Of a DNA stretch of 64,000 bases, positions 1 through 64,000 are shown in pieces; the stretch's first letter is position 1, and every line of letters starts with the position of its first letter. Under the pieces are notes generated by a model, which was given only the letters and a program-made list of their open reading frames with translations, searched no databases and was not told the DNA's origin. Position numbers and translations under genes: made by a program. The DNA comes from an uncultured SAR86 cluster bacterium (GTDB lineage: Bacteria > Pseudomonadota > Gammaproteobacteria > Magnimaribacterales > D2472): NCBI GenBank assembly GCA_902593675.1, contig CACJJI010000001.1:186001-250000 (forward strand), written 5' to 3'.

Positions 1-1232
1 TTGGCAAAGCCAGAGCAAGAAACTAGATTTGCACCATCCATTAACCTTTCAAAGTCATAGGTCACCATCTTATCTGTTATCGCTGCTTCCATTGAAGAAA
101 TTATAAGATCTGCTGCTTCAACCCAACCCATGTGTCTTAACATCATTTCTGCTGACAAAATTAAAGAACCTGGGTTAACTTTATCCTGACCTGCATATTT
201 AGGCGCAGTTCCATGTGTTGCTTCAAATAATGCTGAATCATCTCCAATGTTTGCTCCTGGGGCAATACCAATACCTCCAACACAAGCAGCCAAAGCATCA
301 GAAATATAATCACCATTAAGATTCATGGTTGCAATAACATCATATTCTTTAGGTCTGGTTAGTATTTGCTGAAGAAAGGCATCACAAATAACGTCTTTTA
401 CAATAATATTTTTTCCAGTATTTGGATTTTTAATAGTGACCCATGGACCCCCATCTAATAACTCTCCGTTATAAGAATTCATACTGAGTTCATAACCCCA
501 ATCCCTGAATGCCCCTTCTGTAAATTTCATGATGTTGCCTTTATGAACAAGTGTGACGGATGATCTATCATTTTTAATAGCATAATCAACAGCTTGTTTA
601 ACAAGTCTTTCTGTACCTTGTTTAGATATTGGCTTAACGCCAAGACCAACTTCTGATGGAAACCTTATTTGAGTTACGCCAAACTGCTCTTGCAGGACCT
701 TTACCATAGCGTCAGATTCTGGCGATCCAGCTTCAAATTCCACACCCGCATATATATCTTCAGAATTTTCTCTAAAGATCACCATATCAACATGAGAGGG
801 ATTCTTGACTGGGCTTGGGACACCTGAAAAATATCTAATTGGTCGCAGGCAAACATAGAGGTCAAGAATTTGACGAAGAGAGACATTTAAGGATCTAATT
901 CCTCCGCCAACAGGCGTAGTCAAAGGTCCTTTTATGCTGACAATATATTCTTTTAATGCTTCGATTGTTTCATCCGGCAACCATGTATCAGCATCATAAA
1001 CTTGAGTAGATTTTTCACCACAATAGACTTCCATCCATGATATTTTTTTTTCTCCTTGGTATGCCGACTCAACAGCATTATCTACAACATCAATCATTGC
1101 AGGCGTAATATCAATTCCAATGCCATCACCTTCTATGTATGGGATAATTGGATTATCAGGGACGTTTAGCACACCGTCATCTAATGTAATTTTTGAGCCT
1201 TCATCTGGAATCTTTATATGTTTATAACCCAT
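1..1232 (-). CDS. icd: NADP-dependent isocitrate dehydrogenase (3' end cut by window edge)
   Basis: TCA-cycle enzyme converting isocitrate to 2-oxoglutarate and CO2 with NADP. It is absent from the ORF track because it runs off the left edge; I translated the minus strand from the ATG at 1232. The protein begins [15 protein letters not shown] and contains [13 protein letters not shown] near the N-terminus, the substrate-binding stretch [13 protein letters not shown] with the serine that isocitrate dehydrogenase kinase phosphorylates in E. coli, [13 protein letters not shown], and [19 protein letters not shown] near the C-terminus. About 410 codons are present, so only a handful are missing compared with the 416-residue E. 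coli enzyme. An AGAGGA ribosome-binding site precedes the start. It is divergent from mnmA, and the glyoxylate-shunt competitor aceA lies 2.7 kb away. Confidence 0.95.
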
Positions 1233-1275
1233 GCTATCCTCTTTCAAACGAATATATATTGTAAAATTTGGATGA

Positions 1276-1310
1276 ATTATACTCTAAAAAAACCTTTAAA
1301 ATTAAGGTTT
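1276..1310 (-). promoter_or_regulatory. Putative icd promoter with inverted repeat over the -35 region
   Basis: On the minus strand a perfect TATAAT lies at 1281-1276, placing a start about 37 nt ahead of the icd ATG. A 7-bp inverted repeat, AAACCTT and AAGGTTT separated by 7 nt (1290-1310), covers the expected spacer and -35 zone of this promoter and also lies 11 nt ahead of the divergent mnmA ATG. No good -35 hexamer is visible, which would fit a regulator-dependent promoter. This is inference from sequence only. Confidence 0.4.
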
Positions 1311-1321
1311 ATAGATAAAAT

Positions 1322-2413
1322 ATGACAAATATAAATAAAACAGTTGTTGTGGGAATGTCAGGAGGAGTTGATTCATCTGTAGCCGCCTATTTATTGCAAA
1401 AACAAGGTTACAAGGTTCAAGGACTGTTCATGCAAAATTGGCAAAATGAGCCGGGTGAAGTCTGCACATCCGAAATTGATTTTAAAGATGCATCAAAGGT
1501 TTGCGATCAATTAGATATACCATTGCACAAGGCAAATTTTAGTGATGAGTATTGGGATAGGGTTTTTAAGGAGTTTCTTTCGGAGCATGAAAAAGGGAGA
1601 ACACCTAATCCAGATATTTTATGTAATCGAGAAATCAAATTTAAATCTTTTCTCGACTATGCACTTAAGATTGGGGCTGATCATATAGCTACTGGTCATT
1701 ATGCAAAAATAAAGCATCAAGGCGATCATACCCTATTGATGAGAGCAAAAGATCTTAATAAAGATCAAACATATTTTCTTCATGAAGTTAGTGGAAAAGA
1801 ATTTGCAAAATGTATTTTCCCCTTAGAAGGATTAAATAAAAATGAAGTTCGAGAAATAGCTAAAAAAAATAATTTTATTAACCACAACAAGAAAGATTCT
1901 GTTGGAATTTGTTTTGTTGGTGAACGAAATTTAAAAGATTTTCTTAAAAGATTCATTAAATTTGAGAATGGTAATATTAAAGATTCTGAGGGTAATATTG
2001 TAGGGACTCATCCAGGAGCGCTTCTTTTTACTCAAGGGCAGCGTCAAGGTCTAAATGTTGGGGGTGTCAAAGATAAGCCTGAACTTCCATGGTATGTTTA
2101 TGATAAAAGCATCAAACTAAATGAAGTATATGTATGTCAGGGAGAATTTAATAACTTATTGATGAGTGATGGTTTGTTGATGGAAGAAATGAAATGGATC
2201 AACAAAGAAATGAAGCTTGATAAACTTGATTGCGAAGTTCAAGTTCGTCACAGAGGTAAACCTGTAAAATGTACCGCGCACTTTTTAGAGAAAGGTGTGG
2301 AGGTATTATTTTCTGAAAAAATAAGAGCAATTGCTCCGGGCCAGTCTGCCGTTTTATATAAGAATAATGAATGTTTAGGTGGAGGCATAATAGCAAAACC
2401 ATTAAAAGACTAG
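1322..2413 (+). CDS. mnmA: tRNA-specific 2-thiouridylase MnmA
   Basis: Adenylates and thiolates U34 of the tRNAs for Lys, Glu and Gln in the cytoplasm, using sulfur delivered by the Tus relay. The PP-loop GMSGGVDSS (residues 11-19) binds ATP. The two catalytic cysteines expected from the family are visible as C101 in NPDILCN and C197 in VGICFVG. The length of 363 residues matches the family (about 360-370). The start chosen gives an N-terminus that leads straight into the PP-loop strand. purB follows 13 bp downstream on the same strand, so the two are probably co-transcribed. In E. coli hflD lies between mnmA and purB; it is missing here. Confidence 0.96.
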   Translation: MTNINKTVVVGMSGGVDSSVAAYLLQKQGYKVQGLFMQNWQNEPGEVCTSEIDFKDASKVCDQLDIPLHKANFSDEYWDRVFKEFLSEHEKGRTPNPDILCNREIKFKSFLDYALKIGADHIATGHYAKIKHQGDHTLLMRAKDLNKDQTYFLHEVSGKEFAKCIFPLEGLNKNEVREIAKKNNFINHNKKDSVGICFVGERNLKDFLKRFIKFENGNIKDSEGNIVGTHPGALLFTQGQRQGLNVGGVKDKPELPWYVYDKSIKLNEVYVCQGEFNNLLMSDGLLMEEMKWINKEMKLDKLDCEVQVRHRGKPVKCTAHFLEKGVEVLFSEKIRAIAPGQSAVLYKNNECLGGGIIAKPLKD

Positions 2414-2426
2414 CTATAATTCACTC

Positions 2427-3779
2427 ATGAAACACCAAGATTTAATATCACCTCTTGACAATAGATATAGTCAAAAAATTATTAATCTAGCGAATAATTT
2501 CTCTGAATCTAACTTAAATAAAACTAGATTTGAAATTGAAATAGACTGGATAATTTTTTTAACAACACAATGTGGTAAAAACTTTAAACCCCTATCCTCT
2601 GCAGCTAAAAAAAATCTTTTAAATATTAAAATGAATTTTGATCACAGGTCAGCAAAAAGAATTAAAGATATTGAATCTAAAACCAATCATGATGTTAAAG
2701 CCGTAGAATATTTTATTAGAGAAGAAATGGGAAAATTTTCTAATCTAAAAAAATATCAACATTTAGTTCATTTTGCTTTAACGAGTGAAGATATTAACTC
2801 TCTCTCTTATGCGGTTTTACTTAGAGATGCCCGGGACATATACCTAAGAAAATTAGATATTTTAATCAAGGACTTAAACTCGAAATCAAGATCTTGGGCA
2901 TCCATACCTATGTTAGCTAGGACTCACGGACAGGCAGCCTCACCTTCTACTCTAGGAAAAGAAATTAAGGTATTTCAGCAACGTCTATCAAGACAAAAAG
3001 CTATGTTAAAAAATATGAAGCCTCTAGCAAAATTTGGTGGAGCTACAGGAAATTTTCATACCCTCGATCTATCAGATTCAAGAATAAATTGGGTCTCAAA
3101 AACACGAAAGTTTTTAAATTTATTCAAAGTTGAACAAAATCCTATTACAACACAAATTGAACCACATGACGGTATAGCTGAAATTTCTCAGTGCATTCAG
3201 AGAATTAATAATATTTTGATTGATTTGAATCAGGACATTTGGATTTACATTTCTAACGATATATTCAGGTTAAAAATGAAGGATGGTGAAATAGGTTCAT
3301 CTACTATGCCACACAAAGTTAACCCAATTGACTTTGAAAACTCTGAAGGGAATCTTGGATTATCTAATTCATTAATGAGTTTTTTTGCAGATAAATTATC
3401 TAAATCAAGGTTGCAAAGAGACCTTTCTGATTCAACGGTGCTAAGAAATCTTGGCGTTGGCTTTGGATATAGTTATCTAGGATTAAGCTCATGCTTAACT
3501 GGTCTAGATAAAATTCAACCCAATAAAGATGTGGCTTACAAGGAACTGTCTGAAAATTGGCAAGTTTTAGCGGAGGCAATTCAAATTATTATGAAGCTTG
3601 AGGGTTACGATAATGCTTATGAAGAGATCAAAGCAAAAACTAGAGGTCAGAGCATTGATCAAGAGTCTTATCTTAAAATTGTTAGTGATCTAAATATCAC
3701 CGATGAATCCAAAGAAAAACTAAAAAAACTAACCCCCTTAAATTATCTTGGAATAGCTTCTAAGCTAGCAAAATCCTAA
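2427..3779 (+). CDS. purB: Adenylosuccinate lyase
   Basis: Acts twice in purine synthesis, splitting fumarate from SAICAR and from adenylosuccinate. The fumarase/aspartase superfamily signature GSSTMPHKVNPIDFE is present around residues 290-305, and ALTSEDINSLSYA and ARTHGQAASP carry the other active-site segments, including the conserved histidines. At 450 residues it is about the size of the E. coli enzyme (456). It follows mnmA by 13 bp. The 122-bp gap downstream holds a weak A/T-rich hairpin and the putative aceA promoter. Confidence 0.96.
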   Translation: MKHQDLISPLDNRYSQKIINLANNFSESNLNKTRFEIEIDWIIFLTTQCGKNFKPLSSAAKKNLLNIKMNFDHRSAKRIKDIESKTNHDVKAVEYFIREEMGKFSNLKKYQHLVHFALTSEDINSLSYAVLLRDARDIYLRKLDILIKDLNSKSRSWASIPMLARTHGQAASPSTLGKEIKVFQQRLSRQKAMLKNMKPLAKFGGATGNFHTLDLSDSRINWVSKTRKFLNLFKVEQNPITTQIEPHDGIAEISQCIQRINNILIDLNQDIWIYISNDIFRLKMKDGEIGSSTMPHKVNPIDFENSEGNLGLSNSLMSFFADKLSKSRLQRDLSDSTVLRNLGVGFGYSYLGLSSCLTGLDKIQPNKDVAYKELSENWQVLAEAIQIIMKLEGYDNAYEEIKAKTRGQSIDQESYLKIVSDLNITDESKEKLKKLTPLNYLGIASKLAKS

Positions 3780-3845
3780 ATTTAGTAGTTTAACTACATT
3801 TATAAACGTCCTTAAAGCTTTTTTTTACAGCTTTTATAAAAGACA

Positions 3846-3874
3846 TTGACAATATCAACATAATAAACTCAAAT
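3846..3874 (+). promoter_or_regulatory. Putative aceA promoter
   Basis: A perfect -35 hexamer TTGACA (3846-3851) is followed after 17 nt by TCAAAT (3869-3874), which matches the -10 consensus at 4 of 6 positions. The aceA ATG is at 3902, leaving a leader of about 20 nt. The weak -10 leaves room for other placements. No experimental start site is known to me. Confidence 0.4.
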
Positions 3875-3901
3875 GCACTACATAAATATAGGGGTATATA
3901 A

Positions 3902-5488
3902 ATGTCAAAAAATAACTTTTCAACAGAGGTAGATAAACTTAAGGCTATTCCTGAGTTCAGCGGCTCAAATTGGGATTCAATTAAACCTGAATATGCGGCT
4001 AGAATGAGGCTTCAAAACCAGTTTAAATCAGGAATAGATATTGCAAAATACACTGCTTCATTGATGAGAAAAGATATGGATGAATATGATTCAGATACAT
4101 CTGCTTACACTCAATCTTTAGGCTGTTGGCATGGATTTATTGGTCAGCAAAAACTTATATCTATAAAAAAACATTTTGGAACAACGAATAAAAAATATCT
4201 TTATCTGTCTGGCTGGATGGTTGCAGCACTTAGATCTGAGTTTGGCCCATTACCAGATCAGTCAATGCATGAAAAAACATCTGTTGCGTCGTTAATTAGG
4301 GAGCTTTATACATTCTTAAGACAAGCTGATGCTCGAGAGCTTGGTGGGTTATTTAGAGAACTTGATAATGCATCAGATGCGGACAAACCAAAAATTCAAG
4401 AGAAGATAGATAATTTTGAGACTCATATAGTTCCAATAATTGCAGATATTGATGCTGGTTTTGGCAATGAAGAAGCTACTTACCTTATGGCTAAGCAAAT
4501 GATTGAAGCTGGTGCGTGCTGTATACAAATTGAGAACCAGGTTTCAGATGAAAAACAGTGTGGCCATCAAGATGGCAAGGTTACTGTACCCCACTCCGAC
4601 TTTTTAGCAAAAATAAATGCTGTTAGATATGCTTTTTTAGAACTAGGCGTAGATGACGGAGTGATTGTTGCGCGCACAGATTCATTAGGCGCAGGACTAA
4701 CAAAACAAATAGCTATTACTCATGAAGTTGGTGATTTGGGTGATCAATATAATTCTTTTCTTGATGTTGAAGAGCTTGATCATGCAGATCTTAATCATGG
4801 AGATGTCCTAATCAATCAAAATGGTAAAGTGGTTAGGCCAAAAAGACTGCCTAGTAACCTGTACAGGTTCAAAGAAGGAACGGGTGAAGCTAGATGTATT
4901 TTAGATTCAATTACAAGCTTACAGAATGGAGCAGATTTAATATGGATTGAAACTGAAAAACCTCACATAGGACAAATAGGAGCAATGATGGATGAAATTA
5001 AAAAAGTTGTTCCAAATGCAAAACTTGTCTATAACAACAGCCCCTCTTTCAATTGGACTCTTAATTTCAGACAGCAGGTTTATGATGCGATGAATGAAAA
5101 TGGCAAGGATATGTCTGATTATGATAGAGACGATCTTATGAACGAATCATATGATAATACGGAACTTGGCATAGAAGCAGACAATAAAATTCAGACTTTC
5201 CAAGCTGATGCTGCAAGAGAAGCCGGTATTTTTCATCATTTGATTACTTTGCCTACATACCATACTGCGGCTCTTTCTACAGACAATCTTTCTAAAGAGT
5301 ATTTTGGTGAGAAAGGAATGTTAGGTTATGTCGAGGGAGTTCAAAGAAAAGAAATCCGCCAAGGTATCGCATGTGTTAAGCATCAAAATATGGCAGGATC
5401 AGATATGGGAGATGACCATAAAGAATACTTTGCAGGGGAAGCTGCGCTCAAGGCTTCAGGCAAAGACAACACAATGAATCAATTTTAG
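3902..5488 (+). CDS. aceA: Isocitrate lyase
   Basis: First enzyme of the glyoxylate shunt, cleaving isocitrate into succinate and glyoxylate so that two-carbon units from fat or acetate can build biomass. At 528 residues it belongs to the longer bacterial subgroup represented by the roughly 530-residue Pseudomonas aeruginosa enzyme, not the 434-residue E. coli form. The catalytic loop reads KQCGHQDGK with the active cysteine at C220, as in that subgroup. IADIDAGFGN supplies metal ligands and the C-terminus ends NTMNQF. The gene stands alone with its own putative promoter. No malate synthase is in the window. Its stop codon overlaps the convergent nqrM stop by 3-4 nt. Confidence 0.97.
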   Translation: MSKNNFSTEVDKLKAIPEFSGSNWDSIKPEYAARMRLQNQFKSGIDIAKYTASLMRKDMDEYDSDTSAYTQSLGCWHGFIGQQKLISIKKHFGTTNKKYLYLSGWMVAALRSEFGPLPDQSMHEKTSVASLIRELYTFLRQADARELGGLFRELDNASDADKPKIQEKIDNFETHIVPIIADIDAGFGNEEATYLMAKQMIEAGACCIQIENQVSDEKQCGHQDGKVTVPHSDFLAKINAVRYAFLELGVDDGVIVARTDSLGAGLTKQIAITHEVGDLGDQYNSFLDVEELDHADLNHGDVLINQNGKVVRPKRLPSNLYRFKEGTGEARCILDSITSLQNGADLIWIETEKPHIGQIGAMMDEIKKVVPNAKLVYNNSPSFNWTLNFRQQVYDAMNENGKDMSDYDRDDLMNESYDNTELGIEADNKIQTFQADAAREAGIFHHLITLPTYHTAALSTDNLSKEYFGEKGMLGYVEGVQRKEIRQGIACVKHQNMAGSDMGDDHKEYFAGEAALKASGKDNTMNQF

Positions 5489-5664
5489 TTAGTTTCACAA
5501 TCCCCTATGGTGGTGCGCCCGCAAATTTTGCAGGGCGCACCATCCTCTAAGTTGGCCATACCACCACAACTTCCTGAAATAGGCTTATTTTTTACAATCA
5601 CTCCTATAGCAATTCCAGTAAAAGAAACGGCTATAAATAAAAAAACTGTAAGAAATTCAATCAT
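5485..5664 (-). CDS. nqrM: NqrM, Na+-NQR maturation factor (59 aa, not in ORF track)
   Basis: Small membrane protein (DUF539 family) needed in Vibrio for assembly of active Na+-NQR, thought to deliver the iron bound between NqrD and NqrE. Translating the minus strand from ATG 5664 gives MIEFLTVFLFIAVSF, one membrane helix, then KPISGSCGGMANL and two further cysteine sites, CKIC and GDC. The SCGG motif after a single helix is the family hallmark. It overlaps the 3' end of apbE by 8 bp, as the last gene of the nqr-apbE operon. It was missed by the track because it falls just under 60 residues. The C-terminal CxxC arrangement looks slightly different from Vibrio NqrM, but the cysteine count is similar. 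Confidence 0.9.
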   Translation of the reverse strand: MIEFLTVFLFIAVSFTGIAIGVIVKNKPISGSCGGMANLEDGAPCKICGRTTIGDCETN

Positions 5665-6637
5665 TATAATTCCATGAATTAGATTTAATTATAATATTCT
5701 CATCCTGCATTATATACATAACCGCTATATCGTTATCATTTGCAAGTCTTATACCCTTTTTTGGTCCAAGAACATTCAAAGCTGTAGCCCATGCATCCGC
5801 AATCATTGATGATTTATCTGATGCTACTGTTACGGAGTAGGATTTATCAGCTATGGATAATTTCGTTTTAGGCACAAAGGTATGACTTATCAAATCTCCA
5901 TTTTCATTAATTTTTTGATTTCTATACTCACCAGATGTTGCAACAGCCAGAAAGTTAGAGCTATAAATCTCAATTATTGACTGGCTTTCAATGCTTGATG
6001 GATTTTGTATACCTATTAACCATGGTGCTCCATGCTTTGATCCATTGGTTATAATCTCTCCACCTATATCAAACAAGAAATTGTTTCTGTTTGAATTGAT
6101 AAGCAGTTTAGCAATTCTATCAACCGCATAACCCTTTGCTATAGATGACAAATCAAATTGAAAATTATCATTTTTAATAAGAGCGTTATTTGATATTAAA
6201 TTAAATCTTTTTATAGAAACGGGAAGAGTATTTTCAACCATTGTATATTCTGGACCAAAACCTTTTTCAATAACCAATGAACCCAAGGTAACATCATAAT
6301 AACCATTGGTAATTTCAAAGAGGTTCTCGGCAAAACTTAATAATGAATACATGTCAGAGGAAATCAAAATTTTTTGATTTAGCGAAGCTGCATTAATTTT
6401 AGATAATTCAGAATCTTTCTTATAATTTGATGCTATTAAGTCAATTCTTGATAGCTCATCTTCTATAGATTTTTTTAAACTATCGGTAATATACTCTGTT
6501 GATACTAGCTGCCAGTAGGTTCCATATATAGGGCCGGAAATTTTATATGTAGCAGATTTGTTGTAATTATAAGCAAAAAATATGCAGATAAAACCAATTA
6601 CAAGAGCAATTAGTTTAGATGCAGTTAATCTGTTCAA
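5657..6637 (-). CDS. apbE: FAD:protein FMN transferase ApbE
   Basis: Attaches FMN covalently through a phosphoester bond to threonines of NqrB and NqrC, using FAD as donor, on the periplasmic side. An N-terminal hydrophobic segment (about residues 9-25) serves as signal or anchor; no lipobox cysteine is evident. Family motifs visible are FDLSSIAKGYAVDRI, FDIGGEI and the C-terminal SVTVASDKSSMIADAWATA, which carries metal-binding residues. The length of 326 residues is typical. It starts 8 bp after nqrF and overlaps nqrM, so enzyme, flavin ligase and iron factor are encoded together. Confidence 0.95.
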   Translation of the reverse strand: MNRLTASKLIALVIGFICIFFAYNYNKSATYKISGPIYGTYWQLVSTEYITDSLKKSIEDELSRIDLIASNYKKDSELSKINAASLNQKILISSDMYSLLSFAENLFEITNGYYDVTLGSLVIEKGFGPEYTMVENTLPVSIKRFNLISNNALIKNDNFQFDLSSIAKGYAVDRIAKLLINSNRNNFLFDIGGEIITNGSKHGAPWLIGIQNPSSIESQSIIEIYSSNFLAVATSGEYRNQKINENGDLISHTFVPKTKLSIADKSYSVTVASDKSSMIADAWATALNVLGPKKGIRLANDNDIAVMYIMQDENIIIKSNSWNYND

Positions 6638-6645
6638 TGAGTTAA

Positions 6646-7878
6646 TTAACCGCCAAAATCATCCAGCATGATATTTTCGGGCTCTACTCCAAGGTTAATA
6701 AGCATATCTATAACTGCTTTGTTCATCATGGGAGGTCCGCACATATAAAATTCACAATCTTCAGGAGCCTTATGAGATTTCAGATAACGATCAAAGAGAA
6801 CCTGATGTATAAAGCCTGTTAATCCGTCCCAGTCATCTTCAGGCTGAGGGTCTGATAATGCAACATGCCATTCAAAGTTTTTATTTGATTCGGCTAATTT
6901 ATTAAAATCATCAACATAAAACATCTCTTTCAAACTTCGAGCACCATACCAAAAGGAAATTTTTCTATCCGTATTAATTCTCAACAATTGATCAAATATA
7001 TGAGCTCTCATTGGAGCCATGCCTGCTCCACCTCCAACAAATACCATTTCAGCTGGTGATTTTTTGGCAAAGAACTCACCGAATGGTCCAAACACACGTA
7101 CTTTATCACCAGGCTTGAGATTAAATGTCCATGATGACATTACTCCAGGAGGTATATCAGATGATCCCGGTGGAGGGCTAGCAACTCTAATGTTAAACTT
7201 TAGAACTCCTTTTTCTTCAGGATAATTTGCCATTGAATATGCTCTTATTATTGGTTCTGAATTGTTCGCAACGTTATCCCATATTTTAAACTTATCCCAG
7301 TCTTCTCTATACTCATCAGCCACATCAAAAGATTTGTAATCAAGATTTGAGTATGCAGGAGCTTCAAGCTGCACATAACCCCCAGCTTTAAAATTAACTT
7401 CTTCACCCTCAGGCAGTTTTAAAACAAGCTCTTTGATGAAAGTTGCAACGTTATCATTAGAAACAACTTCACACTCCCATTCTTTAACACCAAAAACCTC
7501 TTCAGGAATGGTAATTTTAAGATCATTCTTTACTGCAACTTGACATGAGAGTCTCCAACCCTCTTTTTTTTCTTTAGAATTGAAGTGTGATTCTTCAGTT
7601 GGAAGAATAGATCCACCTCCTTCTGATATTTGGCACTTACACTGACTACAAGTGCCTCCACCACCACAGGCTGAAGAAAGAAAAATTTTATTTTCAGCAA
7701 GGGTTTGAAGTAGTTTATTGCCAGATGGAACCACGATTGGATTAGATGAATCACCATTAATCTCAATGGTTACATCACCTGAACTGACTAACTGGCTTCT
7801 TGCAGCGATAATTATAGTTACCAGGAGCAAAACTACGCCAGTAAATGAAAGAACACCTAAAAATAAATCAATTTGCAT
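6646..7878 (-). CDS. nqrF: Na+-translocating NADH:quinone reductase subunit F
   Basis: Entry subunit of Na+-NQR; oxidises NADH via FAD and passes electrons to a 2Fe-2S centre. A single N-terminal helix (about residues 5-26) is followed by a ferredoxin domain with cysteines at C71, C77, C80 and C112, almost the same numbering as in Vibrio cholerae. The FAD-binding motif [11 protein letters not shown], the [14 protein letters not shown] nucleotide motif and the C-terminal [14 protein letters not shown] segment identify the reductase half. It ends LDDFGG as usual. nqrE lies 9 bp upstream and apbE 8 bp downstream. Confidence 0.97.
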
Positions 7879-7887
7879 ATATATTAC

Positions 7888-8499
7888 CTATAGTGAAATT
7901 CCCCCGAATGACATAAATCCAAAACTCATTAGACCTACTATTAAAAATGTCATACCTAAACCTTGGAGTCCTTCTGGTATGTCTGAATATTTTAGCTTTT
8001 CTCTGATCCCAGCTAAAACAACAATCGCCATAGCCCAACCAACACCAGCGCCAAGTCCATAAACTACACTTTCACCAAATCTAAGATCTTTTTCAATCAT
8101 GAATAATGAGGCACCAAGAATAGCGCAGTTAACTGTAATTAAGGGCAAGAATACACCTAAAGCATTATAAAGTGCGGGCACAAATCGATCCAAAAACATT
8201 TCAAGTATCTGAACTGCTGCAGCAATAACACCAATATAGCTAATGAGTCCAACAAACTCTAAATTTGCATCTGGTAACCCCGCCCAAGCAAGAGCACCTT
8301 CTTTTAAAATAGAATTATAAATAAGGTTATTAAGTGGAACAGTTATTAAGCAAACAACGATTACCGCTATACCGAGACCAAAAGCTGCATCTATTTTTTT
8401 TGAAATAGCTATAAATGTACACATGCCTAAAAAAACAGACAGAGCGATGTTTTCAATAAAAACAGTTGTTATAAATATATTAAGATAATGCTCAAACAT
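7888..8499 (-). CDS. nqrE: Na+-translocating NADH:quinone reductase subunit E
   Basis: Integral membrane subunit with about six helices, inverted-repeat partner of NqrD. Each contributes cysteines to the Fe site buried in the membrane; here GMCTFIA and [11 protein letters not shown] are the candidate ligand segments. The N-terminus [20 protein letters not shown] is typical. At 203 residues it matches the family. It overlaps nqrD by 8 bp, which suggests translational coupling and balanced production of the pair. Confidence 0.96.
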
Positions 8500-9178
8500 T
8501 TAATTCTCTTTTAGATAGATCTGGCGCTGAAGCATGTCCAGACAATTTATATTCATTTGGTTCAATTTGATCTGTTTTATAAGCTCTTATCCCCCAAATC
8601 ATTAAGCCTATTAAGATGAATGAACTGGGCGGGAGTAATAAAAGATTATTCGCTGGATACCATCCACCATTAGAAACCAATGGTAAGATTTCATAACCCA
8701 TTAAAGTACCAGTTCCAAATAACTCCCTAACAATAGCCACTGCAATTAAAATGATGCTATATCCAAGACCATTTCCTAATCCATCTAAAAAACTGAGGAA
8801 TGGTTTTTCTTTCATAGCAAAAGCTTCAGCTCGGCCCATAACAATGCAATTTGTAATAATTAAACCAACAAAAACTGATAGTTTTTTGCTTGTTTCATAG
8901 TCGTAAGCTTTTAGCAGTTCATCCACAACTATAACGAGAGATGCGATGATGGTCATTTGGACAATAATTCTTACACTGCTAGGAATGTAATTTCTGATAA
9001 TAGAAATAAATAAATTTGAAAATGAAACAACAAACGTAAGAGCAACACACATAACAAGAGTTACAGAAAGGTTGCTTGTTACAGCCAATGCAGAACAGAT
9101 TCCAAGAATTTGCAATGTGATTGGGTTTTCTTCAAGCAGTGGTTTTGCAAGAACTTGTTTGTATTGCTTAACTGTCAT
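8492..9178 (-). CDS. nqrD: Na+-translocating NADH:quinone reductase subunit D
   Basis: Membrane subunit with about six helices, homologous to NqrE and RnfE. Candidate iron-ligand cysteines are in [10 protein letters not shown] and [15 protein letters not shown]. The length of 228 residues is slightly above the usual 210, due to a C-terminal cytoplasmic tail ([19 protein letters not shown]). It overlaps nqrC by 11 bp and nqrE by 8 bp within the operon. Confidence 0.96.
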
Positions 9179-9941
9179 AATTAATATTTTTTAATGTTTC
9201 TTTATAGCCACTTTCACCGAACCAGTAAACCAACATATTTGTGACCCCTCTACTTGTCAGTGTTGCGCCTGAGAGGCCATCTACCTGATAAGAGGCCATT
9301 TGATTTGAAGAATCGACTTTTCCTTTTATAACCTCAATCTCAACTGTATTGTTTTTGTAAATCGTTTTGCCATCCCATAAAGCCTTCCATTTTGGGTTAT
9401 CAACCTCTGCACCTAAGCCTGGCGTTTCTTTATGAGAATAAAATTCAAGGCCCCTTATAGTATTTAAATCTTTATCAATAGCAATGTAGCCGAATAAAGT
9501 TCCCCATAGACCATATCCCCTTATAGGTAAAATAATTTTTTCAAGGTTGTTAGTGGAATCTTTAAGTAGATATATTTTTCCAATATTTTCACGATTTTTG
9601 ACGATTGCTATATCTTTGGAAACAGGTATTGGAGTTGAATGTTCGGGCTGTTTAGAAAAATATACTGGATCATATGTATTAAGGTCGTATTCACCATAAG
9701 CATCTAAAAGCTTTCCATTGCTAAAATCAACAAATTTAGGAGTTAGCCGAGAAAACTGAGATTCAATAGACTCTTCTGGATTATAAATTGCAGCAGTTTT
9801 AAGTATCTTAATTCTTTGGTCATTAAGCTTATTAAGATTTTGCATATCTCTGAGACTCACAGCAGCATATGAAACAACCAAAGAGCAAAATAAACAGACT
9901 AAAAATGAAACTGTGAGCGTTTTTAATATTGAATCATTCAT
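9168..9941 (-). CDS. nqrC: Na+-translocating NADH:quinone reductase subunit C
   Basis: Single-helix subunit with a periplasmic FMN-binding domain. The flavinylation motif [10 protein letters not shown] places covalent FMN on T227, which matches the position in Vibrio (T225). The N-terminal helix spans about residues 8-28. [15 protein letters not shown] is the other conserved family stretch. ApbE, encoded three genes downstream, is expected to attach the flavin. It overlaps both nqrB (8 bp) and nqrD (11 bp). Confidence 0.96.
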
Positions 9942-11169
9942 ACGAAAGAGCCCTCTTACGTTTTGCTATATTATTAGAAACAACCATATGGTCAATTACC
10001 GGAGCAAACAAATTAGCAAATAAAATAGCCAACATCATCCCTTCTGGAAAAGCGGGGTTAATTACTCTAATCAAAATAACAGTTACGCCTATCAGAGCAC
10101 CGTATATCCAACGTCCTGTATTTGTACCGGAGCCTGAGACGGGTTCTGTTGCCATGAAAACTAAACCAAACGCAAAACTCCCAATCACAAAATGCCAATA
10201 CCAAGGAACTTGAAACATAGGATTAGTATCTGATCCAACTATATTTAAAATCGATGACATGACAATCATTCCAAGAAAAGTACCTAAAATAATTCTATAT
10301 GAGGCAACGCCTGTCCCTAAAAGGATAAGCATAGCAATTCCAATTGCTATAACAGACGTCTCGCCGACAGATCCTGGTATATTTCCAATAAATGCATCAA
10401 ACCAAGAAAAATTATCACTAAGACCCTGTAAACCTCCTTCTGCTGCATAACCAAGTGGTGTTGCCCCACTAAAACCCTCTGGGGTAATACCTGTATCAGA
10501 AAGACCAGCTATCCAAACTTTATCACCGGATAACTGTGACGGATATGCAAAATATAAAAATGCTCTTCCAGTAAGAGCTGGATTTAGAAAGTTTTTGCCA
10601 GTTCCACCAAATACCTCTTTGCCAATTACAATTCCAAAAGTGATTCCCATTGCGGCCTGCCATAGAGGTAGATCCGGTGGACAGCTTAAAGCAAATAAGA
10701 TAGATGAAACAAATAGACCTTCATTAATTTCATGTTTACGTACTACAGCAAAAAGAATCTCCCAAAGGATTCCTACTGCAAATGTTACGGCGTAGATTGG
10801 AACAAAATAAACGGCACCGATCCACATTTTTGTTAGAAAACTATCGTTTGAGTAGCCAACTAAATTAATCAAAGCATGATGCCAATCATTTGTATTAGCA
10901 GAACCAACTAATGTCAAATAATCTAAGGTTTGATTTCCAATATTATACATTCCAAAAAACATTGCTGGAAATGCTGCCAACCAGACAATTACCATAATTC
11001 TTTGAATATCAATCGAATCTCTTACATGAATAGGATTTGTTGTTTTGTGCGTCGAAGAGAAAATAAAATTCTCAATTGCATCATAAATTGGGAACCATTT
11101 TGCTTGAGCTCCCCCAGGCATAAATTTTGGCTTAATAGTTTCATTGATTGATCTAAGCCAAGCTTTCAT
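9934..11169 (-). CDS. nqrB: Na+-translocating NADH:quinone reductase subunit B
   Basis: Large membrane subunit that carries covalent FMN and riboflavin and forms much of the Na+ pathway. The ApbE target motif GFSGATPLG places FMN on T237 (T236 in Vibrio). Around ten membrane helices are recognisable, as is the conserved segment GGTGKNFLNPALTGRAFLYFAYP. The length of 411 residues is normal. Its ATG overlaps the nqrA stop by 4 bp (ATGA type). Confidence 0.97.
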   Translation of the reverse strand: MKAWLRSINETIKPKFMPGGAQAKWFPIYDAIENFIFSSTHKTTNPIHVRDSIDIQRIMVIVWLAAFPAMFFGMYNIGNQTLDYLTLVGSANTNDWHHALINLVGYSNDSFLTKMWIGAVYFVPIYAVTFAVGILWEILFAVVRKHEINEGLFVSSILFALSCPPDLPLWQAAMGITFGIVIGKEVFGGTGKNFLNPALTGRAFLYFAYPSQLSGDKVWIAGLSDTGITPEGFSGATPLGYAAEGGLQGLSDNFSWFDAFIGNIPGSVGETSVIAIGIAMLILLGTGVASYRIILGTFLGMIVMSSILNIVGSDTNPMFQVPWYWHFVIGSFAFGLVFMATEPVSGSGTNTGRWIYGALIGVTVILIRVINPAFPEGMMLAILFANLFAPVIDHMVVSNNIAKRKRALSYE

Positions 11170-12500
11170 TTGAATTCCTCGTACATTTTTTCTAAATTCG
11201 AATCAAGGATTGATTGATAATCGTATTTACTTGGACAAACGTAACTTGCTAAAGCAACATCCTCAGGGGCTAATTCTAGAACACCTAATTTTTCCCCAAG
11301 CTCAATATCTAGAGTAACTAAACTTTTTAAAAGCTGAGTCATTAAAATATTTAAAGGCATAATTTCTTGATATGAGGATATTGGAACAATCGCCCTATTA
11401 CCTCCATTCATTGCAACATTAAAAGTGAAGCTTTGAGGCTTAATCCAACTTGAGATAAAGGCTGGTAATTTTGAATGTAGTTTTGATCCAGGCATAGCCC
11501 AATTAAACAGAATATCATTTGATTCATCTGGGAGAATGGAGACCTGGTTATCAAATGAGCCTAAATAATTCATTACATTTTCACCAGTATGCCCATTCAA
11601 AACAGAGCCAGATATCACTCTGGAATTATCAAGGATTTTGCCTGCTGTAAGTTCTGATAAATTAGATCCATATTTCACTTTTAATATTTTTGGATCATGA
11701 GCATTTGGCCCTCCAATAGATACATTTTTATCTGAGCGTAAATTTTTGTGCTGAAGAAGATATCCTAATGAAATAACTTCTTGCCAAGAGACGCTCCAAA
11801 CCGACCTATTTTGACCAACTGGATAAAGAAAATGTATATGGGTTCCAACTAAACCAGCTGGGTGAGGACCTTCGAATTGGTTATAACTTACTGCTTCAAC
11901 AGATTTATCAAAATCTTCATTTTGAAAGGAACAAAAAATTTTAATTTCATCATTGATAGATTGAATAAATTTAAGGCCTTTATTAAAGAGATCTTGGTCA
12001 AACTTGATTAATTCATGAGGATCAACAGAGAGAGGATTTGTATCGCAAGCATTAACAAATATCGCTGAAGGCAATTCACTTGGAACAGGCATTCTGTTGT
12101 ATGGTCTGGTACGAAAATATGCCAAAGCCCCAGTATCGACTAAAAAGTCAATTGGATTAGAATAATCACTCAGATCGAATTTTAATGAATCAAGAGACTC
12201 ATCCGTTTCAATGATAAGTGATAAGAATCGTCTTTTTTCACCCCTGTTAATTGACTTAACAATTCCAGACGAAGGAGCTGTGATATATGTTCCAGGATTT
12301 TTTTTATTTTCAAATAATTTTTGACCTGAAAGTACTGTATCACCTTCATCCACCATCATCGTTGGTTTAAGACCAACAAAATCTGCTCCTAATAATGCAA
12401 TAGAGTTAATAGCAGTAGAGGAATCCATATCCAAAGATGGATTTCCAGAGATTGGTAAATTAAGGCCTTTTTTGGTTTTAATCACAGTACCCTTCAACAA
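11166..12500 (-). CDS. nqrA: Na+-translocating NADH:quinone reductase subunit A
   Basis: Cytoplasmic subunit with ubiquinone-binding function, first gene of the nqr cluster. It begins MLKGTVIKTKKGLNLPISG and contains KPTMMVDEGDTVLSGQKLF, typical of NqrA and RnfC barrel-sandwich domains. At 444 residues it matches the family. The start codon is TTG (12500-12498), with a second TTG directly after it; no ATG lies upstream in frame and no clear Shine-Dalgarno is seen. This suggests translation starts weakly or is helped by read-through from the GAPDH gene 37 bp upstream. Confidence 0.95.
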   Translation of the reverse strand: MLKGTVIKTKKGLNLPISGNPSLDMDSSTAINSIALLGADFVGLKPTMMVDEGDTVLSGQKLFENKKNPGTYITAPSSGIVKSINRGEKRRFLSLIIETDESLDSLKFDLSDYSNPIDFLVDTGALAYFRTRPYNRMPVPSELPSAIFVNACDTNPLSVDPHELIKFDQDLFNKGLKFIQSINDEIKIFCSFQNEDFDKSVEAVSYNQFEGPHPAGLVGTHIHFLYPVGQNRSVWSVSWQEVISLGYLLQHKNLRSDKNVSIGGPNAHDPKILKVKYGSNLSELTAGKILDNSRVISGSVLNGHTGENVMNYLGSFDNQVSILPDESNDILFNWAMPGSKLHSKLPAFISSWIKPQSFTFNVAMNGGNRAIVPISSYQEIMPLNILMTQLLKSLVTLDIELGEKLGVLELAPEDVALASYVCPSKYDYQSILDSNLEKMYEEFK

Positions 12501-12537
12501 AAGATGGGTGAATTATAAATGGAAATATCAGCTGTTT

Positions 12538-14034
12538 CTATACCGAATCTTCAATTGCTTTGGGAAATCTTTGAAGGTCGATTGATGCTACTTTTCTTGT
12601 CAGATTTAGTACTTGCTTAGTGTAGCCATATTCATTGTCATACCAACAATATAAAGTTACCTGTTTGCCATCTGCTATAGTCGCCTGAGAGTCTATGATT
12701 GTTGCATATGAGCTTGAATAAAAGTCAGTTGATACAGCCTCTGGCGAGTTAGTGTATCCAATGATTTCTCTATATTTACTCGCAAAAGCAGATTTTTTCA
12801 AGAACTCATTCAATGCATCCCTATCAACTTCATTTTCTAAATTTAAAACCAGAACAGCTAAACTTACATTGGGAGTTGGAACTCTGATTGCATTGCCAGT
12901 TAACTTATCTTTTAGTTCAGGAATAGCTTTAGAGACAGCTTTTACAGCACCAGTCGTAGTAATAACCATGTTCAAGGGCGCGCTTCGACCTCTTCGATCT
13001 CCTTTATGAAAATTATCAATTAAATTTTGATCATTTGTATAAGAGTGAACAGTTTCAATATGACCATTTGATATACCGTAATGATCGCTGATCAATTTAA
13101 GGACTGGAACTATGGCATTAGTTGTGCATGATGCAGCTGAAATAATCTGATCAGATGATTGCAAAGCTGAATCATTGACGCCAAAGACAATATTCCTGAT
13201 ATCACCCTTTGCGGGAGCAGTTAAAATCACTTTTGATGCACCACAGCTTATGTGCTGAGACAACGACTCTTCATCACGCCATATACCAGTATTATCAATC
13301 ACGATTGGAGAGTTAATGTTTAAATCTGAATAATTAACATCCGAAGGTGAATTTGCATAAATAAATTTTACTGGATTGCCATTAATAACTAAAAGTTCAT
13401 TTTCAAGATCAACTCTTATCGTTCCATCAAATCTTCCATGCACGGAATCTCGTCTTAGCAGACTTGCACGTTTGATTAGATCATTTTCACCAGTCCTCCT
13501 AACAACTACGCCTTTAAGACGGAAATAATTTCCTGGACCAGTTGTTTGAGCTAGCATTCTTGCCATCAACCTTCCAATCCTGCCAAAGCCATAAAGAACA
13601 ATATCTTGAGGCTGTTCAGGTCTTTTGGTGGAAATTCCATCAACATTAATTTGCTCTTTCAAAAAATTATCTATTGAGTCTGGATTATTTGATAGGTCAT
13701 CAAAAAAAGGACATCTCATTGCAAGCTCACCTATATCCACTTCGCAATCCGGAAGATCCATTTTGCTAAGTCTCTCAAGCAAAGGATATGTTTCTAATTC
13801 ACTTAACTCATTTTCCTCAATTTGCCTGACAAATCTATGTGCATGCATAATGTCGATGGGAGATTTGTTAACAAGGGATTGTCCATAAATCATAATATGA
13901 ATTCCATGCCTATAAAGTCTCCCTACAATAGGGACCATTAATTCTGCTAGACCTTCTCTCCACTTCCAATCACCAAAGTAATCATCGATTTTTTCTCGAG
14001 AACGTAAATCGGGATTTTTAGTAAGATCAGTCAT
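12538..14034 (-). CDS. gap: Glyceraldehyde-3-phosphate dehydrogenase, long form with N-terminal extension
   Basis: Interconverts glyceraldehyde-3-phosphate and 1,3-bisphosphoglycerate. The NAD-binding glycine motif YGFGRIGRLMARM begins near residue 148, the catalytic cysteine is C303 in SAASCTTNAIVP and the base is H330 in HSYTND. Classical GAPDH is about 335 residues; this one has an extra N-terminal domain of about 140 residues (starting MTDLTKNPDLRSREKIDDYF) of unknown role. The same long form sits beside nqr and mfd in Pseudomonas, so the neighbourhood is old. It begins 3 bp after the acyl-CoA dehydrogenase upstream and lies 37 bp ahead of nqrA. The direction of the reaction in vivo cannot be told. 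Confidence 0.92.
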   Translation of the reverse strand: MTDLTKNPDLRSREKIDDYFGDWKWREGLAELMVPIVGRLYRHGIHIMIYGQSLVNKSPIDIMHAHRFVRQIEENELSELETYPLLERLSKMDLPDCEVDIGELAMRCPFFDDLSNNPDSIDNFLKEQINVDGISTKRPEQPQDIVLYGFGRIGRLMARMLAQTTGPGNYFRLKGVVVRRTGENDLIKRASLLRRDSVHGRFDGTIRVDLENELLVINGNPVKFIYANSPSDVNYSDLNINSPIVIDNTGIWRDEESLSQHISCGASKVILTAPAKGDIRNIVFGVNDSALQSSDQIISAASCTTNAIVPVLKLISDHYGISNGHIETVHSYTNDQNLIDNFHKGDRRGRSAPLNMVITTTGAVKAVSKAIPELKDKLTGNAIRVPTPNVSLAVLVLNLENEVDRDALNEFLKKSAFASKYREIIGYTNSPEAVSTDFYSSSYATIIDSQATIADGKQVTLYCWYDNEYGYTKQVLNLTRKVASIDLQRFPKAIEDSV

Positions 14035-14037
14035 TAA

Positions 14038-15144
14038 TTATTTTGCTTTATATTTATTAATATGGTGCTGAGTATTGCCAAACATAGAATCAATGGCTGT
14101 AAATCTCTTTAGGTAGTGACCAATAGACATTTCATTACTAACGCCCATGCCACCATGTAATTGAACCGCATGCTGACCCACCAATCTTCCAGCCTTTCCA
14201 ACTTGAACTTTTAATGCTGAGATAGTGTTTCTAGTCTCTGGATCATCTGAGTCAAGTTGAAGAGTTGCCTTAATCAATAGAGATTTAGTGAGCTCGGTTT
14301 CAATAAACATATCAACCATACGATGTTGTAAAACTTGGAAATTGCTAATAGGCTGCGCAAACTGTTCACGCTCTTTTGTATATTGGACTGTTTTCATATA
14401 TGAGGCTGTCATTGCACCTACGGCTTCTGCACTAATACACAAAATAGATATATCTAGCATTTTGTTAAACAATAATTCAGCCTCATCCCCTATTGCCAAA
14501 ATTGATTCTAAACTCAGCACAACATTTTCAAAGGTTAGTTCCCCACATGTTTGTCCATCCAATGTTTTAAAGCTTTGGATAGATAAACCCTCAACATCAG
14601 CTTCAACAAGAACCAAGGCAGGAGAATTGTCATGAGTAGCCAGTACTATAAATTGATCAGCATTTCCTCCATTCAGTACCAACGACTTAGACCCATTAAG
14701 ACTATAAACATTGGCATCCTTAGATACTGTTGTATGACAATCTAAAAAATTATAGCCAATATTGGGTTCAGCATAAGCTACTGATACTTGGTGCTCACCC
14801 GAAATAATTTTTTCAATAATAGAACTTTTTTCTGGGTGGTTTGAGCCTTCTAAAATAGTGCCACTCATTACCACCGAACTTAAATAAGGTTCCACAACCA
14901 AAGCTTTACCAAATTCCTCAAACAATACAGTGAGTTCGATTGGTCCAAAATTAAAACCCCCGTTATCCTCCTTAAAGGGAACTGCTAGCCAGCCTAGCTC
15001 TGCAAATTGTTTCCAATTGTCCTCGCTATAACCATAATCAGAATCTAATATTTTCTCCCTATCAATAAAATCATAGTTGGTTTCACAAAATTTAAGCACT
15101 TGTTCACGGAGCATGTTCTGCTCATCAGAATAATTTAAATTCAT
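14038..15144 (-). CDS. Acyl-CoA dehydrogenase, small-subunit type (PimD/FadE27-like)
   Basis: Flavoprotein that introduces the alpha,beta double bond in acyl-CoA and passes electrons to ETF. At 368 residues, next to a roughly 390-residue paralogue, it fits the smaller partner of heteromeric alpha2-beta2 acyl-CoA dehydrogenases such as PimC/PimD or mycobacterial FadE26/FadE27. The N-terminus MNLNYSDEQNMLREQVLKF and the C-terminal AVQLHGGMGVSNEMSIGHYLKRF are typical. The flavin contact motifs of the middle domain (VSVAYAEPN) are less canonical than in the large partner. It starts 2 bp after the large subunit. The actual chain length or substrate class is not visible. Confidence 0.85.
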   Translation of the reverse strand: MNLNYSDEQNMLREQVLKFCETNYDFIDREKILDSDYGYSEDNWKQFAELGWLAVPFKEDNGGFNFGPIELTVLFEEFGKALVVEPYLSSVVMSGTILEGSNHPEKSSIIEKIISGEHQVSVAYAEPNIGYNFLDCHTTVSKDANVYSLNGSKSLVLNGGNADQFIVLATHDNSPALVLVEADVEGLSIQSFKTLDGQTCGELTFENVVLSLESILAIGDEAELLFNKMLDISILCISAEAVGAMTASYMKTVQYTKEREQFAQPISNFQVLQHRMVDMFIETELTKSLLIKATLQLDSDDPETRNTISALKVQVGKAGRLVGQHAVQLHGGMGVSNEMSIGHYLKRFTAIDSMFGNTQHHINKYKAK

Positions 15145-15146
15145 TT

Positions 15147-16319
15147 TTATACTCCCAATATAGCTTTAGCGATAATATTTTTTTGAATCTCATTACTTCC
15201 ACCATATATAGATGTTTTTCTATAGTTTAGATATTGAGCAACGGATGGGCTGGCATAATCTGGACCAGCAGGTGTTCTGTTTGTATCAAACCCATCTGGA
15301 CCTTCATATGGCAGAATGTATTGACCTGCAGCTTCGACAAAAAGTTCAGTTAATCTTTGTTGAATTTCAGTCCCACGAATTTTTAAGATAGAAGACTCAG
15401 CTCCAGGATGACCTCCCTCAGCAATTGCAGCCAAGGTTCTCAATTCAGTAAATTCTAAAGCCTCAAGATCAATTTCTAATTCAGCAATCTTTTTTGATAA
15501 ATCTGCATCGTTATATTCAGAAGTAATATTTTTCAGTTTTTCAAGCTGGACCTTTACTACTGGTACGCCTGCAATTCCAAATCTTTCATGAGCTAAAAGA
15601 AATTTAGCATAAGTCCAACCTTTGCCCTCTTCACCTATTAATTGATCGGCTGGAACCTTAACATCTGTGAAGAAAACAGAATTAACTTCATGATCACCAT
15701 CAATTGTAATAATTGGTTTAACCTCAATGCCTGGCGAATTCATATCAATTAAAAGAAAAGAGATGCCTTCTTGTTTTTTCTGAGTAGTTTCTGTTCTAAC
15801 TAAACAAAAAATCCAATCTGCATTTTGAGCAAGTGTTGTCCATGTTTTAGATCCATTTACAACGTAATGATTACCCTCTAAAACTGCCTTGGTTTTTAGG
15901 GATGCTAGATCGGAGCCAGAACCTGGTTCAGAGTATCCTTGACACCACCAAGTATTGAACTCAAGAATATCTGGTAAAAATCTATCTTTTTGTTCTTGGT
16001 TACCAAATGTGTATATAACTGGGCCAACCATGCTTAACCCAAAGGGCAATATTGTTGGGCATTGAGCTAATGCAAGTTCATTTAAAAATAAATAAATTTG
16101 CACTGGAGACCAGCCAGTTCCTCCATACTCAACAGGCCAGTTATATCCCATCCAACCCTTGCTATGAATAAATTTATGAAAATCAATCATATCTTGTTTT
16201 GAAAGAGCTGTGCCCTTTTCCTGTTTTTCCCTTACATGCGCAGGAAATTCTGATCCATTTAAACCAGCTCTTATTTCCTCTTGAAATTGAAGATCTTGTT
16301 CTGAAAAACTTATATCCAT
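15147..16319 (-). CDS. Acyl-CoA dehydrogenase, large-subunit type (PimC-like)
   Basis: Large partner of the heteromeric acyl-CoA dehydrogenase. The track starts at 16370, but the alignment-typical N-terminus MDISFSEQDLQFQEEIR begins at ATG 16319, and the 17 extra residues upstream are lysine/asparagine-rich and would overlap the promoter zone; I use 16319 (390 aa). Family motifs are GWMGYNWPVEYGGTGWSPVQ, the flavin-contact segment CQGYSEPGSGSDLASLKTKA, and the C-terminal YGGSNEIQKNIIAKAILGV. The wording closely resembles pimeloyl-CoA dehydrogenase large subunits as I know them. It is divergent from mfd, 54 bp apart. Confidence 0.88.
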   Translation of the reverse strand: MDISFSEQDLQFQEEIRAGLNGSEFPAHVREKQEKGTALSKQDMIDFHKFIHSKGWMGYNWPVEYGGTGWSPVQIYLFLNELALAQCPTILPFGLSMVGPVIYTFGNQEQKDRFLPDILEFNTWWCQGYSEPGSGSDLASLKTKAVLEGNHYVVNGSKTWTTLAQNADWIFCLVRTETTQKKQEGISFLLIDMNSPGIEVKPIITIDGDHEVNSVFFTDVKVPADQLIGEEGKGWTYAKFLLAHERFGIAGVPVVKVQLEKLKNITSEYNDADLSKKIAELEIDLEALEFTELRTLAAIAEGGHPGAESSILKIRGTEIQQRLTELFVEAAGQYILPYEGPDGFDTNRTPAGPDYASPSVAQYLNYRKTSIYGGSNEIQKNIIAKAILGV

Positions 16320-16358
16320 GTTAGTGTTCCTGTTTTTATGATTATTCTTTAGGCGCAA

Positions 16359-16366
16359 ATTATACT
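16359..16366. promoter_or_regulatory. Overlapping divergent -10 elements between the acyl-CoA dehydrogenase operon and mfd
   Basis: A perfect minus-strand TATAAT (16364-16359) and a plus-strand TATACT (16361-16366) overlap. The plus one would start transcription at about the mfd ATG (16374), which would make the mfd mRNA leaderless or nearly so. The minus one gives a leader of about 35-40 nt for the acyl-CoA dehydrogenase gene. No convincing -35 boxes are seen for either. Confidence 0.4.
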
Positions 16367-16373
16367 GCACGAT

Positions 16374-19300
16374 ATGTTAGAAAAACAGCATGAACCTATA
16401 GCATTTGAGCTAGCTGAATGTATAAAAACACAGAATTATAAGATTTTATATCTTTGTGATTCAGATAAAGAGGCTAGATTGATAAAGAATGAGCTAAAAC
16501 TATTTCTAGATGATAGTGAAATTGGATATTATCCTGAAAGAGAAATACTCCCTTACGATAGGTTTTCAACCGCAGATTCAATCATTCAAGAAAGAATCAG
16601 GCTTTTAAATTCTGATAAAACAAATACCAGCATAATTGTTACCAGTTGTATAAATCTATTTGAAAAATTACCATCAAAAAAATTTTTTGTTGCCAGGAAA
16701 AACTTTAAAACCAATGACTTTTTAACAATCAAAGATTTAACAACAAGTTTGGATGCTTTAAATTATGAACGGACAGATAAAGTTGATGCAATAAATCAAT
16801 ACACCATCAGAGGAGGTGTTGTTGACTTTTTCTCAGGATTTCATCCTCACCCAGTAAGAGTTGATTTTTTTGGAGATCAAATTGATGAAATAAGAGAGTT
16901 TGATCCATTAACACAAAATATGATCAACAAATTATCTGAGTTCCAATTATTTAGTGGCTCAGAGATTAGTTTAGATGATGAATCAATTGGTAAATTTAAA
17001 GATGCATGGAGAAATTATTTTGAAAGTTATGATGAGAGACATTGTGAAATATTTCAAAGCTTAGCTTTAGGAAAATATCCTGAAGGATATGAGATATATA
17101 ACCCTCTTATTCAGTCTGGTGATTCTAATTTACTGGACTACTTTAATGAATTTAAACTTATTAAATCTAGCAAAATCGATCAAGTATTAACTTCTCATCA
17201 AGGTTTTGTTGAGGAAAGATATCTTGAAGAATCAATTGATTCTTCGAGGCCTATATTAAAACCAAAGGACTATATTTTTGAAATTGAAGATCTACAAATA
17301 TATTTGAAATCAGCTGATCAATTTAGTTTTTCAGATCCAAAAATTATTATTGACCGTTCCAAAGAAAAAGATATCCAACTACAAAGACTGTTAGACAAAC
17401 AGGCAAATGGAATAATTGATAGCCTTCTCATTACCTCATCTGAGCAAACTAAATTAGATCAAATCAACAAGAAATTTAAAACAAATATTGCCTCGCTTCC
17501 ATTTACTCTTCAGAGTGGGATTTTTAGTTGCATACATTTACCCGTTCGTTCATTTGTCAGCAAAGACGGAAAGTTTGTTCACTTAAATTTAGATGAGGTG
17601 ATGAATTTAGAAATATTAAATCCTCAACCTACCACAGCAAATCAAGATTCTCTTGTAGAAAAGTTTGAAAATCCATTTCATGATGATGAACTTGTTATAC
17701 ATGTTGATTATGGAGTGGGTATTTATAAAGGCTTAGCGATCTTGAAAACTAATTCAAGCGAAGAAGAATATATTCAAATTGAATACCTTGAAAAAGAAAT
17801 TTTATATGTTCCTATTAGACAGGCCTATTTAGTTTCTAAGTTTCAAGTATCACAAACTCATGGGATTCGTCTTGACTCTTTATCTTCTGCTAAATGGAAA
17901 ATTAAAAAAGATAAAGCAAAAATTAAAGCTCGAGATCATGCGGCGGAGTTACTTGATATTGAATCTAGACGTTCAATAGCTACTTCACATCAGTTAATCT
18001 GCGAAGAAAAGTCTTATCAAGAATTTGATAAAGATTTTCCATATGTTCTAACATCAGATCAAGTGAATTGTATTAGGGATATTTTAAAAGATATGGCTCT
18101 AATTAAGCCTATGAATAGAGTTATATGTGGAGATGTTGGTTTTGGAAAAACTGAAGTTGCAATGAGGGGTGCATTTGTTGCAGTACATGCAAAAAAACAA
18201 GTAATGGTTCTTGCACCTAGCACTGTTTTAGCCAAACAACATTTAGAAAGCTTCACAAAAAGGTTTGTTAATTTCCCTGTAAATATAGAGCTTTTAACAA
18301 GGCATACCTCTTCAAAAAATAAATTAAAAATATACGATGATTTTAAACATGGAAAAATAGATATTTTAATTGGTACTCATGCATTGTTAAATCATGATAT
18401 ATCTCTTGAAAATCTTGGCCTGTTGATAATTGATGAAGAGCATCGTTTTGGAACAAAACAAAAAGAAATTATTAAATCAAGACAGTCAACAACGCATATT
18501 TTATATATGTCGGCTACACCAATACCCAGAACATTAAATCTTGTATATTCGGGGCTAAAAGACTTCTCATATTTATACACACCTCCCCTAGAAAGACTAA
18601 GTGTAAAAACTTTTTTAAATACACAAAATCAGCAAATTATTAAGAATGCAATTGATAGAGAGCTTGCCCGAGGCGGACAGGTGTTTTTGGTACAAAACGA
18701 TATATCAAAAATGGAAGGTTTAAAAACTCAAATTCAAAATTTGGTACCAAACGCAAATATTGATGTTGCTCATGGAAAATTATCTAAAAAAGTCATTACA
18801 AATACAATGAATGGCTTTAATTCCAATTCAATAGATATTCTTATTTGCACGACAATAGTTGAAATGGGATTAGATATCCCGAATGCAAATACAATAATTG
18901 TTATTGATGCGCATAATTTTGGTCTATCACAGTTACATCAATTGAGAGGTCGAGTTGGAAGATCAATGCGACAAGCATATTGTTATTTATTAATTCCAAC
19001 CCCAGACCTTAAAAAAGCACCTAAAGCAAAACTAGATTCATTGGTTAAATATTCAGATCTTGGATCTGGCTACTTTATTGCTCAAGAGGATTTAGAAATT
19101 AGAGGTGCTGGAGATTTTCTGGGTGTTAAACAAAGCGGTCATATAGAGGCTATTGGCCTCAGCATGTATCTCTCAATGCTAAAAAATGCAGTCAATGATC
19201 TCAAGGGTCATCAACAAGAAAAGATATCAGACACTGAAATTAACTTTAATGATCGAGCCTTAATTACTGATTCCTATTTGCCGGTTGCAAATGAAAGATT

Positions 19301-19658
19301 AAAAATTTATAGATCTTTGAATGATGCTTCAAGCGATGCAGAAATTGATAATATACTTGAAGCACTCAAAGATCGATGCGGTAAACCCAATGAAGATTTA
19401 TTAAATCTAATTGAAAGTTCAAAACTGAGGATACTTGCAAATAAGGTTGGTATTAAAAAAATATTTTCGAATCTAGAAAATGCAATGATTACATTTAATG
19501 ATAACTTAACTGATCAAGTTTATAAAAAATTAATTGGATTGATTCAAACTGGATCGGCTAAGATAAAACTTGATAAAGAAAATAAAATAACACTTGATGT
19601 TTCTGAAACAAATAATAAAAGAATCGCTGTTGCTGGGCTCCTGAATGAACTCATTTAA
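16374..19658 (+). CDS. mfd: Transcription-repair coupling factor Mfd
   Basis: Removes RNA polymerase stalled at DNA lesions and recruits UvrA. Order of domains: UvrB-like N-terminal module with YYPEREILPYDRFS and RGGVVDFF; the CarD-like RNA polymerase interaction domain around residues 440-510 (VHVDYGVGIYKGL); a RecG-type helicase with Walker A GDVGFGKTEVAMR near residue 585, the DEEH box IIDEEHRFG near 687 and MSATPIPRT; motif VI QLRGRVGRS; then the TRCF C-terminal domain. At 1094 residues it is some 50 shorter than the E. coli protein, mainly at the N-terminus. No other in-frame Met exists near the start. It overlaps the next gene by 14 bp. Confidence 0.97.
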   Translation: MLEKQHEPIAFELAECIKTQNYKILYLCDSDKEARLIKNELKLFLDDSEIGYYPEREILPYDRFSTADSIIQERIRLLNSDKTNTSIIVTSCINLFEKLPSKKFFVARKNFKTNDFLTIKDLTTSLDALNYERTDKVDAINQYTIRGGVVDFFSGFHPHPVRVDFFGDQIDEIREFDPLTQNMINKLSEFQLFSGSEISLDDESIGKFKDAWRNYFESYDERHCEIFQSLALGKYPEGYEIYNPLIQSGDSNLLDYFNEFKLIKSSKIDQVLTSHQGFVEERYLEESIDSSRPILKPKDYIFEIEDLQIYLKSADQFSFSDPKIIIDRSKEKDIQLQRLLDKQANGIIDSLLITSSEQTKLDQINKKFKTNIASLPFTLQSGIFSCIHLPVRSFVSKDGKFVHLNLDEVMNLEILNPQPTTANQDSLVEKFENPFHDDELVIHVDYGVGIYKGLAILKTNSSEEEYIQIEYLEKEILYVPIRQAYLVSKFQVSQTHGIRLDSLSSAKWKIKKDKAKIKARDHAAELLDIESRRSIATSHQLICEEKSYQEFDKDFPYVLTSDQVNCIRDILKDMALIKPMNRVICGDVGFGKTEVAMRGAFVAVHAKKQVMVLAPSTVLAKQHLESFTKRFVNFPVNIELLTRHTSSKNKLKIYDDFKHGKIDILIGTHALLNHDISLENLGLLIIDEEHRFGTKQKEIIKSRQSTTHILYMSATPIPRTLNLVYSGLKDFSYLYTPPLERLSVKTFLNTQNQQIIKNAIDRELARGGQVFLVQNDISKMEGLKTQIQNLVPNANIDVAHGKLSKKVITNTMNGFNSNSIDILICTTIVEMGLDIPNANTIIVIDAHNFGLSQLHQLRGRVGRSMRQAYCYLLIPTPDLKKAPKAKLDSLVKYSDLGSGYFIAQEDLEIRGAGDFLGVKQSGHIEAIGLSMYLSMLKNAVNDLKGHQQEKISDTEINFNDRALITDSYLPVANERLKIYRSLNDASSDAEIDNILEALKDRCGKPNEDLLNLIESSKLRILANKVGIKKIFSNLENAMITFNDNLTDQVYKKLIGLIQTGSAKIKLDKENKITLDVSETNNKRIAVAGLLNELI

Positions 19659-20520
19659 ATTTATTGCAACTCTATTTATTTATAGCTTGAGCTCTTTTGC
19701 TTACTGCGAGAATGATGAAGAATACATGATCGAGGTGATTGTTTTTGAGCAGCTTGAAATCATTGGTAATGAGAAGCTTGAGCCAAAAAATTTAAATCTA
19801 ATAAACTTTCAAACTATAGCATTACTAGAAAAACCTAAAATTGTTGTTAATGAAAAAATGATTTCTCAATCTTTTAACCACGATCATCCTGGCTTTGTAG
19901 TAGATCAGCAAACAATCGATCAAATGATTGATGAGCAAAGAAAGGAAGACTCTGATCCCCCGCTATCATCAAAGAAAATAGATGAAAGCAAATGGTATGA
20001 GAAACAGCAAAACCTTAATCAGCTCAATAACATTTATCGACGCCTTGATCGAAGAAAAGAATATCGAATGCTGCATAAAGCATCTTGGCTCCAACCCGCC
20101 TTGAGTGAGGATAGCTCTCCTTTTGTGTATGAAATGTTTGGCAATAATGGATTTTTAATTAAGCTTTACCAAAGTAGGTATTTGCATCTTGATGTGATTG
20201 CTTACCTTGAAGGCAATTTGAAGACTGAAAATAATCAAGAGTTGATCAAAGAAATACGATTTGATGCCCTAAAAAGATCCATTCCAGACAATGTTGCAAA
20301 ACACGAAATCGAGATAAGTTCTGAAATAATGAATTCAGATGAAATATTTAAAATTGAGCCTCAAATAGCTGAGGCTAGTGTAGATTTTTCTGAAGTTATA
20401 AAACTCGGTGAAGTAAAATATTTACTGAATGAAGAAAGAAGAATTTTTAAAAATGAAACTCACTATTTTGACCACCCAAAGATAGGCGTCATTATTTCAG
20501 TTTACGATTCATCCTTATAA
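19645..20520 (+). CDS. CsiV-family exported protein
   Basis: Begins with a signal peptide ([21 protein letters not shown]) followed by [11 protein letters not shown], the opening typical of the CsiV family, in which an envelope protein with an LysM-independent peptidoglycan role lies just downstream of mfd in many gammaproteobacteria. The rest is poorly conserved and charged, with [15 protein letters not shown] and [10 protein letters not shown] recognisable as the family's C-terminal strands. The length of 291 residues is within range. It starts inside the mfd 3' end (14-bp overlap), so translation is likely coupled. Function here is inferred from position and motif only. Confidence 0.75.
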
Positions 20521-21104
20521 TAAGCATTTTCATCTAGGCTATGGTCTGTCATATCCTTAACACCAGCCAGTTCTGGCAGTTTTTCTAAGAGAGTTTTTTC
20601 TATGCCATCTTTCAATGTCACGTCAACCATTCCACAACCCTGACACCCTCCTCCAAATTGAAGAATGGCATACATATCGTCTGTTATTTCCATCAGACTT
20701 ACCACACCACCATGCGATTCAAGCATAGGATTGATTTCGTTATAAATTACATAATTAACCCTATCCTCTAAAGGGCTATCGGGTGATATGTTGGGTAATC
20801 TTGCGTTTGGAGCCTTAATCGTAAGTTGGCCGCCAAAGTTATCGACATCATAGTTTACTTCAGCATCTACTAGAAAAGGAATACTTCTTTCTTCGACATA
20901 TACGGACAATTTAGGCAAAGAGATTAAGGTATCTGACGGGACTAATTCATCGGGCTTGCAATAAGCTAAGCAAGTTTCTGCATTTGGAGTGCCTGGATCC
21001 GAGATAAAAACTCTTACAGCAGTTCCAGGCTCATTTTTATCTTCAATCAACTTTGCTAAATAATCTTCGGCAGTATTTGTTATTGTGATAATCTTGCTTG
21101 TCAT
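20502..21104 (-). CDS. nfuA: Fe-S biogenesis protein NfuA
   Basis: Carrier that holds a 4Fe-4S cluster at a dimer interface and hands it to target enzymes. The N-terminal degenerate A-type scaffold domain (residues 1-100, [19 protein letters not shown]) and the C-terminal Nfu domain with CxxC at C154/C157 ([11 protein letters not shown]) give the full two-domain form, 200 residues versus 191 in E. coli. Its 3' end overlaps the convergent CsiV-like gene by 19 nt. Its start lies only 3 bp from the divergent DUF2970 gene, so its promoter must sit inside that gene. Confidence 0.95.
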
Positions 21105-21107
21105 AAT

Positions 21108-21269
21108 ATGTGGTTTAAAAGAATATTGGCTTCATTAATGGGCGTGCGTTCGTCCAAAGATCTTGAAGATGATCTCAACAGTTTCAGCATTCCTAAATTT
21201 ATTTTTTTATTTCTAACCTTAAATGCAGTTTTTATATCTTTTATTATACTCGCAATTAATTTGATATGA
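21108..21269 (+). CDS. DUF2970-family small membrane protein (53 aa, not in ORF track)
   Basis: Read from ATG 21108: [25 protein letters not shown] followed by one membrane helix (residues 28-53). The pattern of a short basic N-terminus, a GVxSSK motif, an acidic stretch and a single C-terminal helix is that of the DUF2970 family, whose role is unknown. Its TGA overlaps the trmA ATG as ATGA, so the two are translationally coupled. It is divergent from nfuA with a 3-bp gap. It is below the track's size limit. Confidence 0.75.
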
Positions 21270-22273
21270 ATAAGTTGTCTAAATTCTGCTGCGAACTAGA
21301 GAAGCACGCTGAAATTAAGCCACAAATTTTTCTTTCATCTGCAACTGGGTACAGAGCAAGAGCTGAGTTCGGTTTCAGTAAAAACTCCTACACAATGATG
21401 GAAAGTGAGCAGAAAATATACATGGATAAATCATCAATCCCCCATCCAAGTATTCAGGAAATAATGCCTGATTTACTGATTCAAATTAATAAATCAAAAC
21501 TAATACTCAAAAAATTATTTCAAATTAATTTTAGAACATCAGGAACACATGTTTTAGCCACACTGATTTACCATAAACCACTCCAGGAAGACTGGATTTT
21601 AGCTGCAAAAGATATTCAAAATAATTTTAAAAATCTATCTTTGATTGGAAGAAGTAAAAAACAAAAAGTATTAGTTGATAAAGAAGATCTAGAAGTGATC
21701 AACAATGACGCTAACTCTAGTTTTAAGATCTTACAAAATGATTTAGTTTTTTTTCAGCCTAATTTTTATCTTTACTCTTTAATGATCTCATTCATTTCCA
21801 AGCAATTGGAGGATCCTAGAGATTTATTGGAACTATATTGTGGCTGTGGTGGGTTCACTCTTCCATTGGCGTCAAAATTTAATAAAGTTTTTGCTACAGA
21901 AAACAATAGACATTCAATTAGATTGCTTAAAGAATCCATAAAATTAAATAACCTTTCTAATATTGAAACTGCAAGACTCTCAGACAATGAAACTGCATCT
22001 GCACTTGCTAATGAACGGTCATTTAGAAGATTGGAAAATATAGATATCCAGTCCTATGAATTCAGTCATATTTTAGTAGATCCACCTCGAGCTGGATTAA
22101 GCGATGAGACAATTACTCTATCAAAACAATTTAAAAATATGATTTATATTTCATGTAATCCAGAATCATTTTTAAGAGATATAGTTAAACTTGATAGAGA
22201 AATTGTATCAATTGGTATCTTTGATCAGTTTGCCAATACACAACACTTAGAAGTTATTGCATTTCTAAAATAA
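21266..22273 (+). CDS. trmA: tRNA (uracil-5-)-methyltransferase TrmA
   Basis: Makes 5-methyluridine at position 54 of tRNA with S-adenosylmethionine. The SAM site ELYCGCGGFTLPLA, the motif VDPPRAGLSDET and the nucleophile region IYISCNPESFLRD (cysteine near residue 296) are all present, and the C-terminus has the general base segment FANTQHLEVIAFL (FPHTxHVE type). At 335 residues it is about 30 shorter than E. coli TrmA at the N-terminus. TrmA rather than RlmD/RlmC because no N-terminal TRAM domain or Fe-S cysteine set is seen. Confidence 0.92.
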   Translation: MNKLSKFCCELEKHAEIKPQIFLSSATGYRARAEFGFSKNSYTMMESEQKIYMDKSSIPHPSIQEIMPDLLIQINKSKLILKKLFQINFRTSGTHVLATLIYHKPLQEDWILAAKDIQNNFKNLSLIGRSKKQKVLVDKEDLEVINNDANSSFKILQNDLVFFQPNFYLYSLMISFISKQLEDPRDLLELYCGCGGFTLPLASKFNKVFATENNRHSIRLLKESIKLNNLSNIETARLSDNETASALANERSFRRLENIDIQSYEFSHILVDPPRAGLSDETITLSKQFKNMIYISCNPESFLRDIVKLDREIVSIGIFDQFANTQHLEVIAFLK

Positions 22274-22280
22274 AAAAATT

Positions 22281-22475
22281 CTATACTTTATTACTTGAGT
22301 GTTTGATGTTTGAATTGATCTTTTGAGTATTCTTTTCCACAGTCTGCTTTAACTTTGCTTCGGCAAGCATCCAATCAACTATTTTATCTTCTTGATCCTT
22401 TGTCCTTGCTTGTAAGAGCTTCTTGTGAAGAAAGTCCATTGTTCGGGAATAGCTAGCCATAGCTAAATAATACAC
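22281..22475 (-). CDS. Hypothetical small charged protein
   Basis: A 64-residue ORF convergent with trmA (7-bp gap). I do not recognise a family. After a possible alternative start at M7, the sequence is strongly helical and charged (LHKKLLQARTKDQEDKIVDWMLAEAKLKQTVEKN), fitting a short amphipathic or coiled-coil protein. No signal peptide or membrane helix. It fills an otherwise empty 240-bp gap, and the divergent acyl-CoA dehydrogenase starts 44 bp away. It could be a chance ORF. Confidence 0.45.
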   Translation of the reverse strand: MYYLAMASYSRTMDFLHKKLLQARTKDQEDKIVDWMLAEAKLKQTVEKNTQKINSNIKHSSNKV

Positions 22476-22519
22476 TAAGATATTGCCTTGAGAAATGAAG
22501 ATGAGATACTAAGATCTAA

Positions 22520-23701
22520 ATGTTAATTCAATTAAGCCAAAAACAATTAAAACTTCAAAATGAACTTCAAGAATATTTTGAAAGCTTAATTACACCAACT
22601 CTTAAAGCAGAATTAAGTCAACCAGAATATTTCGAGGGTGGTGGACCTGAATTTAAAAAGGCTATGAAAACCATGGGTTCTGATGGGTGGATAGGCTTAA
22701 GCTGGAAAAAAGAATTTGGAGGCAAAGAGCTTAGTCCAATTGAACAATACATCTTTGTAGAAACAGTTATGAGAACTGGCTTCCCCTTCCCCTTTTTAAC
22801 AACTGAATCTGTTGGCCCTATGATTGCAGAACATGGCTCTGAATGGGCAAAGGAAGAAATTGCAACCAAGATTCTTAAAGGCGAGCTAATTTTTGGTATT
22901 GGTTACTCAGAACCAAATTCAGGTACAGACCTAGCATCATTGCAAACCAAAGTTATTAAACAAACAGATGGATACCTGATCAATGGTCAGAAGATGTGGA
23001 CAAGTTTAGCTAATTTCTCTGACTATATTTGGTTAGCAACAAGGACTGATTTTGAAGCAAAAAATCATAAAGGTATCTCAATGTTCATTGTTCCGACGGA
23101 TGATCCTGGATTTTCAATGTCAGCAATAAATACCTTGGGAGACGTCAGAACCAATGCAACATTTTATGACAATATTCTTGTGCCTGAATCTCACCTTGTT
23201 GGAGAACTTAATCAAGGTTGGTCCTTGATCACAAGCCAGCTTAACTTAGAACGGTTGGCGCTTGTAAATCATGGGCCTGTAGAGCAGCTGTACAAGGATG
23301 TCTTAAAAACTGCTCAATCTACGAAAATTGATAACAATCAATATTTAAGCGACCTCTCATGGGTTAAACATAATTTTGCTCATGTTCACTCAGGCATTGA
23401 AGCTCTTAAACTGATTTGCTGGAAACAAACATGGATTATGGAATCAGACCAATTAAATATGGCTGAGGCATCTGTTGCAAAGGTCTATGGATCTGAATTT
23501 TTTATTGAAGCCTACAGGCTTTTAATGGAAGTTATGGGTGAGCTCAGCATTCTAAAAAATGATTCTGATTTAACGATCTTAAATGCGAGACTTGAACGTA
23601 TGTACAGAACTGCTTCAATTCTAACCTTTGGTGGTGGAACCAATGAAGTCCAGAGAGATATTATTGCAATGGCTGGGTTGTTAATGCCAAGGACACGCTA
23701 A
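22520..23701 (+). CDS. Acyl-CoA dehydrogenase, large-subunit type (second pair)
   Basis: Second large-type acyl-CoA dehydrogenase in the window. Flavin-contact motif IGYSEPNSGTDLASLQTKV, strand MWTSLANFSDYIWLATRTD and the C-terminal FGGGTNEVQRDIIAMAGLLMPR are family features. It is 393 residues, FadE26/ChsE4-like in size. It shares TAATG (1 bp) with the following small-type gene, which strongly suggests a stoichiometric heteromer. The N-terminus is short, starting MLIQLSQKQLKLQNELQEYF. Clearly diverged from the pair at 14-16 kb, so probably a different acyl-CoA substrate. Confidence 0.87.
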   Translation: MLIQLSQKQLKLQNELQEYFESLITPTLKAELSQPEYFEGGGPEFKKAMKTMGSDGWIGLSWKKEFGGKELSPIEQYIFVETVMRTGFPFPFLTTESVGPMIAEHGSEWAKEEIATKILKGELIFGIGYSEPNSGTDLASLQTKVIKQTDGYLINGQKMWTSLANFSDYIWLATRTDFEAKNHKGISMFIVPTDDPGFSMSAINTLGDVRTNATFYDNILVPESHLVGELNQGWSLITSQLNLERLALVNHGPVEQLYKDVLKTAQSTKIDNNQYLSDLSWVKHNFAHVHSGIEALKLICWKQTWIMESDQLNMAEASVAKVYGSEFFIEAYRLLMEVMGELSILKNDSDLTILNARLERMYRTASILTFGGGTNEVQRDIIAMAGLLMPRTR

Positions 23702-24807
23702 TGGATTTTTCTGAGCAATCACATCAAACTGAAATCAGGGATTCATTGAATAAGATTCTCAGCGAGCATTGCTCGCAAGAACTCTTAAAAGAATATGATG
23801 CAAACTTCAAACATGATGAAAGTTTACTGTCTCTATTGTCTGCTAATGGTTTTTTAGGATTGGGTCTAAATGAAAAATACGGAGGCAGTGGTGAAGATCT
23901 CTATGATCTAGGTATATTATTTGAGCGGCTTGGATACCATGCTGCGCCATTGAGTTTAAGCGGTTGCTTGGTAGATGTGGCTCAAACAATTCAGAAATTT
24001 GGTAATGAAGAATCTTGTAAAGAAATACTGAGCTCAATCATTGCGGGTGAAATCTACACCTCAGCAATTTTAGAACCCTTCAACCAAGATCCTGAAAATC
24101 CAATGACTACAGCTAAAATAGAAAATGATCAGCTGATAATTTCAGGAACTAAATATTTATCTGAAATATCATCAATGGCTAAAAGTATTCTTATTTCAGC
24201 TAATTCAAGTGAAGGTGTTTTATTGGTTCTAGTTGAATCAGATAAAGTTAAATTAACAGAGTTATCTAGCACTGCCAATTCTCCTCTTTTTAAAGTAGAG
24301 CTAGATTCAGTGAGAATAAGTAGAAGATCTATTATTCATGAACAAGGACGGGGTTTAGAGGCTTTGAGGTACCTCATTCAAATAAACATGGTAATGAGAA
24401 GTTATATTGCACTAGGTATTACTGAAAAGATGACATCATTAGTAGCGGGATATACATCTGAGAGAGAACAATTTGGAAGAGTAATCGGGACATTCCAGGC
24501 TGTATCGCATAGAGCTGCAGATTGTTTTATAGAGCTTGAATGCTTAAGACTTGTTAATCAGCAAGCATCTATAAATTTAAATACCAGTCTTGATTGTGAA
24601 AATGATGCCTTGATATCTAAGATTTGGGCTGGTAATGCATGTCATAAAATTAGTTACTCAGCTCAACACCTTCATGGGGGAATGGGCGTAGATAAAGATT
24701 ATGTTCTATGGAGATACTGTTTGCTGGCTAAAGAATGTGAGCTTATTAATGGCTCAGCCAGTCAAAATATTGACAGACTGGGCATAAATATAACTACAAA
24801 TCAATAA
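23701..24807 (+). CDS. Acyl-CoA dehydrogenase, small-subunit type (second pair)
   Basis: Small partner of the preceding gene (368 residues). MDFSEQSHQTEIRDSLNKIL at the N-terminus, SEREQFGRVIGTFQAVSHRAAD and AQHLHGGMGVDKDYVLWRY at the C-terminus are diagnostic of the family. The middle domain lacks the classical flavin-contact sequence, as in the non-catalytic half of heteromeric enzymes. It starts on the stop codon of the large subunit gene. It ends 1 bp from the convergent etfA stop. Confidence 0.85.
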   Translation: MDFSEQSHQTEIRDSLNKILSEHCSQELLKEYDANFKHDESLLSLLSANGFLGLGLNEKYGGSGEDLYDLGILFERLGYHAAPLSLSGCLVDVAQTIQKFGNEESCKEILSSIIAGEIYTSAILEPFNQDPENPMTTAKIENDQLIISGTKYLSEISSMAKSILISANSSEGVLLVLVESDKVKLTELSSTANSPLFKVELDSVRISRRSIIHEQGRGLEALRYLIQINMVMRSYIALGITEKMTSLVAGYTSEREQFGRVIGTFQAVSHRAADCFIELECLRLVNQQASINLNTSLDCENDALISKIWAGNACHKISYSAQHLHGGMGVDKDYVLWRYCLLAKECELINGSASQNIDRLGINITTNQ

Positions 24808-24808
24808 G

Positions 24809-25738
24809 TTACAGCTGTTCAGCTAACTCAGGCAAGGCGTTAAATAAATCAGCAACTAGGCCGTAATCGGCTACCTGAAATATAGGGGCATCCTCATCTT
24901 TGTTTATTGCAACGATTACTTTTGAGTCCTTCATTCCTGCTAAATGCTGAATTGCTCCACTAATTCCAACTGCTATATATAAATCAGGAGCAACAATTTT
25001 ACCTGTTTGACCAACCTGATAATCATTTGGAACAAATCCTGCATCTACAGCTGCTCTTGAGGCTCCAACTGCAGCTCCAAGTTTGTCAGCAATAGTTTCC
25101 AAGAGATGGAAATTGTCACCTGATTGCATGCCTCGACCACCTGAAATTACAATACTTGCAGCGGTAAGCTCAGGTCTATCGCTTTGAGCTATCTCTTCAT
25201 TTACGAATGAAGATAAATCAGATATTCCATCAGCTGAAATTGGTTCTACAGATGCAGATCCACCGCTAGCATTGACAGGATCAAAAGCAGTAGCTCTGAC
25301 AGTGATAACTTTTATTGCATCGCTAGATTTAACTGTCGCTATGCAACTACCAGCATAAATTGGACGTTTAAAAGTATCCTCTGATACAACTTCAGTAATT
25401 TCAGAAATTTGCTGAACATCAAGCAATGCACTAAGTCTTGGTAAAACATTCTTACCGAAAGTTGTGGCTGGAGCGAGAATATGAGAATAATCAGCTGAAA
25501 TTGATTTAATTAAATTTGCTGTGCTCTCGGCTAATTGATTTTCGTAGGCAGAGTCATCGACTAAGATAACTTTTTCGATGCCCTCAACAGCTGCAGCTTC
25601 ATCAGCCACAGATTGACAAGAACTGCCTGCTACCAGTATGTGGACTGCACCACCAATTACATTTGCCGCTGCTACAGTGTTAAGTGTTGCTGGCTTAAGA
25701 TTCGAATTATCGTGCTCTGCTATAACTAATGTACTCAT
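24809..25738 (-). CDS. etfA: Electron transfer flavoprotein alpha subunit
   Basis: Accepts electrons from acyl-CoA dehydrogenases and passes them to ETF-QO. The FAD-binding C-terminal domain is evident: [40 protein letters not shown] and [26 protein letters not shown]. At 309 residues it matches the short bacterial EtfA. It overlaps etfB by 4 bp. Placement between acyl-CoA dehydrogenases and ETF-QO marks it as the beta-oxidation ETF and not the bifurcating type. Confidence 0.97.
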
Positions 25739-26487
25739 GAAATCACCTTTGCTTCATTTTTTAATTTGCCAACTAATTCTTCAACTGATTCAACCTTAAT
25801 ACCTTCTTGTCTTGCGGCTGGTAATTCAACTGAAAGCAATTCCATACGAGGTGCTGTATCAATGCCCATAGCATCAATAGGTTGAACATCTAATTCTTTT
25901 TTCTTTGCCTTCATGATATTAGGCAATGATGCGTAACGGGGTTCGTTCAATCTTAGATCAGTAGTAATAATGGCTGGAAGTGAAACTTTAATAGTTTGAA
26001 GACCACCATCAATTTCACGAGTAACGGAAGCTGAGTCTCCATCAATGGAAATTTCTGAAGCAAAAGTCGCTTGACCATAATTTAATAGAGCTGCAAGCAT
26101 CTGACCTGTCTGATTGTTATCTCCATCAATAGCTTGCTTACCAAGTATTACAAGCTGGGGTGATTCAGCCTCAATAACTTTTGATAATGCTTTGGCAATT
26201 GCTAGAGGTTCAAGCAATGAATCTGTTTCGACTAATATTGCTCTATCCGCACCTAATGCTAAAGCAGTTCTGAGCTGCTCCTGCGAGTCTGATTTACCAA
26301 CTGTTACTGCAACAACTTCTGATGCAGTCCCAGCCTCTTTTAGTCTAACAGCTTCTTCGATGGCAATTTCACAAAAGGGGTTCATTGCCATTTTAACATT
26401 ATTAAGATCAACGTCTGATTGATCTCCAAGCGGTCTAACTTTAACGTTATAATCAACAACACGTTTAATGGGTACTACTATTTTCAT
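25735..26487 (-). CDS. etfB: Electron transfer flavoprotein beta subunit
   Basis: AMP-binding partner of EtfA. Starts [19 protein letters not shown]; contains [17 protein letters not shown] and [23 protein letters not shown], then the ETF signature [31 protein letters not shown], which interacts with dehydrogenases. 250 residues, as expected. First gene of the etfBA pair; divergent from ETF-QO with a 142-bp gap. Confidence 0.97.
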
Positions 26488-26629
26488 ATATAGGGCTCGT
26501 TAATTTTGAAACTATTATATTTCGTTATAATTATTTATCAATTTTTAATATAATAATATTCGTTCGATAGTTATGTAAGGGATATAATTGTAATGTTTTT
26601 TTACCACTAAAAAAAGAGGGAGCTGGCTC
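26488..26629. promoter_or_regulatory. AT-rich divergent regulatory region between etfB and ETF-QO
   Basis: This 142-bp gap is almost entirely A/T, with several TATAAT-like strings (for example TTATAAT near 26525 and TATAAT near 26583) on either strand. A clear GAGGG ribosome-binding site (AAAGAGGGAGC) precedes the ETF-QO start. I looked for a PsrA- or FadR-type palindrome and found none that convinced me. Confidence 0.4.
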
Positions 26630-28255
26630 ATGGAAAGAGAAGTAATGGAATACGATGTTGTTATAGTTGGAGGCGGTCCTTCAGGGTTAAGCGCCGCAAT
26701 TAGACTTGCTCAACTCTCAAAAGAACACAATAAACCACTCGAAATATGCTTGCTTGAAAAAGGCTCAGAAATTGGAGCCCATATTCTTTCTGGTAATGTT
26801 TTTCAACCAACTGCTCTAAATGAATTAATTCCGGATTGGAAAGAAAAAAACTGCCCGCTAAATGTTCCAGTTAAAAAAGATAAATTAATGTTTCTCTTTA
26901 AAAAATTTGGAATATCTATCCCCTCTTTTGTCATGCCTCCTATGAATAACCATGGTAACTACGTGACAAGTTTAGGAAATCTTTGTCGCTGGCTCGCTAC
27001 CCAAGCTGAAGAAATGGGTATAGAGATCTTTCCTGGATTCCCAGCAAGTGAGATTCTGTATGAAAATGATAAAGTCGTTGGCGTTCGAACTGGCGATATG
27101 GGAGTTGGCCAAGATGGTGAGCAAAAGCCTGGATTTGAAGCTGGTATTGATATCAAAGCTAAATACACTATCTTTGGAGAAGGATGTCGGGGTCATCTAG
27201 GGAAGCAGCTTATAGCTAAATATGAATTGGACAAGGATAAAGATCCTCAGCACTATGGTATTGGTTTTAAAGAGGTCTGGAAAATTAAAGATGAGGTTCA
27301 TGAAGAAGGATTGGTTATACATACTAACGGATGGCCTAGCGCAAAAAATACTCCTGCTGGATCCTATCTCTACCATGCTGATAATAATGAAGTCTACCTA
27401 GGCTATGTTGTTCCTCTCGATTATGAAAACCCCCATTTAAGTCCTTTTGATGAGTTTCAAACATGGAAAACACACCCATCAATTAAGCCATACTTAGAAG
27501 GCGGTGAAAGACTGACCTATGGAGCAAGAGCTTTGATTAAAGGCGGTATTCAGTCTCTTCCTAGCATGGAATTCCCTGGCGGATTATTGGTAGGAGATAA
27601 TGCAGGAACACTTAACTTCTCAAAAATTAAAGGCTCTCATACTGCAATGAAATCAGGAATGCTTGCCGCAGAAGCAATCTTTAATAACATTGATTCTGAA
27701 GGTACCTTGCAATTTGATGAAATGATTGCAGGGAGCTGGATACATGCAGAACTTCATAAATCTAGAAATTTTGGTCCAATGTTTCATAAATTTGGTGCGC
27801 TAATAGGAGCTGCTTTTAATGCTATCGATCAACTTATTTTTAGAGGCAATTTACCTTTTACTCTTCATCACACAACCCCAGATTATGCTTGCTTAAAACC
27901 TGCAGCCGATATGCCAGTTATTGAATATCCAAAACCAGATGGAAAAATTAGCTTTGATAAATTGAGCAGTGTTTTCTTGTCTAACACCTATCATGAAGAA
28001 GACCAGCCCTGCCATCTAACATTGAAGGATTCATCCATTCCTATCCTTCAAAATCTTCCAATGTATGCAGAGCCGGCTCAAAGATATTGCCCAGCTGGGG
28101 TATATGAGGTTGTTGAAAAAGATTCAGGCTCAGAATTTGTTATCAATGGTCAAAACTGTGTGCATTGCAAAACGTGCGATATTAAAGATCCTGCACAGAA
28201 TATTACCTGGGTCACACCTGAGGGAACTGGCGGCCCGAATTACCCAAATATGTAA
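26630..28255 (+). CDS. Electron transfer flavoprotein-ubiquinone oxidoreductase
   Basis: Membrane-associated flavoprotein that moves electrons from reduced ETF to ubiquinone. FAD dinucleotide motif VVIVGGGPSGLSAAIRLA near residues 10-26; LLEKGSEIGAHILSGNVF; C-terminal 4Fe-4S ferredoxin-like part with CPAGVYEV and CVHCKTCDIKDP. The C-terminus ITWVTPEGTGGPNYPNM is standard. 541 residues against about 550 in the family. An alternative start at M6 (MEYDVVIVGGG) is equally plausible; the ribosome-binding site spacing favours the first. The lipoprotein gene downstream begins on its stop codon. Confidence 0.96.
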   Translation: MEREVMEYDVVIVGGGPSGLSAAIRLAQLSKEHNKPLEICLLEKGSEIGAHILSGNVFQPTALNELIPDWKEKNCPLNVPVKKDKLMFLFKKFGISIPSFVMPPMNNHGNYVTSLGNLCRWLATQAEEMGIEIFPGFPASEILYENDKVVGVRTGDMGVGQDGEQKPGFEAGIDIKAKYTIFGEGCRGHLGKQLIAKYELDKDKDPQHYGIGFKEVWKIKDEVHEEGLVIHTNGWPSAKNTPAGSYLYHADNNEVYLGYVVPLDYENPHLSPFDEFQTWKTHPSIKPYLEGGERLTYGARALIKGGIQSLPSMEFPGGLLVGDNAGTLNFSKIKGSHTAMKSGMLAAEAIFNNIDSEGTLQFDEMIAGSWIHAELHKSRNFGPMFHKFGALIGAAFNAIDQLIFRGNLPFTLHHTTPDYACLKPAADMPVIEYPKPDGKISFDKLSSVFLSNTYHEEDQPCHLTLKDSSIPILQNLPMYAEPAQRYCPAGVYEVVEKDSGSEFVINGQNCVHCKTCDIKDPAQNITWVTPEGTGGPNYPNM

Positions 28256-29994
28256 TGAACAATATTAAACTAATTGCTATACTAATTTTTGTTGCAAGTT
28301 GCTCATCTGAGTCTTCGCAAATTAAGTTTGAGTCCTTGTTAGATTCAGAGTGGTCCAAAATAGTTAATGATAATCCTGTTTATGCCTCAAGCATGGGTGA
28401 TCTCAGTCAAAATACGAAATGGTCTGATACTTCAGTTGAAAAAATTTACTCAGATCATCAAGATCAGTTAGCTGTTCTTAATCAATTGGATGAATTGGAT
28501 ATCAGTGACTTCACTGAGGAAAATAAGGTAAATTACCTATTGTTCAAGCAGCAGTATGAAAATTCAATAGAATCTCATGCATACAAGACCTTTTTAATTC
28601 CATTTAGCCACAGAGGTGGTATACAGCTTCAACACGAAACTACCAGCATAGTACCCCTCAGAAATAAACAACACTACTTAGATTGGATAGAGAGAATTTC
28701 AAAGATAGATGTATTAGTAGATGCAGCAATTGAAAAAGCAAAAATAGGTATTGCAGAAGAAATTGTTCCTCCACGATTTCTCATGCAAAAAGTTTATAAA
28801 CAAATTGAGCTGCAAGCCTTTGTAGAACCAAAAGATAGTCCTTTTTACAGAGCCTTTCTTGAGATGGATAGATCATTGGATGGTGATGAGGTTCAAGAAA
28901 TTCAGCAAAAAGCTCTTGATGTTATAAAGTCAAAGGTTATTCCTGCTTATTTAAAACTCCATAGATTTTTTAAAGATGATTACCTTCCAGCCTGCAGAAA
29001 ATCCATCGGCATTAAAGAAATTAAGAACGGCAAAGAATATTATGAATTCTTAGCAAGAAAATTTACAACCACAAACCTGACTCCAAAAGAAATTCATGAA
29101 ATAGGTTTAGCTGAAGTTGCCAGAATAAGAAATGAAATGGATGCCATAATTAAAGAGGTTAAATGGGAGGGAACGTTTAAATCCTTCCTAGATAATTTAC
29201 GCACCAATCCTAAATTCTACTATGAAACACCTGAAGAACTTTTTGAGTCATATCTTGCAACTTCAAAGAGAATTGATCCAGAGCTAGTAAAACTCTTTAA
29301 AGTGCTCCCATCTATGCCCTATGGACTAAAGCCCATTCCTATGGAAAGTGCGCCTGATACGACAACAGCATACTATCAACGACCTGCCGCAGATGGTTCT
29401 CGAGCTGGATATTACTATGTAAATTTATATCGACCCGAAGTTAGACCAAAATATGAAATAGAAGTGCTTAGCGTTCATGAAGCAATGCCTGGCCATCATT
29501 TGCAAATAGCCCTCGCAATGGAATTAGATTTACCTAATTTTAGAAAGTATGGAGGCATTACTGCATTTGTTGAAGGTTGGGGGCTTTATAGCGAAAGACT
29601 TGGTTATGATTTAGGCTTGTATAAAGATCCTTATTCTAGATTTGGTCAACTGACCTATGACATGTGGCGAGCAATAAGACTGGTTGTAGATACTGGAATG
29701 CACTACTTTGATTGGAGCAGACAAGATGCAATAAATTACTTTTTGGATAATTCTGCAAAAACAAAACAAGATGTAATGAATGAGGTCGACAGGTATATAA
29801 ATTGGCCTGGACAAGCCCTCGCATACAAAATTGGTCAACTGAAAATACTTGAACTAAGAGCTAAAGCAGAATCTGAACTAGGTGATAGCTTTGATATCAA
29901 AGACTTTCATCACGAAGTGCTGAAAAGAGGCGCTCTACCCCTAGATATACTAGAAAAATATATTAATCAATGGATCGAAGAAGGGTTAAACTAA
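28255..29994 (+). CDS. DUF885-family lipoprotein, probable zinc metallopeptidase
   Basis: Starts with a lipoprotein signal (MNNIKLIAILIFVASCSS) that gives a lipidated cysteine near residue 16. The DUF885 hallmark SVHEAMPGHHLQIA (HExxxGHH type) occurs near residue 408, and YYYVNLYRPEVRPKYEIEVL precedes it. The family is related to thermolysin-like gluzincins, with few members characterised; periplasmic peptide hydrolysis is likely but not shown. It is 579 residues, typical. Its ATG overlaps the ETF-QO stop (TAATG). It ends 4 bp inside the convergent DUF1285 gene. Confidence 0.85.
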   Translation: MNNIKLIAILIFVASCSSESSQIKFESLLDSEWSKIVNDNPVYASSMGDLSQNTKWSDTSVEKIYSDHQDQLAVLNQLDELDISDFTEENKVNYLLFKQQYENSIESHAYKTFLIPFSHRGGIQLQHETTSIVPLRNKQHYLDWIERISKIDVLVDAAIEKAKIGIAEEIVPPRFLMQKVYKQIELQAFVEPKDSPFYRAFLEMDRSLDGDEVQEIQQKALDVIKSKVIPAYLKLHRFFKDDYLPACRKSIGIKEIKNGKEYYEFLARKFTTTNLTPKEIHEIGLAEVARIRNEMDAIIKEVKWEGTFKSFLDNLRTNPKFYYETPEELFESYLATSKRIDPELVKLFKVLPSMPYGLKPIPMESAPDTTTAYYQRPAADGSRAGYYYVNLYRPEVRPKYEIEVLSVHEAMPGHHLQIALAMELDLPNFRKYGGITAFVEGWGLYSERLGYDLGLYKDPYSRFGQLTYDMWRAIRLVVDTGMHYFDWSRQDAINYFLDNSAKTKQDVMNEVDRYINWPGQALAYKIGQLKILELRAKAESELGDSFDIKDFHHEVLKRGALPLDILEKYINQWIEEGLN

Positions 29995-30533
29995 TCACTT
30001 ATATTGCCTAGTTCAAACACGCAATCAAAACTTGTAAGTGATAGCTGGCCTTCAAAAACATTATCTTGTTTAAGGGCTATTTCTATTAACGAATAATAAA
30101 CAGAACGAGAGATAAATCCTTCGATATTATTTCTCACGTGAACAAATGGAATATATTCACCACCTATTTTTTTAACTTCTAGCTTGTGGTCTTGATCTAA
30201 GGGTATAGATAAATCCAGATTTGTTTTTAAAATAATATTCTTTTGGTCTGAATCAACCTCATAATCAACTATCATGTATGGAGCTAAATCTACTGTTACA
30301 GGTACTTTTTCTACAGGAGTGACTAAAAAATATCTGTTATTCTCAAATTTTAAAATTCTAGAAAATAGAATTTTTAATTTGTCTCTTCCAATAATTGAAC
30401 CTTGATAAAACCAATTACCTTCCCTATCAATTTTCATCTCCACCCCCTCACATAAATCAGGATTCCAAAGATGCACAGGAGGATACTTCTCCTCAATTGA
30501 ATTCACAGAGTGCAAAAGATCAGCGAAGTCCAT
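29991..30533 (-). CDS. DUF1285-family protein
   Basis: A 180-residue cytoplasmic protein. The family pattern is visible: VHLWNPDLCEGVEMKIDREGNWFYQGSIIGRD near the N-terminus and FLVTPVEKVPVTVDLAPYMIVDYE in the middle. Structures of this family show two small beta-rich domains; function is unknown. Overlaps the LysE-type gene upstream by 14 bp, as the last gene of the murB run. Confidence 0.8.
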   Translation of the reverse strand: MDFADLLHSVNSIEEKYPPVHLWNPDLCEGVEMKIDREGNWFYQGSIIGRDKLKILFSRILKFENNRYFLVTPVEKVPVTVDLAPYMIVDYEVDSDQKNIILKTNLDLSIPLDQDHKLEVKKIGGEYIPFVHVRNNIEGFISRSVYYSLIEIALKQDNVFEGQLSLTSFDCVFELGNISD

Positions 30534-31128
30534 ATAAGGTTTGCAGTAAAATTATTAAGCCCAATCCAGCAATAAATGCTGATGAGATAAATTGAATATT
30601 ATCAGAATGCTTATTAAAGATATCACCCATTGAATTATGAGTTAATGCATAGCTCACAAAGGAAAACCAAGCAGCGGTCACTATTGGGAAATATAACAAG
30701 TAAATTATCGACATTAATGAATTAGAGCTAAGATTTATAAAAGAGAATAGAGAAACTGTAAATAGAAATGCTTTTACATTTAACAAATTTGTTACCAAAC
30801 CAATTACAAATGGATTTTTGAATAGGACCTTTGCCTCGTCAGATTTAGATGATTTTTTTGAAACAAAAAAACCAATTCCAAGATAGAGTAAATATAAGGC
30901 TCCTAAAAATTTGATAAAAAATTTAGCCTCTTCAGAGCTATAAATTATTAATGAAATACCGGAAATAGCAAAAAAACAATGTATAAATATTCCAGAGCCA
31001 ATGCCTAGAGCGGTAAGTATGCCCTGGGCCCGACCTCCAACAAATGATTGTTGAAAGATAATGGCAGTATCTGGACCAGGCGACATAACAGCTAACAAAT
31101 GAGCAATGGCAGCTGAAACAAACATCAT
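30520..31128 (-). CDS. LysE/RhtB-family amino acid exporter
   Basis: Integral membrane protein with about six helices, exporting amino acids or related compounds. The family signature near the N-terminus is MSPGPDTAIIFQQSFVGGRAQGILTALGIGSG, and NPFVIGLVTNLLNVKAFLFTVSLFSF contains the second conserved segment (N-P-K-A type). 202 residues. The true substrate is not visible. ATG overlaps the murB stop by 4 bp; DUF1285 overlaps its end. Confidence 0.88.
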   Translation of the reverse strand: MMFVSAAIAHLLAVMSPGPDTAIIFQQSFVGGRAQGILTALGIGSGIFIHCFFAISGISLIIYSSEEAKFFIKFLGALYLLYLGIGFFVSKKSSKSDEAKVLFKNPFVIGLVTNLLNVKAFLFTVSLFSFINLSSNSLMSIIYLLYFPIVTAAWFSFVSYALTHNSMGDIFNKHSDNIQFISSAFIAGLGLIILLQTLYGLR

Positions 31129-32087
31129 GAACCTATTATCTCAGGTTCAATTACTAACTGTATTTTAAATTGCTCATATATTTTTGATTGTATTTGATTG
31201 AGGAGATTTATTACTTCATCAAATGATGCGCCGCCATTATTGATAAGCACGAGGGAGTGGTTAGCATAGAAACCCAAAGTATTAGGAATTATTAATTCAG
31301 GTTTGATTAGCTCAATAAGTCTTGCTGCGCTGAACTTTGTAAATCCGTCTACCTGATCCCAACGATGACCATCTAAAAAAGTACGATCAAAATCATTAGT
31401 TCTTAAAATGGGATTTTTAAAGATACTTCCTACATTAGGCATTAGCTTCGGATCAGGCAATTTAGAGTTCCTAATATCTTTTATGGATTCAGAAAGCACT
31501 CTTGGAGTTATAGAGGAGCTATCAATCGAGTTATCTTTGAGAAAATCACTTAATGCTGGGTAGCTTAAGTTAGGTTCAAAAGATTTATTAAATATGAAGT
31601 TAACTTTCAAAATAATATAATTTTTTAATTTAAATATTGAATGACGATATGAAAATTCACATTGATCATTATTCAACGTTTCAACTCTTCTTGTGCTTAA
31701 ATTAAAACATTCAATGCTTCTAATGAATGAACTTATTTCAACACCATAGGCCCCAATATTTTGAACAGGTGCTGCGCCAACAGACCCTGGTATATGTGTC
31801 AGATTTTCTATGCCATACAGCTCATTTATCAGGCAATGTTCAATTAAATCAGCCCAGTTAAGCCCTGCCCCAACAGCAATACAATTACCATTTATCTCTA
31901 TTTCCTTTAATTGAACTGAAATAACAGTTCCATCATAGTAGTCACTTAAAATCACATTGGTGCCTGCACCAAGTATCAAAATTTCATCTTGATTAACTTC
32001 ATCGAGCATAGATAAGTCATCCAAGGAATTTATGTATATATAGTTTTTTGCTTTTGCTTTGAGATCAAAAGAGTTAGATATCATCAT
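31125..32087 (-). CDS. murB: UDP-N-acetylenolpyruvoylglucosamine reductase
   Basis: NADPH- and FAD-dependent step that completes UDP-MurNAc for peptidoglycan. Features: ILGAGTNVILSD and GAGLNWADLIEHC of the FAD domain, IENLTHIPGSVGAAPVQNIGAYGVE, YRHSIFK, and the motif NVGSIFKNPI. Length 320 versus 342 in E. coli. It lacks an obvious insertion and looks like the standard enzyme. It lies 2 bp after kdsB, in the conserved kdsB-murB order of Pseudomonas relatives. An in-frame M2 is an equal alternative start. Confidence 0.95.
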   Translation of the reverse strand: MMISNSFDLKAKAKNYIYINSLDDLSMLDEVNQDEILILGAGTNVILSDYYDGTVISVQLKEIEINGNCIAVGAGLNWADLIEHCLINELYGIENLTHIPGSVGAAPVQNIGAYGVEISSFIRSIECFNLSTRRVETLNNDQCEFSYRHSIFKLKNYIILKVNFIFNKSFEPNLSYPALSDFLKDNSIDSSSITPRVLSESIKDIRNSKLPDPKLMPNVGSIFKNPILRTNDFDRTFLDGHRWDQVDGFTKFSAARLIELIKPELIIPNTLGFYANHSLVLINNGGASFDEVINLLNQIQSKIYEQFKIQLVIEPEIIGS

Positions 32088-32089
32088 AA

Positions 32090-32827
32090 TTAATCGTTCT
32101 GCTTAGCAAAGATTTTCGCAGCCTCTAAATCTTCAGGAGTGTCTATGCCTATTGGCGCTTCATATTCAAAATCTTCAACAATAATATTAAAACCATTATC
32201 TAAAAACCTTAATTGCTCTAGTTTCTCCAATTCCTCATTCGCGGTTGGTTTTAATTTACTTAAAGCTTGCAAAGTATCATTTGTATAAGCGTAGATACCC
32301 AGATGCTTCAGGTAATTTTTATACTCTGCGGTAAATGAGTTAGGTATCACAGCACGGGAAAAATACATGGCTCTTTTGGAAAGAGATCTGACAACTTTCA
32401 CTTCATGCGAGCTATTAAAATCCATTTCGTTTGAGAATTTAATGCATGCAGTTGATATTGGCGTATCTATACTTAGCAACATAGGTAACTGATTTATAAT
32501 TTGAACAGGCATAAATGGCTCATCACCTTGAAGATTAATAATTGGAACATCATCAGGTAAATCAAGTTTCTTAGCAGCTTCAGCAATTCTATCCATGCCA
32601 GAAATATGGTCTGATGAAGTCATCACAACATTTGCGCCACAAGACTCACAATGATCTTTAATTTCAACACTATCAGTTGCAATATATATATTGCTAGCAT
32701 TGGAGGTATTAGCTAAATCTATAACTCGAGATATAACAGTACGGCCATTAATCATAGCCATGGGTTTATTGGGGAGACGAGATGAAGCAGCTCTTGCTGG
32801 AACAATAATTACAAAAGAATTAGTCAT
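32090..32827 (-). CDS. kdsB: 3-deoxy-manno-octulosonate cytidylyltransferase
   Basis: Activates Kdo as CMP-Kdo for lipopolysaccharide core synthesis. N-terminal nucleotide motif IVPARAASSRLPNKPMAMI, then VMTSSDHISGMDRIAEA and INLQGDEPFMPVQII, with YAYTNDTLQAL and EKLEQLRFLDNGFNI in the C-terminal half. 245 residues, standard. Overlaps the Trm112-like gene upstream by 8 bp. Together with lpxK and msbA it forms an LPS block. Confidence 0.96.
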   Translation of the reverse strand: MTNSFVIIVPARAASSRLPNKPMAMINGRTVISRVIDLANTSNASNIYIATDSVEIKDHCESCGANVVMTSSDHISGMDRIAEAAKKLDLPDDVPIINLQGDEPFMPVQIINQLPMLLSIDTPISTACIKFSNEMDFNSSHEVKVVRSLSKRAMYFSRAVIPNSFTAEYKNYLKHLGIYAYTNDTLQALSKLKPTANEELEKLEQLRFLDNGFNIIVEDFEYEAPIGIDTPEDLEAAKIFAKQND

Positions 32828-32984
32828 TTAGAGAAAAAATTCTATCTTCTACCATCCTAGGTATATCATCCTCAATGGGATAGCCGATGTTGCATTGATC
32901 GCATTCAAGATGATCCTCTTTATCAATCAACTTTGATTTACATCTAATGCATCCCATAATATTTAAAATATCTTTATCTATCAT
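32820..32984 (-). CDS. Trm112/YcaR-like small zinc-ribbon protein (54 aa, not in ORF track)
   Basis: Read from ATG 32984: MIDKDILNIMGCIRCKSKLI, then LECDQCNIGYPIEDDIPRMV. Two CxxC pairs fit a zinc ribbon, and the IGYPIxxxIPxM ending is the Trm112/YcaR signature. In E. coli ycaR sits between lpxK and kdsB, exactly as here. Overlaps the LpxK end by 11 bp and kdsB by 8 bp. Role unknown in bacteria; Trm112 in eukaryotes activates methyltransferases. Confidence 0.9.
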   Translation of the reverse strand: MIDKDILNIMGCIRCKSKLIDKEDHLECDQCNIGYPIEDDIPRMVEDRIFSLND

Positions 32985-35730
32985 TTAGTTTCTCCTCAAG
33001 TCGATCTATAAACTGGGACTCTATCTTAGATTCAATACTGAGATACCAAATCTTTGAATTTTTAAAATGCTTGCATTTAGCAGCATCTTTTTCTGTCATC
33101 AGTATTGGTAGATGGTCAAGGTAATATAAATCTCTTTTGTTGTATTTGTGATGATCTGGAAATGGATTTTTATCAAACTCAAAGCCCAGTCTAAGCAGTA
33201 AATCAAAAAACCTATTAGGATTACCAACTCCCGCTATTGCATGAACCTGATTATGCATGGGCCACTTATCAATAGAGTATTCTTTGCCAGAATTTAAATG
33301 AATAAATTTGGCTGGACTTAAAGTCATTAAAATTTCATCCCCTTCAGTAGGTCCTCCGTTATTTACTATAAAATCAACCTCGGACAATCTTGATTTAGGC
33401 TCTCTTAGAGGGCCTGCAGGAAATGCTAAGCCATTCCCCAGTCTCCTTGCACCATCAATTACAGCAATTTCAATATCTCTGCCCATTGCGTAATGCTGCA
33501 ATCCATCATCTGAAATAATGACATCAACATCATGTTTTTCTTGAAGTTTTTTTGCTGCTCTTGATCTATTTTTATCAATAAAAAATGGGATATTTAATTT
33601 AGCTAAAATTTGGGCCTCGTCACCTGTTTGTTTATAGGTAGTTTCAGAGTTAACTTCAAGTGTGCCTGAATATTTGCCACCATATCCCCTACTTACTAAC
33701 CCCGGTTTAAATCCACGTTTAGCTAGCTCGTTTGCAATAAATTTTACTAAAGGTGTTTTGCCAGTTCCGCCCATTGAAATATTTCCAACAACAACTATGG
33801 GTTTGGGAGAGTTCCAAACTTTTTTAGGGTTTTTTAAATATGAATTCCTTCGCAACTTAACCAAAGAAGTAAATAAAAAAGTTAAAGGGACCAAGATATA
33901 TAACCAAAAGCTTTTGTTATACCAAGCATCAATGAGATAGCCTTGTTGGGTTGGCTCCTCGGTAAAGGTTGGGAAATATTCTTGACCGACAGGTTTTTTT
34001 GATGATTTTTTTTGATCGCTAGAATCACTAAATTTATTTTGATATAAACTCTTGTAGATGCCTTCTTGGCTTAATAATTCATCATGAGTGCCTGACTCTG
34101 CAACTGAACCATTGTCTAAAACTAAAATTTTATCAGCATTTTCAATAGTAGAAAGTCTATGAGCAATTACAATGGTTGTCCTATTATTAATTAATTGCTC
34201 TATTGCCTCTTGAACAATTAATTCAGATTCATTATCTAGCGCTGAAGTTGCTTCATCTAAAATAATGATTGGTGAATCTTTGTAAAAAGCTCTAGCTATA
34301 GCGATTCTTTGTCGCTGACCGCCAGACAGCAAGACGCCGTCATCACCTATTTCCGATTTAAAACCTTCAGGAAGCCGTGAAATAAATTCATTACAGCCAG
34401 AGATTTCCGCTGCTTCTTTTAATTTAGCTTCATTAATCTTACTGTCACCATAGGCAATATTTTTTTCAATGGTGTCATTAAACAAAGTTGGTGATTGATT
34501 TACGATCGAAATAGATTTTCTGAGATGAGATAATTGATAATCTAATATGCTGATATCATCAATACAGATTTTTCCTGAGTAATCAGAATAAAATCTTGAA
34601 ATCAAATTAGCAATTGTTGATTTCCCTGAGCCAGATTTCCCAACAATAGCAACAGTTTCATTTTGACTGATTTCAAAATTTAGATTATCTAAGACAAATT
34701 CTTTAGAGTTATATGCAAAGGAAACATCTGAAAACGAAATATTTCCTGTAATTTTTGAGTCTAATTCACCTGAATCATCCTCTTCTTTTTCATCTAATTG
34801 ATCAAATATTTCAACAGCAGCTGCCAAACCTTTCTGAATAACAGCATTAATATTTGATAGCTGTCTAATAGGCTTTGCCATCAAACCTGCAGCAGTAATA
34901 AAAGCTACAAAATCTTCAGCGCTAAGTTCTATACCAAGTTGTGAACCCAGTGCAAAATACGCAACTATAGATAATGAAACTGAAACTAGCAGCTGAATAA
35001 TTGGTGTTGCTAAATTACTTGTAGCTTCAAGCTTTAAATTTTGAGTTTTATTTGAAGCATTGGCATCGAAGAACCTATCTTTTTCATATTTTTCAGCATT
35101 AAATGATTTAATTTCTAGGTTTCCATCTACAGCTTCAGACGCAAGATGGGTTACATCCCCCATTGCTGTTTGAATTGTTTTCGCTAACTTTCGTAATCTT
35201 CGACCAGCAATGTAAACAATTAGGGCTATAAATGGTGTGGTGATCAGCAATAATAGGGTTAATTTCCAATTCAAAGTAAACATATAAACTAGCAAGCCAA
35301 CAAGAAGAAATCCCTCTCTTACAAAAGTCTTGATTGCATTTGAGGCTGCGCCTGAAACTTGAGTGGTAGTGAAAGTAATTCTATTAATCAGTTGTCCTGA
35401 TTGGTTTTGATCAAAAAAATTCTTAGGAAGATTGATAAGCTTTGAGAACAACTCAGACCTAAGATCATGAACAATACCAAAACCAACCCTAGACATAAAA
35501 TAATTGCCTATAAAAAAGCCTGCACCTCTTCCAATAGCTATAAAAATTAATGCCAGGACAAGATAGATGCTGAAATCATTTTGATCAGAATTGATGTATT
35601 CAATAATTCTTCTTATCCATTCAACAGCAGCAATATCTGCAGAAGCAAATAGAATGAATCCAAAAATGCTTAAAATAAATGAAAATTTAAATCGAAAGGT
35701 ATACGAAAATAGTCTCTTTAAAGGATTCAT
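32974..35730 (-). CDS. msbA-lpxK: MsbA-LpxK fusion: lipid A flippase joined to tetraacyldisaccharide 4'-kinase
   Basis: A single 918-residue ORF. Residues 1-566 are an MsbA-type ABC half-transporter: six membrane helices, Walker A GKSGSGKST (364-372), signature LSGGQRQR (468-475), Walker B IIILDEA (488-494), H-loop H524. A charged linker of about 30 residues (QKKSSKKPVGQEYFPTFTEE) leads into LpxK at about residue 598: membrane anchor LIDAWYNKSFWLYILVPLTF, P-loop GNISMGGTGKTP (649-660), DDGLQHYAMGRDIEI, AFPAGPLREP and the C-terminal MTEKDAAKC. LpxK is about 320 residues, full length. No ATG, GTG or TTG is seen at the domain border, so a separate LpxK start is unlikely. The protein would both phosphorylate lipid A precursor and flip the finished molecule. 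exbD lies 2 bp upstream. Confidence 0.93.
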   Translation of the reverse strand: MNPLKRLFSYTFRFKFSFILSIFGFILFASADIAAVEWIRRIIEYINSDQNDFSIYLVLALIFIAIGRGAGFFIGNYFMSRVGFGIVHDLRSELFSKLINLPKNFFDQNQSGQLINRITFTTTQVSGAASNAIKTFVREGFLLVGLLVYMFTLNWKLTLLLLITTPFIALIVYIAGRRLRKLAKTIQTAMGDVTHLASEAVDGNLEIKSFNAEKYEKDRFFDANASNKTQNLKLEATSNLATPIIQLLVSVSLSIVAYFALGSQLGIELSAEDFVAFITAAGLMAKPIRQLSNINAVIQKGLAAAVEIFDQLDEKEEDDSGELDSKITGNISFSDVSFAYNSKEFVLDNLNFEISQNETVAIVGKSGSGKSTIANLISRFYSDYSGKICIDDISILDYQLSHLRKSISIVNQSPTLFNDTIEKNIAYGDSKINEAKLKEAAEISGCNEFISRLPEGFKSEIGDDGVLLSGGQRQRIAIARAFYKDSPIIILDEATSALDNESELIVQEAIEQLINNRTTIVIAHRLSTIENADKILVLDNGSVAESGTHDELLSQEGIYKSLYQNKFSDSSDQKKSSKKPVGQEYFPTFTEEPTQQGYLIDAWYNKSFWLYILVPLTFLFTSLVKLRRNSYLKNPKKVWNSPKPIVVVGNISMGGTGKTPLVKFIANELAKRGFKPGLVSRGYGGKYSGTLEVNSETTYKQTGDEAQILAKLNIPFFIDKNRSRAAKKLQEKHDVDVIISDDGLQHYAMGRDIEIAVIDGARRLGNGLAFPAGPLREPKSRLSEVDFIVNNGGPTEGDEILMTLSPAKFIHLNSGKEYSIDKWPMHNQVHAIAGVGNPNRFFDLLLRLGFEFDKNPFPDHHKYNKRDLYYLDHLPILMTEKDAAKCKHFKNSKIWYLSIESKIESQFIDRLEEKLNDR

Positions 35731-35732
35731 GA

Positions 35733-36137
35733 CTAACCATTATAGGTTTTAATCTGTATGTTTTGAAATCCAAGTTGCTGCAGACCATCCATCAATTCAA
35801 TAACCCATTCGTGGATAGCTTTGCTCTCTATAGATAGAACCACAACTTCTGATCTGGAAAAAGCTGCATTCACTCCAACAAATAATTGATCTAACTCAGA
35901 CATTAAAAATTCCTGATTATCAATTATTATTTTTCCAGTATCTAATAAAATAATATTTTGAGAGTCATTAGAAATTGACGATGAAAATGATTCGGATTCA
36001 GGGAGATCAAGGGTCAAGTATTGGTTGGTTTCAATTTTTGAGGTTACAACAAAGAAAATAACCAATAAAAACACGATGTCAATTAAAGGTGTGATTTCAA
36101 CTGAAAGAGCTCGTTCTTTGTCATTATAAAATTTCAT
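35733..36137 (-). CDS. exbD: ExbD/TolR-family biopolymer transport protein
   Basis: Single N-terminal helix protein (EITPLIDIVFLLVIFFVVTS) with the conserved membrane aspartate in PLIDIVFLL that carries the proton current, and a small periplasmic domain. At 134 residues it is typical. Overlaps exbB by 4 bp. In Pseudomonas and Acinetobacter relatives an exbB-exbD pair occupies the same place ahead of lpxK. Its partner could be TonB or an unknown envelope motor; no tonB is nearby, so the ExbD/TolR choice is by position. Confidence 0.9.
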   Translation of the reverse strand: MKFYNDKERALSVEITPLIDIVFLLVIFFVVTSKIETNQYLTLDLPESESFSSSISNDSQNIILLDTGKIIIDNQEFLMSELDQLFVGVNAAFSRSEVVVLSIESKAIHEWVIELMDGLQQLGFQNIQIKTYNG

Positions 36138-36736
36138 TTCTTATACAAAAAATCTAAGAAAATTGAGGTATTAGCTTGCAAAACCGACATCAAAATTAAG
36201 GTTTTTTGCTCGAAATATCGATAAAAGACTATGGCTGGTACGGCAATTATTAAGCCAAAGGCGGTTGTAATTAACGCTTCTGAAATTCCGGCTGCTAGTA
36301 AATCAGTATTAGCTGAACCATTTACATCAATGTTGCTAAAAACAGTTATCATCCCGACAACCGTTCCCAGAAGTCCAAGCAATGGGCTGATGCTAGCTAT
36401 TGTGCTGAGCATCGATAAGTTTCGATCCAGTAATAATTTTATTTCTGAAGCCTTTTCCTCAGCTTTTATTTCAACAAATTCTCTTGAACTTAAGCGGTAC
36501 TGATAACAGTGTTGAAGCAAGTCACCAAGCTGAGATGTGGTTGCTATTTCCTGTTGATTTTGTGCATGAAAAGCATCTTTCTGTATTAAATTTTGCGCTT
36601 GTCTTAACAATCCTTTGGGAGCAACTAACCTCCTTTGCAAAAACCAAAGTCTTTCAAGCACTATCGAAATGACCAGGATAGAGCAAACAAGCAAAGGCCA
36701 GATAAACCATCCACCAGAAATTAATAAATTATTCAT
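36134..36736 (-). CDS. exbB: MotA/TolQ/ExbB-family proton channel protein
   Basis: Membrane protein of 200 residues with three helices: one near the N-terminus (GWFIWPLLVCSILVISIVLE) and two flanking LSTIASISPLLGLLGTVVGMI and EALITTAFGLIIAVPAIVFY, the two signature segments of the TolQ/ExbB family. It forms a pentamer round the ExbD dimer. Starts 1 bp after lolD. Encoded in a block with Lol and LPS genes. Confidence 0.91.
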   Translation of the reverse strand: MNNLLISGGWFIWPLLVCSILVISIVLERLWFLQRRLVAPKGLLRQAQNLIQKDAFHAQNQQEIATTSQLGDLLQHCYQYRLSSREFVEIKAEEKASEIKLLLDRNLSMLSTIASISPLLGLLGTVVGMITVFSNIDVNGSANTDLLAAGISEALITTAFGLIIAVPAIVFYRYFEQKTLILMSVLQANTSIFLDFLYKK

Positions 36737-36737
36737 A

Positions 36738-37415
36738 TTATGTTGGCTTTAAATCCCCATTCTCAATGCGAAATACCGTATCCAGTTTACCAGCATAATT
36801 CAAATCATGAGTTGCAACCACAATACCAATATTATGATCTTTAGCTAATTTAATAGTGAGGTCTTGAATTATCTCAGCATTTTCTTGATCTAAATTACCA
36901 GTTGGTTCATCCATCAATATAAACTTAGGCTCGTGAACAACAGCTCTAGCAATTGCAACTCGCTGCCGCTCTCCTCCTGAAAGCATATATGGATATTTAT
37001 TTTGTAATTCTATAATTCCGAGCTCATCAAGGGTTTGTAAAATTTTTTGAGAATTCTCAGTAATTTTTTTATTATTCGCAATTTTGAAAACCAAATTACA
37101 ATTTTCAAAAACAGTTAGATCATCTAATAAGTAATGGAATTGATATGCGTATCCAAATAATGCATTTCTCATTGAATTAAAATTTTCTAAATTATTGGAT
37201 AGCAAATTAATCTCATTAAAAAAAATGTTGCCCAGATCAGGGTGCTCCAAGCCAGCAAGTATTTGTAATAGAGTAGTTTTCCCGCTACCCGATGAGCCTA
37301 TAACTCCAATTGCTTGACCTTCAGAAATTGTAATTGAGACGCCTGAAAGGACATCAGAATAATGTCCTCCAGATTGGTAAGATTTGTAGAGATCTGAGGC
37401 TATAAGTTTATTCAT
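36738..37415 (-). CDS. lolD: Lipoprotein-releasing system ATPase LolD
   Basis: Nucleotide-binding subunit of the ABC transporter that releases lipoproteins from the inner membrane to LolA. Walker A GSSGSGKTTLLQIL, signature YMLSGGERQRVAIARA, Walker B FILMDEPTGNLD, the last being the LolD/MacB family form. 225 residues. Overlaps the permease gene by 8 bp, so the two are coupled. Confidence 0.94.
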   Translation of the reverse strand: MNKLIASDLYKSYQSGGHYSDVLSGVSITISEGQAIGVIGSSGSGKTTLLQILAGLEHPDLGNIFFNEINLLSNNLENFNSMRNALFGYAYQFHYLLDDLTVFENCNLVFKIANNKKITENSQKILQTLDELGIIELQNKYPYMLSGGERQRVAIARAVVHEPKFILMDEPTGNLDQENAEIIQDLTIKLAKDHNIGIVVATHDLNYAGKLDTVFRIENGDLKPT

Positions 37416-38646
37416 GTCGTAAAATTGTTACAGGCTTTAACTTTGCAGCCCTAGCAGCAGGAAAATATGAAAATATTAAGCTCATTACAAGAACAGAAAT
37501 AGATATATTAATAAGTTGAGCTAGCCTAAATTCATATGGGAAATAATTAATGAAATAACTATCCATCAAACTTCTATTTGTAAAGCTCTCTACAAGGTTT
37601 ATAAGTTGATCAATGTTAGGAGTCACTGCCAATCCAATTAATAAACCAATCAATGTTCCTAACAATCCAATTATTAATCCCAAATTTAAAAAAATAAATG
37701 TTAATTGGGTCTTTGAGGAGCCCATAGTTTTTAATATAGCAATTTCTTTCTCCTTTGTTTTTACAGTCATTACAATGGTTGAAAGGATATTAAACGCAGC
37801 AACAGTGATAATTAAAAATAGCATGAGACTTATTAATCTTTTTTCTAATTTAATTGCTTGAAATAAGGTCCCATGTGTTTGTTGCCATGAAGTAAAATAT
37901 AGATTGTCTTGATCTAAATTTGGCTGAGCTAAAATATTGAATCCTACTGAGTTTACTTTGAACAAATCATCGATCTTCACCCTAATTCCCTGTGTTGAAT
38001 TTAAAGACAGATTTAATATATTTGCAGCTAAGTCATGGTGAACTAGAACCAGCGATTGATCTAATTCAGCCTTAAGTTCAAAAATCCCAACCACTTCTAA
38101 AGAAATGGTTCTTGGAAAGGTTCCTAGAATGGAAGAACGCAAATTCGTTGTGGTTATGTTAACAGGATCGCCAACTTCAATGCCCAAGTATCTAGCTAAC
38201 CAAGAGCCAATAACAACACCTTTCTTTTGAGAAAGATTATCCAGTCTTCCACCCATCATGTATTGAGGAAGAATAGACATGGATTCCTCTAACTCAGGCA
38301 TTATTCCTGTAACAAAAACCCCTCTTGATCTATTTTTTGCACTCATCAAGCCTTGAGTTTCGATATATGGGCTTGCACTTAAAACATTTTTTGAATCACT
38401 AAGCTTGGATATTATCTCTTCATAATTTTCAAGATTATCATTCGAGCGAATGACTAATTGAGGAACAACACCAAGCACTCTTGTTTGTAGTTCCTTCTCA
38501 AAGCCATTCATGACAGACAAAACTATTACTAAAGCAGCAACACCAAGTGACAGTCCTGCGATAGCCATTAAAGAAGTGAAGGATGCAAATGCACCCTTCT
38601 TCGATCGAAAATACTTGTAGCCCAAGTAAATAGGCAGTGAGCTCAT
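37408..38646 (-). CDS. Lipoprotein-releasing ABC permease, LolC/LolE family
   Basis: Four-helix MacB-type permease with a large periplasmic domain after helix 1. N-terminal LPIYLGYKYFRSKKGAFASFTSLMAIAGLSLGVAALVIVLSVMNGFEKELQTRVLG is the LolC/E hallmark, with FNILSTIVMTVKTKEKEIAILKTMG before helices 2-4. 412 residues. Only one permease gene is beside lolD; E. coli has lolC and lolE flanking lolD. A homodimeric LolF-type system is therefore possible, unless a second gene lies elsewhere. Confidence 0.92.
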   Translation of the reverse strand: MSSLPIYLGYKYFRSKKGAFASFTSLMAIAGLSLGVAALVIVLSVMNGFEKELQTRVLGVVPQLVIRSNDNLENYEEIISKLSDSKNVLSASPYIETQGLMSAKNRSRGVFVTGIMPELEESMSILPQYMMGGRLDNLSQKKGVVIGSWLARYLGIEVGDPVNITTTNLRSSILGTFPRTISLEVVGIFELKAELDQSLVLVHHDLAANILNLSLNSTQGIRVKIDDLFKVNSVGFNILAQPNLDQDNLYFTSWQQTHGTLFQAIKLEKRLISLMLFLIITVAAFNILSTIVMTVKTKEKEIAILKTMGSSKTQLTFIFLNLGLIIGLLGTLIGLLIGLAVTPNIDQLINLVESFTNRSLMDSYFINYFPYEFRLAQLINISISVLVMSLIFSYFPAARAAKLKPVTILRHE

Positions 38647-38651
38647 AACAC

Positions 38652-40073
38652 TTAGGTTATTTGCTTAAGAACCTTTTCAATATCGCCCTTATATGGCGGA
38701 CGAATTGCAGATAGCAATTTATCAAACCGTGAACCAATTTGCTTATAAACTGCTTTAGCATTACTGAATGTCTTGAAGCCCTCTTCACCATGGTAGCTAC
38801 CTATACCGGAAGGCCCAACACCACCAAAAGGTAAATCTTCTTGTTGTATATGGCCTAATACGTCATTTACGGTAACGCCGCCTGAAGATGTCCTAGTTAG
38901 GACGTGATCTTCTTCACTCTTATTAGCCCCGAAATAATACAGACCAAGAGGTTTATCATTTTTATTTACATACGAAATAGTTTCATCGATTTCAGTAAAT
39001 TCTTTAATAGGTAATAGCGGACCAAAAATTTCTTCTTTCATAATTTCCATATCGTCAGTAGGATTCATGACAAGTGTAGGAGGTATTTTGAAAGCCTCTT
39101 GTTGAGAAAAATCTTCATTAGCAGGATTTATTTCATCAATTTCAGCGCCTTTTTCTTTTGCATCACTTAACAATCCTTTCAAACGATCAAAATGCTTTTG
39201 GTTAACAATAGATGTGTAGTCATCGTTATGTTTTAAATCTGGATAAAAATCAGCTACAGCCTCTTTCATTCCTGAGACAAGCTCATCTTTTTTATCTGAA
39301 TGAACCATTACATAGTCAGGAGCTAAACAAATTTGACCAGCATTCATTGTTTTGCCTAACATAATTCTTTTTGCAGCAATTGCACTATCAGCAGAATTAC
39401 TAACAATTACCGGTGACTTACCGCCAAGTTCTAAGGTTACTGGAACTAAATTCTCAGATGCAGCTTTCATGATATGTTTTGCCACTGCACCACTGCCCGT
39501 GTATAGAAGATGGTCAAATTTTTGTTGCGTAAATGTTGCGCCAACATCAGGACCACCCAATATAGTTGCGAACTCTTCCTCATCAAAAGCTGAATCACAT
39601 AATTCTTTCATTAAACTGGCAGATTGCTCAGTATACTCGCTTGGCTTATGCATAATTTGATTACCAGCCGCAAAGATAGAAGCCGCAGGAGAAAAAGTCA
39701 GGAACATAGGAAAATTCCATGGAGAAATCATACCCACTGTTCCAAGTGGCTCATAGTCAACTGAAGCTTTTGCACCTAAAAAACCAAGTGGAAAGTTGGC
39801 TTTTCTTTTAGATCCTGCCATCCACTTTTTTAAATTTTTCTTAGCATACTCAATACTTGGAATAATAGTGTATACATCAGTCGCCATTGATTGATTTTTA
39901 GATCTAACACCAAAGTCTTCATTGAGAGCATCAACAATTTTGTAACGATTATCCATAATCAGTGTTTTCATTCGATTTAATCTATCAATTCTTAAATCAT
40001 ATGAAGGCGGACCATTTTTTATAAAAAAAGCTTTTTGTTTTTCTAGAATTGCTTCCATTTGTTGGTATTCCAT
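38652..40073 (-). CDS. Aldehyde dehydrogenase (coniferyl aldehyde dehydrogenase-like)
   Basis: NAD(P)-dependent oxidation of aldehydes to acids. Catalytic cysteine C249 in NAGQICLAPDY, general base E215 in LELGGKSPVIV, cofactor segments ISPWNFPMFLTFSPA and YTGSGAVAKHIM. The lack of an N-terminal extension and a C-terminus ending in a hydrophobic/basic stretch (SRFDKLLSAIRPPYKGDIEKVLKQI) resemble class 3 and coniferyl aldehyde dehydrogenases, often linked to long-chain or aromatic aldehydes. 473 residues. Starts 5 bp after the lol permease ends on the same strand, reading toward it. Confidence 0.88.
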   Translation of the reverse strand: MEYQQMEAILEKQKAFFIKNGPPSYDLRIDRLNRMKTLIMDNRYKIVDALNEDFGVRSKNQSMATDVYTIIPSIEYAKKNLKKWMAGSKRKANFPLGFLGAKASVDYEPLGTVGMISPWNFPMFLTFSPAASIFAAGNQIMHKPSEYTEQSASLMKELCDSAFDEEEFATILGGPDVGATFTQQKFDHLLYTGSGAVAKHIMKAASENLVPVTLELGGKSPVIVSNSADSAIAAKRIMLGKTMNAGQICLAPDYVMVHSDKKDELVSGMKEAVADFYPDLKHNDDYTSIVNQKHFDRLKGLLSDAKEKGAEIDEINPANEDFSQQEAFKIPPTLVMNPTDDMEIMKEEIFGPLLPIKEFTEIDETISYVNKNDKPLGLYYFGANKSEEDHVLTRTSSGGVTVNDVLGHIQQEDLPFGGVGPSGIGSYHGEEGFKTFSNAKAVYKQIGSRFDKLLSAIRPPYKGDIEKVLKQIT

Positions 40074-40142
40074 TTTTACTCCTTATCTAAAATATTTTAA
40101 TAGTCTATCAGTTAAAGTTAGCTCTAAGTCAACTAGTTATAA

Positions 40143-41021
40143 TTATGTAGATCTTTTCTGTTTATCTGAATCATTAGTTTTTTTAATCATGCTTCGAATA
40201 TCAGACCAGTCATCTTCTGACATTTTAGAAAGCTGCGAGAAGGTACCTCCACCTGATAGATACTGAGCCCCATCAAGCGCAATTGTCTGGCCGGTTAAGT
40301 ACTCACATCCATCAGCCATCAAAAAAGTTGCTAAATTTTGTAATTCACCCATTTGACCAACCCTGCCCATGGGAATTGTACTCATTGAGTTTGAGTCATC
40401 AAGATCACCCTTTGGACTTAACCTAGCCCAAGCTCCCTCTGTAGGAAATGGTCCTGGTGCAATAGCATTAATTCGAATTCCATGCGGCCCCCACTCTACA
40501 GCAAGTGACTTTGTCATAGTGTGAAGTGCAGATTTAGACATCGCTGAAGGCACTACAAATGGTGAACCTGTCCAAACCCAGGTAGCAAGTATCGATATGA
40601 TCGAACCCTTAATATTTTGCTCAAGCCACTTTTTTCCAACCGCATTGGTAACATAAAAAGTTCCATGGAAAACAATATTTGCAATAGCATCAAAACCTCT
40701 GGCTGATAAATCTTTTGTTGGAGAAATAAAATTTCCTGCGGCATTATTAACCAATCCATGAAGCGGACCTTCTTGAAATATGGAATCTATAAAATCTTCA
40801 ACATCTTGTGGTGATCGAATATCCAGTGGTTGATATCGGACATTTGCTCCATATTTATCCTTGAATTCGTTAGCTGTTTCAGTCAAGACACTTTCCCTTC
40901 TTCCGCAAATCACCAGCTCAGCTCCATGTTTAACATAGTGCTCTGACATCTCTCTTCCCAAACCTGTGCCGCCACCTGTAACTAATATTCTTTTGCCTTT
41001 TAAAATATCCTCTTTAAACAT
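40143..41021 (-). CDS. SDR-family 2,4-dienoyl-CoA reductase (DECR1-like)
   Basis: Probably reduces 2,4-dienoyl-CoA with NADPH, an auxiliary step for unsaturated fatty acid oxidation. The track start (41069) lies inside hemH; the ATG at 41021 gives MFKEDILKGKRILVTGGGTGLG, leading straight into the glycine-rich cofactor motif, and is preferred (292 aa). The active-site region reads VVPSAMSKSALHTMTKSLAVEWGPHGIR, then APGPFPTEGAWARL. The usual SDR YxxxK tyrosine is replaced by serine/alanine, exactly as I know from mammalian DECR1, and the conserved G-A-W/F-x-RL motif also agrees. NNAAGNFISP supplies the Asn loop. It starts 8 bp downstream of the hemH stop. Confidence 0.85.
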   Translation of the reverse strand: MFKEDILKGKRILVTGGGTGLGREMSEHYVKHGAELVICGRRESVLTETANEFKDKYGANVRYQPLDIRSPQDVEDFIDSIFQEGPLHGLVNNAAGNFISPTKDLSARGFDAIANIVFHGTFYVTNAVGKKWLEQNIKGSIISILATWVWTGSPFVVPSAMSKSALHTMTKSLAVEWGPHGIRINAIAPGPFPTEGAWARLSPKGDLDDSNSMSTIPMGRVGQMGELQNLATFLMADGCEYLTGQTIALDGAQYLSGGGTFSQLSKMSEDDWSDIRSMIKKTNDSDKQKRST

Positions 41022-41029
41022 ATAAATCC

Positions 41030-42040
41030 TTATTTTGAGTTTGTTATATCTATAATAGCTTGAACCCAAGCATCTGAAAAATTTAATGATGGGACATAAT
41101 CCAATGTTTGACCGCCTGCCTTAATGAAAAGTTCTTCATATTCGTCCCCTATCTCGATAACAGTTTCAAGACAGTCGGAGGTAAATGCCGGTGAAAAAAC
41201 AAGAACCTTCTTTATACCCTCAGCTGGAAGATTTTCTAAAACAACATCAGAAAATGGCTCTAACCAGTTATTGGTTAATCTAGATTGAAAAGTAACCTCA
41301 TACTGATCTCTTGGAAGTGATAATTTTTCTGCAATCAACTTTGAAGTCTCATAAACGGTAGCTTTATAGCAGTAATAATTATCGTTGTTAATTTCATGCT
41401 CACAATTCTTACCATCACACTGATTATCAAAGTAAACCTTATTAACTTGAGAATTAGGCAAGCCATGATAGCTAAATATCACCTTATCATAGTCAGATAG
41501 ATTGAAGTCTTTTGCAGCATCCACCCAAGCATCTATAAATGAAGGGTGATCATAATATTGTGATATAAACTTAAATGATGGAATTACCCAATCTCTTGAA
41601 AGTATTTTTGAAACATCTTCAAAAACACTGCCTGAAGTTGCGGAGGCATAATGTGGAAAAAGAGGTAAAATGATTAACTCTGAAGGATTTGTTTTTTTGA
41701 TTTCACTTAGCGCTTGCTGAATGCTGGGTTTTTGATATCGCATAGCATAAAAAACATTATATTTTACTTGTTTTTGATTTAATTTTTTTGTTAATTGTTC
41801 AGTATTCTTTAGCAGCGGGGAGACTCCACCGGAAAGATCCCAAAGTTTTTTATAGATTTTACCTGAACTAAATGATCTTATTGGACAAATTATTAAGGTC
41901 ACCAGAAAAAATCTAAATATATATGGGATATCTATGACTCTCCCATCCATCAAAAATTGTCTTAAATACTTAAATACATCTAAGTATGATGGTGAATCTG
42001 GGGTTCCTAAATTAATTAGTAATAACGCTGGTTTGTTCAT
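41030..42040 (-). CDS. hemH: Ferrochelatase
   Basis: Inserts Fe2+ into protoporphyrin IX, last step of haem synthesis. N-terminal MNKPALLLINLGTPDSP, metal-site histidine in FSYHGLPNSQV, and the C-terminal FSPAFTSDCLETVIEI. 336 residues, close to the E. coli 320. The C-terminal cysteines seen in Fe-S ferrochelatases are not obvious, although DNQCDGKNCEHEINNDNYYCY in the middle is cysteine-rich, as in the 2Fe-2S-free E. coli type. The MFS gene overlaps its start by 29 bp. Confidence 0.95.
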   Translation of the reverse strand: MNKPALLLINLGTPDSPSYLDVFKYLRQFLMDGRVIDIPYIFRFFLVTLIICPIRSFSSGKIYKKLWDLSGGVSPLLKNTEQLTKKLNQKQVKYNVFYAMRYQKPSIQQALSEIKKTNPSELIILPLFPHYASATSGSVFEDVSKILSRDWVIPSFKFISQYYDHPSFIDAWVDAAKDFNLSDYDKVIFSYHGLPNSQVNKVYFDNQCDGKNCEHEINNDNYYCYKATVYETSKLIAEKLSLPRDQYEVTFQSRLTNNWLEPFSDVVLENLPAEGIKKVLVFSPAFTSDCLETVIEIGDEYEELFIKAGGQTLDYVPSLNFSDAWVQAIIDITNSK

Positions 42041-43217
42041 GATCTCTTAATAATGGATGACCTATTATAAATAATAAGGAAATAAAACACAGAAAGGCAC
42101 TAAAAAAATATAAATACTGGGGCCCAAATTGGTAAATGGGCATTGCAACTATTGGGGTTAAGACATGCCCTATTGGCATAACAGAGCCTAAATATCCAGC
42201 AGCCTTTCCTTGATTGTCTGGTGTTTGAGCTAGAGACAAAGATGACGCATTAGCTGGCCTAAACATACCTCCACCAAAGCCATTGATCATCATAGCTAGG
42301 TAAAATAAAGCAATTGACGATGATAGCGCTGCCATAATGTATGAAATTGTTATTAAAAAAGTGCCGTATATTAGTAGTTTATTATTTGCGATTGGCTTGA
42401 GATCTGTAAAAATATATTGACTGACTACTGTTGAAATAGAGAGAACAACAAAAGTTAAACTGATGACGAGAGGTAAATCTTGCTCATTAGAAAATACATC
42501 TGTTATAAAGAACCCTATAGATTGAAGCAATGATGCTTGGCAAAGAGATGACAATGCAGCTATCAGAAGAAATGGCCATACAGACTTATCAGTATATGAA
42601 ATTTTTGAAATAACTTTATCAACATTTATTTTAGGAATAATGTGTTTAGGAAAGCTAATCAAAATTCCAATAGCCGCTGTAAAACCGCAAAAAGCAAAAA
42701 CATAAAAAGGTAAGCTCTTTGAATATAAAAATAAAAATCCACCTATCATTGGGCCCATAATTGTTCCAATTAAAAAACTAGATTCTAGTCTTGCAAATTT
42801 TTTAGTTCGCTTCGATCTATCAGAAATATCTGCCATATAAGCAAAAGCTGCTGGCCTAGTTGCAGAACCAACCAAACCATTAATTAATCTTCCTAAAATC
42901 AATAAAGGTAAAAGAAATACAAGATCTAAGATATTTTGTTCTACAAGAAATAAAGGTGTGATTAAAGCAATAATTGAAACCGAATAGCCTATCAAACCTA
43001 TGACTGCAATATTGCGTCTTCCATACTTATCAGATGCTCTACCCCAAGATGCACTTGTAATGGCCCAAGCAACAGCTGAAATTGAAAAGATTGTTGATGT
43101 TTCTATAACCGATAAACCTAAATCTCTCGCTAATGGGGGGACTAAAACAAATGCGAAGGACTGACCTAAACCGACTGAAAATAAACCGAACTTTAACCAG
43201 CTTGTAGCGTTATACAA
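42012..43217 (-). CDS. MFS transporter, DHA1-like exporter
   Basis: Twelve-helix major facilitator, 401 residues. The loop 2-3 signature WGRASDKYGRRNIAVIGL is clear, and GSATRPAAFAYMADISDRSKRTKKFARL and GTIMGPMIGGFLF fit motif C of the drug:H+ antiporter-1 family. No substrate can be named. Its 3' end overlaps hemH by 29 bp and its 5' end overlaps trpS by 8 bp, an unusually tight three-gene chain. Confidence 0.85.
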   Translation of the reverse strand: MYNATSWLKFGLFSVGLGQSFAFVLVPPLARDLGLSVIETSTIFSISAVAWAITSASWGRASDKYGRRNIAVIGLIGYSVSIIALITPLFLVEQNILDLVFLLPLLILGRLINGLVGSATRPAAFAYMADISDRSKRTKKFARLESSFLIGTIMGPMIGGFLFLYSKSLPFYVFAFCGFTAAIGILISFPKHIIPKINVDKVISKISYTDKSVWPFLLIAALSSLCQASLLQSIGFFITDVFSNEQDLPLVISLTFVVLSISTVVSQYIFTDLKPIANNKLLIYGTFLITISYIMAALSSSIALFYLAMMINGFGGGMFRPANASSLSLAQTPDNQGKAAGYLGSVMPIGHVLTPIVAMPIYQFGPQYLYFFSAFLCFISLLFIIGHPLLRDHEQTSVITN

Positions 43218-44208
43218 TTTTTGAGATGCCTACAGCCTCACGTAACTTACCTACAAGTTCTTGAGCTTGCGGCCGAACTTTTTTAGCTCCATCTGAAAAT
43301 AAGTCATTTAAAAAATCTGGGTTATTTTGTAATTCAAAATATTTTTCTCTAATGGGCATGATTTCGTCGTTGATGACAGAAAATAAATCTTTTTTAACAT
43401 CGCCCCAACCAATACCATCTGAGTATGATTGCTTCATATTGACAATCTGCTCATTGGTTGCAAAAAATGAATATAGCTGAAAAAGAGTGCAGGATTTATG
43501 GTCTTTAGGCTCACCAGGCTCCAATGAGTTTGTGATTATTTTAGCAATAGATTTTTGCAGGAATTTTTCTGAACATAAAAAAGGAATTATATTTTTATAT
43601 GACTTACTCATTTTTCTTCCATCTATTCCTGGTACAGATATTTCACTTTGTATCAAAGCCTCTGGAAGAGTTAATAGATTTGAATATGTATGATTAAACT
43701 TTCCTGCAATATCTCGAGCCATCTCCATATGTTGAGCCTGGTCTGGTCCAACAGGAACATGGGTAGCATTGAAGAGCAATATATCTGCAGCCATTAGAAC
43801 AGGATAGGAAAAAAGACCCATATTAATTGCTCTATCGTCATCATCTCCAGCTTGAGAATTTTCAGCAACCAGAGATTTATATGCATGCGCTCGATTTAGT
43901 AAACCCTTTGCGGCACTGCAATTCAAAATCCATGTTAATTCATGAACTTCAGGTATATCAGATTGCCTGTAAAAATGAGATTTTTTTGGGTCTAACCCAG
44001 AAGATAGCCATGCTAGAGCAACATTTTTAACACTTGTTTCTATTTCACTGGAGTCTGTTTGCTTTATTAAGGCATGATAATCTGCAAGAAAAAAATACGA
44101 TTCATTATCAGGAGCTACCAATTCTAAGGCAGGCTTAATAGCACCTAAATAATTTCCTATATGGGGAGTACCAGTTGTTGTAATTCCTGTTAAAATTCTT
44201 TTTTTCAT
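43210..44208 (-). CDS. trpS: Tryptophanyl-tRNA synthetase
   Basis: Class I synthetase charging tRNA-Trp. The track begins at 44274, but the protein proper begins MKKRILTGITTTGTPHIGNYLG at ATG 44208 (332 aa); the upstream 22 residues are hydrophobic and not seen in the family. HIGN near residue 15 is the HIGH motif and GRKMSKSYKN is the KMSKS loop. The standard bacterial enzyme is about 330-335 residues. Divergent from the DUF349 gene with 35 bp between starts. Confidence 0.95.
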   Translation of the reverse strand: MKKRILTGITTTGTPHIGNYLGAIKPALELVAPDNESYFFLADYHALIKQTDSSEIETSVKNVALAWLSSGLDPKKSHFYRQSDIPEVHELTWILNCSAAKGLLNRAHAYKSLVAENSQAGDDDDRAINMGLFSYPVLMAADILLFNATHVPVGPDQAQHMEMARDIAGKFNHTYSNLLTLPEALIQSEISVPGIDGRKMSKSYKNIIPFLCSEKFLQKSIAKIITNSLEPGEPKDHKSCTLFQLYSFFATNEQIVNMKQSYSDGIGWGDVKKDLFSVINDEIMPIREKYFELQNNPDFLNDLFSDGAKKVRPQAQELVGKLREAVGISKIV

Positions 44209-44243
44209 TTGAAAGACAATTATAAACATCAAAAGAAAGTATT

Positions 44244-45674
44244 GTGGAAACTCATAAAATTTTATTTGAATCATTAGATAAGGCTGAAAAGCATTTTGAG
44301 GCTGGTGAAATTCGCTTAGCTCAAAAAATTGTTAATGAGGTCTCTAGATCTATTAAAGCTGAAGGTAAGGTTTCAAATAAACTCAGACATAGATTTAACT
44401 TTATGTCAGCTCAATCTAGATACTTTAATGATATTTCGTCTTTTGCGACGAACCCAAAAAGAAATGAAATCATCAAGGATATTGAATCTCTGATAGCTAA
44501 TCCTCATGAAAATCCTAAAAAACAAGCACATGAAATTCATAGTCTGCAAACTAAATGGCAATTATTAGACCAGTCATCAAAACCCGCAGGTCGTGAACAA
44601 TGGATTGCTTTTAAAGAACTGACAGATAAAGCTTGGATACCTTGTGCTGAGTATTACGATGAATTAAAGAAAATAAAAATTTTAAATGCCAAACAAAGAG
44701 AAAATATAATCCAGTCACTTATTCAATACACAAGCAGTCATTCAGATAAATGGCCTGGATTAATTGAAATGAGTAAATTTTTAAGCAAAACCTTTAAAGA
44801 ATGGCAAAGCTTTGCTCCAGTTTTAGATGAAGATTTCACAAAACTCAAAGCAGCATACCAAGAAGCAAGAAAACCTATAAATAATGCAATAAAAGAACAA
44901 GAAACCAAAAACTATAAGATCAAAGAATCATTGATCGAAAAGGTAAAACTAATTAATGATGAAGATGCTCAATCTTGCATCCAAAAATATCAAAAAATTA
45001 AACGTGAGTATCAAAATACAGGGCCAGCTGGCAAGAAAAATGAGCCGATACTGTGGAAAAAATTAAATGCGGCGGCTGATAGATTTTATGAAGCAGATAA
45101 AGCTTTAATGAATGATGAGCTTAATATAATTAGTGACCTTGCTAGTCAACTGCAAAACGATGACTGCTCAATTCAAGATATAAAAGAAAAAATTGGGGAA
45201 CTCAACAAAACAAGAAAATCATCTGAATTTGCAAAACTGCAAAAAGCTATTAAGAGCTATGAGAATAAAAAAATTGACGAGCTAAATGCTGAAAAGATTA
45301 ATATTTATCAAAATTTATTAAATCTATTAAATACATCTGATGAAGGCAATGCAGTTATCCATAAAGAGATATTTAAGGCTTTAAAAAAACCAGAATATAA
45401 AGGCGACAAAGATCGCTTGCTTGAATGCACCGTTCAACTTGAGTTACTAGCTAAAATTGATCCCCCTGCATCAGATAAACTTATTAAACAAAAACTAGCA
45501 CTAGAGATGCTGCAAAATAAATTCTCTGGTCAAAAAAATATCAATGATCAGATCAAAGATTTATTGATTAATTTTATAAATAGTCTTCAATCAAATAAAG
45601 TTAACGCAAGTGAAAAGAAGCTATGGAAAAGAATCTGTAATGCTTTGAACGAATTAGCTAATTATCTTCCTTAG
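44244..45674 (+). CDS. DUF349-domain protein
   Basis: A 476-residue, charged, almost entirely helical protein. DUF349 units of about 75 residues recur, recognisable by W-x(3)K-elements such as LIANPHENPKKQAHEIHSLQTKW, TDKAWIPCAEYYDELKKI and LNAAADRFYEADKAL. No signal peptide or membrane segment. The likely start is GTG 44244. Proteins of this family in relatives such as Pseudomonas are, as I recall, longer. Function unknown. Its end overlaps the convergent MATE gene by 17 nt. Confidence 0.8.
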   Translation: METHKILFESLDKAEKHFEAGEIRLAQKIVNEVSRSIKAEGKVSNKLRHRFNFMSAQSRYFNDISSFATNPKRNEIIKDIESLIANPHENPKKQAHEIHSLQTKWQLLDQSSKPAGREQWIAFKELTDKAWIPCAEYYDELKKIKILNAKQRENIIQSLIQYTSSHSDKWPGLIEMSKFLSKTFKEWQSFAPVLDEDFTKLKAAYQEARKPINNAIKEQETKNYKIKESLIEKVKLINDEDAQSCIQKYQKIKREYQNTGPAGKKNEPILWKKLNAAADRFYEADKALMNDELNIISDLASQLQNDDCSIQDIKEKIGELNKTRKSSEFAKLQKAIKSYENKKIDELNAEKINIYQNLLNLLNTSDEGNAVIHKEIFKALKKPEYKGDKDRLLECTVQLELLAKIDPPASDKLIKQKLALEMLQNKFSGQKNINDQIKDLLINFINSLQSNKVNASEKKLWKRICNALNELANYLP

Positions 45675-47019
45675 CCTTCATAGCTGTCATCCATCTATCA
45701 GATCTGAATCTAGCGATATAGAGGAACCCTTTCACAACATAATCTGCTACAAGTGTTGAGAATATAATCTCAATTCTTGCATCAAGCAAAAAGAAAATTA
45801 AAGCAAGAAATACTCTAATAAATAATAAGCAGGTTAATGTAATTGCAAGTGGAGTTTTGGTATCACCTGCTCCTCTTAGAGCTCCTCCAAGAGAAAATTC
45901 AATTGCCATAAGAGGCTGCATTGATCCAAGCAACCAGATAAAAATGACTGTTAAGCGCACAACCTCGTCATTATCAATCATAAACATAGCCAAGGGTTCA
46001 GCAAAAATAGTGATAACTACGCCAAAAAACGTCATTGAAATAATTGATAGACGCATTGCTCCCCAGCCCGCGCGCCTTGCTTGATCTTGGTTTTTTGCAC
46101 CTAAATGTTGACCAACGAGAGTTGCGCCCGCAATTGAAAAGCCAAATCCGATAACAAATGAAAAAGATAATATCTGCACTCCAATTCCATATGCTGCATA
46201 AGCTTCAGTTCCATAGTAAGCGACTAAAATAAGGAATGCTGTTATACCTATTTGGAAAACTACTTGCTCAAGGGCTGCAGGCAAACCTACCTTAAAAATC
46301 TCTTTAATTCTTATGATATCAAGATCAAATATAGAAAAATATTGAACAGGTAACTGATTTGAAAGCCAAAAAACTATTAATAATGAGGCTCCTATAACGA
46401 AAGATACGCCATTTCCATATGCTGCTCCAAGCACCCCAAAATTTGGAAATCCCAGCCAGCCATTAACAAAAACTAACATAAAAAATATTGCAAATAAGTT
46501 CATGATTAGTCCAATAAACAATGGGGTTTTAACATCTCCAACCGCTCTTAATGCTGTAATGAGTGCTATTCCACATCCAAAAGCTATGTAAAATGGTGAT
46601 ATAGCTTTGAGATATTGATTAGAAAGCACAAGCGCTTGATCTTTTAAACCAAAAAATCTCACCAATGGCTCTGCAAGTTGCCAGATACATATTGCTGATA
46701 TTAAGGATAAGAACAATACTAACTGAAGTGTTCTAGTCAGAAAAATTCCTGCTTCTAGCTTATTATCTGCCCCCCAATTTCTAGCAATAAGTGCTGTTGA
46801 ACCTGCCAAAACACCAGTAAGAATGGCCTGTAAAATAAATGTAACTCTTTGACCTGTTACTGCTGCTGCAATTGCATCTGGTCCGAGATTGCCGACAACT
46901 TTAATGGCAATAATTGAGCTTGTTGCGTAAAACAAATTGGTTATTATAGACGGCCAAGCTAGTGTCCAAACACCCATTGAGCCCCTTGGGATTTTTACTC
47001 CCCCGTCTAAAACTTCCAA
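45658..47019 (-). CDS. MATE-family multidrug/Na+ antiporter
   Basis: Twelve-helix exporter, 453 residues. Family features: PSIITNLFYATSSIIAIKVVGNLGPDAIAAAVTGQRVTF at helix 1-2, LIARNWGADNKLEAG, AFGCGIALITALRAVGD and, in the second half, GATLVGQHLGAKNQDQARRAGW with FSLGGALRGAGDTKTPL. Probably Na+ or H+ driven, which would fit an organism with Na+-NQR. Lies downstream of a TetR gene and an 81-aa membrane protein, 3 bp from the latter, so TetR-controlled expression is a reasonable guess. Confidence 0.9.
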   Translation of the reverse strand: MEVLDGGVKIPRGSMGVWTLAWPSIITNLFYATSSIIAIKVVGNLGPDAIAAAVTGQRVTFILQAILTGVLAGSTALIARNWGADNKLEAGIFLTRTLQLVLFLSLISAICIWQLAEPLVRFFGLKDQALVLSNQYLKAISPFYIAFGCGIALITALRAVGDVKTPLFIGLIMNLFAIFFMLVFVNGWLGFPNFGVLGAAYGNGVSFVIGASLLIVFWLSNQLPVQYFSIFDLDIIRIKEIFKVGLPAALEQVVFQIGITAFLILVAYYGTEAYAAYGIGVQILSFSFVIGFGFSIAGATLVGQHLGAKNQDQARRAGWGAMRLSIISMTFFGVVITIFAEPLAMFMIDNDEVVRLTVIFIWLLGSMQPLMAIEFSLGGALRGAGDTKTPLAITLTCLLFIRVFLALIFFLLDARIEIIFSTLVADYVVKGFLYIARFRSDRWMTAMKAKEDN

Positions 47020-47022
47020 ATA

Positions 47023-47268
47023 TTAAGACTCCTTGATTGAGCCAAGATAGATGACTCCGAAGATAAGAGTCATTGAAAATGCAACAAATGGAGAATCTTT
47101 AGAATTGAGTATCTTATTTCTATAAATTACACACTCTATTAAATGAGCAAAAAATAACAAATAGAATACTCCTGATGCTACATAAAAAATCCAACCATTA
47201 AATGGTTCAAATAAATTGACAATTCCAAATGCCCAAAGGATTAACGTAATTATATATGGAGCTTTCAT
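47023..47268 (-). CDS. Small DUF1145-like membrane protein
   Basis: An 81-residue protein with three hydrophobic segments (residues 3-19, 26-48, 61-77). The pattern IVNLFEPFNGW in the first loop and LLFFAHLIECVIYRNKI in the second resembles DUF1145 (YhhL-like) proteins; this is a pattern match by eye. Its ATG overlaps the TetR stop by 1 bp and it ends 3 bp before the MATE gene, so it belongs to the same transcript. Confidence 0.6.
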   Translation of the reverse strand: MKAPYIITLILWAFGIVNLFEPFNGWIFYVASGVFYLLFFAHLIECVIYRNKILNSKDSPFVAFSMTLIFGVIYLGSIKES

Positions 47269-47867
47269 TAAAACCTTTGAAAGTTTGTTGAATACATTCT
47301 TTCAATCATTTTTTCAATAAATGGTTGAATCTTTGCGTATGATTCATTGTCTGTAATTGCATACCATTGATGCAGGTAAAACAATGATCCGAAAAGAAAA
47401 TTACGATACTCATCAGGATTCCCAAAAATCATAGAACCATCACTTTGGCCCTTTTTAAACCAACTTGTCCAAATTTTATACTGATTGACTTCATTAGATT
47501 TTATCATGTCATATTTTGCAAATTCAGAAAGCGATTTTGGAAGTTGCATTAAGAGTGTGAGGCCATTAATAGCCATAGCTTTATTTGTATAAGTTTTAAT
47601 CTTCTCTAAATGATTTACATCCATTTTATTTATGGATCCGATTAATCTATCAAGCTGTGATTGAATAGAAAGAATGACCTCAATAAATAGATCGCCTTTA
47701 CTTGAAAAATAATAGTAAATAGATTTATCAGTTAAACCTATAGACTTGGTTATCTGCTCAAGCTTTGTGTGGTGATAGCCATGTTTTGAAAATACCGAAA
47801 TAGCAGAGTCAAGAATTAAATCTTTTTTCTTAATTCGCTTTGGAGTATTTTTGCTATTTAATTCCAT
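47268..47867 (-). CDS. TetR/AcrR-family transcriptional regulator
   Basis: Repressor-type protein of 199 residues. The N-terminal helix-turn-helix reads KKDLILDSAISVFSKHGYHHTKLEQITKSIGLTDKSIYYYFSSKGDLF, matching the TetR signature, with an all-helical ligand domain after it. Upstream of the DUF1145-like and MATE genes in the same direction and only 30 bp downstream of the GPH symporter. The ligand is unknown; regulation of the MATE exporter or of the hydrolase genes is likely from position. Confidence 0.9.
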   Translation of the reverse strand: MELNSKNTPKRIKKKDLILDSAISVFSKHGYHHTKLEQITKSIGLTDKSIYYYFSSKGDLFIEVILSIQSQLDRLIGSINKMDVNHLEKIKTYTNKAMAINGLTLLMQLPKSLSEFAKYDMIKSNEVNQYKIWTSWFKKGQSDGSMIFGNPDEYRNFLFGSLFYLHQWYAITDNESYAKIQPFIEKMIERMYSTNFQRF

Positions 47868-47897
47868 TGTGATTAATTATAAAACCTTGTTAATAAA

Positions 47898-49301
47898 TTA
47901 CCTAACTTCTAACTGAGATAGAATATTCTTATGTCTTTGTCGATCAATTTTATAGAAAGAAAATATTCCAAATGGAATAATCATCATCACAGCAACAAAA
48001 GGACCTTGAACCATCGCTAAACTAAATATTTGACCATCATTAGGAAAAACTTCGGACCCCTGAGGGAAACCAATAAATTCCAGCGCCAAACCAGCTACCA
48101 AAATGCCTAACCCAGTATTCAACTTCCCTATTAACGAGCTAGAAGCGTACATCAAACCTTGTTGGCCAATTTTACTCTCAAGCTCAACCTCATCACTGAT
48201 ATCACCTAACATTGATTCACGTATGATAGCGCTTGATGATAAGCAGGTATTAGCTATATATATAAAAGGAGCTAAGGCAAAAAATAGATTCCAAGAACCA
48301 GAGTCTGGAAGAATATCATTTAAATAAAGAACTATTGGTATTGGCGGAATCAATGCAGCAAAGGCTATGGCAAATAGCAAAATGGATCTCTTTTCTAAAA
48401 ATAAAACTAATCTTGGTATCAGCAAAAATGCACTAAATGTTGATAAAGCATAAATACCTAGGAATGAAGCTATCATGATAGATTTAAACTCCCAGAAATA
48501 AGTATTCATATAAATTTGCAGTGAGCTGTTTAAACCCCAACTTACAGCAATAAATAAATACCCAAAGAAGAAAATTTGAAATGATTTATTTTTTAGGGCT
48601 ATAAAAATTTGCGAAAAGATTAATTTTAAGTTAAATGAAATTTCATTATTTGATGAGGTATTTCTATATTTCAATGTTCCAAAATAAGTTACTAAAACAG
48701 AAATTGTCATCAAGGTGGCGCCAGTCATACCATAATAAATCCATGGTTCTGGGTTTTGAGTGCCTGGAATATATTCAGGAGTGTCTTTAAAAAAAACGGT
48801 ATAAGCCAAAAAAGCATTAAATAAGCCCCCCGCCCAACCAAACATTTCTCTGGCAGCAAATATAGAGGTTCTTTCTGTATAAGAACGGGACATTTCGCTT
48901 CCCAGAGATCTATGTGGAACATCAAATATAGTCATTCCAAGCCTAGTCAGGATGGTAAATGTTAGCATCCATAAGAATAAATATTGTTGTGATAAATCCC
49001 AAGATGATTGAATAGAAAAAAGCATAAAATATGACAACCCCATTGGAATTATTCCCAAGAGAAAATAAGGATGTCTTCTTCCTAAGCGATGATTTGTTCT
49101 GTCTGAGATAACCCCCATAATAGGATCGGTAAATGCGTCTACCATCAATGCAATAAATATTGCAAGACTTGCAAGGCCTGGTGTTAAACCTATTACATTA
49201 GAATAGAAAAATAAAAGAAAAAATGTAAAAGCATCGGCTTTAACACCGTTGGCAACAGCACCGGAGGCATAAAAGAATTTCTCTTTAGCTTGGATGGTCA
49301 T
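47898..49301 (-). CDS. GPH-family (MelB-like) cation:solute symporter
   Basis: MFS_2 member with twelve helices, 467 residues. The region around helices 2-3, MVDAFTDPIMGVISDRTNHRLGRRHPYFLLG, with D in VDAFTDP for cation binding, is the GPH signature seen in MelB and XylP. The N-terminus EKFFYASGAVANGVKADAFTFFLLFFYSNVIG also fits. Import of a sugar, glycoside or related small molecule with Na+ is expected but the substrate is not visible. Downstream of two hydrolases and a thioesterase in one strand run. Confidence 0.85.
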   Translation of the reverse strand: MTIQAKEKFFYASGAVANGVKADAFTFFLLFFYSNVIGLTPGLASLAIFIALMVDAFTDPIMGVISDRTNHRLGRRHPYFLLGIIPMGLSYFMLFSIQSSWDLSQQYLFLWMLTFTILTRLGMTIFDVPHRSLGSEMSRSYTERTSIFAAREMFGWAGGLFNAFLAYTVFFKDTPEYIPGTQNPEPWIYYGMTGATLMTISVLVTYFGTLKYRNTSSNNEISFNLKLIFSQIFIALKNKSFQIFFFGYLFIAVSWGLNSSLQIYMNTYFWEFKSIMIASFLGIYALSTFSAFLLIPRLVLFLEKRSILLFAIAFAALIPPIPIVLYLNDILPDSGSWNLFFALAPFIYIANTCLSSSAIIRESMLGDISDEVELESKIGQQGLMYASSSLIGKLNTGLGILVAGLALEFIGFPQGSEVFPNDGQIFSLAMVQGPFVAVMMIIPFGIFSFYKIDRQRHKNILSQLEVR

Positions 49302-49353
49302 GGATCAATATTGTATAGATTTATTTCAGATAAAAAGCTTATTAAAAAAAATT

Positions 49354-50298
49354 TTATCTACCCAGAAAACTAATAAGTTGATTTTGAAACTTTGCATATG
49401 ATTCCTCATCAAGCAAGTGCCCCATTCCTGAGATAATTTCTAATTCACTAAATTGAATAAGATCTTTAGCAGAATAAGCATTTTTAACATTAATTAGCGG
49501 ATCAATATCTCCATGAATAATTAAAGTTGGTGTATTAATTGACTTAAGTAGTTCCTTTCTATTTTTTGAACCGATAATCGCGGCCATTTGTCTAAGAAAT
49601 CCTCCATCATCACCACCCCTTTCTATATAAGCTGTCATATTATTTCTAAATTGAGGCGTATCATAGTCTTTTCCTGGGGTGCCTATAAGTTCAAATAATT
49701 TTATGGATTGATCAATTCTTCCTTCGATATCATCTTTGGCCGCAGATCTTTTAAGTAACTGCTGAGTGACCTTGAACTTAGGACCATTAAATGGATTTGG
49801 AGTTGAGGCCGTTGAAGAGATCATCGTAAAAGATTTTGCTCTTTTGGGATGCTGAGCAACTAATACCTGGGAAATCATTCCTCCCATTGACATACCTAAA
49901 ATATGAGCAGAATCAATCTTTAAATGATCAAGCACGGCTATACCATCTGAGGCCATATCCTCAATGGTATATTCAGAGCTAATTGGAATAAATAAAAAAT
50001 ATTTTAAGTAATTTAATGCTAGAGATGGCTTGGATGAAAAGCGACTAGATAATCCAACATCTCGATTGTCAAATACTATAGGTCTAAAGTTATTTTCTTG
50101 TAAATCACTAATTAAAAAATCTGGCCATAACGTCAATTGAGCGCCAAGGCCTGTTACTAAAAGAATTGGAGTTGCATTTTTTGGACCATAGTCTCTATAG
50201 GCAATATCAATTGATTTATTTTTTGCAAAACCTTCTTCAAAGGAAAACGCATTAATGGAAAATATTAAAAGTAAAAAAAATAAATTTTTACAATGCAT
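49354..50298 (-). CDS. Alpha/beta hydrolase with signal peptide
   Basis: Exported hydrolase, 314 residues. Signal peptide MHCKNLFFLLLIFSINAFSF; nucleophile elbow ILGMSMGGM with S137; acid in LIIHGDIDPLI and histidine in SGMGHLLDEE. Oxyanion-hole loop LLVTGLGAQL. The fold class includes esterases, lipases and haloalkane dehalogenases; an ester is the simplest substrate. Overlaps the DUF3089 gene by 11 bp. Confidence 0.85.
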   Translation of the reverse strand: MHCKNLFFLLLIFSINAFSFEEGFAKNKSIDIAYRDYGPKNATPILLVTGLGAQLTLWPDFLISDLQENNFRPIVFDNRDVGLSSRFSSKPSLALNYLKYFLFIPISSEYTIEDMASDGIAVLDHLKIDSAHILGMSMGGMISQVLVAQHPKRAKSFTMISSTASTPNPFNGPKFKVTQQLLKRSAAKDDIEGRIDQSIKLFELIGTPGKDYDTPQFRNNMTAYIERGGDDGGFLRQMAAIIGSKNRKELLKSINTPTLIIHGDIDPLINVKNAYSAKDLIQFSELEIISGMGHLLDEESYAKFQNQLISFLGR

Positions 50299-51394
50299 AA
50301 GCTTTTGCTCTTAATTTAACGTTCTCTCTAATTGCGCCCCAAAAAAGGGACATATCAAAATTATGGAGATCTCCCTCATTCGCGAATCTTTCAATTTTGT
50401 CTATTAGGGAGCCTTTTGTTTCAACCAAAAAATTTGTAGAGACTCTGGCCTCAAAAGTTAAGTCAGATATAGCTTCGATAGAAAGTTTAGAATAAGTATT
50501 CTTAGTAGCGTAATAATCTGCAAGGGATAACTTATCTGATTTTAATCTAATAGGAGTATTATTTGGATCAATCATCCAATCATGACTGGCATTCCAAGAA
50601 AATGGATTTTGGCAAACTAGAGCTTGCTCCATTGGCTCAAGAGTCCAGCCATTTGGAGTCCAGAACACAGATTTTGCTCTATTTCGTCTAAATCCTTCTA
50701 TGCCTGTGCACCATGAAATGATTGTCTGTTGATCATCACTAGAGTTAGAAATTGAAAGATCGGGGTATAACTGATCAAAGTATTTTGTGGGTAATATGTA
50801 TCCGATTAAATATGCTGCTATAAAATTTTTTTTAGCACCTGATTTAGATACATATTCATTTACCAACCTTTGCCCATGCAATGCTCCTTGACTGTGCCCT
50901 GCTATAAAAAATGGCTTGCCATTATTATGCTTTTCCATAAATACCTCAAAGGCATTCGATAAATCTGAGTAAGCTAAATCTAATGCTTTGCATCCATTAT
51001 TAGCTTCAGCATCAAAAAAAGAAAAGTAAGTCGCCTGACGATAATATGGCGCATAGACATTACAGGTTTCTGAAAATGCAGATGCTTGAGTTGCTAAATG
51101 ACTGCCAGTTCTCTCATAGGCTGCTGAAGTCTCATCAATGGGTGCATTCCATTGCTTTTCAAAATATCCTGTTGGATGAATAAAGAAAACATCAATCTCT
51201 TTATCATTAAGTGACGGCGGATTATCAGGTGATAAATTTTGAAATCCATCCTTACCTGGGAATGCTGCCCAGCTCTGAGTTTCAAAATAATTTGGTTCTA
51301 TTGGGAGATTGTCAGAATTAAAGTTTATTTCAGGTTTAAGGCTTTGAATAAATTCAAAATTGTTGTTCCATGGGCTTAATTTTTTTTTAGTCAT
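50288..51394 (-). CDS. DUF3089-family alpha/beta hydrolase-like protein
   Basis: 368 residues. Family motifs IDVFFIHPTGYFEKQWN, NVYAPYYRQATYFSFF and the elbow IAGHSQGALHGQRLV, a serine-hydrolase GxSxG. HDWMIDPNNTPI lies nearer the C-terminus. No signal peptide is seen, which is notable beside an exported partner. Natural substrates of the family are not known. Starts 4 bp after the thioesterase stop. Confidence 0.82.
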   Translation of the reverse strand: MTKKKLSPWNNNFEFIQSLKPEINFNSDNLPIEPNYFETQSWAAFPGKDGFQNLSPDNPPSLNDKEIDVFFIHPTGYFEKQWNAPIDETSAAYERTGSHLATQASAFSETCNVYAPYYRQATYFSFFDAEANNGCKALDLAYSDLSNAFEVFMEKHNNGKPFFIAGHSQGALHGQRLVNEYVSKSGAKKNFIAAYLIGYILPTKYFDQLYPDLSISNSSDDQQTIISWCTGIEGFRRNRAKSVFWTPNGWTLEPMEQALVCQNPFSWNASHDWMIDPNNTPIRLKSDKLSLADYYATKNTYSKLSIEAISDLTFEARVSTNFLVETKGSLIDKIERFANEGDLHNFDMSLFWGAIRENVKLRAKAYAL

Positions 51395-51398
51395 TGGA

Positions 51399-51803
51399 TT
51401 ATAGTTTTAAAAATTTGTTTGTTGCTGTGGCCGTTGCAACTAACCTATCACCTTGATGTAATTGAGCAGATGTAAAAGAAATACTTTTACCCACCTTATT
51501 AATGGTTGCTGATGAGGTAAATTTACCAGGAGTGCCTGGAGCTAAAAAATTAACATTAATGTTTAAAGTTAATGGATTGTATTCACCATTGGTTTTGAAG
51601 ATCAATAGATGCGCCATAGATGTATCAAGCATCGCTGTAATAAAACCACCTTGAACAAAAGCACCATCTGAATGAGTCAGCTCTTCCCCAATATCAAAAT
51701 GAATTGTCATTGATTCTTTTTTTTCATCAAAAGCAACATCATGTGCACCTAGAATAGTAAGAAATTTTGGTGGCTTGCTAAGGTCTATTTTTGAGGATGT
51801 CAT
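51399..51803 (-). CDS. PaaI-type hotdog-fold acyl-CoA thioesterase
   Basis: 134 residues from ATG 51803. The track extends to 52004, but that part overlaps the divergent serine hydrolase gene by 150 bp and its sequence (rich in Leu/Phe/Cys) is not thioesterase-like. HSDGAFVQGGFITAMLDTSMAH is the PaaI/YbgC-related active-site stretch (helix with Asp), and NINVNFLAPG and GKSISFTSAQLHQGDRLVATATAT are the later strands. Likely hydrolyses acyl-CoA. First gene of the minus run down to MATE. Confidence 0.85.
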   Translation of the reverse strand: MTSSKIDLSKPPKFLTILGAHDVAFDEKKESMTIHFDIGEELTHSDGAFVQGGFITAMLDTSMAHLLIFKTNGEYNPLTLNINVNFLAPGTPGKFTSSATINKVGKSISFTSAQLHQGDRLVATATATNKFLKL

Positions 51804-51852
51804 TGAATGTTTTGTGTAATAGAATGGTTGAAATAAATTATAGGGGAATTCT

Positions 51853-53175
51853 ATGAGAATCTTTATATCAATATTGATATTTTTTTTTATTTCAGCGCAA
51901 ATTAACGCAAGCTCACTTGATGCAAATGACAAAAATAAAATAACAAAGCATTTCAATGCATATGTAGATAATGGCAGCCTTCCAAATGTTTCAATTTTAA
52001 TCAAAAAAGATAATAAAGAAATTTATCGTCACCATCATGGTTTTGCAGATATAGATAATGAAATTTCTGTTAGTGACAAAACAGTTTATAGGATTTACTC
52101 AATGACAAAACCAGTAACTGGTGTTGCGATAATGCAATTAGTGGAGAATGGACAACTAAGACTTAACGATAGAGTTTCAAAGTATATTCCAGCATTCAAA
52201 AATACAAAAGTGATCAATCTTGAGTTCCAAGATTATGTTGTGAAGCCAAAAAGAGAAATTACCATTAGAGATCTTTTAACTCATACAAGCGGTTTGACTT
52301 ATAGCTGGGCAGGAGAAGGCCCAGTTAATCAAATTTACAGAAAATATAATATTCGACCTTATTACTTCGGCGCCCTAGATGCAGAGTTGAATAAATTTCC
52401 AGGTAATACTTGTCAATTTGCTGCAGCTGCAGCTAGCGCCCCCCTCCTACATAATCCAGGTGAAAAATGGTCATATGGAATAAATATGGATGTTTTAGGT
52501 TGCGTTGTGGAAGTTATCACAAAAATGACATTTGCTGAGTATTTGAAAAAAAATATCTTTGATCCACTTAATCTTAAAAGCATAAGCTTTGCTGTAAATC
52601 CTGATGATAGAGATCACTTTACAACACTCTATACCTCGGGAGCATTTTCTAGAGATGGCGAAATTGTTGCCCCATCGGGATTAAATCAAGCAGAGCTAAT
52701 GTTCTCAAAAGACCTTAGATCAATTGATGCGTTTGATAAGTCTCCATATTTAACAAATTCATCAAAATTATTTGATGGTGGGTCAGGTCTAGTTTCAAAT
52801 ATTGATGATTACAGTAAATTTGCAGAGATGCTCTTAAATGGAGGAGAATTGAATGGCGTCAGAATTCTAAGCAAGGCTTCTGTAGATTTAATGTCTATGA
52901 ATCATCTTTCAGATGACATTCTTTCTGATGGTGCTGCTTTTGGATTAAAGGGTATTGGAATGGGATTAACAGTTGGAACAATCATGGACCCCGGTTTAGC
53001 GGGTACTTATTCTGTGATGGGAGAGTTTTTTTGGGGAGGAGCTGCTAGCACAATATTTTGGGTAGATAAAAAAAATAATGTCACGGCTACAATGATGACC
53101 CAATACATGCCTTCAGATAAATATCCATTACGCGAAGAGTTGAAAACTCTGCTGTATTCTGGATTGAGTAACTAA
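51853..53175 (+). CDS. Exported serine hydrolase of the beta-lactamase/EstB family
   Basis: Class C beta-lactamase-related fold, 440 residues. Signal peptide MRIFISILIFFFISAQINAS; S83 and K86 in YSMTKPVTG form the SxxK pair; TIRDLLTHTSGLTYSW and WSYGINMDVLG carry the further family segments. Members of this group are mostly esterases and transesterases acting on short esters; beta-lactam hydrolysis cannot be assumed. Divergent from the thioesterase, and its stop is 3 bp from the tRNA gene end. Confidence 0.88.
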   Translation: MRIFISILIFFFISAQINASSLDANDKNKITKHFNAYVDNGSLPNVSILIKKDNKEIYRHHHGFADIDNEISVSDKTVYRIYSMTKPVTGVAIMQLVENGQLRLNDRVSKYIPAFKNTKVINLEFQDYVVKPKREITIRDLLTHTSGLTYSWAGEGPVNQIYRKYNIRPYYFGALDAELNKFPGNTCQFAAAAASAPLLHNPGEKWSYGINMDVLGCVVEVITKMTFAEYLKKNIFDPLNLKSISFAVNPDDRDHFTTLYTSGAFSRDGEIVAPSGLNQAELMFSKDLRSIDAFDKSPYLTNSSKLFDGGSGLVSNIDDYSKFAEMLLNGGELNGVRILSKASVDLMSMNHLSDDILSDGAAFGLKGIGMGLTVGTIMDPGLAGTYSVMGEFFWGGAASTIFWVDKKNNVTATMMTQYMPSDKYPLREELKTLLYSGLSN

Positions 53176-53178
53176 AAC

Positions 53179-53268
53179 TGGCGGAGAGACAGGGATTCGA
53201 ACCCTGGAAACCCGCGAAGGTTTGCTGGTTTTCAAGACCAGTGCATTCAACCGCTCTGCCATCTCTCC
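53179..53268 (-). tRNA. tRNA-Ser (anticodon UGA)
   Basis: Read on the minus strand: acceptor GGAGAGA pairs with TCTCTCC, discriminator G and an encoded CCA (53181-53179). The anticodon loop CTTGAAA inside the CTGGT/ACCAG stem gives TGA. The long variable arm (AAACCTTCGCGGGTTT) and T-arm GGTTCGAATCC are those of a class II serine tRNA. 90 nt. The 66-aa minus ORF over it in the track is an artefact. Confidence 0.97.
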
Positions 53269-53285
53269 GTTCCTTTGGATAAAGC

Positions 53286-53313
53286 ATTTTAAAGACTTTT
53301 AGAAATAAGTAAA
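53286..53313 (-). promoter_or_regulatory. Probable tRNA-Ser promoter
   Basis: On the minus strand, TTTACT (53313-53308) and TAAAAT (53291-53286) are separated by 16 nt and matched to consensus at about 4 and 5 of 6 positions. Transcription would start near 53279, some 10 nt ahead of the mature tRNA 5' end at 53268. Confidence 0.55.
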
Positions 53314-53334
53314 CGATACTTTATTTGCTCTAGA

Positions 53335-53363
53335 TTGACATAAATGGTCTATATTTGTTTAAT
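53335..53363 (+). promoter_or_regulatory. Near-consensus sigma-70 promoter for the DUF4177 gene
   Basis: A perfect TTGACA (53335-53340), exactly 17 nt spacer, and TTTAAT (53358-53363, 5 of 6). It is the best-matching promoter I found in the window. The start would be near 53370, giving an untranslated leader of about 83 nt before the ATG at 53453. Confidence 0.7.
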
Positions 53364-53369
53364 AAACAT

Positions 53370-53452
53370 ATCGTTCATCCTATTCTTGGGACGGAAGTAA
53401 GTAATGATACTGAAGGAACGCATCTTATTGCCAACCGGCAGGAGATGAAAAA
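53370..53452 (+). promoter_or_regulatory. GGA-rich, possibly structured leader of the DUF4177 gene
   Basis: The expected leader holds four GGA motifs (53389-53391, 53393-53395, 53415-53417, 53441-53443), the last being the Shine-Dalgarno. CGTTC (53372-53376) can pair with GAACG (53416-53420) to close a domain, and TGCC/GGCA (53429-53440, loop AACC) forms a small hairpin directly before the Shine-Dalgarno. Its base composition is far less AT-rich than the surroundings. CsrA/RsmA-type control is a reasonable guess. I cannot name a known leader family. Confidence 0.5.
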
Positions 53453-53668
53453 ATGACTAAATGGGAATATAAAGTTGTTGATCATAGCAATTCAACTGCA
53501 ATGGGTTACTCGAATGAGGAAACAGAAGCATTTAAAATTGAATATAAGGATGCTGTCCATTGGAAATATGAAATGTCTAGGATTGAATTAAATAAGCTTG
53601 GTCAAGAAGGCTGGGAATTAGTCACTCAAGATGGGGCGAGTCAAATCTATCTGAGACGCCCAATATAA
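53453..53668 (+). CDS. DUF4177-family small protein
   Basis: 71 residues. The start MTKWEYKVVDH, the stretch IELNKLGQEGWELV and the end QIYLRRPI are the DUF4177 pattern (beta strand, helix, GWELV turn, strand). Cytoplasmic, function unknown. The extra middle piece NSTAMGYSNEETEAFKIEYKD is longer than usual. It has the best promoter of the window, which suggests abundant expression. The membrane protein gene follows 4 bp downstream and may be co-transcribed. Confidence 0.85.
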   Translation: MTKWEYKVVDHSNSTAMGYSNEETEAFKIEYKDAVHWKYEMSRIELNKLGQEGWELVTQDGASQIYLRRPI

Positions 53669-53672
53669 AGTA

Positions 53673-54269
53673 ATGACATTAGAGGAGTTAAGGGTAATAA
53701 CAATCGTATATGTTAGTGCCCTTGCCCCTCTAATTATTTATTTTTATAAAAAAAATAAAATCCCGCTATGGGTTCCATCAATATACTTAGGTTCTTTTCT
53801 TGTATGCGCATTAGGCTGGGAACTTTGGTTTACCTATGGGTGGGTTGATGGAGATCCGGTTAACTTACGAAGATCAGAAGCATTAAATCAATGGATTCCC
53901 ATTCATTTAAACTGGCTTTTGAACTCGATGGCAGATGCTGGGACAATTTCATTAGGTGGCTTATGGCTAATGTGGAAGTACAGTGGAAAAAGTAGTCAGG
54001 TTTTCCAACAATGGAGCTGGCCTGCATTTAGCATCTTATTTGTGTGGTGCATAGCACAAAATCTTTTTGTAGAACTATTTTTGTATCATGATCAATTATC
54101 TGAGGGCAAGCTTCTATCATGGGCGCCTCTATCTCCAACTGGTCAATTTTATAACCCGCTGCTATTTGAATTCAATCAGAGAAGCGTCATGCTTCAAACA
54201 CAATTACCTTGGTTGATTATGTCTCCAATCTTATACAAAGCAGCTATCATTCTGGCTAGAAAATCTTAA
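53673..54269 (+). CDS. Integral membrane protein of unknown family
   Basis: 198 residues with about five hydrophobic segments (near residues 8-24, 32-50, 80-100, 112-135 and 178-195). I do not recognise it. Tryptophan-rich motifs such as LGWELWFTYGWVDGD and WIPIHLNWLLNSMADAGT stand out, and the acidic loop between segments 2 and 3 is conserved-looking. It follows the DUF4177 gene by 4 bp. The 92-bp gap after it contains a short hairpin CCTAT/ATAGG near the next gene's start. Confidence 0.7.
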   Translation: MTLEELRVITIVYVSALAPLIIYFYKKNKIPLWVPSIYLGSFLVCALGWELWFTYGWVDGDPVNLRRSEALNQWIPIHLNWLLNSMADAGTISLGGLWLMWKYSGKSSQVFQQWSWPAFSILFVWCIAQNLFVELFLYHDQLSEGKLLSWAPLSPTGQFYNPLLFEFNQRSVMLQTQLPWLIMSPILYKAAIILARKS

Positions 54270-54361
54270 ATAATTTGGCCTAAACCTCTTTACTAAGTCG
54301 AGATATCAAATAGAAAATTTTACAATTAAAAAACCCTATCTAATAGGTGTATTATCAATAA

Positions 54362-55648
54362 ATGAGTACTGAGCAACACAGGGTGATTGGTTTTTGGCGC
54401 GGCTGGTCTATAGCTGTGGGGTGTGCAATAGGATCCGGGATTTTTATGATGCCAACCATGTTGGCTCCATATGGAATGCTTGGATTTGGTGGCTGGTTGA
54501 TAGCTGGGAGCGGATCAATCTTAGTCGCCTTAACAATGGCAAAACTGGTAAAAAGAATTCCTAAAACTGGAGGACCATATGTTTATGTAAATGAAGGGCT
54601 TGGTAAATTCTCAGGATTTATAATTGCTTGGACGTATTGGATTTCATGTATTTCAGCAATAGCCGGGATATCGATTGCATTTGTAGGTTATTTAGGTTTT
54701 TTTATTCCTACAATATCAAATTCACCCATTCATTCATTGCTAGCATCGCTTGTTCTTGTATGGGCTATTATTATTCTCAATATTAGAAGCTTAGAAAACA
54801 GTTCTAAATTCCAGCTAATCTCTACTCTATTAAAATTATTGCCTCTAATTTTTATTATTTTTCTTGGCACAGCAAACTTTAATTTTGATAATCTACCAGA
54901 ACTCAATCCAACCGATCTTCACCCAATCTCTTTGCTAGCAACAGTCACAACTCTTGTGATGTGGTCATTTATTGGCATTGAGACTGCTACTGTCCCGGCT
55001 GATAATGTAATCAATCCTCAGGAAACCATTCCAAAAGTTTTGATTGCATCGGTTTTAACAATTCTAATTATTTATATCTTGGTAAGCTTCTCAATAGCAG
55101 CAATTGTGCCAGCCAGCGAGTTAATTAACTCATCTGCTCCTTTTGCGCTAGCAGCAACAAAAATTCTAGGCGTAACTGGGGGAACACTCATAAGTATTGG
55201 GGCCTTAATATCTACGCTTGGTTCATTAAATGCAAATACGCTTACCGCTGGTAATCTAAGTCTTGCAGCAGCAAGAGATGGGCTGCTTCCAAGAAAGTTT
55301 GTTTCGTTAACTGAAACTGGAACTCCTATTTATACATATCTTCTTACAGGAGTATTTGTAAGCATTCTGCTGATATTGAATTATACCAAAGGCATTGTGA
55401 ATGCTTTTGTATTTATGGCGATGCTTTCAACGTTGTCTACATTAATTGCCTATGCATTCTGCGCAATAGCTGAATTTAAATTTGCACAAACTGATCAAAA
55501 AAATCAAGCTAGGATTAATGCTCTTTTGTTATCATGTGGAACGTTTTTATACGCATTTTTTGCTATTTGGGGGGCTGGAATTGAAATGATAATTTATTCA
55601 CTTATTTTAATTATATTTGGGACACCTATTTACTTACTTAAAAAATAA
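54362..55648 (+). CDS. APC-family amino acid permease
   Basis: Twelve-helix transporter, 428 residues. Helix 1 carries the unwound substrate motif GCAIGSGIFMMP, helix 3 region VKRIPKTGGPYVYVNEGLGKFSGFIIAWTYWIS, and helix 6 MWSFIGIETATVPADNVINPQETIPK; these are typical of the basic-amino-acid/antiporter branch of APC. An amine or amino acid is the substrate, with no finer call possible. First gene of a three-gene unit with the DDAH-like hydrolase and the Rieske oxygenase (1-bp gaps), closed by a strong terminator. Confidence 0.87.
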   Translation: MSTEQHRVIGFWRGWSIAVGCAIGSGIFMMPTMLAPYGMLGFGGWLIAGSGSILVALTMAKLVKRIPKTGGPYVYVNEGLGKFSGFIIAWTYWISCISAIAGISIAFVGYLGFFIPTISNSPIHSLLASLVLVWAIIILNIRSLENSSKFQLISTLLKLLPLIFIIFLGTANFNFDNLPELNPTDLHPISLLATVTTLVMWSFIGIETATVPADNVINPQETIPKVLIASVLTILIIYILVSFSIAAIVPASELINSSAPFALAATKILGVTGGTLISIGALISTLGSLNANTLTAGNLSLAAARDGLLPRKFVSLTETGTPIYTYLLTGVFVSILLILNYTKGIVNAFVFMAMLSTLSTLIAYAFCAIAEFKFAQTDQKNQARINALLLSCGTFLYAFFAIWGAGIEMIIYSLILIIFGTPIYLLKK

Positions 55649-55649
55649 T

Positions 55650-56519
55650 ATGAATGTATTAAATGAATTTTCTCAAATAAAAGATGTTGCCATAAGATCT
55701 CCTCTCTCTGGCTTCATTGATGATGAAAAGCTTTCAACTGAATGGGAGGCTCTAAGGTTTCATTCAAAGCCTGATTTAAATCAAGCAACAATCGAATACA
55801 ATTATTTTAGAGACTTGCTCCAAGATGACGGAATCAACATAATTGACTTGCCCTCCTCCAAACTATTAACCATTGATAGCATCTATACAAGAGACAGCAT
55901 TTTAATATCTAAAGAGGGTTTGATACTTTGTAATATGGGAAGAAGCTCTAGGACCCCTGAGGCAATGGAAAATTTTAATACGCTTACATCACAAGGTTAT
56001 GAAATAGCTGGTCAAATAGAAGCACCAGGAACTCTTGAGGGTGGTGATTTTATTTGGATTGATGATCATCATGCAGCAGTTGGGCATGGACCTAGAACTA
56101 ATGCAGAAGGAATTCGTCAATTAAAAGAAATATTAGGGTCTACGGTTGAACTGCATGTTGTAATGCTGCCAAAGCCAGAACACCCAGATGATGTTTTGCA
56201 CTTAATGTCAATCATTTCGCCGTTAGATAAAGATCTAGCTCTTATATATAAACCATTTATGCCAATTTCTTTTTTAAACTGGCTAAGTAATCTTGGCATA
56301 AAGTTTGTTGAGGTATCTGAGAGTGAGTACCCATTGATGGGATGTAATGTTTTGGCAACCTCACCAAGATCAATTATTATGCTTGAACAATTACCTGGTG
56401 TTCAATCTGATCTAGAAAGAGCTGGGTGTAAGATAAGAACTTATAAAGGAATTGAAATTAGTAGAAAAGGTGAAGGTGGACCCACTTGTTTAACAAGGCC
56501 CTTAAAAAGAATTGAATAA
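55650..56519 (+). CDS. Guanidino-group hydrolase of the DDAH/arginine deiminase fold
   Basis: The chosen start, ATG 55650, lies 2 bp after the permease stop (the track start at 55617 lies inside the permease); 289 residues. Catalytic triad by comparison with Pseudomonas DDAH: E130 in LEGGDF, H184 in DVLHLMS, C280 in GGPTCLTRPL. PRTNAEGIRQ matches that enzyme closely. SIYTRDSIL resembles the TRD loop of arginine deiminases instead of the DDAH FVED loop, so the substrate could be a methylarginine, arginine or another guanidino compound, with citrulline as a likely product. DDAH would release methylamines. Confidence 0.82.
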   Translation: MNVLNEFSQIKDVAIRSPLSGFIDDEKLSTEWEALRFHSKPDLNQATIEYNYFRDLLQDDGINIIDLPSSKLLTIDSIYTRDSILISKEGLILCNMGRSSRTPEAMENFNTLTSQGYEIAGQIEAPGTLEGGDFIWIDDHHAAVGHGPRTNAEGIRQLKEILGSTVELHVVMLPKPEHPDDVLHLMSIISPLDKDLALIYKPFMPISFLNWLSNLGIKFVEVSESEYPLMGCNVLATSPRSIIMLEQLPGVQSDLERAGCKIRTYKGIEISRKGEGGPTCLTRPLKRIE

Positions 56520-57680
56520 ATGACAAAAGTATTAAAAAGTCTTCCAGGCTGGACATATACAAGCGATGCATTTTTTGAGCTTGAGAAAAAAGAATTAATT
56601 CTAAAAAATTGGCAGCTGATTTGTCATATTTCAAATATTCCTAATTCTGGCGATTTTTTTACATTTGAAATTTTTAATGAGCGGATCTTTGTTATTAGAG
56701 ATGAAAAAGGAGATATCTCAGCATTTCAAAATTTTTGCTCTCATCGGGGTACAAAATTAATAGATGAAATTTCTGGAACCTGTAATGGCAAAATTACATG
56801 CCCTTATCATGCTTGGGGGTATGATTTTAAAGGCAATCTAATTAAAGTCCCGTATGAAGACCAATTCAAAGATTTTAATAAACAAAATCACGGGCTGCAA
56901 AAAGTTGATCTTGAAATCTTTCAAGGGTTTATTTTTGTTAAATTGCTAGATTCTGATGTGCCAAGTGTAAACGAGCAATTTAAACCATATATTGATGAGA
57001 TTGAACAATACAGGCTAGAAGAGATGCGCCCTTTGGGTCGTATAACAATGAGGCCAAGAAATGTTAATTGGAAACAAATTGCTGATAATTATGTTGATGC
57101 CCTACATATACCTGTCGCGCATCCTGGTCTATCAAATCTTGTAGGTAAAAGTTATGGAATTGAAGTCTCACCAAACAATGGATATATACATAAAATGTGG
57201 GGAGATGGAATAAATACCCGAAACAATAACCTATCTAATAGACTTTACGATAAATATTTACCTCATATGAATCATCTTCCAGATGATAAACAAAGGTATT
57301 GGCTTTATTATAGATTGTGGCCAAATCTTGCATTTGATATCTATCCAGAACAAATGGATTTTATGCAATTTATTCCAATTGATGCAAATACAACAATGAT
57401 TCGTGAAATTGCATATGCGCTTCCGGATGACCGACGTGAAACTAAAGCAGCTCAATACCTAAACTGGAGAATAAATAGGCAAGTGAATAATGAAGATACG
57501 CATTTAATCAATTTGGTTCAAGAAGGCATGAACACCAATAATTTTAAATCCGGTCCTCTTGCTTCATCTGAGGTTTGTTTGATTGATAGCGCGAATAAAG
57601 TCAGAGAGGCTATACCTTTAGCAAAAAAAGAAAATCAACCATCGGAAGCCGAAATTAATAAAAAAATTCTAAGTACCTAA
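56520..57680 (+). CDS. Rieske-type oxygenase, catalytic alpha subunit
   Basis: Mononuclear iron Rieske oxygenase, 386 residues. The 2Fe-2S ligands are C73/H75 in FCSHRG and C94/H97 in CPYHAW. The iron site is in DNYVDALHIPVAH (H196, H201, bridging D193). The hydroxylase domain follows to the C-terminus. Such enzymes either hydroxylate aromatics or demethylate/oxidise quaternary amines (GbcA, CntA, stachydrine types). ATG immediately follows the hydrolase stop. No ferredoxin reductase gene is nearby, so electrons must come from a partner elsewhere. Terminator directly downstream. Confidence 0.9.
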   Translation: MTKVLKSLPGWTYTSDAFFELEKKELILKNWQLICHISNIPNSGDFFTFEIFNERIFVIRDEKGDISAFQNFCSHRGTKLIDEISGTCNGKITCPYHAWGYDFKGNLIKVPYEDQFKDFNKQNHGLQKVDLEIFQGFIFVKLLDSDVPSVNEQFKPYIDEIEQYRLEEMRPLGRITMRPRNVNWKQIADNYVDALHIPVAHPGLSNLVGKSYGIEVSPNNGYIHKMWGDGINTRNNNLSNRLYDKYLPHMNHLPDDKQRYWLYYRLWPNLAFDIYPEQMDFMQFIPIDANTTMIREIAYALPDDRRETKAAQYLNWRINRQVNNEDTHLINLVQEGMNTNNFKSGPLASSEVCLIDSANKVREAIPLAKKENQPSEAEINKKILST

Positions 57681-57682
57681 CA

Positions 57683-57718
57683 AAAAAACGCAATACCATT
57701 TCTGATATTGCGTTTTTT
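57683..57718. terminator. Bidirectional rho-independent terminator
   Basis: A 13-bp perfect inverted repeat, AAAAAACGCAATA and TATTGCGTTTTTT, with a 10-nt loop. It has a T-run on either strand and lies between the Rieske oxygenase and the convergent TonB receptor, 3 bp and 11 bp from their stops. Confidence 0.93.
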
Positions 57719-57729
57719 AATTTTATTAT

Positions 57730-60357
57730 TTATCTACTTAATTTAAAACCAACATACACCATTCTACCTCGAGGATCATGATGTTTAGGATCATAGCTCC
57801 AGTTAGCAGCGTCATACACCAATGGAACCTCTTCATCAAATAGATTTGTTATACCCAATGAGAGTTTTAGCTCACTGTCATTCATTTCAAATGTATAAGT
57901 ATCCATCAGATCAACTGTAAAGAATGAATCAATCTTCTGAGTAAAGCCTCTAGATTTTGCTATAGAGTCTAAGGGTCTTGTTGTCTCATAGTCGGTTGTA
58001 TATCTTCCAAATAATGCCAATGAATTATTTCCAGATTCTAGGGCAGCATGAAATACAGCCTTGGTTTCTGGTAATGATCTTGCAAAATTATCATGATTGA
58101 ACTTTCCAACAACATCCACAGTGGATCCATTGAGAGGTATTTCATATTCAAACATGTGCATCATGTTTACACCTACCTGGGCTTGACCCCAACCAGTATC
58201 AAAATCATAGGTTGATTCAAAATCAATACCACTGGTATTAACATTTGCAGCGTTAAAGTATTTTGTTGTAACTCCAGTTAGAGTCCCATCAGATGTTCTT
58301 TTGACATCTGGATCATTTGGATTAGCAGCAACTTTTCCTTGAGCACTTTCAATTGTGATCACGTCTGTGTAGTCAATTGTCCAGTAGTCAAGTTTCATCG
58401 ACAGTTTATCTGTTGGATTCCACATTAAACCAATATTCATATTGTCTGATTCTTCTGGATTTAAGTTCGGATTATTTGCTTGAGCGATCCTGATGAAGGT
58501 GGTTCCACCTTTAGGTGTGCCGTCAGTATTAAAATCTTGAATACCCTGAAGGCCAATGGTGGTAGAAGTTAACTGGGCCAATGAAGCCTCTCTAAATGAG
58601 GTGCTAAATGAAGCTCTCATAGCAAGATTATCAGTTGCCTGATATCTGAATGATATCTTAGGATTAACTGAGCTATCAGTTTCAAGATCTTCGTATCTCA
58701 AAGCACCTTTAATCTCAAGCTTATCAGATGCGTCCATTGATCCCTCAACAAAAACAGCCATCGCATCACGACTGGCGTTACTCTCAAGACCGCCACCTAA
58801 AAATAGTAAATCAGCTGGCACTGTAATATTTCCATCTGCATCAAACTGTGCAATTGAAGATGCTCCACGTGCAACATTAAATGTTTCATCTCGATATTGG
58901 AAACCTGAAGCTATATCCATTCCGCCCCACTCTCCAGTTACAACAAAATCAAAAACAGCTAGCTCTGTTTCTGTCCAAGTTTGTTGAGCAGTAGATATCC
59001 ACTTAATTAAATCTGCAGAATTGTTTGTAGGTGTAAATAAATCCCAAGTTTCATTACCAGAATTGCCTCCATTACCTTTAATAGCAGCACTGAATCTAGA
59101 GGTGCTTGTATCAGGCTGTTGGCCATAGAAATCTTCACTACTTACAGTGTAATGAGCATCCCAATCAAAACCATTATCAAAATCTCCAGAAAGTCCAATT
59201 GAAAATCTATCTGTTTCAATTTCTCTTGGTGCATTTGGTGATGGGAAAGCAGATCCTAAAGCTCTTCCCAACCATAGAACAGGAACAGCAAACGGACTTC
59301 CACCTGTGCCTGGCATAATTGCATTAGCTGGACTTAAATAAGATAAAGCTGGGTAAGAAGGTGACTGAGGATTGTCATTTACATCAATCGCAGTGCTCAT
59401 GTAGTCAATTTCTAAAGCAGTTCCATTTCCAAGTAAGGTTTTGAATGATCCATACATGCTCTCATGATCTTCATCATTGACCACATTAAATCTAGGACCA
59501 TAAACAAAACCACATCTTGAACCACTAGCCTGAGGAATAAGAATTCCTTTATTAGCTACACAGTTAGGATCTGGAACGTTTTGAAATGGTGTATATGTTC
59601 CAGCATAAGGACCAGATTCAACTGTATCAGGACCAAATAGTAAAAAACTAGTGCCTAAACCGCTAATCCCAAGTTGGGCCAAACTTGGATCAAAATCTGC
59701 TCCAGACATTGGCGATCTATCAAGAATGCTTGCAGCTAAAACAAGATTAGTATTACCGTTTTCTGCTCCATAAATAAAACTAATTCTGTCATCGGTTTGA
59801 CCGCTGATGTCAGCTTCCTGGCTAGAAAGCTCAAGTTCCATACCAGTAAAATCTCTTCTAAAGATATAGTTCACAACTCCTGCCACAGCATCAGAGCCGT
59901 AAATAGATGCAGCTCCCTCTTTTAATACCTCTACTCTTTCTAACGCCACTACTGGAATTGCATTAGTATTTACAAAAGCACTTCCATCATTCGCAGTAGC
60001 ACCTGTAAGAGTATGTCTGCGTCCATCTACTAAGATTAAAGTTGATGAAAGACCCAAACCTCTTAAATTCACATTGGATGTACCCTGAGTTGCACCCTGA
60101 GTGAATGAATCAGAATTATTTTCTGATCCAGAATTGACCGATAAGTTTCTAGTAATATCAGCAATTGAAGTAGCTCCAATATCCTCAATTGTCTCCCTAT
60201 CAATGACCTCTACCGGAGAAGCTCCATCAGTAGGACTACCCTTAATATAAGAACCAGTCACCATGACTTCTTCTATATCATCTTGCCCAAAAGCTTCTAG
60301 TGTTAAAAAAGATGTGCACAAAAATGCAACAAACCATCTAGATTTATAAGTATTCAT
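57730..60357 (-). CDS. TonB-dependent outer membrane receptor
   Basis: 875 residues. Signal peptide (MNTYKSRWFVAFLCTSFLTLEAFG), then DDIEEVMVTGSYIKG, a TonB-box-like start, the plug domain (VEVIDRETIEDIGATSIADITRNL to NLRGLGLSSTLILVDGRRHTLTG) and a long beta-barrel ending FDEEVPLVYDAANWSYDPKHHDPRGRMVYVGFKLSR. Family includes transporters for siderophores, cobalamin and glycans; this one with long barrel loops and no iron-specific motif is of the TonB_C/SusC-unlike kind common in marine gammaproteobacteria. Convergent with the Rieske unit. Confidence 0.93.
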   Translation of the reverse strand: MNTYKSRWFVAFLCTSFLTLEAFGQDDIEEVMVTGSYIKGSPTDGASPVEVIDRETIEDIGATSIADITRNLSVNSGSENNSDSFTQGATQGTSNVNLRGLGLSSTLILVDGRRHTLTGATANDGSAFVNTNAIPVVALERVEVLKEGAASIYGSDAVAGVVNYIFRRDFTGMELELSSQEADISGQTDDRISFIYGAENGNTNLVLAASILDRSPMSGADFDPSLAQLGISGLGTSFLLFGPDTVESGPYAGTYTPFQNVPDPNCVANKGILIPQASGSRCGFVYGPRFNVVNDEDHESMYGSFKTLLGNGTALEIDYMSTAIDVNDNPQSPSYPALSYLSPANAIMPGTGGSPFAVPVLWLGRALGSAFPSPNAPREIETDRFSIGLSGDFDNGFDWDAHYTVSSEDFYGQQPDTSTSRFSAAIKGNGGNSGNETWDLFTPTNNSADLIKWISTAQQTWTETELAVFDFVVTGEWGGMDIASGFQYRDETFNVARGASSIAQFDADGNITVPADLLFLGGGLESNASRDAMAVFVEGSMDASDKLEIKGALRYEDLETDSSVNPKISFRYQATDNLAMRASFSTSFREASLAQLTSTTIGLQGIQDFNTDGTPKGGTTFIRIAQANNPNLNPEESDNMNIGLMWNPTDKLSMKLDYWTIDYTDVITIESAQGKVAANPNDPDVKRTSDGTLTGVTTKYFNAANVNTSGIDFESTYDFDTGWGQAQVGVNMMHMFEYEIPLNGSTVDVVGKFNHDNFARSLPETKAVFHAALESGNNSLALFGRYTTDYETTRPLDSIAKSRGFTQKIDSFFTVDLMDTYTFEMNDSELKLSLGITNLFDEEVPLVYDAANWSYDPKHHDPRGRMVYVGFKLSR

Positions 60358-60476
60358 TAAAATTCCCCTTAAATTTTAAGTCTATTAAATTTTGCAGACG
60401 AACCTGCACTTAGTCATAAATTACATGAATAATAGTTTTACTGCAAAGTAAATTTTATGTATATATTAAATGTGTA

Positions 60477-60839
60477 TTATTTTGGAGTTTGGCCAGTTCC
60501 TGGGTGCACTATTTCAGTTGGCGGGCTTGCAGGTGAATCAGCTGTAATTGAGTTAGACATGGAAGAACCCATGATGTAATTTTTGAAATCTAAAATTTCT
60601 TTTGCAATTAATCTACAGTTCAGATCTCTTTTTAAAGCCTCTTCTAACAATAAATTAAAATACTTATCTGAGACAGATTGTTGTTTGTATATCATGCTGT
60701 AACAAAGGCTAGGATCTGACTTTAAATCGATTTTGGTTTGAAGTTGAGTGCTTGAACAGCCAACCAGCACGCAGATTAAGATGAGATTAAAATATTGAAT
60801 AATGCTATCTGTGAAGTTAGATGGTATGAGGAGCTGCAA
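60477..60839 (-). CDS. Hypothetical lipoprotein
   Basis: 120 residues with a hydrophobic stretch ending in a lipobox, NLILICVLVGCSS, so probably a lipoprotein with the lipidated cysteine near residue 28. The N-terminal extension before it is long for a signal; the first 15 residues overlap the HD gene and may not be translated, although no closer ATG exists. The C-terminus is proline-rich (SPASPPTEIVHPGTGQTPK). I recognise no family. Confidence 0.55.
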   Translation of the reverse strand: MQLLIPSNFTDSIIQYFNLILICVLVGCSSTQLQTKIDLKSDPSLCYSMIYKQQSVSDKYFNLLLEEALKRDLNCRLIAKEILDFKNYIMGSSMSNSITADSPASPPTEIVHPGTGQTPK

Positions 60840-61356
60840 AAAATTTATTAATTAAAGGCTCAAATGATTCTAAGGCATCAGTATCGTACTCTGGATCAAA
60901 AGCTGCTTGATCCCACTCATCAGTAAATTCAGTTGCTTTGGCATACCAAGACTCGTTTTCATATTGTTTACGTAAATCTTGAGGTTTACCCATGTAGTGA
61001 TAGTAATGTTCGCCCTGAAAATCCTGATGCGTGCGAATAATATGATATGCATCATCGCTAACATAAGGTTTAATCATTTCAGCTGCAATTTGGCCGTGAT
61101 TTGGTACGTTAATAACTTTACCAATATCATGTATGAGGCTAATAAGTACCATTTCTTCGTCAGCTCCCGCCCTTCTAGCCATCGTTGCTGTCTGCAATGC
61201 ATGATGAAGTTGATCTGTTCCAAAGCCAAGCGTTAGATCTTTTAACTGTTTTAACATTGATATGATTCTTTTTGGCATATCAAAAATATGCGGCATATGT
61301 TCTTCGCTAATATGCTGCCATTCTTCTTCGGTGCTATGATCCATTCTTGTAAACAT
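60817..61356 (-). CDS. HD-domain protein of the mixed-valent di-iron oxygenase type (PhnZ/MIOX-like)
   Basis: 179 residues. All six ligands of PhnZ and MIOX can be laid out: H52, H76-D77 in LIHDIGKV, H87 in NHGQIAAEMI, H110 in IIRTHQDF, and D149 in TDEWDQAAFDP. H52 to H76 has the PhnZ spacing (24), H87 to H110 is 23 where PhnZ has 24, and the final W-D motif matches LRRWDD-like sequences. Plain HD phosphohydrolases lack that last Asp. It could therefore be an oxygenase cleaving C-C or C-P bonds, with unknown substrate; no phosphonate genes are near. A start at M5 is an alternative. Confidence 0.75.
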   Translation of the reverse strand: MFTRMDHSTEEEWQHISEEHMPHIFDMPKRIISMLKQLKDLTLGFGTDQLHHALQTATMARRAGADEEMVLISLIHDIGKVINVPNHGQIAAEMIKPYVSDDAYHIIRTHQDFQGEHYYHYMGKPQDLRKQYENESWYAKATEFTDEWDQAAFDPEYDTDALESFEPLINKFFAAPHTI

Positions 61357-61435
61357 AAAATTACCAAAATTAAATTAAGTCTTAATAAATTAACTTATTC
61401 GGACCAAAAATGGAAATATATACTATTATTTAATT

Positions 61436-61831
61436 ATGAAAAAATTTACGAATATATTTAAATTTCAAACCTTGGGTTATTTTTTTATTTTATGTCCCTT
61501 GTATCTTTATTCTCAATCAGACCAATCGATACAGGCAAAGGAAGCCTATAAGTACCTTGGAGAGACAAAGATTGTTTGTGGCAGGATAGTTTCAACAAAG
61601 TATTTAAAAAGAGCCTCAGGCGGCCCTATATTTTTAAATTTTGGCAGAGATTACCCCAACCAACAAATGACTGGCCTGATATGGTTTGGTAGATTTTCAG
61701 AATATTTTTCCTATAAGCCCGAAAAATTCTTAAAAAGAAAAAATGTTTGCGTTAAAGGTTATATATCTGAACATGAGGGAAAAACGCAAATGGAAATCAG
61801 GACTGAAAAACAAATCAAGATAAGGGAATAG
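61436..61831 (+). CDS. Exported OB-fold (nucleic-acid-binding-like) protein
   Basis: 131 residues. Hydrophobic N-terminus FQTLGYFFILCPLYLYS works as a signal peptide. The rest, EAYKYLGETKIVCGRIVSTKYLKRASGGPIFLNFGRDYPNQQMTGLIW and VCVKGYISEHEGKTQMEI, is the common exported OB-fold family with FLNFG..YPN motifs, often next to nucleases. The cysteines V-C-G and V-C-V may form a disulfide. Ends 1 bp from the convergent next gene. Confidence 0.75.
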   Translation: MKKFTNIFKFQTLGYFFILCPLYLYSQSDQSIQAKEAYKYLGETKIVCGRIVSTKYLKRASGGPIFLNFGRDYPNQQMTGLIWFGRFSEYFSYKPEKFLKRKNVCVKGYISEHEGKTQMEIRTEKQIKIRE

Positions 61832-61832
61832 T

Positions 61833-62270
61833 CTAAGAGATTGTAAATTTCAATACCGTATGAAGCTTTGCAGCCTGAGCCAATTCTTCTTTATCTGGGT
61901 CACCGTTTTTATTGAGTTTAATTTTTGCAAAATAGGCATCAATCCTATTATTTGTTACAAGATCTCTTAAGGTGTTCTCAACCACTTGATTATCTTTAAA
62001 CTCTAAATCAACTTGAGCATCAATCAATTTACCTTTAAGCCAAATTTTAGTCTGAGATAGCTCTTTTAAATTTCTCCACCAAATATTTGATCTCAAAGTA
62101 ACGCATGTATAAGAAGATCCATGCTTATGATAACTGACTGGGACCAGATACTTCTTTCCAGATTTTCTGCCTTCAAATTGAATAATAAGTAATTGATGGC
62201 TGATCATAAAATGAAATGGAGATCTTGCTAGCCAAGCAACAAAGGGATTAATTAAAAACCATAAATTCAT
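61833..62270 (-). CDS. Deazaflavin-dependent nitroreductase/quinone reductase-like protein
   Basis: 145 residues with the split beta-barrel pattern of the PF04075 family: LLIIQFEGRKSGKKYLVPVSYHKHGSSYTCVTLRSNIWWRNLKE, in which the G-R-K-S-G-K and WWRNL motifs are characteristic. Actinobacterial members bind F420. An F420 requirement here is unproven, since no cofactor gene is in the window. Overlaps the S51 peptidase gene by 4 bp (ATGA). Confidence 0.8.
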   Translation of the reverse strand: MNLWFLINPFVAWLARSPFHFMISHQLLIIQFEGRKSGKKYLVPVSYHKHGSSYTCVTLRSNIWWRNLKELSQTKIWLKGKLIDAQVDLEFKDNQVVENTLRDLVTNNRIDAYFAKIKLNKNGDPDKEELAQAAKLHTVLKFTIS

Positions 62271-62968
62271 ATCTTTAAATTCATTGACTTATATGGACTC
62301 TCAAGAATGTTATCTCCATCAAGGGTAACTTTGTATGCATTTTTATTTTTTTTAAATTGAATTGTTGAATTTGGTATCTCATCTATAAAATGAAGAGCAG
62401 CCCCTCCTTCAATACCATACATAAAGTCAATGGATTTATTTTCAAGAAATCTCTTTGTTGCTGGTCGTCTTTCAGGCTCCTCATCATAATGTGGAGCGCA
62501 ATTTCCAGGAATAAAGTCCATACATTTCATCATCTGAAGATCACTTGCCCAAGAATCAGTTAATCCAGCCTCAAACCAACAAATAGCTCCCGCGCTAACA
62601 CCACTCATAACTACACCTCGATCGTATGCATCTTTTAATATTAAATCTAGGCCCCAGTCTCTCCAAACAGCCAACATGCTTTTTGTGTTTCCTCCACCAA
62701 CAAAAATGGCATCTTGATTTTGAATGTGGGCTTGAAGATCTATTGTTCTTTTAAAAAAGCTAATGTGAGAAGGTTCACAATTTAGTTTTGTAAAGACTGA
62801 ATAAAAATTAACTACGTAAGGATCTAAGTCGCCAGTAGCTGTTGGAATGAAGCATATTTTTGGTATTTTCTTTGAGGTTTGATCCAAAATATATTGCTCA
62901 ATTAAATTCGATTCTTGGGTTCTGCCAAACCCTCCTCCACCAATTGCAATTACTTGACGCATTTTCAT
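62267..62968 (-). CDS. Peptidase S51 family protein (PepE/cyanophycinase-like)
   Basis: 233 residues. Rossmann-like start VIAIGGGGFGR, GGGNTKSMLAVW, and the nucleophile elbow MSGVSAGAICWFE (S125). The C-terminus contains YGIEGGAALHFIDE with a candidate histidine. Likely hydrolyses Asp-X dipeptides; type 1 glutamine amidotransferase-like fold. An alternative start is M3. Divergent from the GMC gene by 20 bp. Confidence 0.82.
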   Translation of the reverse strand: MKMRQVIAIGGGGFGRTQESNLIEQYILDQTSKKIPKICFIPTATGDLDPYVVNFYSVFTKLNCEPSHISFFKRTIDLQAHIQNQDAIFVGGGNTKSMLAVWRDWGLDLILKDAYDRGVVMSGVSAGAICWFEAGLTDSWASDLQMMKCMDFIPGNCAPHYDEEPERRPATKRFLENKSIDFMYGIEGGAALHFIDEIPNSTIQFKKNKNAYKVTLDGDNILESPYKSMNLKI

Positions 62969-62988
62969 CCCTGAGAGATATTAGATTT

Positions 62989-64000
62989 ATGAAATTTAGC
63001 CACAAATATATCATTATTGGTGCAGGAAGTGCAGGCTGCGTTCTAGCAAACAAGCTCTCAGAAAATCCTAATAACTCAGTTTTATTAATTGAAGCTGGTC
63101 CAATGGATAATTATTCATCAATTAAAATGCCATTGGCTGCAAGTACATTATTCAAAAACAAAAAATATGGCTGGGGTTATGAAACAGAGCCCGAAAAAAA
63201 TTTAAATAACAGAACAATCAATTGGCCACGAGGCAAGACTCTAGGAGGCAGCAGCTCCATTAATGGGATGCTTTATATCAGAGGGCAAGCCGAAGACTAT
63301 GAAGAATGGGAAAAAGCAGGAAATAACGGCTGGAGTTATCGAGATCTCATGAAATACTTCGTAGCACTTGAAAATAACCAGAATCATGAAGATCAATATC
63401 ATGGAAATTTCGGTTCATTATGGGTAGAGACCTATCGACCAATACTTGAGGCCTCAAGGTCTTTTATGAATGCTTGCAAAGAATATGGACTAACTAAAAA
63501 TAATGATTTTAATGGCGAGACTCAAGAGGGATATGGCCAATATCAAGTAAATATCAAAAATGGACAACGATTCAGCGCATCTGATGCTTTTTTAAAACCT
63601 GTTCTCGATAGACCAAATCTTCATTTGCTGACAAATACTTTAGTTGAAAGAATCATCACATCAAATAAAAAAGCAATTGGTGTAAGAATAAGAAATAAAC
63701 AGGGCGCTCAAATTATCGGCTGCACTTCTGAAATAGTCCTTTGTGGAGGAAGTATTAACTCGCCTCAATTATTAATGCTTTCTGGAATCGGGCCAAAAGA
63801 ACATCTGATGGATCTGAAAATACCACTAGTACATGATTTACCCGGTGTCGGAAAAAATTTACAAGATCATCTTACGGTTAATGTTAGCTACAAAATTAAT
63901 AAATTAAAAACTTTCAGTGAGCTTATGAAACCATTGGGAATGATAAAAAATGTATTTGAGTACTTCACACAACACAAGGGATTGATGACTTATCCAGCCT
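62989..64000 (+). CDS. GMC-family FAD oxidoreductase, choline-dehydrogenase-like (3' end cut by window edge)
   Basis: Starts ATG 62989 and stays open to the end of the window (337 codons). ADP-binding motif IIIGAGSAGCVLANKLSENP, then LLIEAGP, WPRGKTLGGSSSINGMLYIRGQAEDYEEWEKAGN and SGIGPKEHL, with LPGVGKNLQDHLTVN; this order is typical of glucose-methanol-choline oxidoreductases such as BetA and alcohol dehydrogenases AlkJ. The active-site His/Asn pair lies beyond the edge. Substrate not visible. Confidence 0.92.
   Translation, partial: MKFSHKYIIIGAGSAGCVLANKLSENPNNSVLLIEAGPMDNYSSIKMPLAASTLFKNKKYGWGYETEPEKNLNNRTINWPRGKTLGGSSSINGMLYIRGQAEDYEEWEKAGNNGWSYRDLMKYFVALENNQNHEDQYHGNFGSLWVETYRPILEASRSFMNACKEYGLTKNNDFNGETQEGYGQYQVNIKNGQRFSASDAFLKPVLDRPNLHLLTNTLVERIITSNKKAIGVRIRNKQGAQIIGCTSEIVLCGGSINSPQLLMLSGIGPKEHLMDLKIPLVHDLPGVGKNLQDHLTVNVSYKINKLKTFSELMKPLGMIKNVFEYFTQHKGLMTYPA

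Follow-up and report, generated by a model that had tools for sequence, protein, structure and literature searches.

What common purpose, if any, is served by a permease, a guanidino-group-modifying hydrolase and a Rieske oxygenase that are encoded almost end to end? The question is raised by three genes in the window (the whole stretch of DNA that was analysed, 64,000 nucleotides in length), which comes from a SAR86 genome. SAR86 is an abundant, largely uncultured surface-ocean lineage. We tentatively favor the possibility that these genes form a small operon for the breakdown of an arginine-type amino acid whose guanidino group carries a substituent, most likely N-methyl, a reading that we consider quite plausible if still short of probable. 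We found no description of a permease, a guanidine-cutting hydrolase and a Rieske enzyme in combination: the literature covered, in which subscription papers and preprints were thinly represented, held nothing relevant on a Rieske/dimethylargininase operon, on SAR86 with Rieske enzymes or arginine, or on methylarginine demethylation.

Layout and conservation of the three genes

All three genes lie on the forward strand. The first encodes an APC-superfamily amino acid permease of 428 aa (54362..55648; Pfam PF13520, TIGR00905-like), whose stop codon at 55646-55648 is separated by 1 bp from the ATG at 55650 of a 289 aa hydrolase of the ADI/DDAH fold (55650..56519; PF02274, PF19420). The stop codon of the hydrolase gene (56517-56519) is followed, with a gap of 0 bp, by the ATG at 56520 of a Rieske [2Fe-2S] oxygenase with a single alpha-type subunit of 386 aa (56520..57680; PF00355, PF00848). 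The original prediction of three genes with gaps of 0-1 bp was right as to coordinates, order and strand, and the families that it named are borne out by profile matches (APC permease, ADI/DDAH fold, Rieske with a ring-hydroxylase C-terminus). An upstream TTG at 55617, given as the hydrolase start in the open reading frame list, was rejected as an artefact of the longest-ORF rule. Promoter-like matches at 54298-54355 (21 vs 17.6 in shuffles) were not above background and we claim no sigma-70 promoter there.

The strong terminator proposed for the end of the unit is present as a Rho-independent-terminator-like hairpin at 57683..57718 on the forward strand (-14 kcal/mol, z -5.5), with none of 200 shuffles equally stable; a consensus terminator scan did not pick it up because the scan pattern is narrow. 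Since the hairpin is flanked by an A-run 5' and a T-run 3' and sits between convergent genes, it is probably bidirectional, ending both the unit and the facing gene for a TonB-dependent receptor (57730..60357, reverse strand; PF07715, PF00593). The receptor was rejected as a unit member because it is missing at this spot in several SAR86 genomes (present in L048 and L058; not in L047, L049, L050 or L051). The usual upstream neighbour in SAR86, a gene for a 198 aa membrane protein with no match in Pfam or NCBIfam (53673..54269, forward strand), adjoins the permease gene in most SAR86 loci. It was likewise left out of the unit because it is not constant, being missing in G035 (L058) and G036 (L056).

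Linkage of the three genes exceeds chance, since the same order recurs in another bacterial class and in all 16 genomes of the window's SAR86 genus that have any block-type gene, none of which has a partial set. Across these 16 blocks the intergenic gaps range from -4 to +7 bp. The original prediction had proposed to look for this order in other genomes and would have been abandoned had the genes been unlinked in close relatives; they are linked. The permease-hydrolase pair was found in 10 of 10 alphaproteobacteria with a close hydrolase (order of G781), and the Rieske gene comes next in six of them; the four pairs without an adjoining Rieske gene count against the reading of the unit that we favor. 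No further close hydrolase was detected in a wider gammaproteobacterial sample (369 genomes).

A single clade of block Rieskes was rejected by trees (AU test p 1e-7) and the order was therefore assembled twice or repeatedly, or survived repeated loss. Descent of the block as one piece from a single ancestor without loss is thus ruled out for the Rieske gene. The pairing of permease and hydrolase is well supported. A shared substrate is less well supported for the Rieske gene than for the pair, for two reasons: the pair is also found on its own, and the Rieske gene is widespread where the pair is lacking, namely in g3/g5 SAR86 and in most of its 64 alphaproteobacterial hosts.

The hydrolase and the permease

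The hydrolase has a confident alpha/beta-propeller model (AF2, pLDDT 94.5) with Foldseek matches to ADI and DDAH, and the Glu-His-Cys triad that had been described as complete (E130/H184/C280) is invariant among homologues; these features place it in the guanidino-group-modifying (GME) superfamily, whose members use the Cys as nucleophile and the His as base. D76, D82, R101, R149, N233 and M186 are also invariant. In ADI and DDAH the equivalents of D76 hold the arginine amine, those of D82 the guanidino group and those of R101/R149 the carboxylate (PMC11659421), and the hydrolase retains these contacts for an alpha-amino acid whose side chain resembles a guanidino group. At the leaving-group site, two residues after the catalytic His, the invariant residue is Met186, as opposed to Asp in ADI and to Lys in DDAH, where the Lys makes room for the methylated amine (PMC11659421). 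Met186 would make the pocket uncharged at this position, and an invariant Met at the site of the ADI Asp and the DDAH Lys indicates that the enzyme is neither an arginine deiminase nor a dimethylargininase. The best NCBIfam match is dimethylargininase, below cutoff (81.7 vs 340 bits for NF045660, 59.8 vs 450 for NF045658), and the arginine deiminase model TIGR01078 gave 55 bits with a cutoff of 489. On these scores and on the replacement by Met186, both DDAH and ADI were rejected as identities.

By profile, the best PDB match is DDAH (3rhy, 7e-25). Like the Pseudomonas aeruginosa enzyme (PDB 1H70/3RHY), the hydrolase is a single-domain GME protein with the triad, the amine-binding Asp, the guanidino-binding Asp and two carboxylate-binding Arg, but it is only 26% identical over the fold, has Met for the leaving-group Lys and TRD rather than VED around the guanidino Asp, and is linked to a Rieske gene. 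ArcA-type enzymes give the top Foldseek E-value and share the triad, the TRD motif and the substrate-holding residues; however, the hydrolase (289 aa vs about 410 aa) is without the extra helical domain of ADI, without its Asp at the leaving-group site and without an adjoining arcB/arcC partner. The N-terminal domain of the cyanobacterial arginine dihydrolase ArgZ/AgrE and the 2-nitroimidazole nitrohydrolase NnhA have the GME fold in common with it, as detected by profile and structure, although sequence similarity is weak; NnhA has lost the arginine-holding residues that the hydrolase keeps, and its Asp after the His is missing from the hydrolase.

A homologue of 42% identity is encoded in a row of genes that includes arginase (TIGR01229) and ornithine aminotransferase (TIGR01885), both above cutoff, and a Lys/Arg/Orn ABC transporter; the arginase would leave an ordinary arginine deiminase superfluous there. 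An arginine-type guanidino amino acid as the predicted substrate is supported by the retained substrate-holding residues and by the company of this homologue. To this extent the proposed action on a guanidino substrate is supported.

The nearest solved relative of the permease is the arginine/agmatine antiporter AdiC (8.9e-53), with which it shares the residues of the alpha-amino/carboxylate (backbone) site (S26, G27 and W202 in AdiC). Asn101 and Trp293, the side-chain (guanidinium) contacts of AdiC, are replaced by Ile and Asn, and this loss counts against the reading that we favor. An AdiC-type antiporter was rejected on these replacements and on the AdiC model NF007929 (224 bits, cutoff 574). 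Unlike AdiC, the permease has no decarboxylase partner.

The Rieske oxygenase

Ligands C73, H75, C94, H97, H196, H201 and D326 are invariant among homologues and make up the CxH...CxxH cluster motif and 2-His-1-Asp iron site of a Rieske non-haem iron oxygenase. Carnitine monooxygenase (CntA) is the best match both by sequence (3.9e-36) and by fold of the AF2 model, followed in the latter case by stachydrine demethylase (Stc2). As in these group V enzymes, the oxygenase gene is single, with no beta-subunit gene, and the iron site is of the 2-His-1-Asp type; Tyr191 supplies an aromatic residue at the CntA Tyr203 position, and identity to CntA in structural alignment is 22-24%. The bridging residue, by contrast, is Asp193 in all homologues examined and Glu (E205) in CntA, where the E205D variant is inactive (PMC7948474). 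Ala194 and Ile197 occupy the positions of CntA Cys206/Cys209, leaving no Cys-x-x-Cys pair, a pair that lies beside the mononuclear iron in some group V members only. Since the enzyme has neither the bridging Glu nor the two Cys known from quaternary-amine oxygenases (PMC10952381, PMC7948474), a betaine/carnitine (group V) enzyme was rejected. The glycine betaine monooxygenase GbcA model NF058607 matched at 129.8 bits (cutoff 670) over the N-terminal half only, and betaines, put forward earlier as possible substrates, gained no specific support.

There is no reductase or ferredoxin gene within the three-gene unit, and in this the Rieske gene differs from those of CntA and Stc2, which have a reductase gene alongside. 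A PF00970 (FAD_binding_6) search of the 81%-complete genome gave a sole match, the window ORF at 6646-7878, which its domain arrangement and the adjacent genes identify as NqrF. No dedicated partner thus turned up among the PF00970 matches of this incomplete genome, and this counts against the reading that we favor.

At Rieske-only loci the gene stands beside a CrtO-like FAD enzyme, an Xaa-Pro dipeptidase (NF051886) and an M20 peptidase, repeatedly with gamma-glutamyltransferase and a TonB receptor too. That it is often without the pair, and beside such genes rather than arginine genes, also counts against the reading that we favor. Some relatives adjoin permeases, and the block locus L084 has an Xaa-Pro dipeptidase and an M24 peptidase. 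AdhC and/or FghA (S-formylglutathione hydrolase) genes adjoin Rieske homologues in L142, L145 and L158. Of 20 Rieske-only loci, just three have formaldehyde-oxidation genes close by, and two of these three come from one family; this scarcity again counts against the reading that we favor. Co-occurrence with AdhC in SAR86 (6/16 vs 0/10, p 0.053; genomes incomplete and related) was judged too weak to serve as proof of demethylation. Likeness to CntA and Stc2, together with the AdhC and S-formylglutathione hydrolase genes beside homologues, suggests that the enzyme may N-demethylate its substrate, as the original prediction had it; the accompanying idea of a shared molecule holds less well for the Rieske enzyme than for the pair.

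Discussion

In the catabolic model that we favor, the permease would import the free amino acid, the hydrolase would cut its guanidino group by a cysteine-thiouronium mechanism to give a citrulline-type product and ammonia or an amine, and the Rieske enzyme, drawing electrons from a reductase encoded elsewhere, would strip methyl groups oxidatively, as formaldehyde, from the substrate or a related compound. Since argG is present in the genome, citrulline could be used. What is directly seen is a conserved gene order, a full set of catalytic residues, the kept contacts for an arginine-like amino acid and one homologue in an arginine-catabolic setting; from these we infer the methylated guanidino group, Rieske demethylation, a single compound for all three proteins and the order of steps. 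A narrower version, which we think rather unlikely, is an undescribed scavenging route for free methylated arginines (MMA, ADMA, SDMA) that proteins of eukaryotes and bacteria release in seawater. The Rieske enzyme would strip N-methyls from the guanidino group, or from a related amino acid that is methylated, and citrulline would then be produced by a guanidino hydrolase of a third type, neither ADI nor DDAH. To our knowledge SDMA is not a DDAH substrate; if this route is true, SDMA becomes usable.

Demethylation need not be involved at all if the hydrolase and permease act together to scavenge an arginine-type amino acid while the Rieske enzyme hydroxylates a non-methyl C-H bond, either in that amino acid or in one further along the pathway. 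The bridging Asp in place of Glu and the lack of the Cys pair of quaternary-amine enzymes (PMC10952381, PMC7948474) fit such a scheme, as does the pair's existence without a Rieske gene, but the nearest folds (CntA, Stc2) cleave C-N and formaldehyde genes lie beside three Rieske homologues; we regard it as doubtful. We are similarly skeptical that the Rieske enzyme acts in a different pathway, one concerned with peptides or proline, and is merely co-transcribed, the gene order being due to a regulon shared by genes for amino acids derived from peptides. Such a regulon would be in keeping with the Xaa-Pro dipeptidase (NF051886), M20 peptidase, gamma-glutamyltransferase and TonB receptor that recur at Rieske-only loci, with the peptidases of L084 and with the close fold of stachydrine (proline betaine) demethylase; the same three-gene adjacency in two bacterial classes, with Rieskes that are not one clade, argues against it.

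It is improbable that the hydrolase is a dimethylargininase freeing methylamine or dimethylamine for oxidation by the Rieske enzyme: although dimethylargininase is the best NCBIfam match and DDAH the best PDB profile match, the score (82 vs 340 bits) is far under the cutoffs and the DDAH Lys is Met. Moreover, the dimethylamine monooxygenases known to us are not Rieske enzymes. Least credible is a biosynthetic unit making a modified guanidino metabolite that the permease exports or exchanges. Rieske and GME-fold enzymes are used in some guanidino natural-product pathways, and the saxitoxin Rieske SxtT and amidinotransferase SxtG are among the weaker matches, yet no biosynthetic, activating or resistance genes lie nearby and homologues occur in catabolic runs (arginase, ornithine aminotransferase, uptake systems, peptidases).

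All three proteins are of ordinary soluble or membrane types and could be assayed in E. coli. A unit of the kind that we favor would account for a GME subfamily that belongs with neither the arginine deiminases nor the dimethylargininases and would suggest a second side-branch of amine-acting Rieske enzymes. The nitrogen and one-carbon substrates of SAR86 are poorly known, and a modified-arginine unit would name a concrete substrate class.

Results

The permease, hydrolase and Rieske genes lie on the forward strand where the original prediction had placed them: the permease gene (54362-55648) has its last base at 55648, the hydrolase gene runs from an ATG at 55650 to 56519, and the Rieske oxygenase gene (56520-57680) opens with an ATG at 56520. 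Domain matches agree with the predicted families, namely an APC permease, an enzyme of the arginine deiminase (ADI)/dimethylargininase (DDAH) fold, and a protein with a Rieske domain and a ring-hydroxylase C-terminus. The strong terminator expected to close the unit is a hairpin at 57683-57718 (-14 kcal/mol, z -5.5) and, since it lies between convergent genes and has an A-run 5' and a T-run 3', it probably terminates both the three-gene unit and the TonB receptor gene (57730-60357, reverse strand). The genome holding the window is 1.5 Mb and 81% complete.

Among 107 genomes of the window's family, the hydrolase is present in 16, all within the window's genus (26 genomes), and the permease is present in the same 16. 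Each time, a close Rieske gene comes next on that contig, and the gene order, whose conservation had been proposed as a check, is kept in 16 of 16. Spacing is -4 to +7 bp between permease and hydrolase and -4 to +3 bp between hydrolase and Rieske gene. The named relatives, whose hydrolases are 68-95% identical, belong to the SAR86 cluster. What is conserved in SAR86 is the block itself and not its surroundings: both flanks vary, and the upstream 198-aa membrane protein gene (53673-54269) and the TonB receptor are absent from some genomes. At three loci (L049, L050, L057) the receptor is absent and a cysteine-synthase-like PLP gene (340 aa) lies 3' of the Rieske gene in the same orientation. 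A downstream neighbour that is stable across SAR86 (60817-61356 in the window) encodes an HD-domain protein weakly similar to myo-inositol oxygenase (PF05153), which could be an HD-type oxygenase. In another SAR86 genus (L052, L055), the gene directly after a Rieske homologue (65-68% identity) is flavin monooxygenase-like and shows 81% identity between these loci, a different partnership within the same Rieske lineage.

A class-wide sample of 369 Gammaproteobacteria held no further close hydrolase. The phylum sample gave one outside the class, in the alphaproteobacterium G781, where the same three genes occur in the same order (identities 46, 58 and 60%). In its order, 10 of 251 genomes carry a close hydrolase, with the permease gene ahead of it in all ten and a Rieske gene after it in six (one cut by a contig end). 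Across the wider class, hydrolases 42-55% identical to the window protein occur without this permease or Rieske gene.

Discussion

The hydrolase model is confident (pLDDT 94.5) and its structural matches are arginine deiminase and DDAH. Alignment to DDAH, read with published residue roles (PMC11659421), predicts that the substrate's amine is contacted by D76, its guanidino group by D82 and its carboxylate by R101 and R149; the catalytic residues are E130, H184 and C280, and N233 has a structural role. All eight are invariant in 25 close homologues and three outgroups, which upholds the complete Glu-His-Cys triad of the original prediction. Membership of the named families was rejected, as scores fall far under every curated cutoff for ADI or dimethylargininase. 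Two positions after the histidine, arginine deiminases carry Asp and DDAHs a Lys that leaves room for the methylated amine (PMC11659421); the residue here is always Met. Taken together, the kept substrate residues, this Met and the sub-cutoff scores mark out a distinct subfamily of the guanidino-group-modifying superfamily. Its leaving-group pocket is uncharged, and its expected ligand is an L-alpha-amino acid whose side chain is guanidino-like. Independent support for an arginine-type substrate comes from L176, where genes for arginase and ornithine aminotransferase, each scoring above its cutoff, and for a Lys/Arg/Orn-type ABC transporter come after a homologue of 42% identity; this lineage is culturable. 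At L085, L174 and L175, from three genomes of one genus, a homologue has as neighbours formate-tetrahydrofolate ligase and an ABC transporter that includes a periplasmic binding protein; we put no great weight on this hint of one-carbon metabolism.

The closest solved relative of the permease is the arginine/agmatine antiporter AdiC. Backbone-contact positions S26, G27 and W202 are retained; N101 and W293, the residues of AdiC that contact the side chain, have given way to Ile and Asn in every SAR86 block permease, and the Trp is mostly retained in permeases at Rieske-only loci. The permease likely transports amino acids and is not likely to have AdiC's own specificity.

The Rieske iron-site ligands are complete and invariant. 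Carnitine monooxygenase (CntA) is the best match by both sequence and fold, with stachydrine demethylase next by fold, on a model of lower confidence (pLDDT 84, with low-confidence stretches near the metal sites, 77-86 and 195-199). CntA requires Glu205 as its bridging residue, but this protein has Asp193 there, and the Cys pair of CntA-type enzymes is absent. In G781's order, 64 of 251 genomes have a homologue, and most of these lack the hydrolase. Their recurrent neighbours (CrtO-like FAD oxidoreductase, APC permease, TonB receptor, Xaa-Pro dipeptidase, M20 peptidase, gamma-glutamyltransferase) point to amino acids released from peptides. A recurrent run in Sphingomonadales-type alphaproteobacterial loci (L146-L158) and L066, comprising TPR protein, TonB receptor, APC permease, Rieske gene, CrtO-like FAD oxidoreductase, Xaa-Pro dipeptidase and M20 peptidase, has the look of a scavenging system for peptides or amino acids that includes a Rieske step. 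One locus, L104, unites the hydrolase-permease and Rieske-only contexts in a single run: hydrolase-permease, TetR regulator, FAD enzyme, a distant (35%) Rieske and Xaa-Pro dipeptidase.

Genes for glutathione-dependent formaldehyde dehydrogenase and/or S-formylglutathione hydrolase lie near Rieske homologues at L142, L145 and L158, as expected if a methyl group leaves as formaldehyde. Within SAR86, full-length AdhC is found in 6 of the 16 genomes with the block and in none of the 10 without it (p 0.053), and it adjoins an NAD-dependent formate dehydrogenase in all four loci read (L160-L163). These patterns are suggestive of methyl release, not conclusive. The same four loci (from G032, G019, G033 and G035) also hold a 71-aa ORF, and the run adjoins a gamma-butyrobetaine/trimethylaminoethylphosphonate dioxygenase-like protein and an HD protein; a SAR86 module taking methylated amines to CO2 is possible.

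As to the history of the block, both trees have long branches and their details are uncertain. SAR86 hydrolases nest among alphaproteobacterial sequences, closest to those of G781 and G875, and SAR86 block Rieskes adjoin block-less SAR86 Rieskes. A single clade of all block Rieskes was rejected (delta lnL 59.7, AU p 1e-7). Either the three genes came together in this order on two or more occasions or the block was repeatedly lost, and either scenario favours a functional link among the three genes.

Our working model is that the permease would import the substrate and the hydrolase would act on it by thiouronium-type hydrolysis of the guanidino group, a chemistry strongly implied by its residues on a substrate that we infer. 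The Rieske enzyme, supplied by an unlinked electron donor, would carry out oxidative demethylation or oxidation before or after that step. Predicted products are ammonia, an amine or formaldehyde; citrulline would be used through argG, which is present in most of these genomes. The unit's parts belong to known superfamilies yet fail the membership tests of the nearest named families, and together they form a real, conserved, catabolic unit, apparently undescribed so far.
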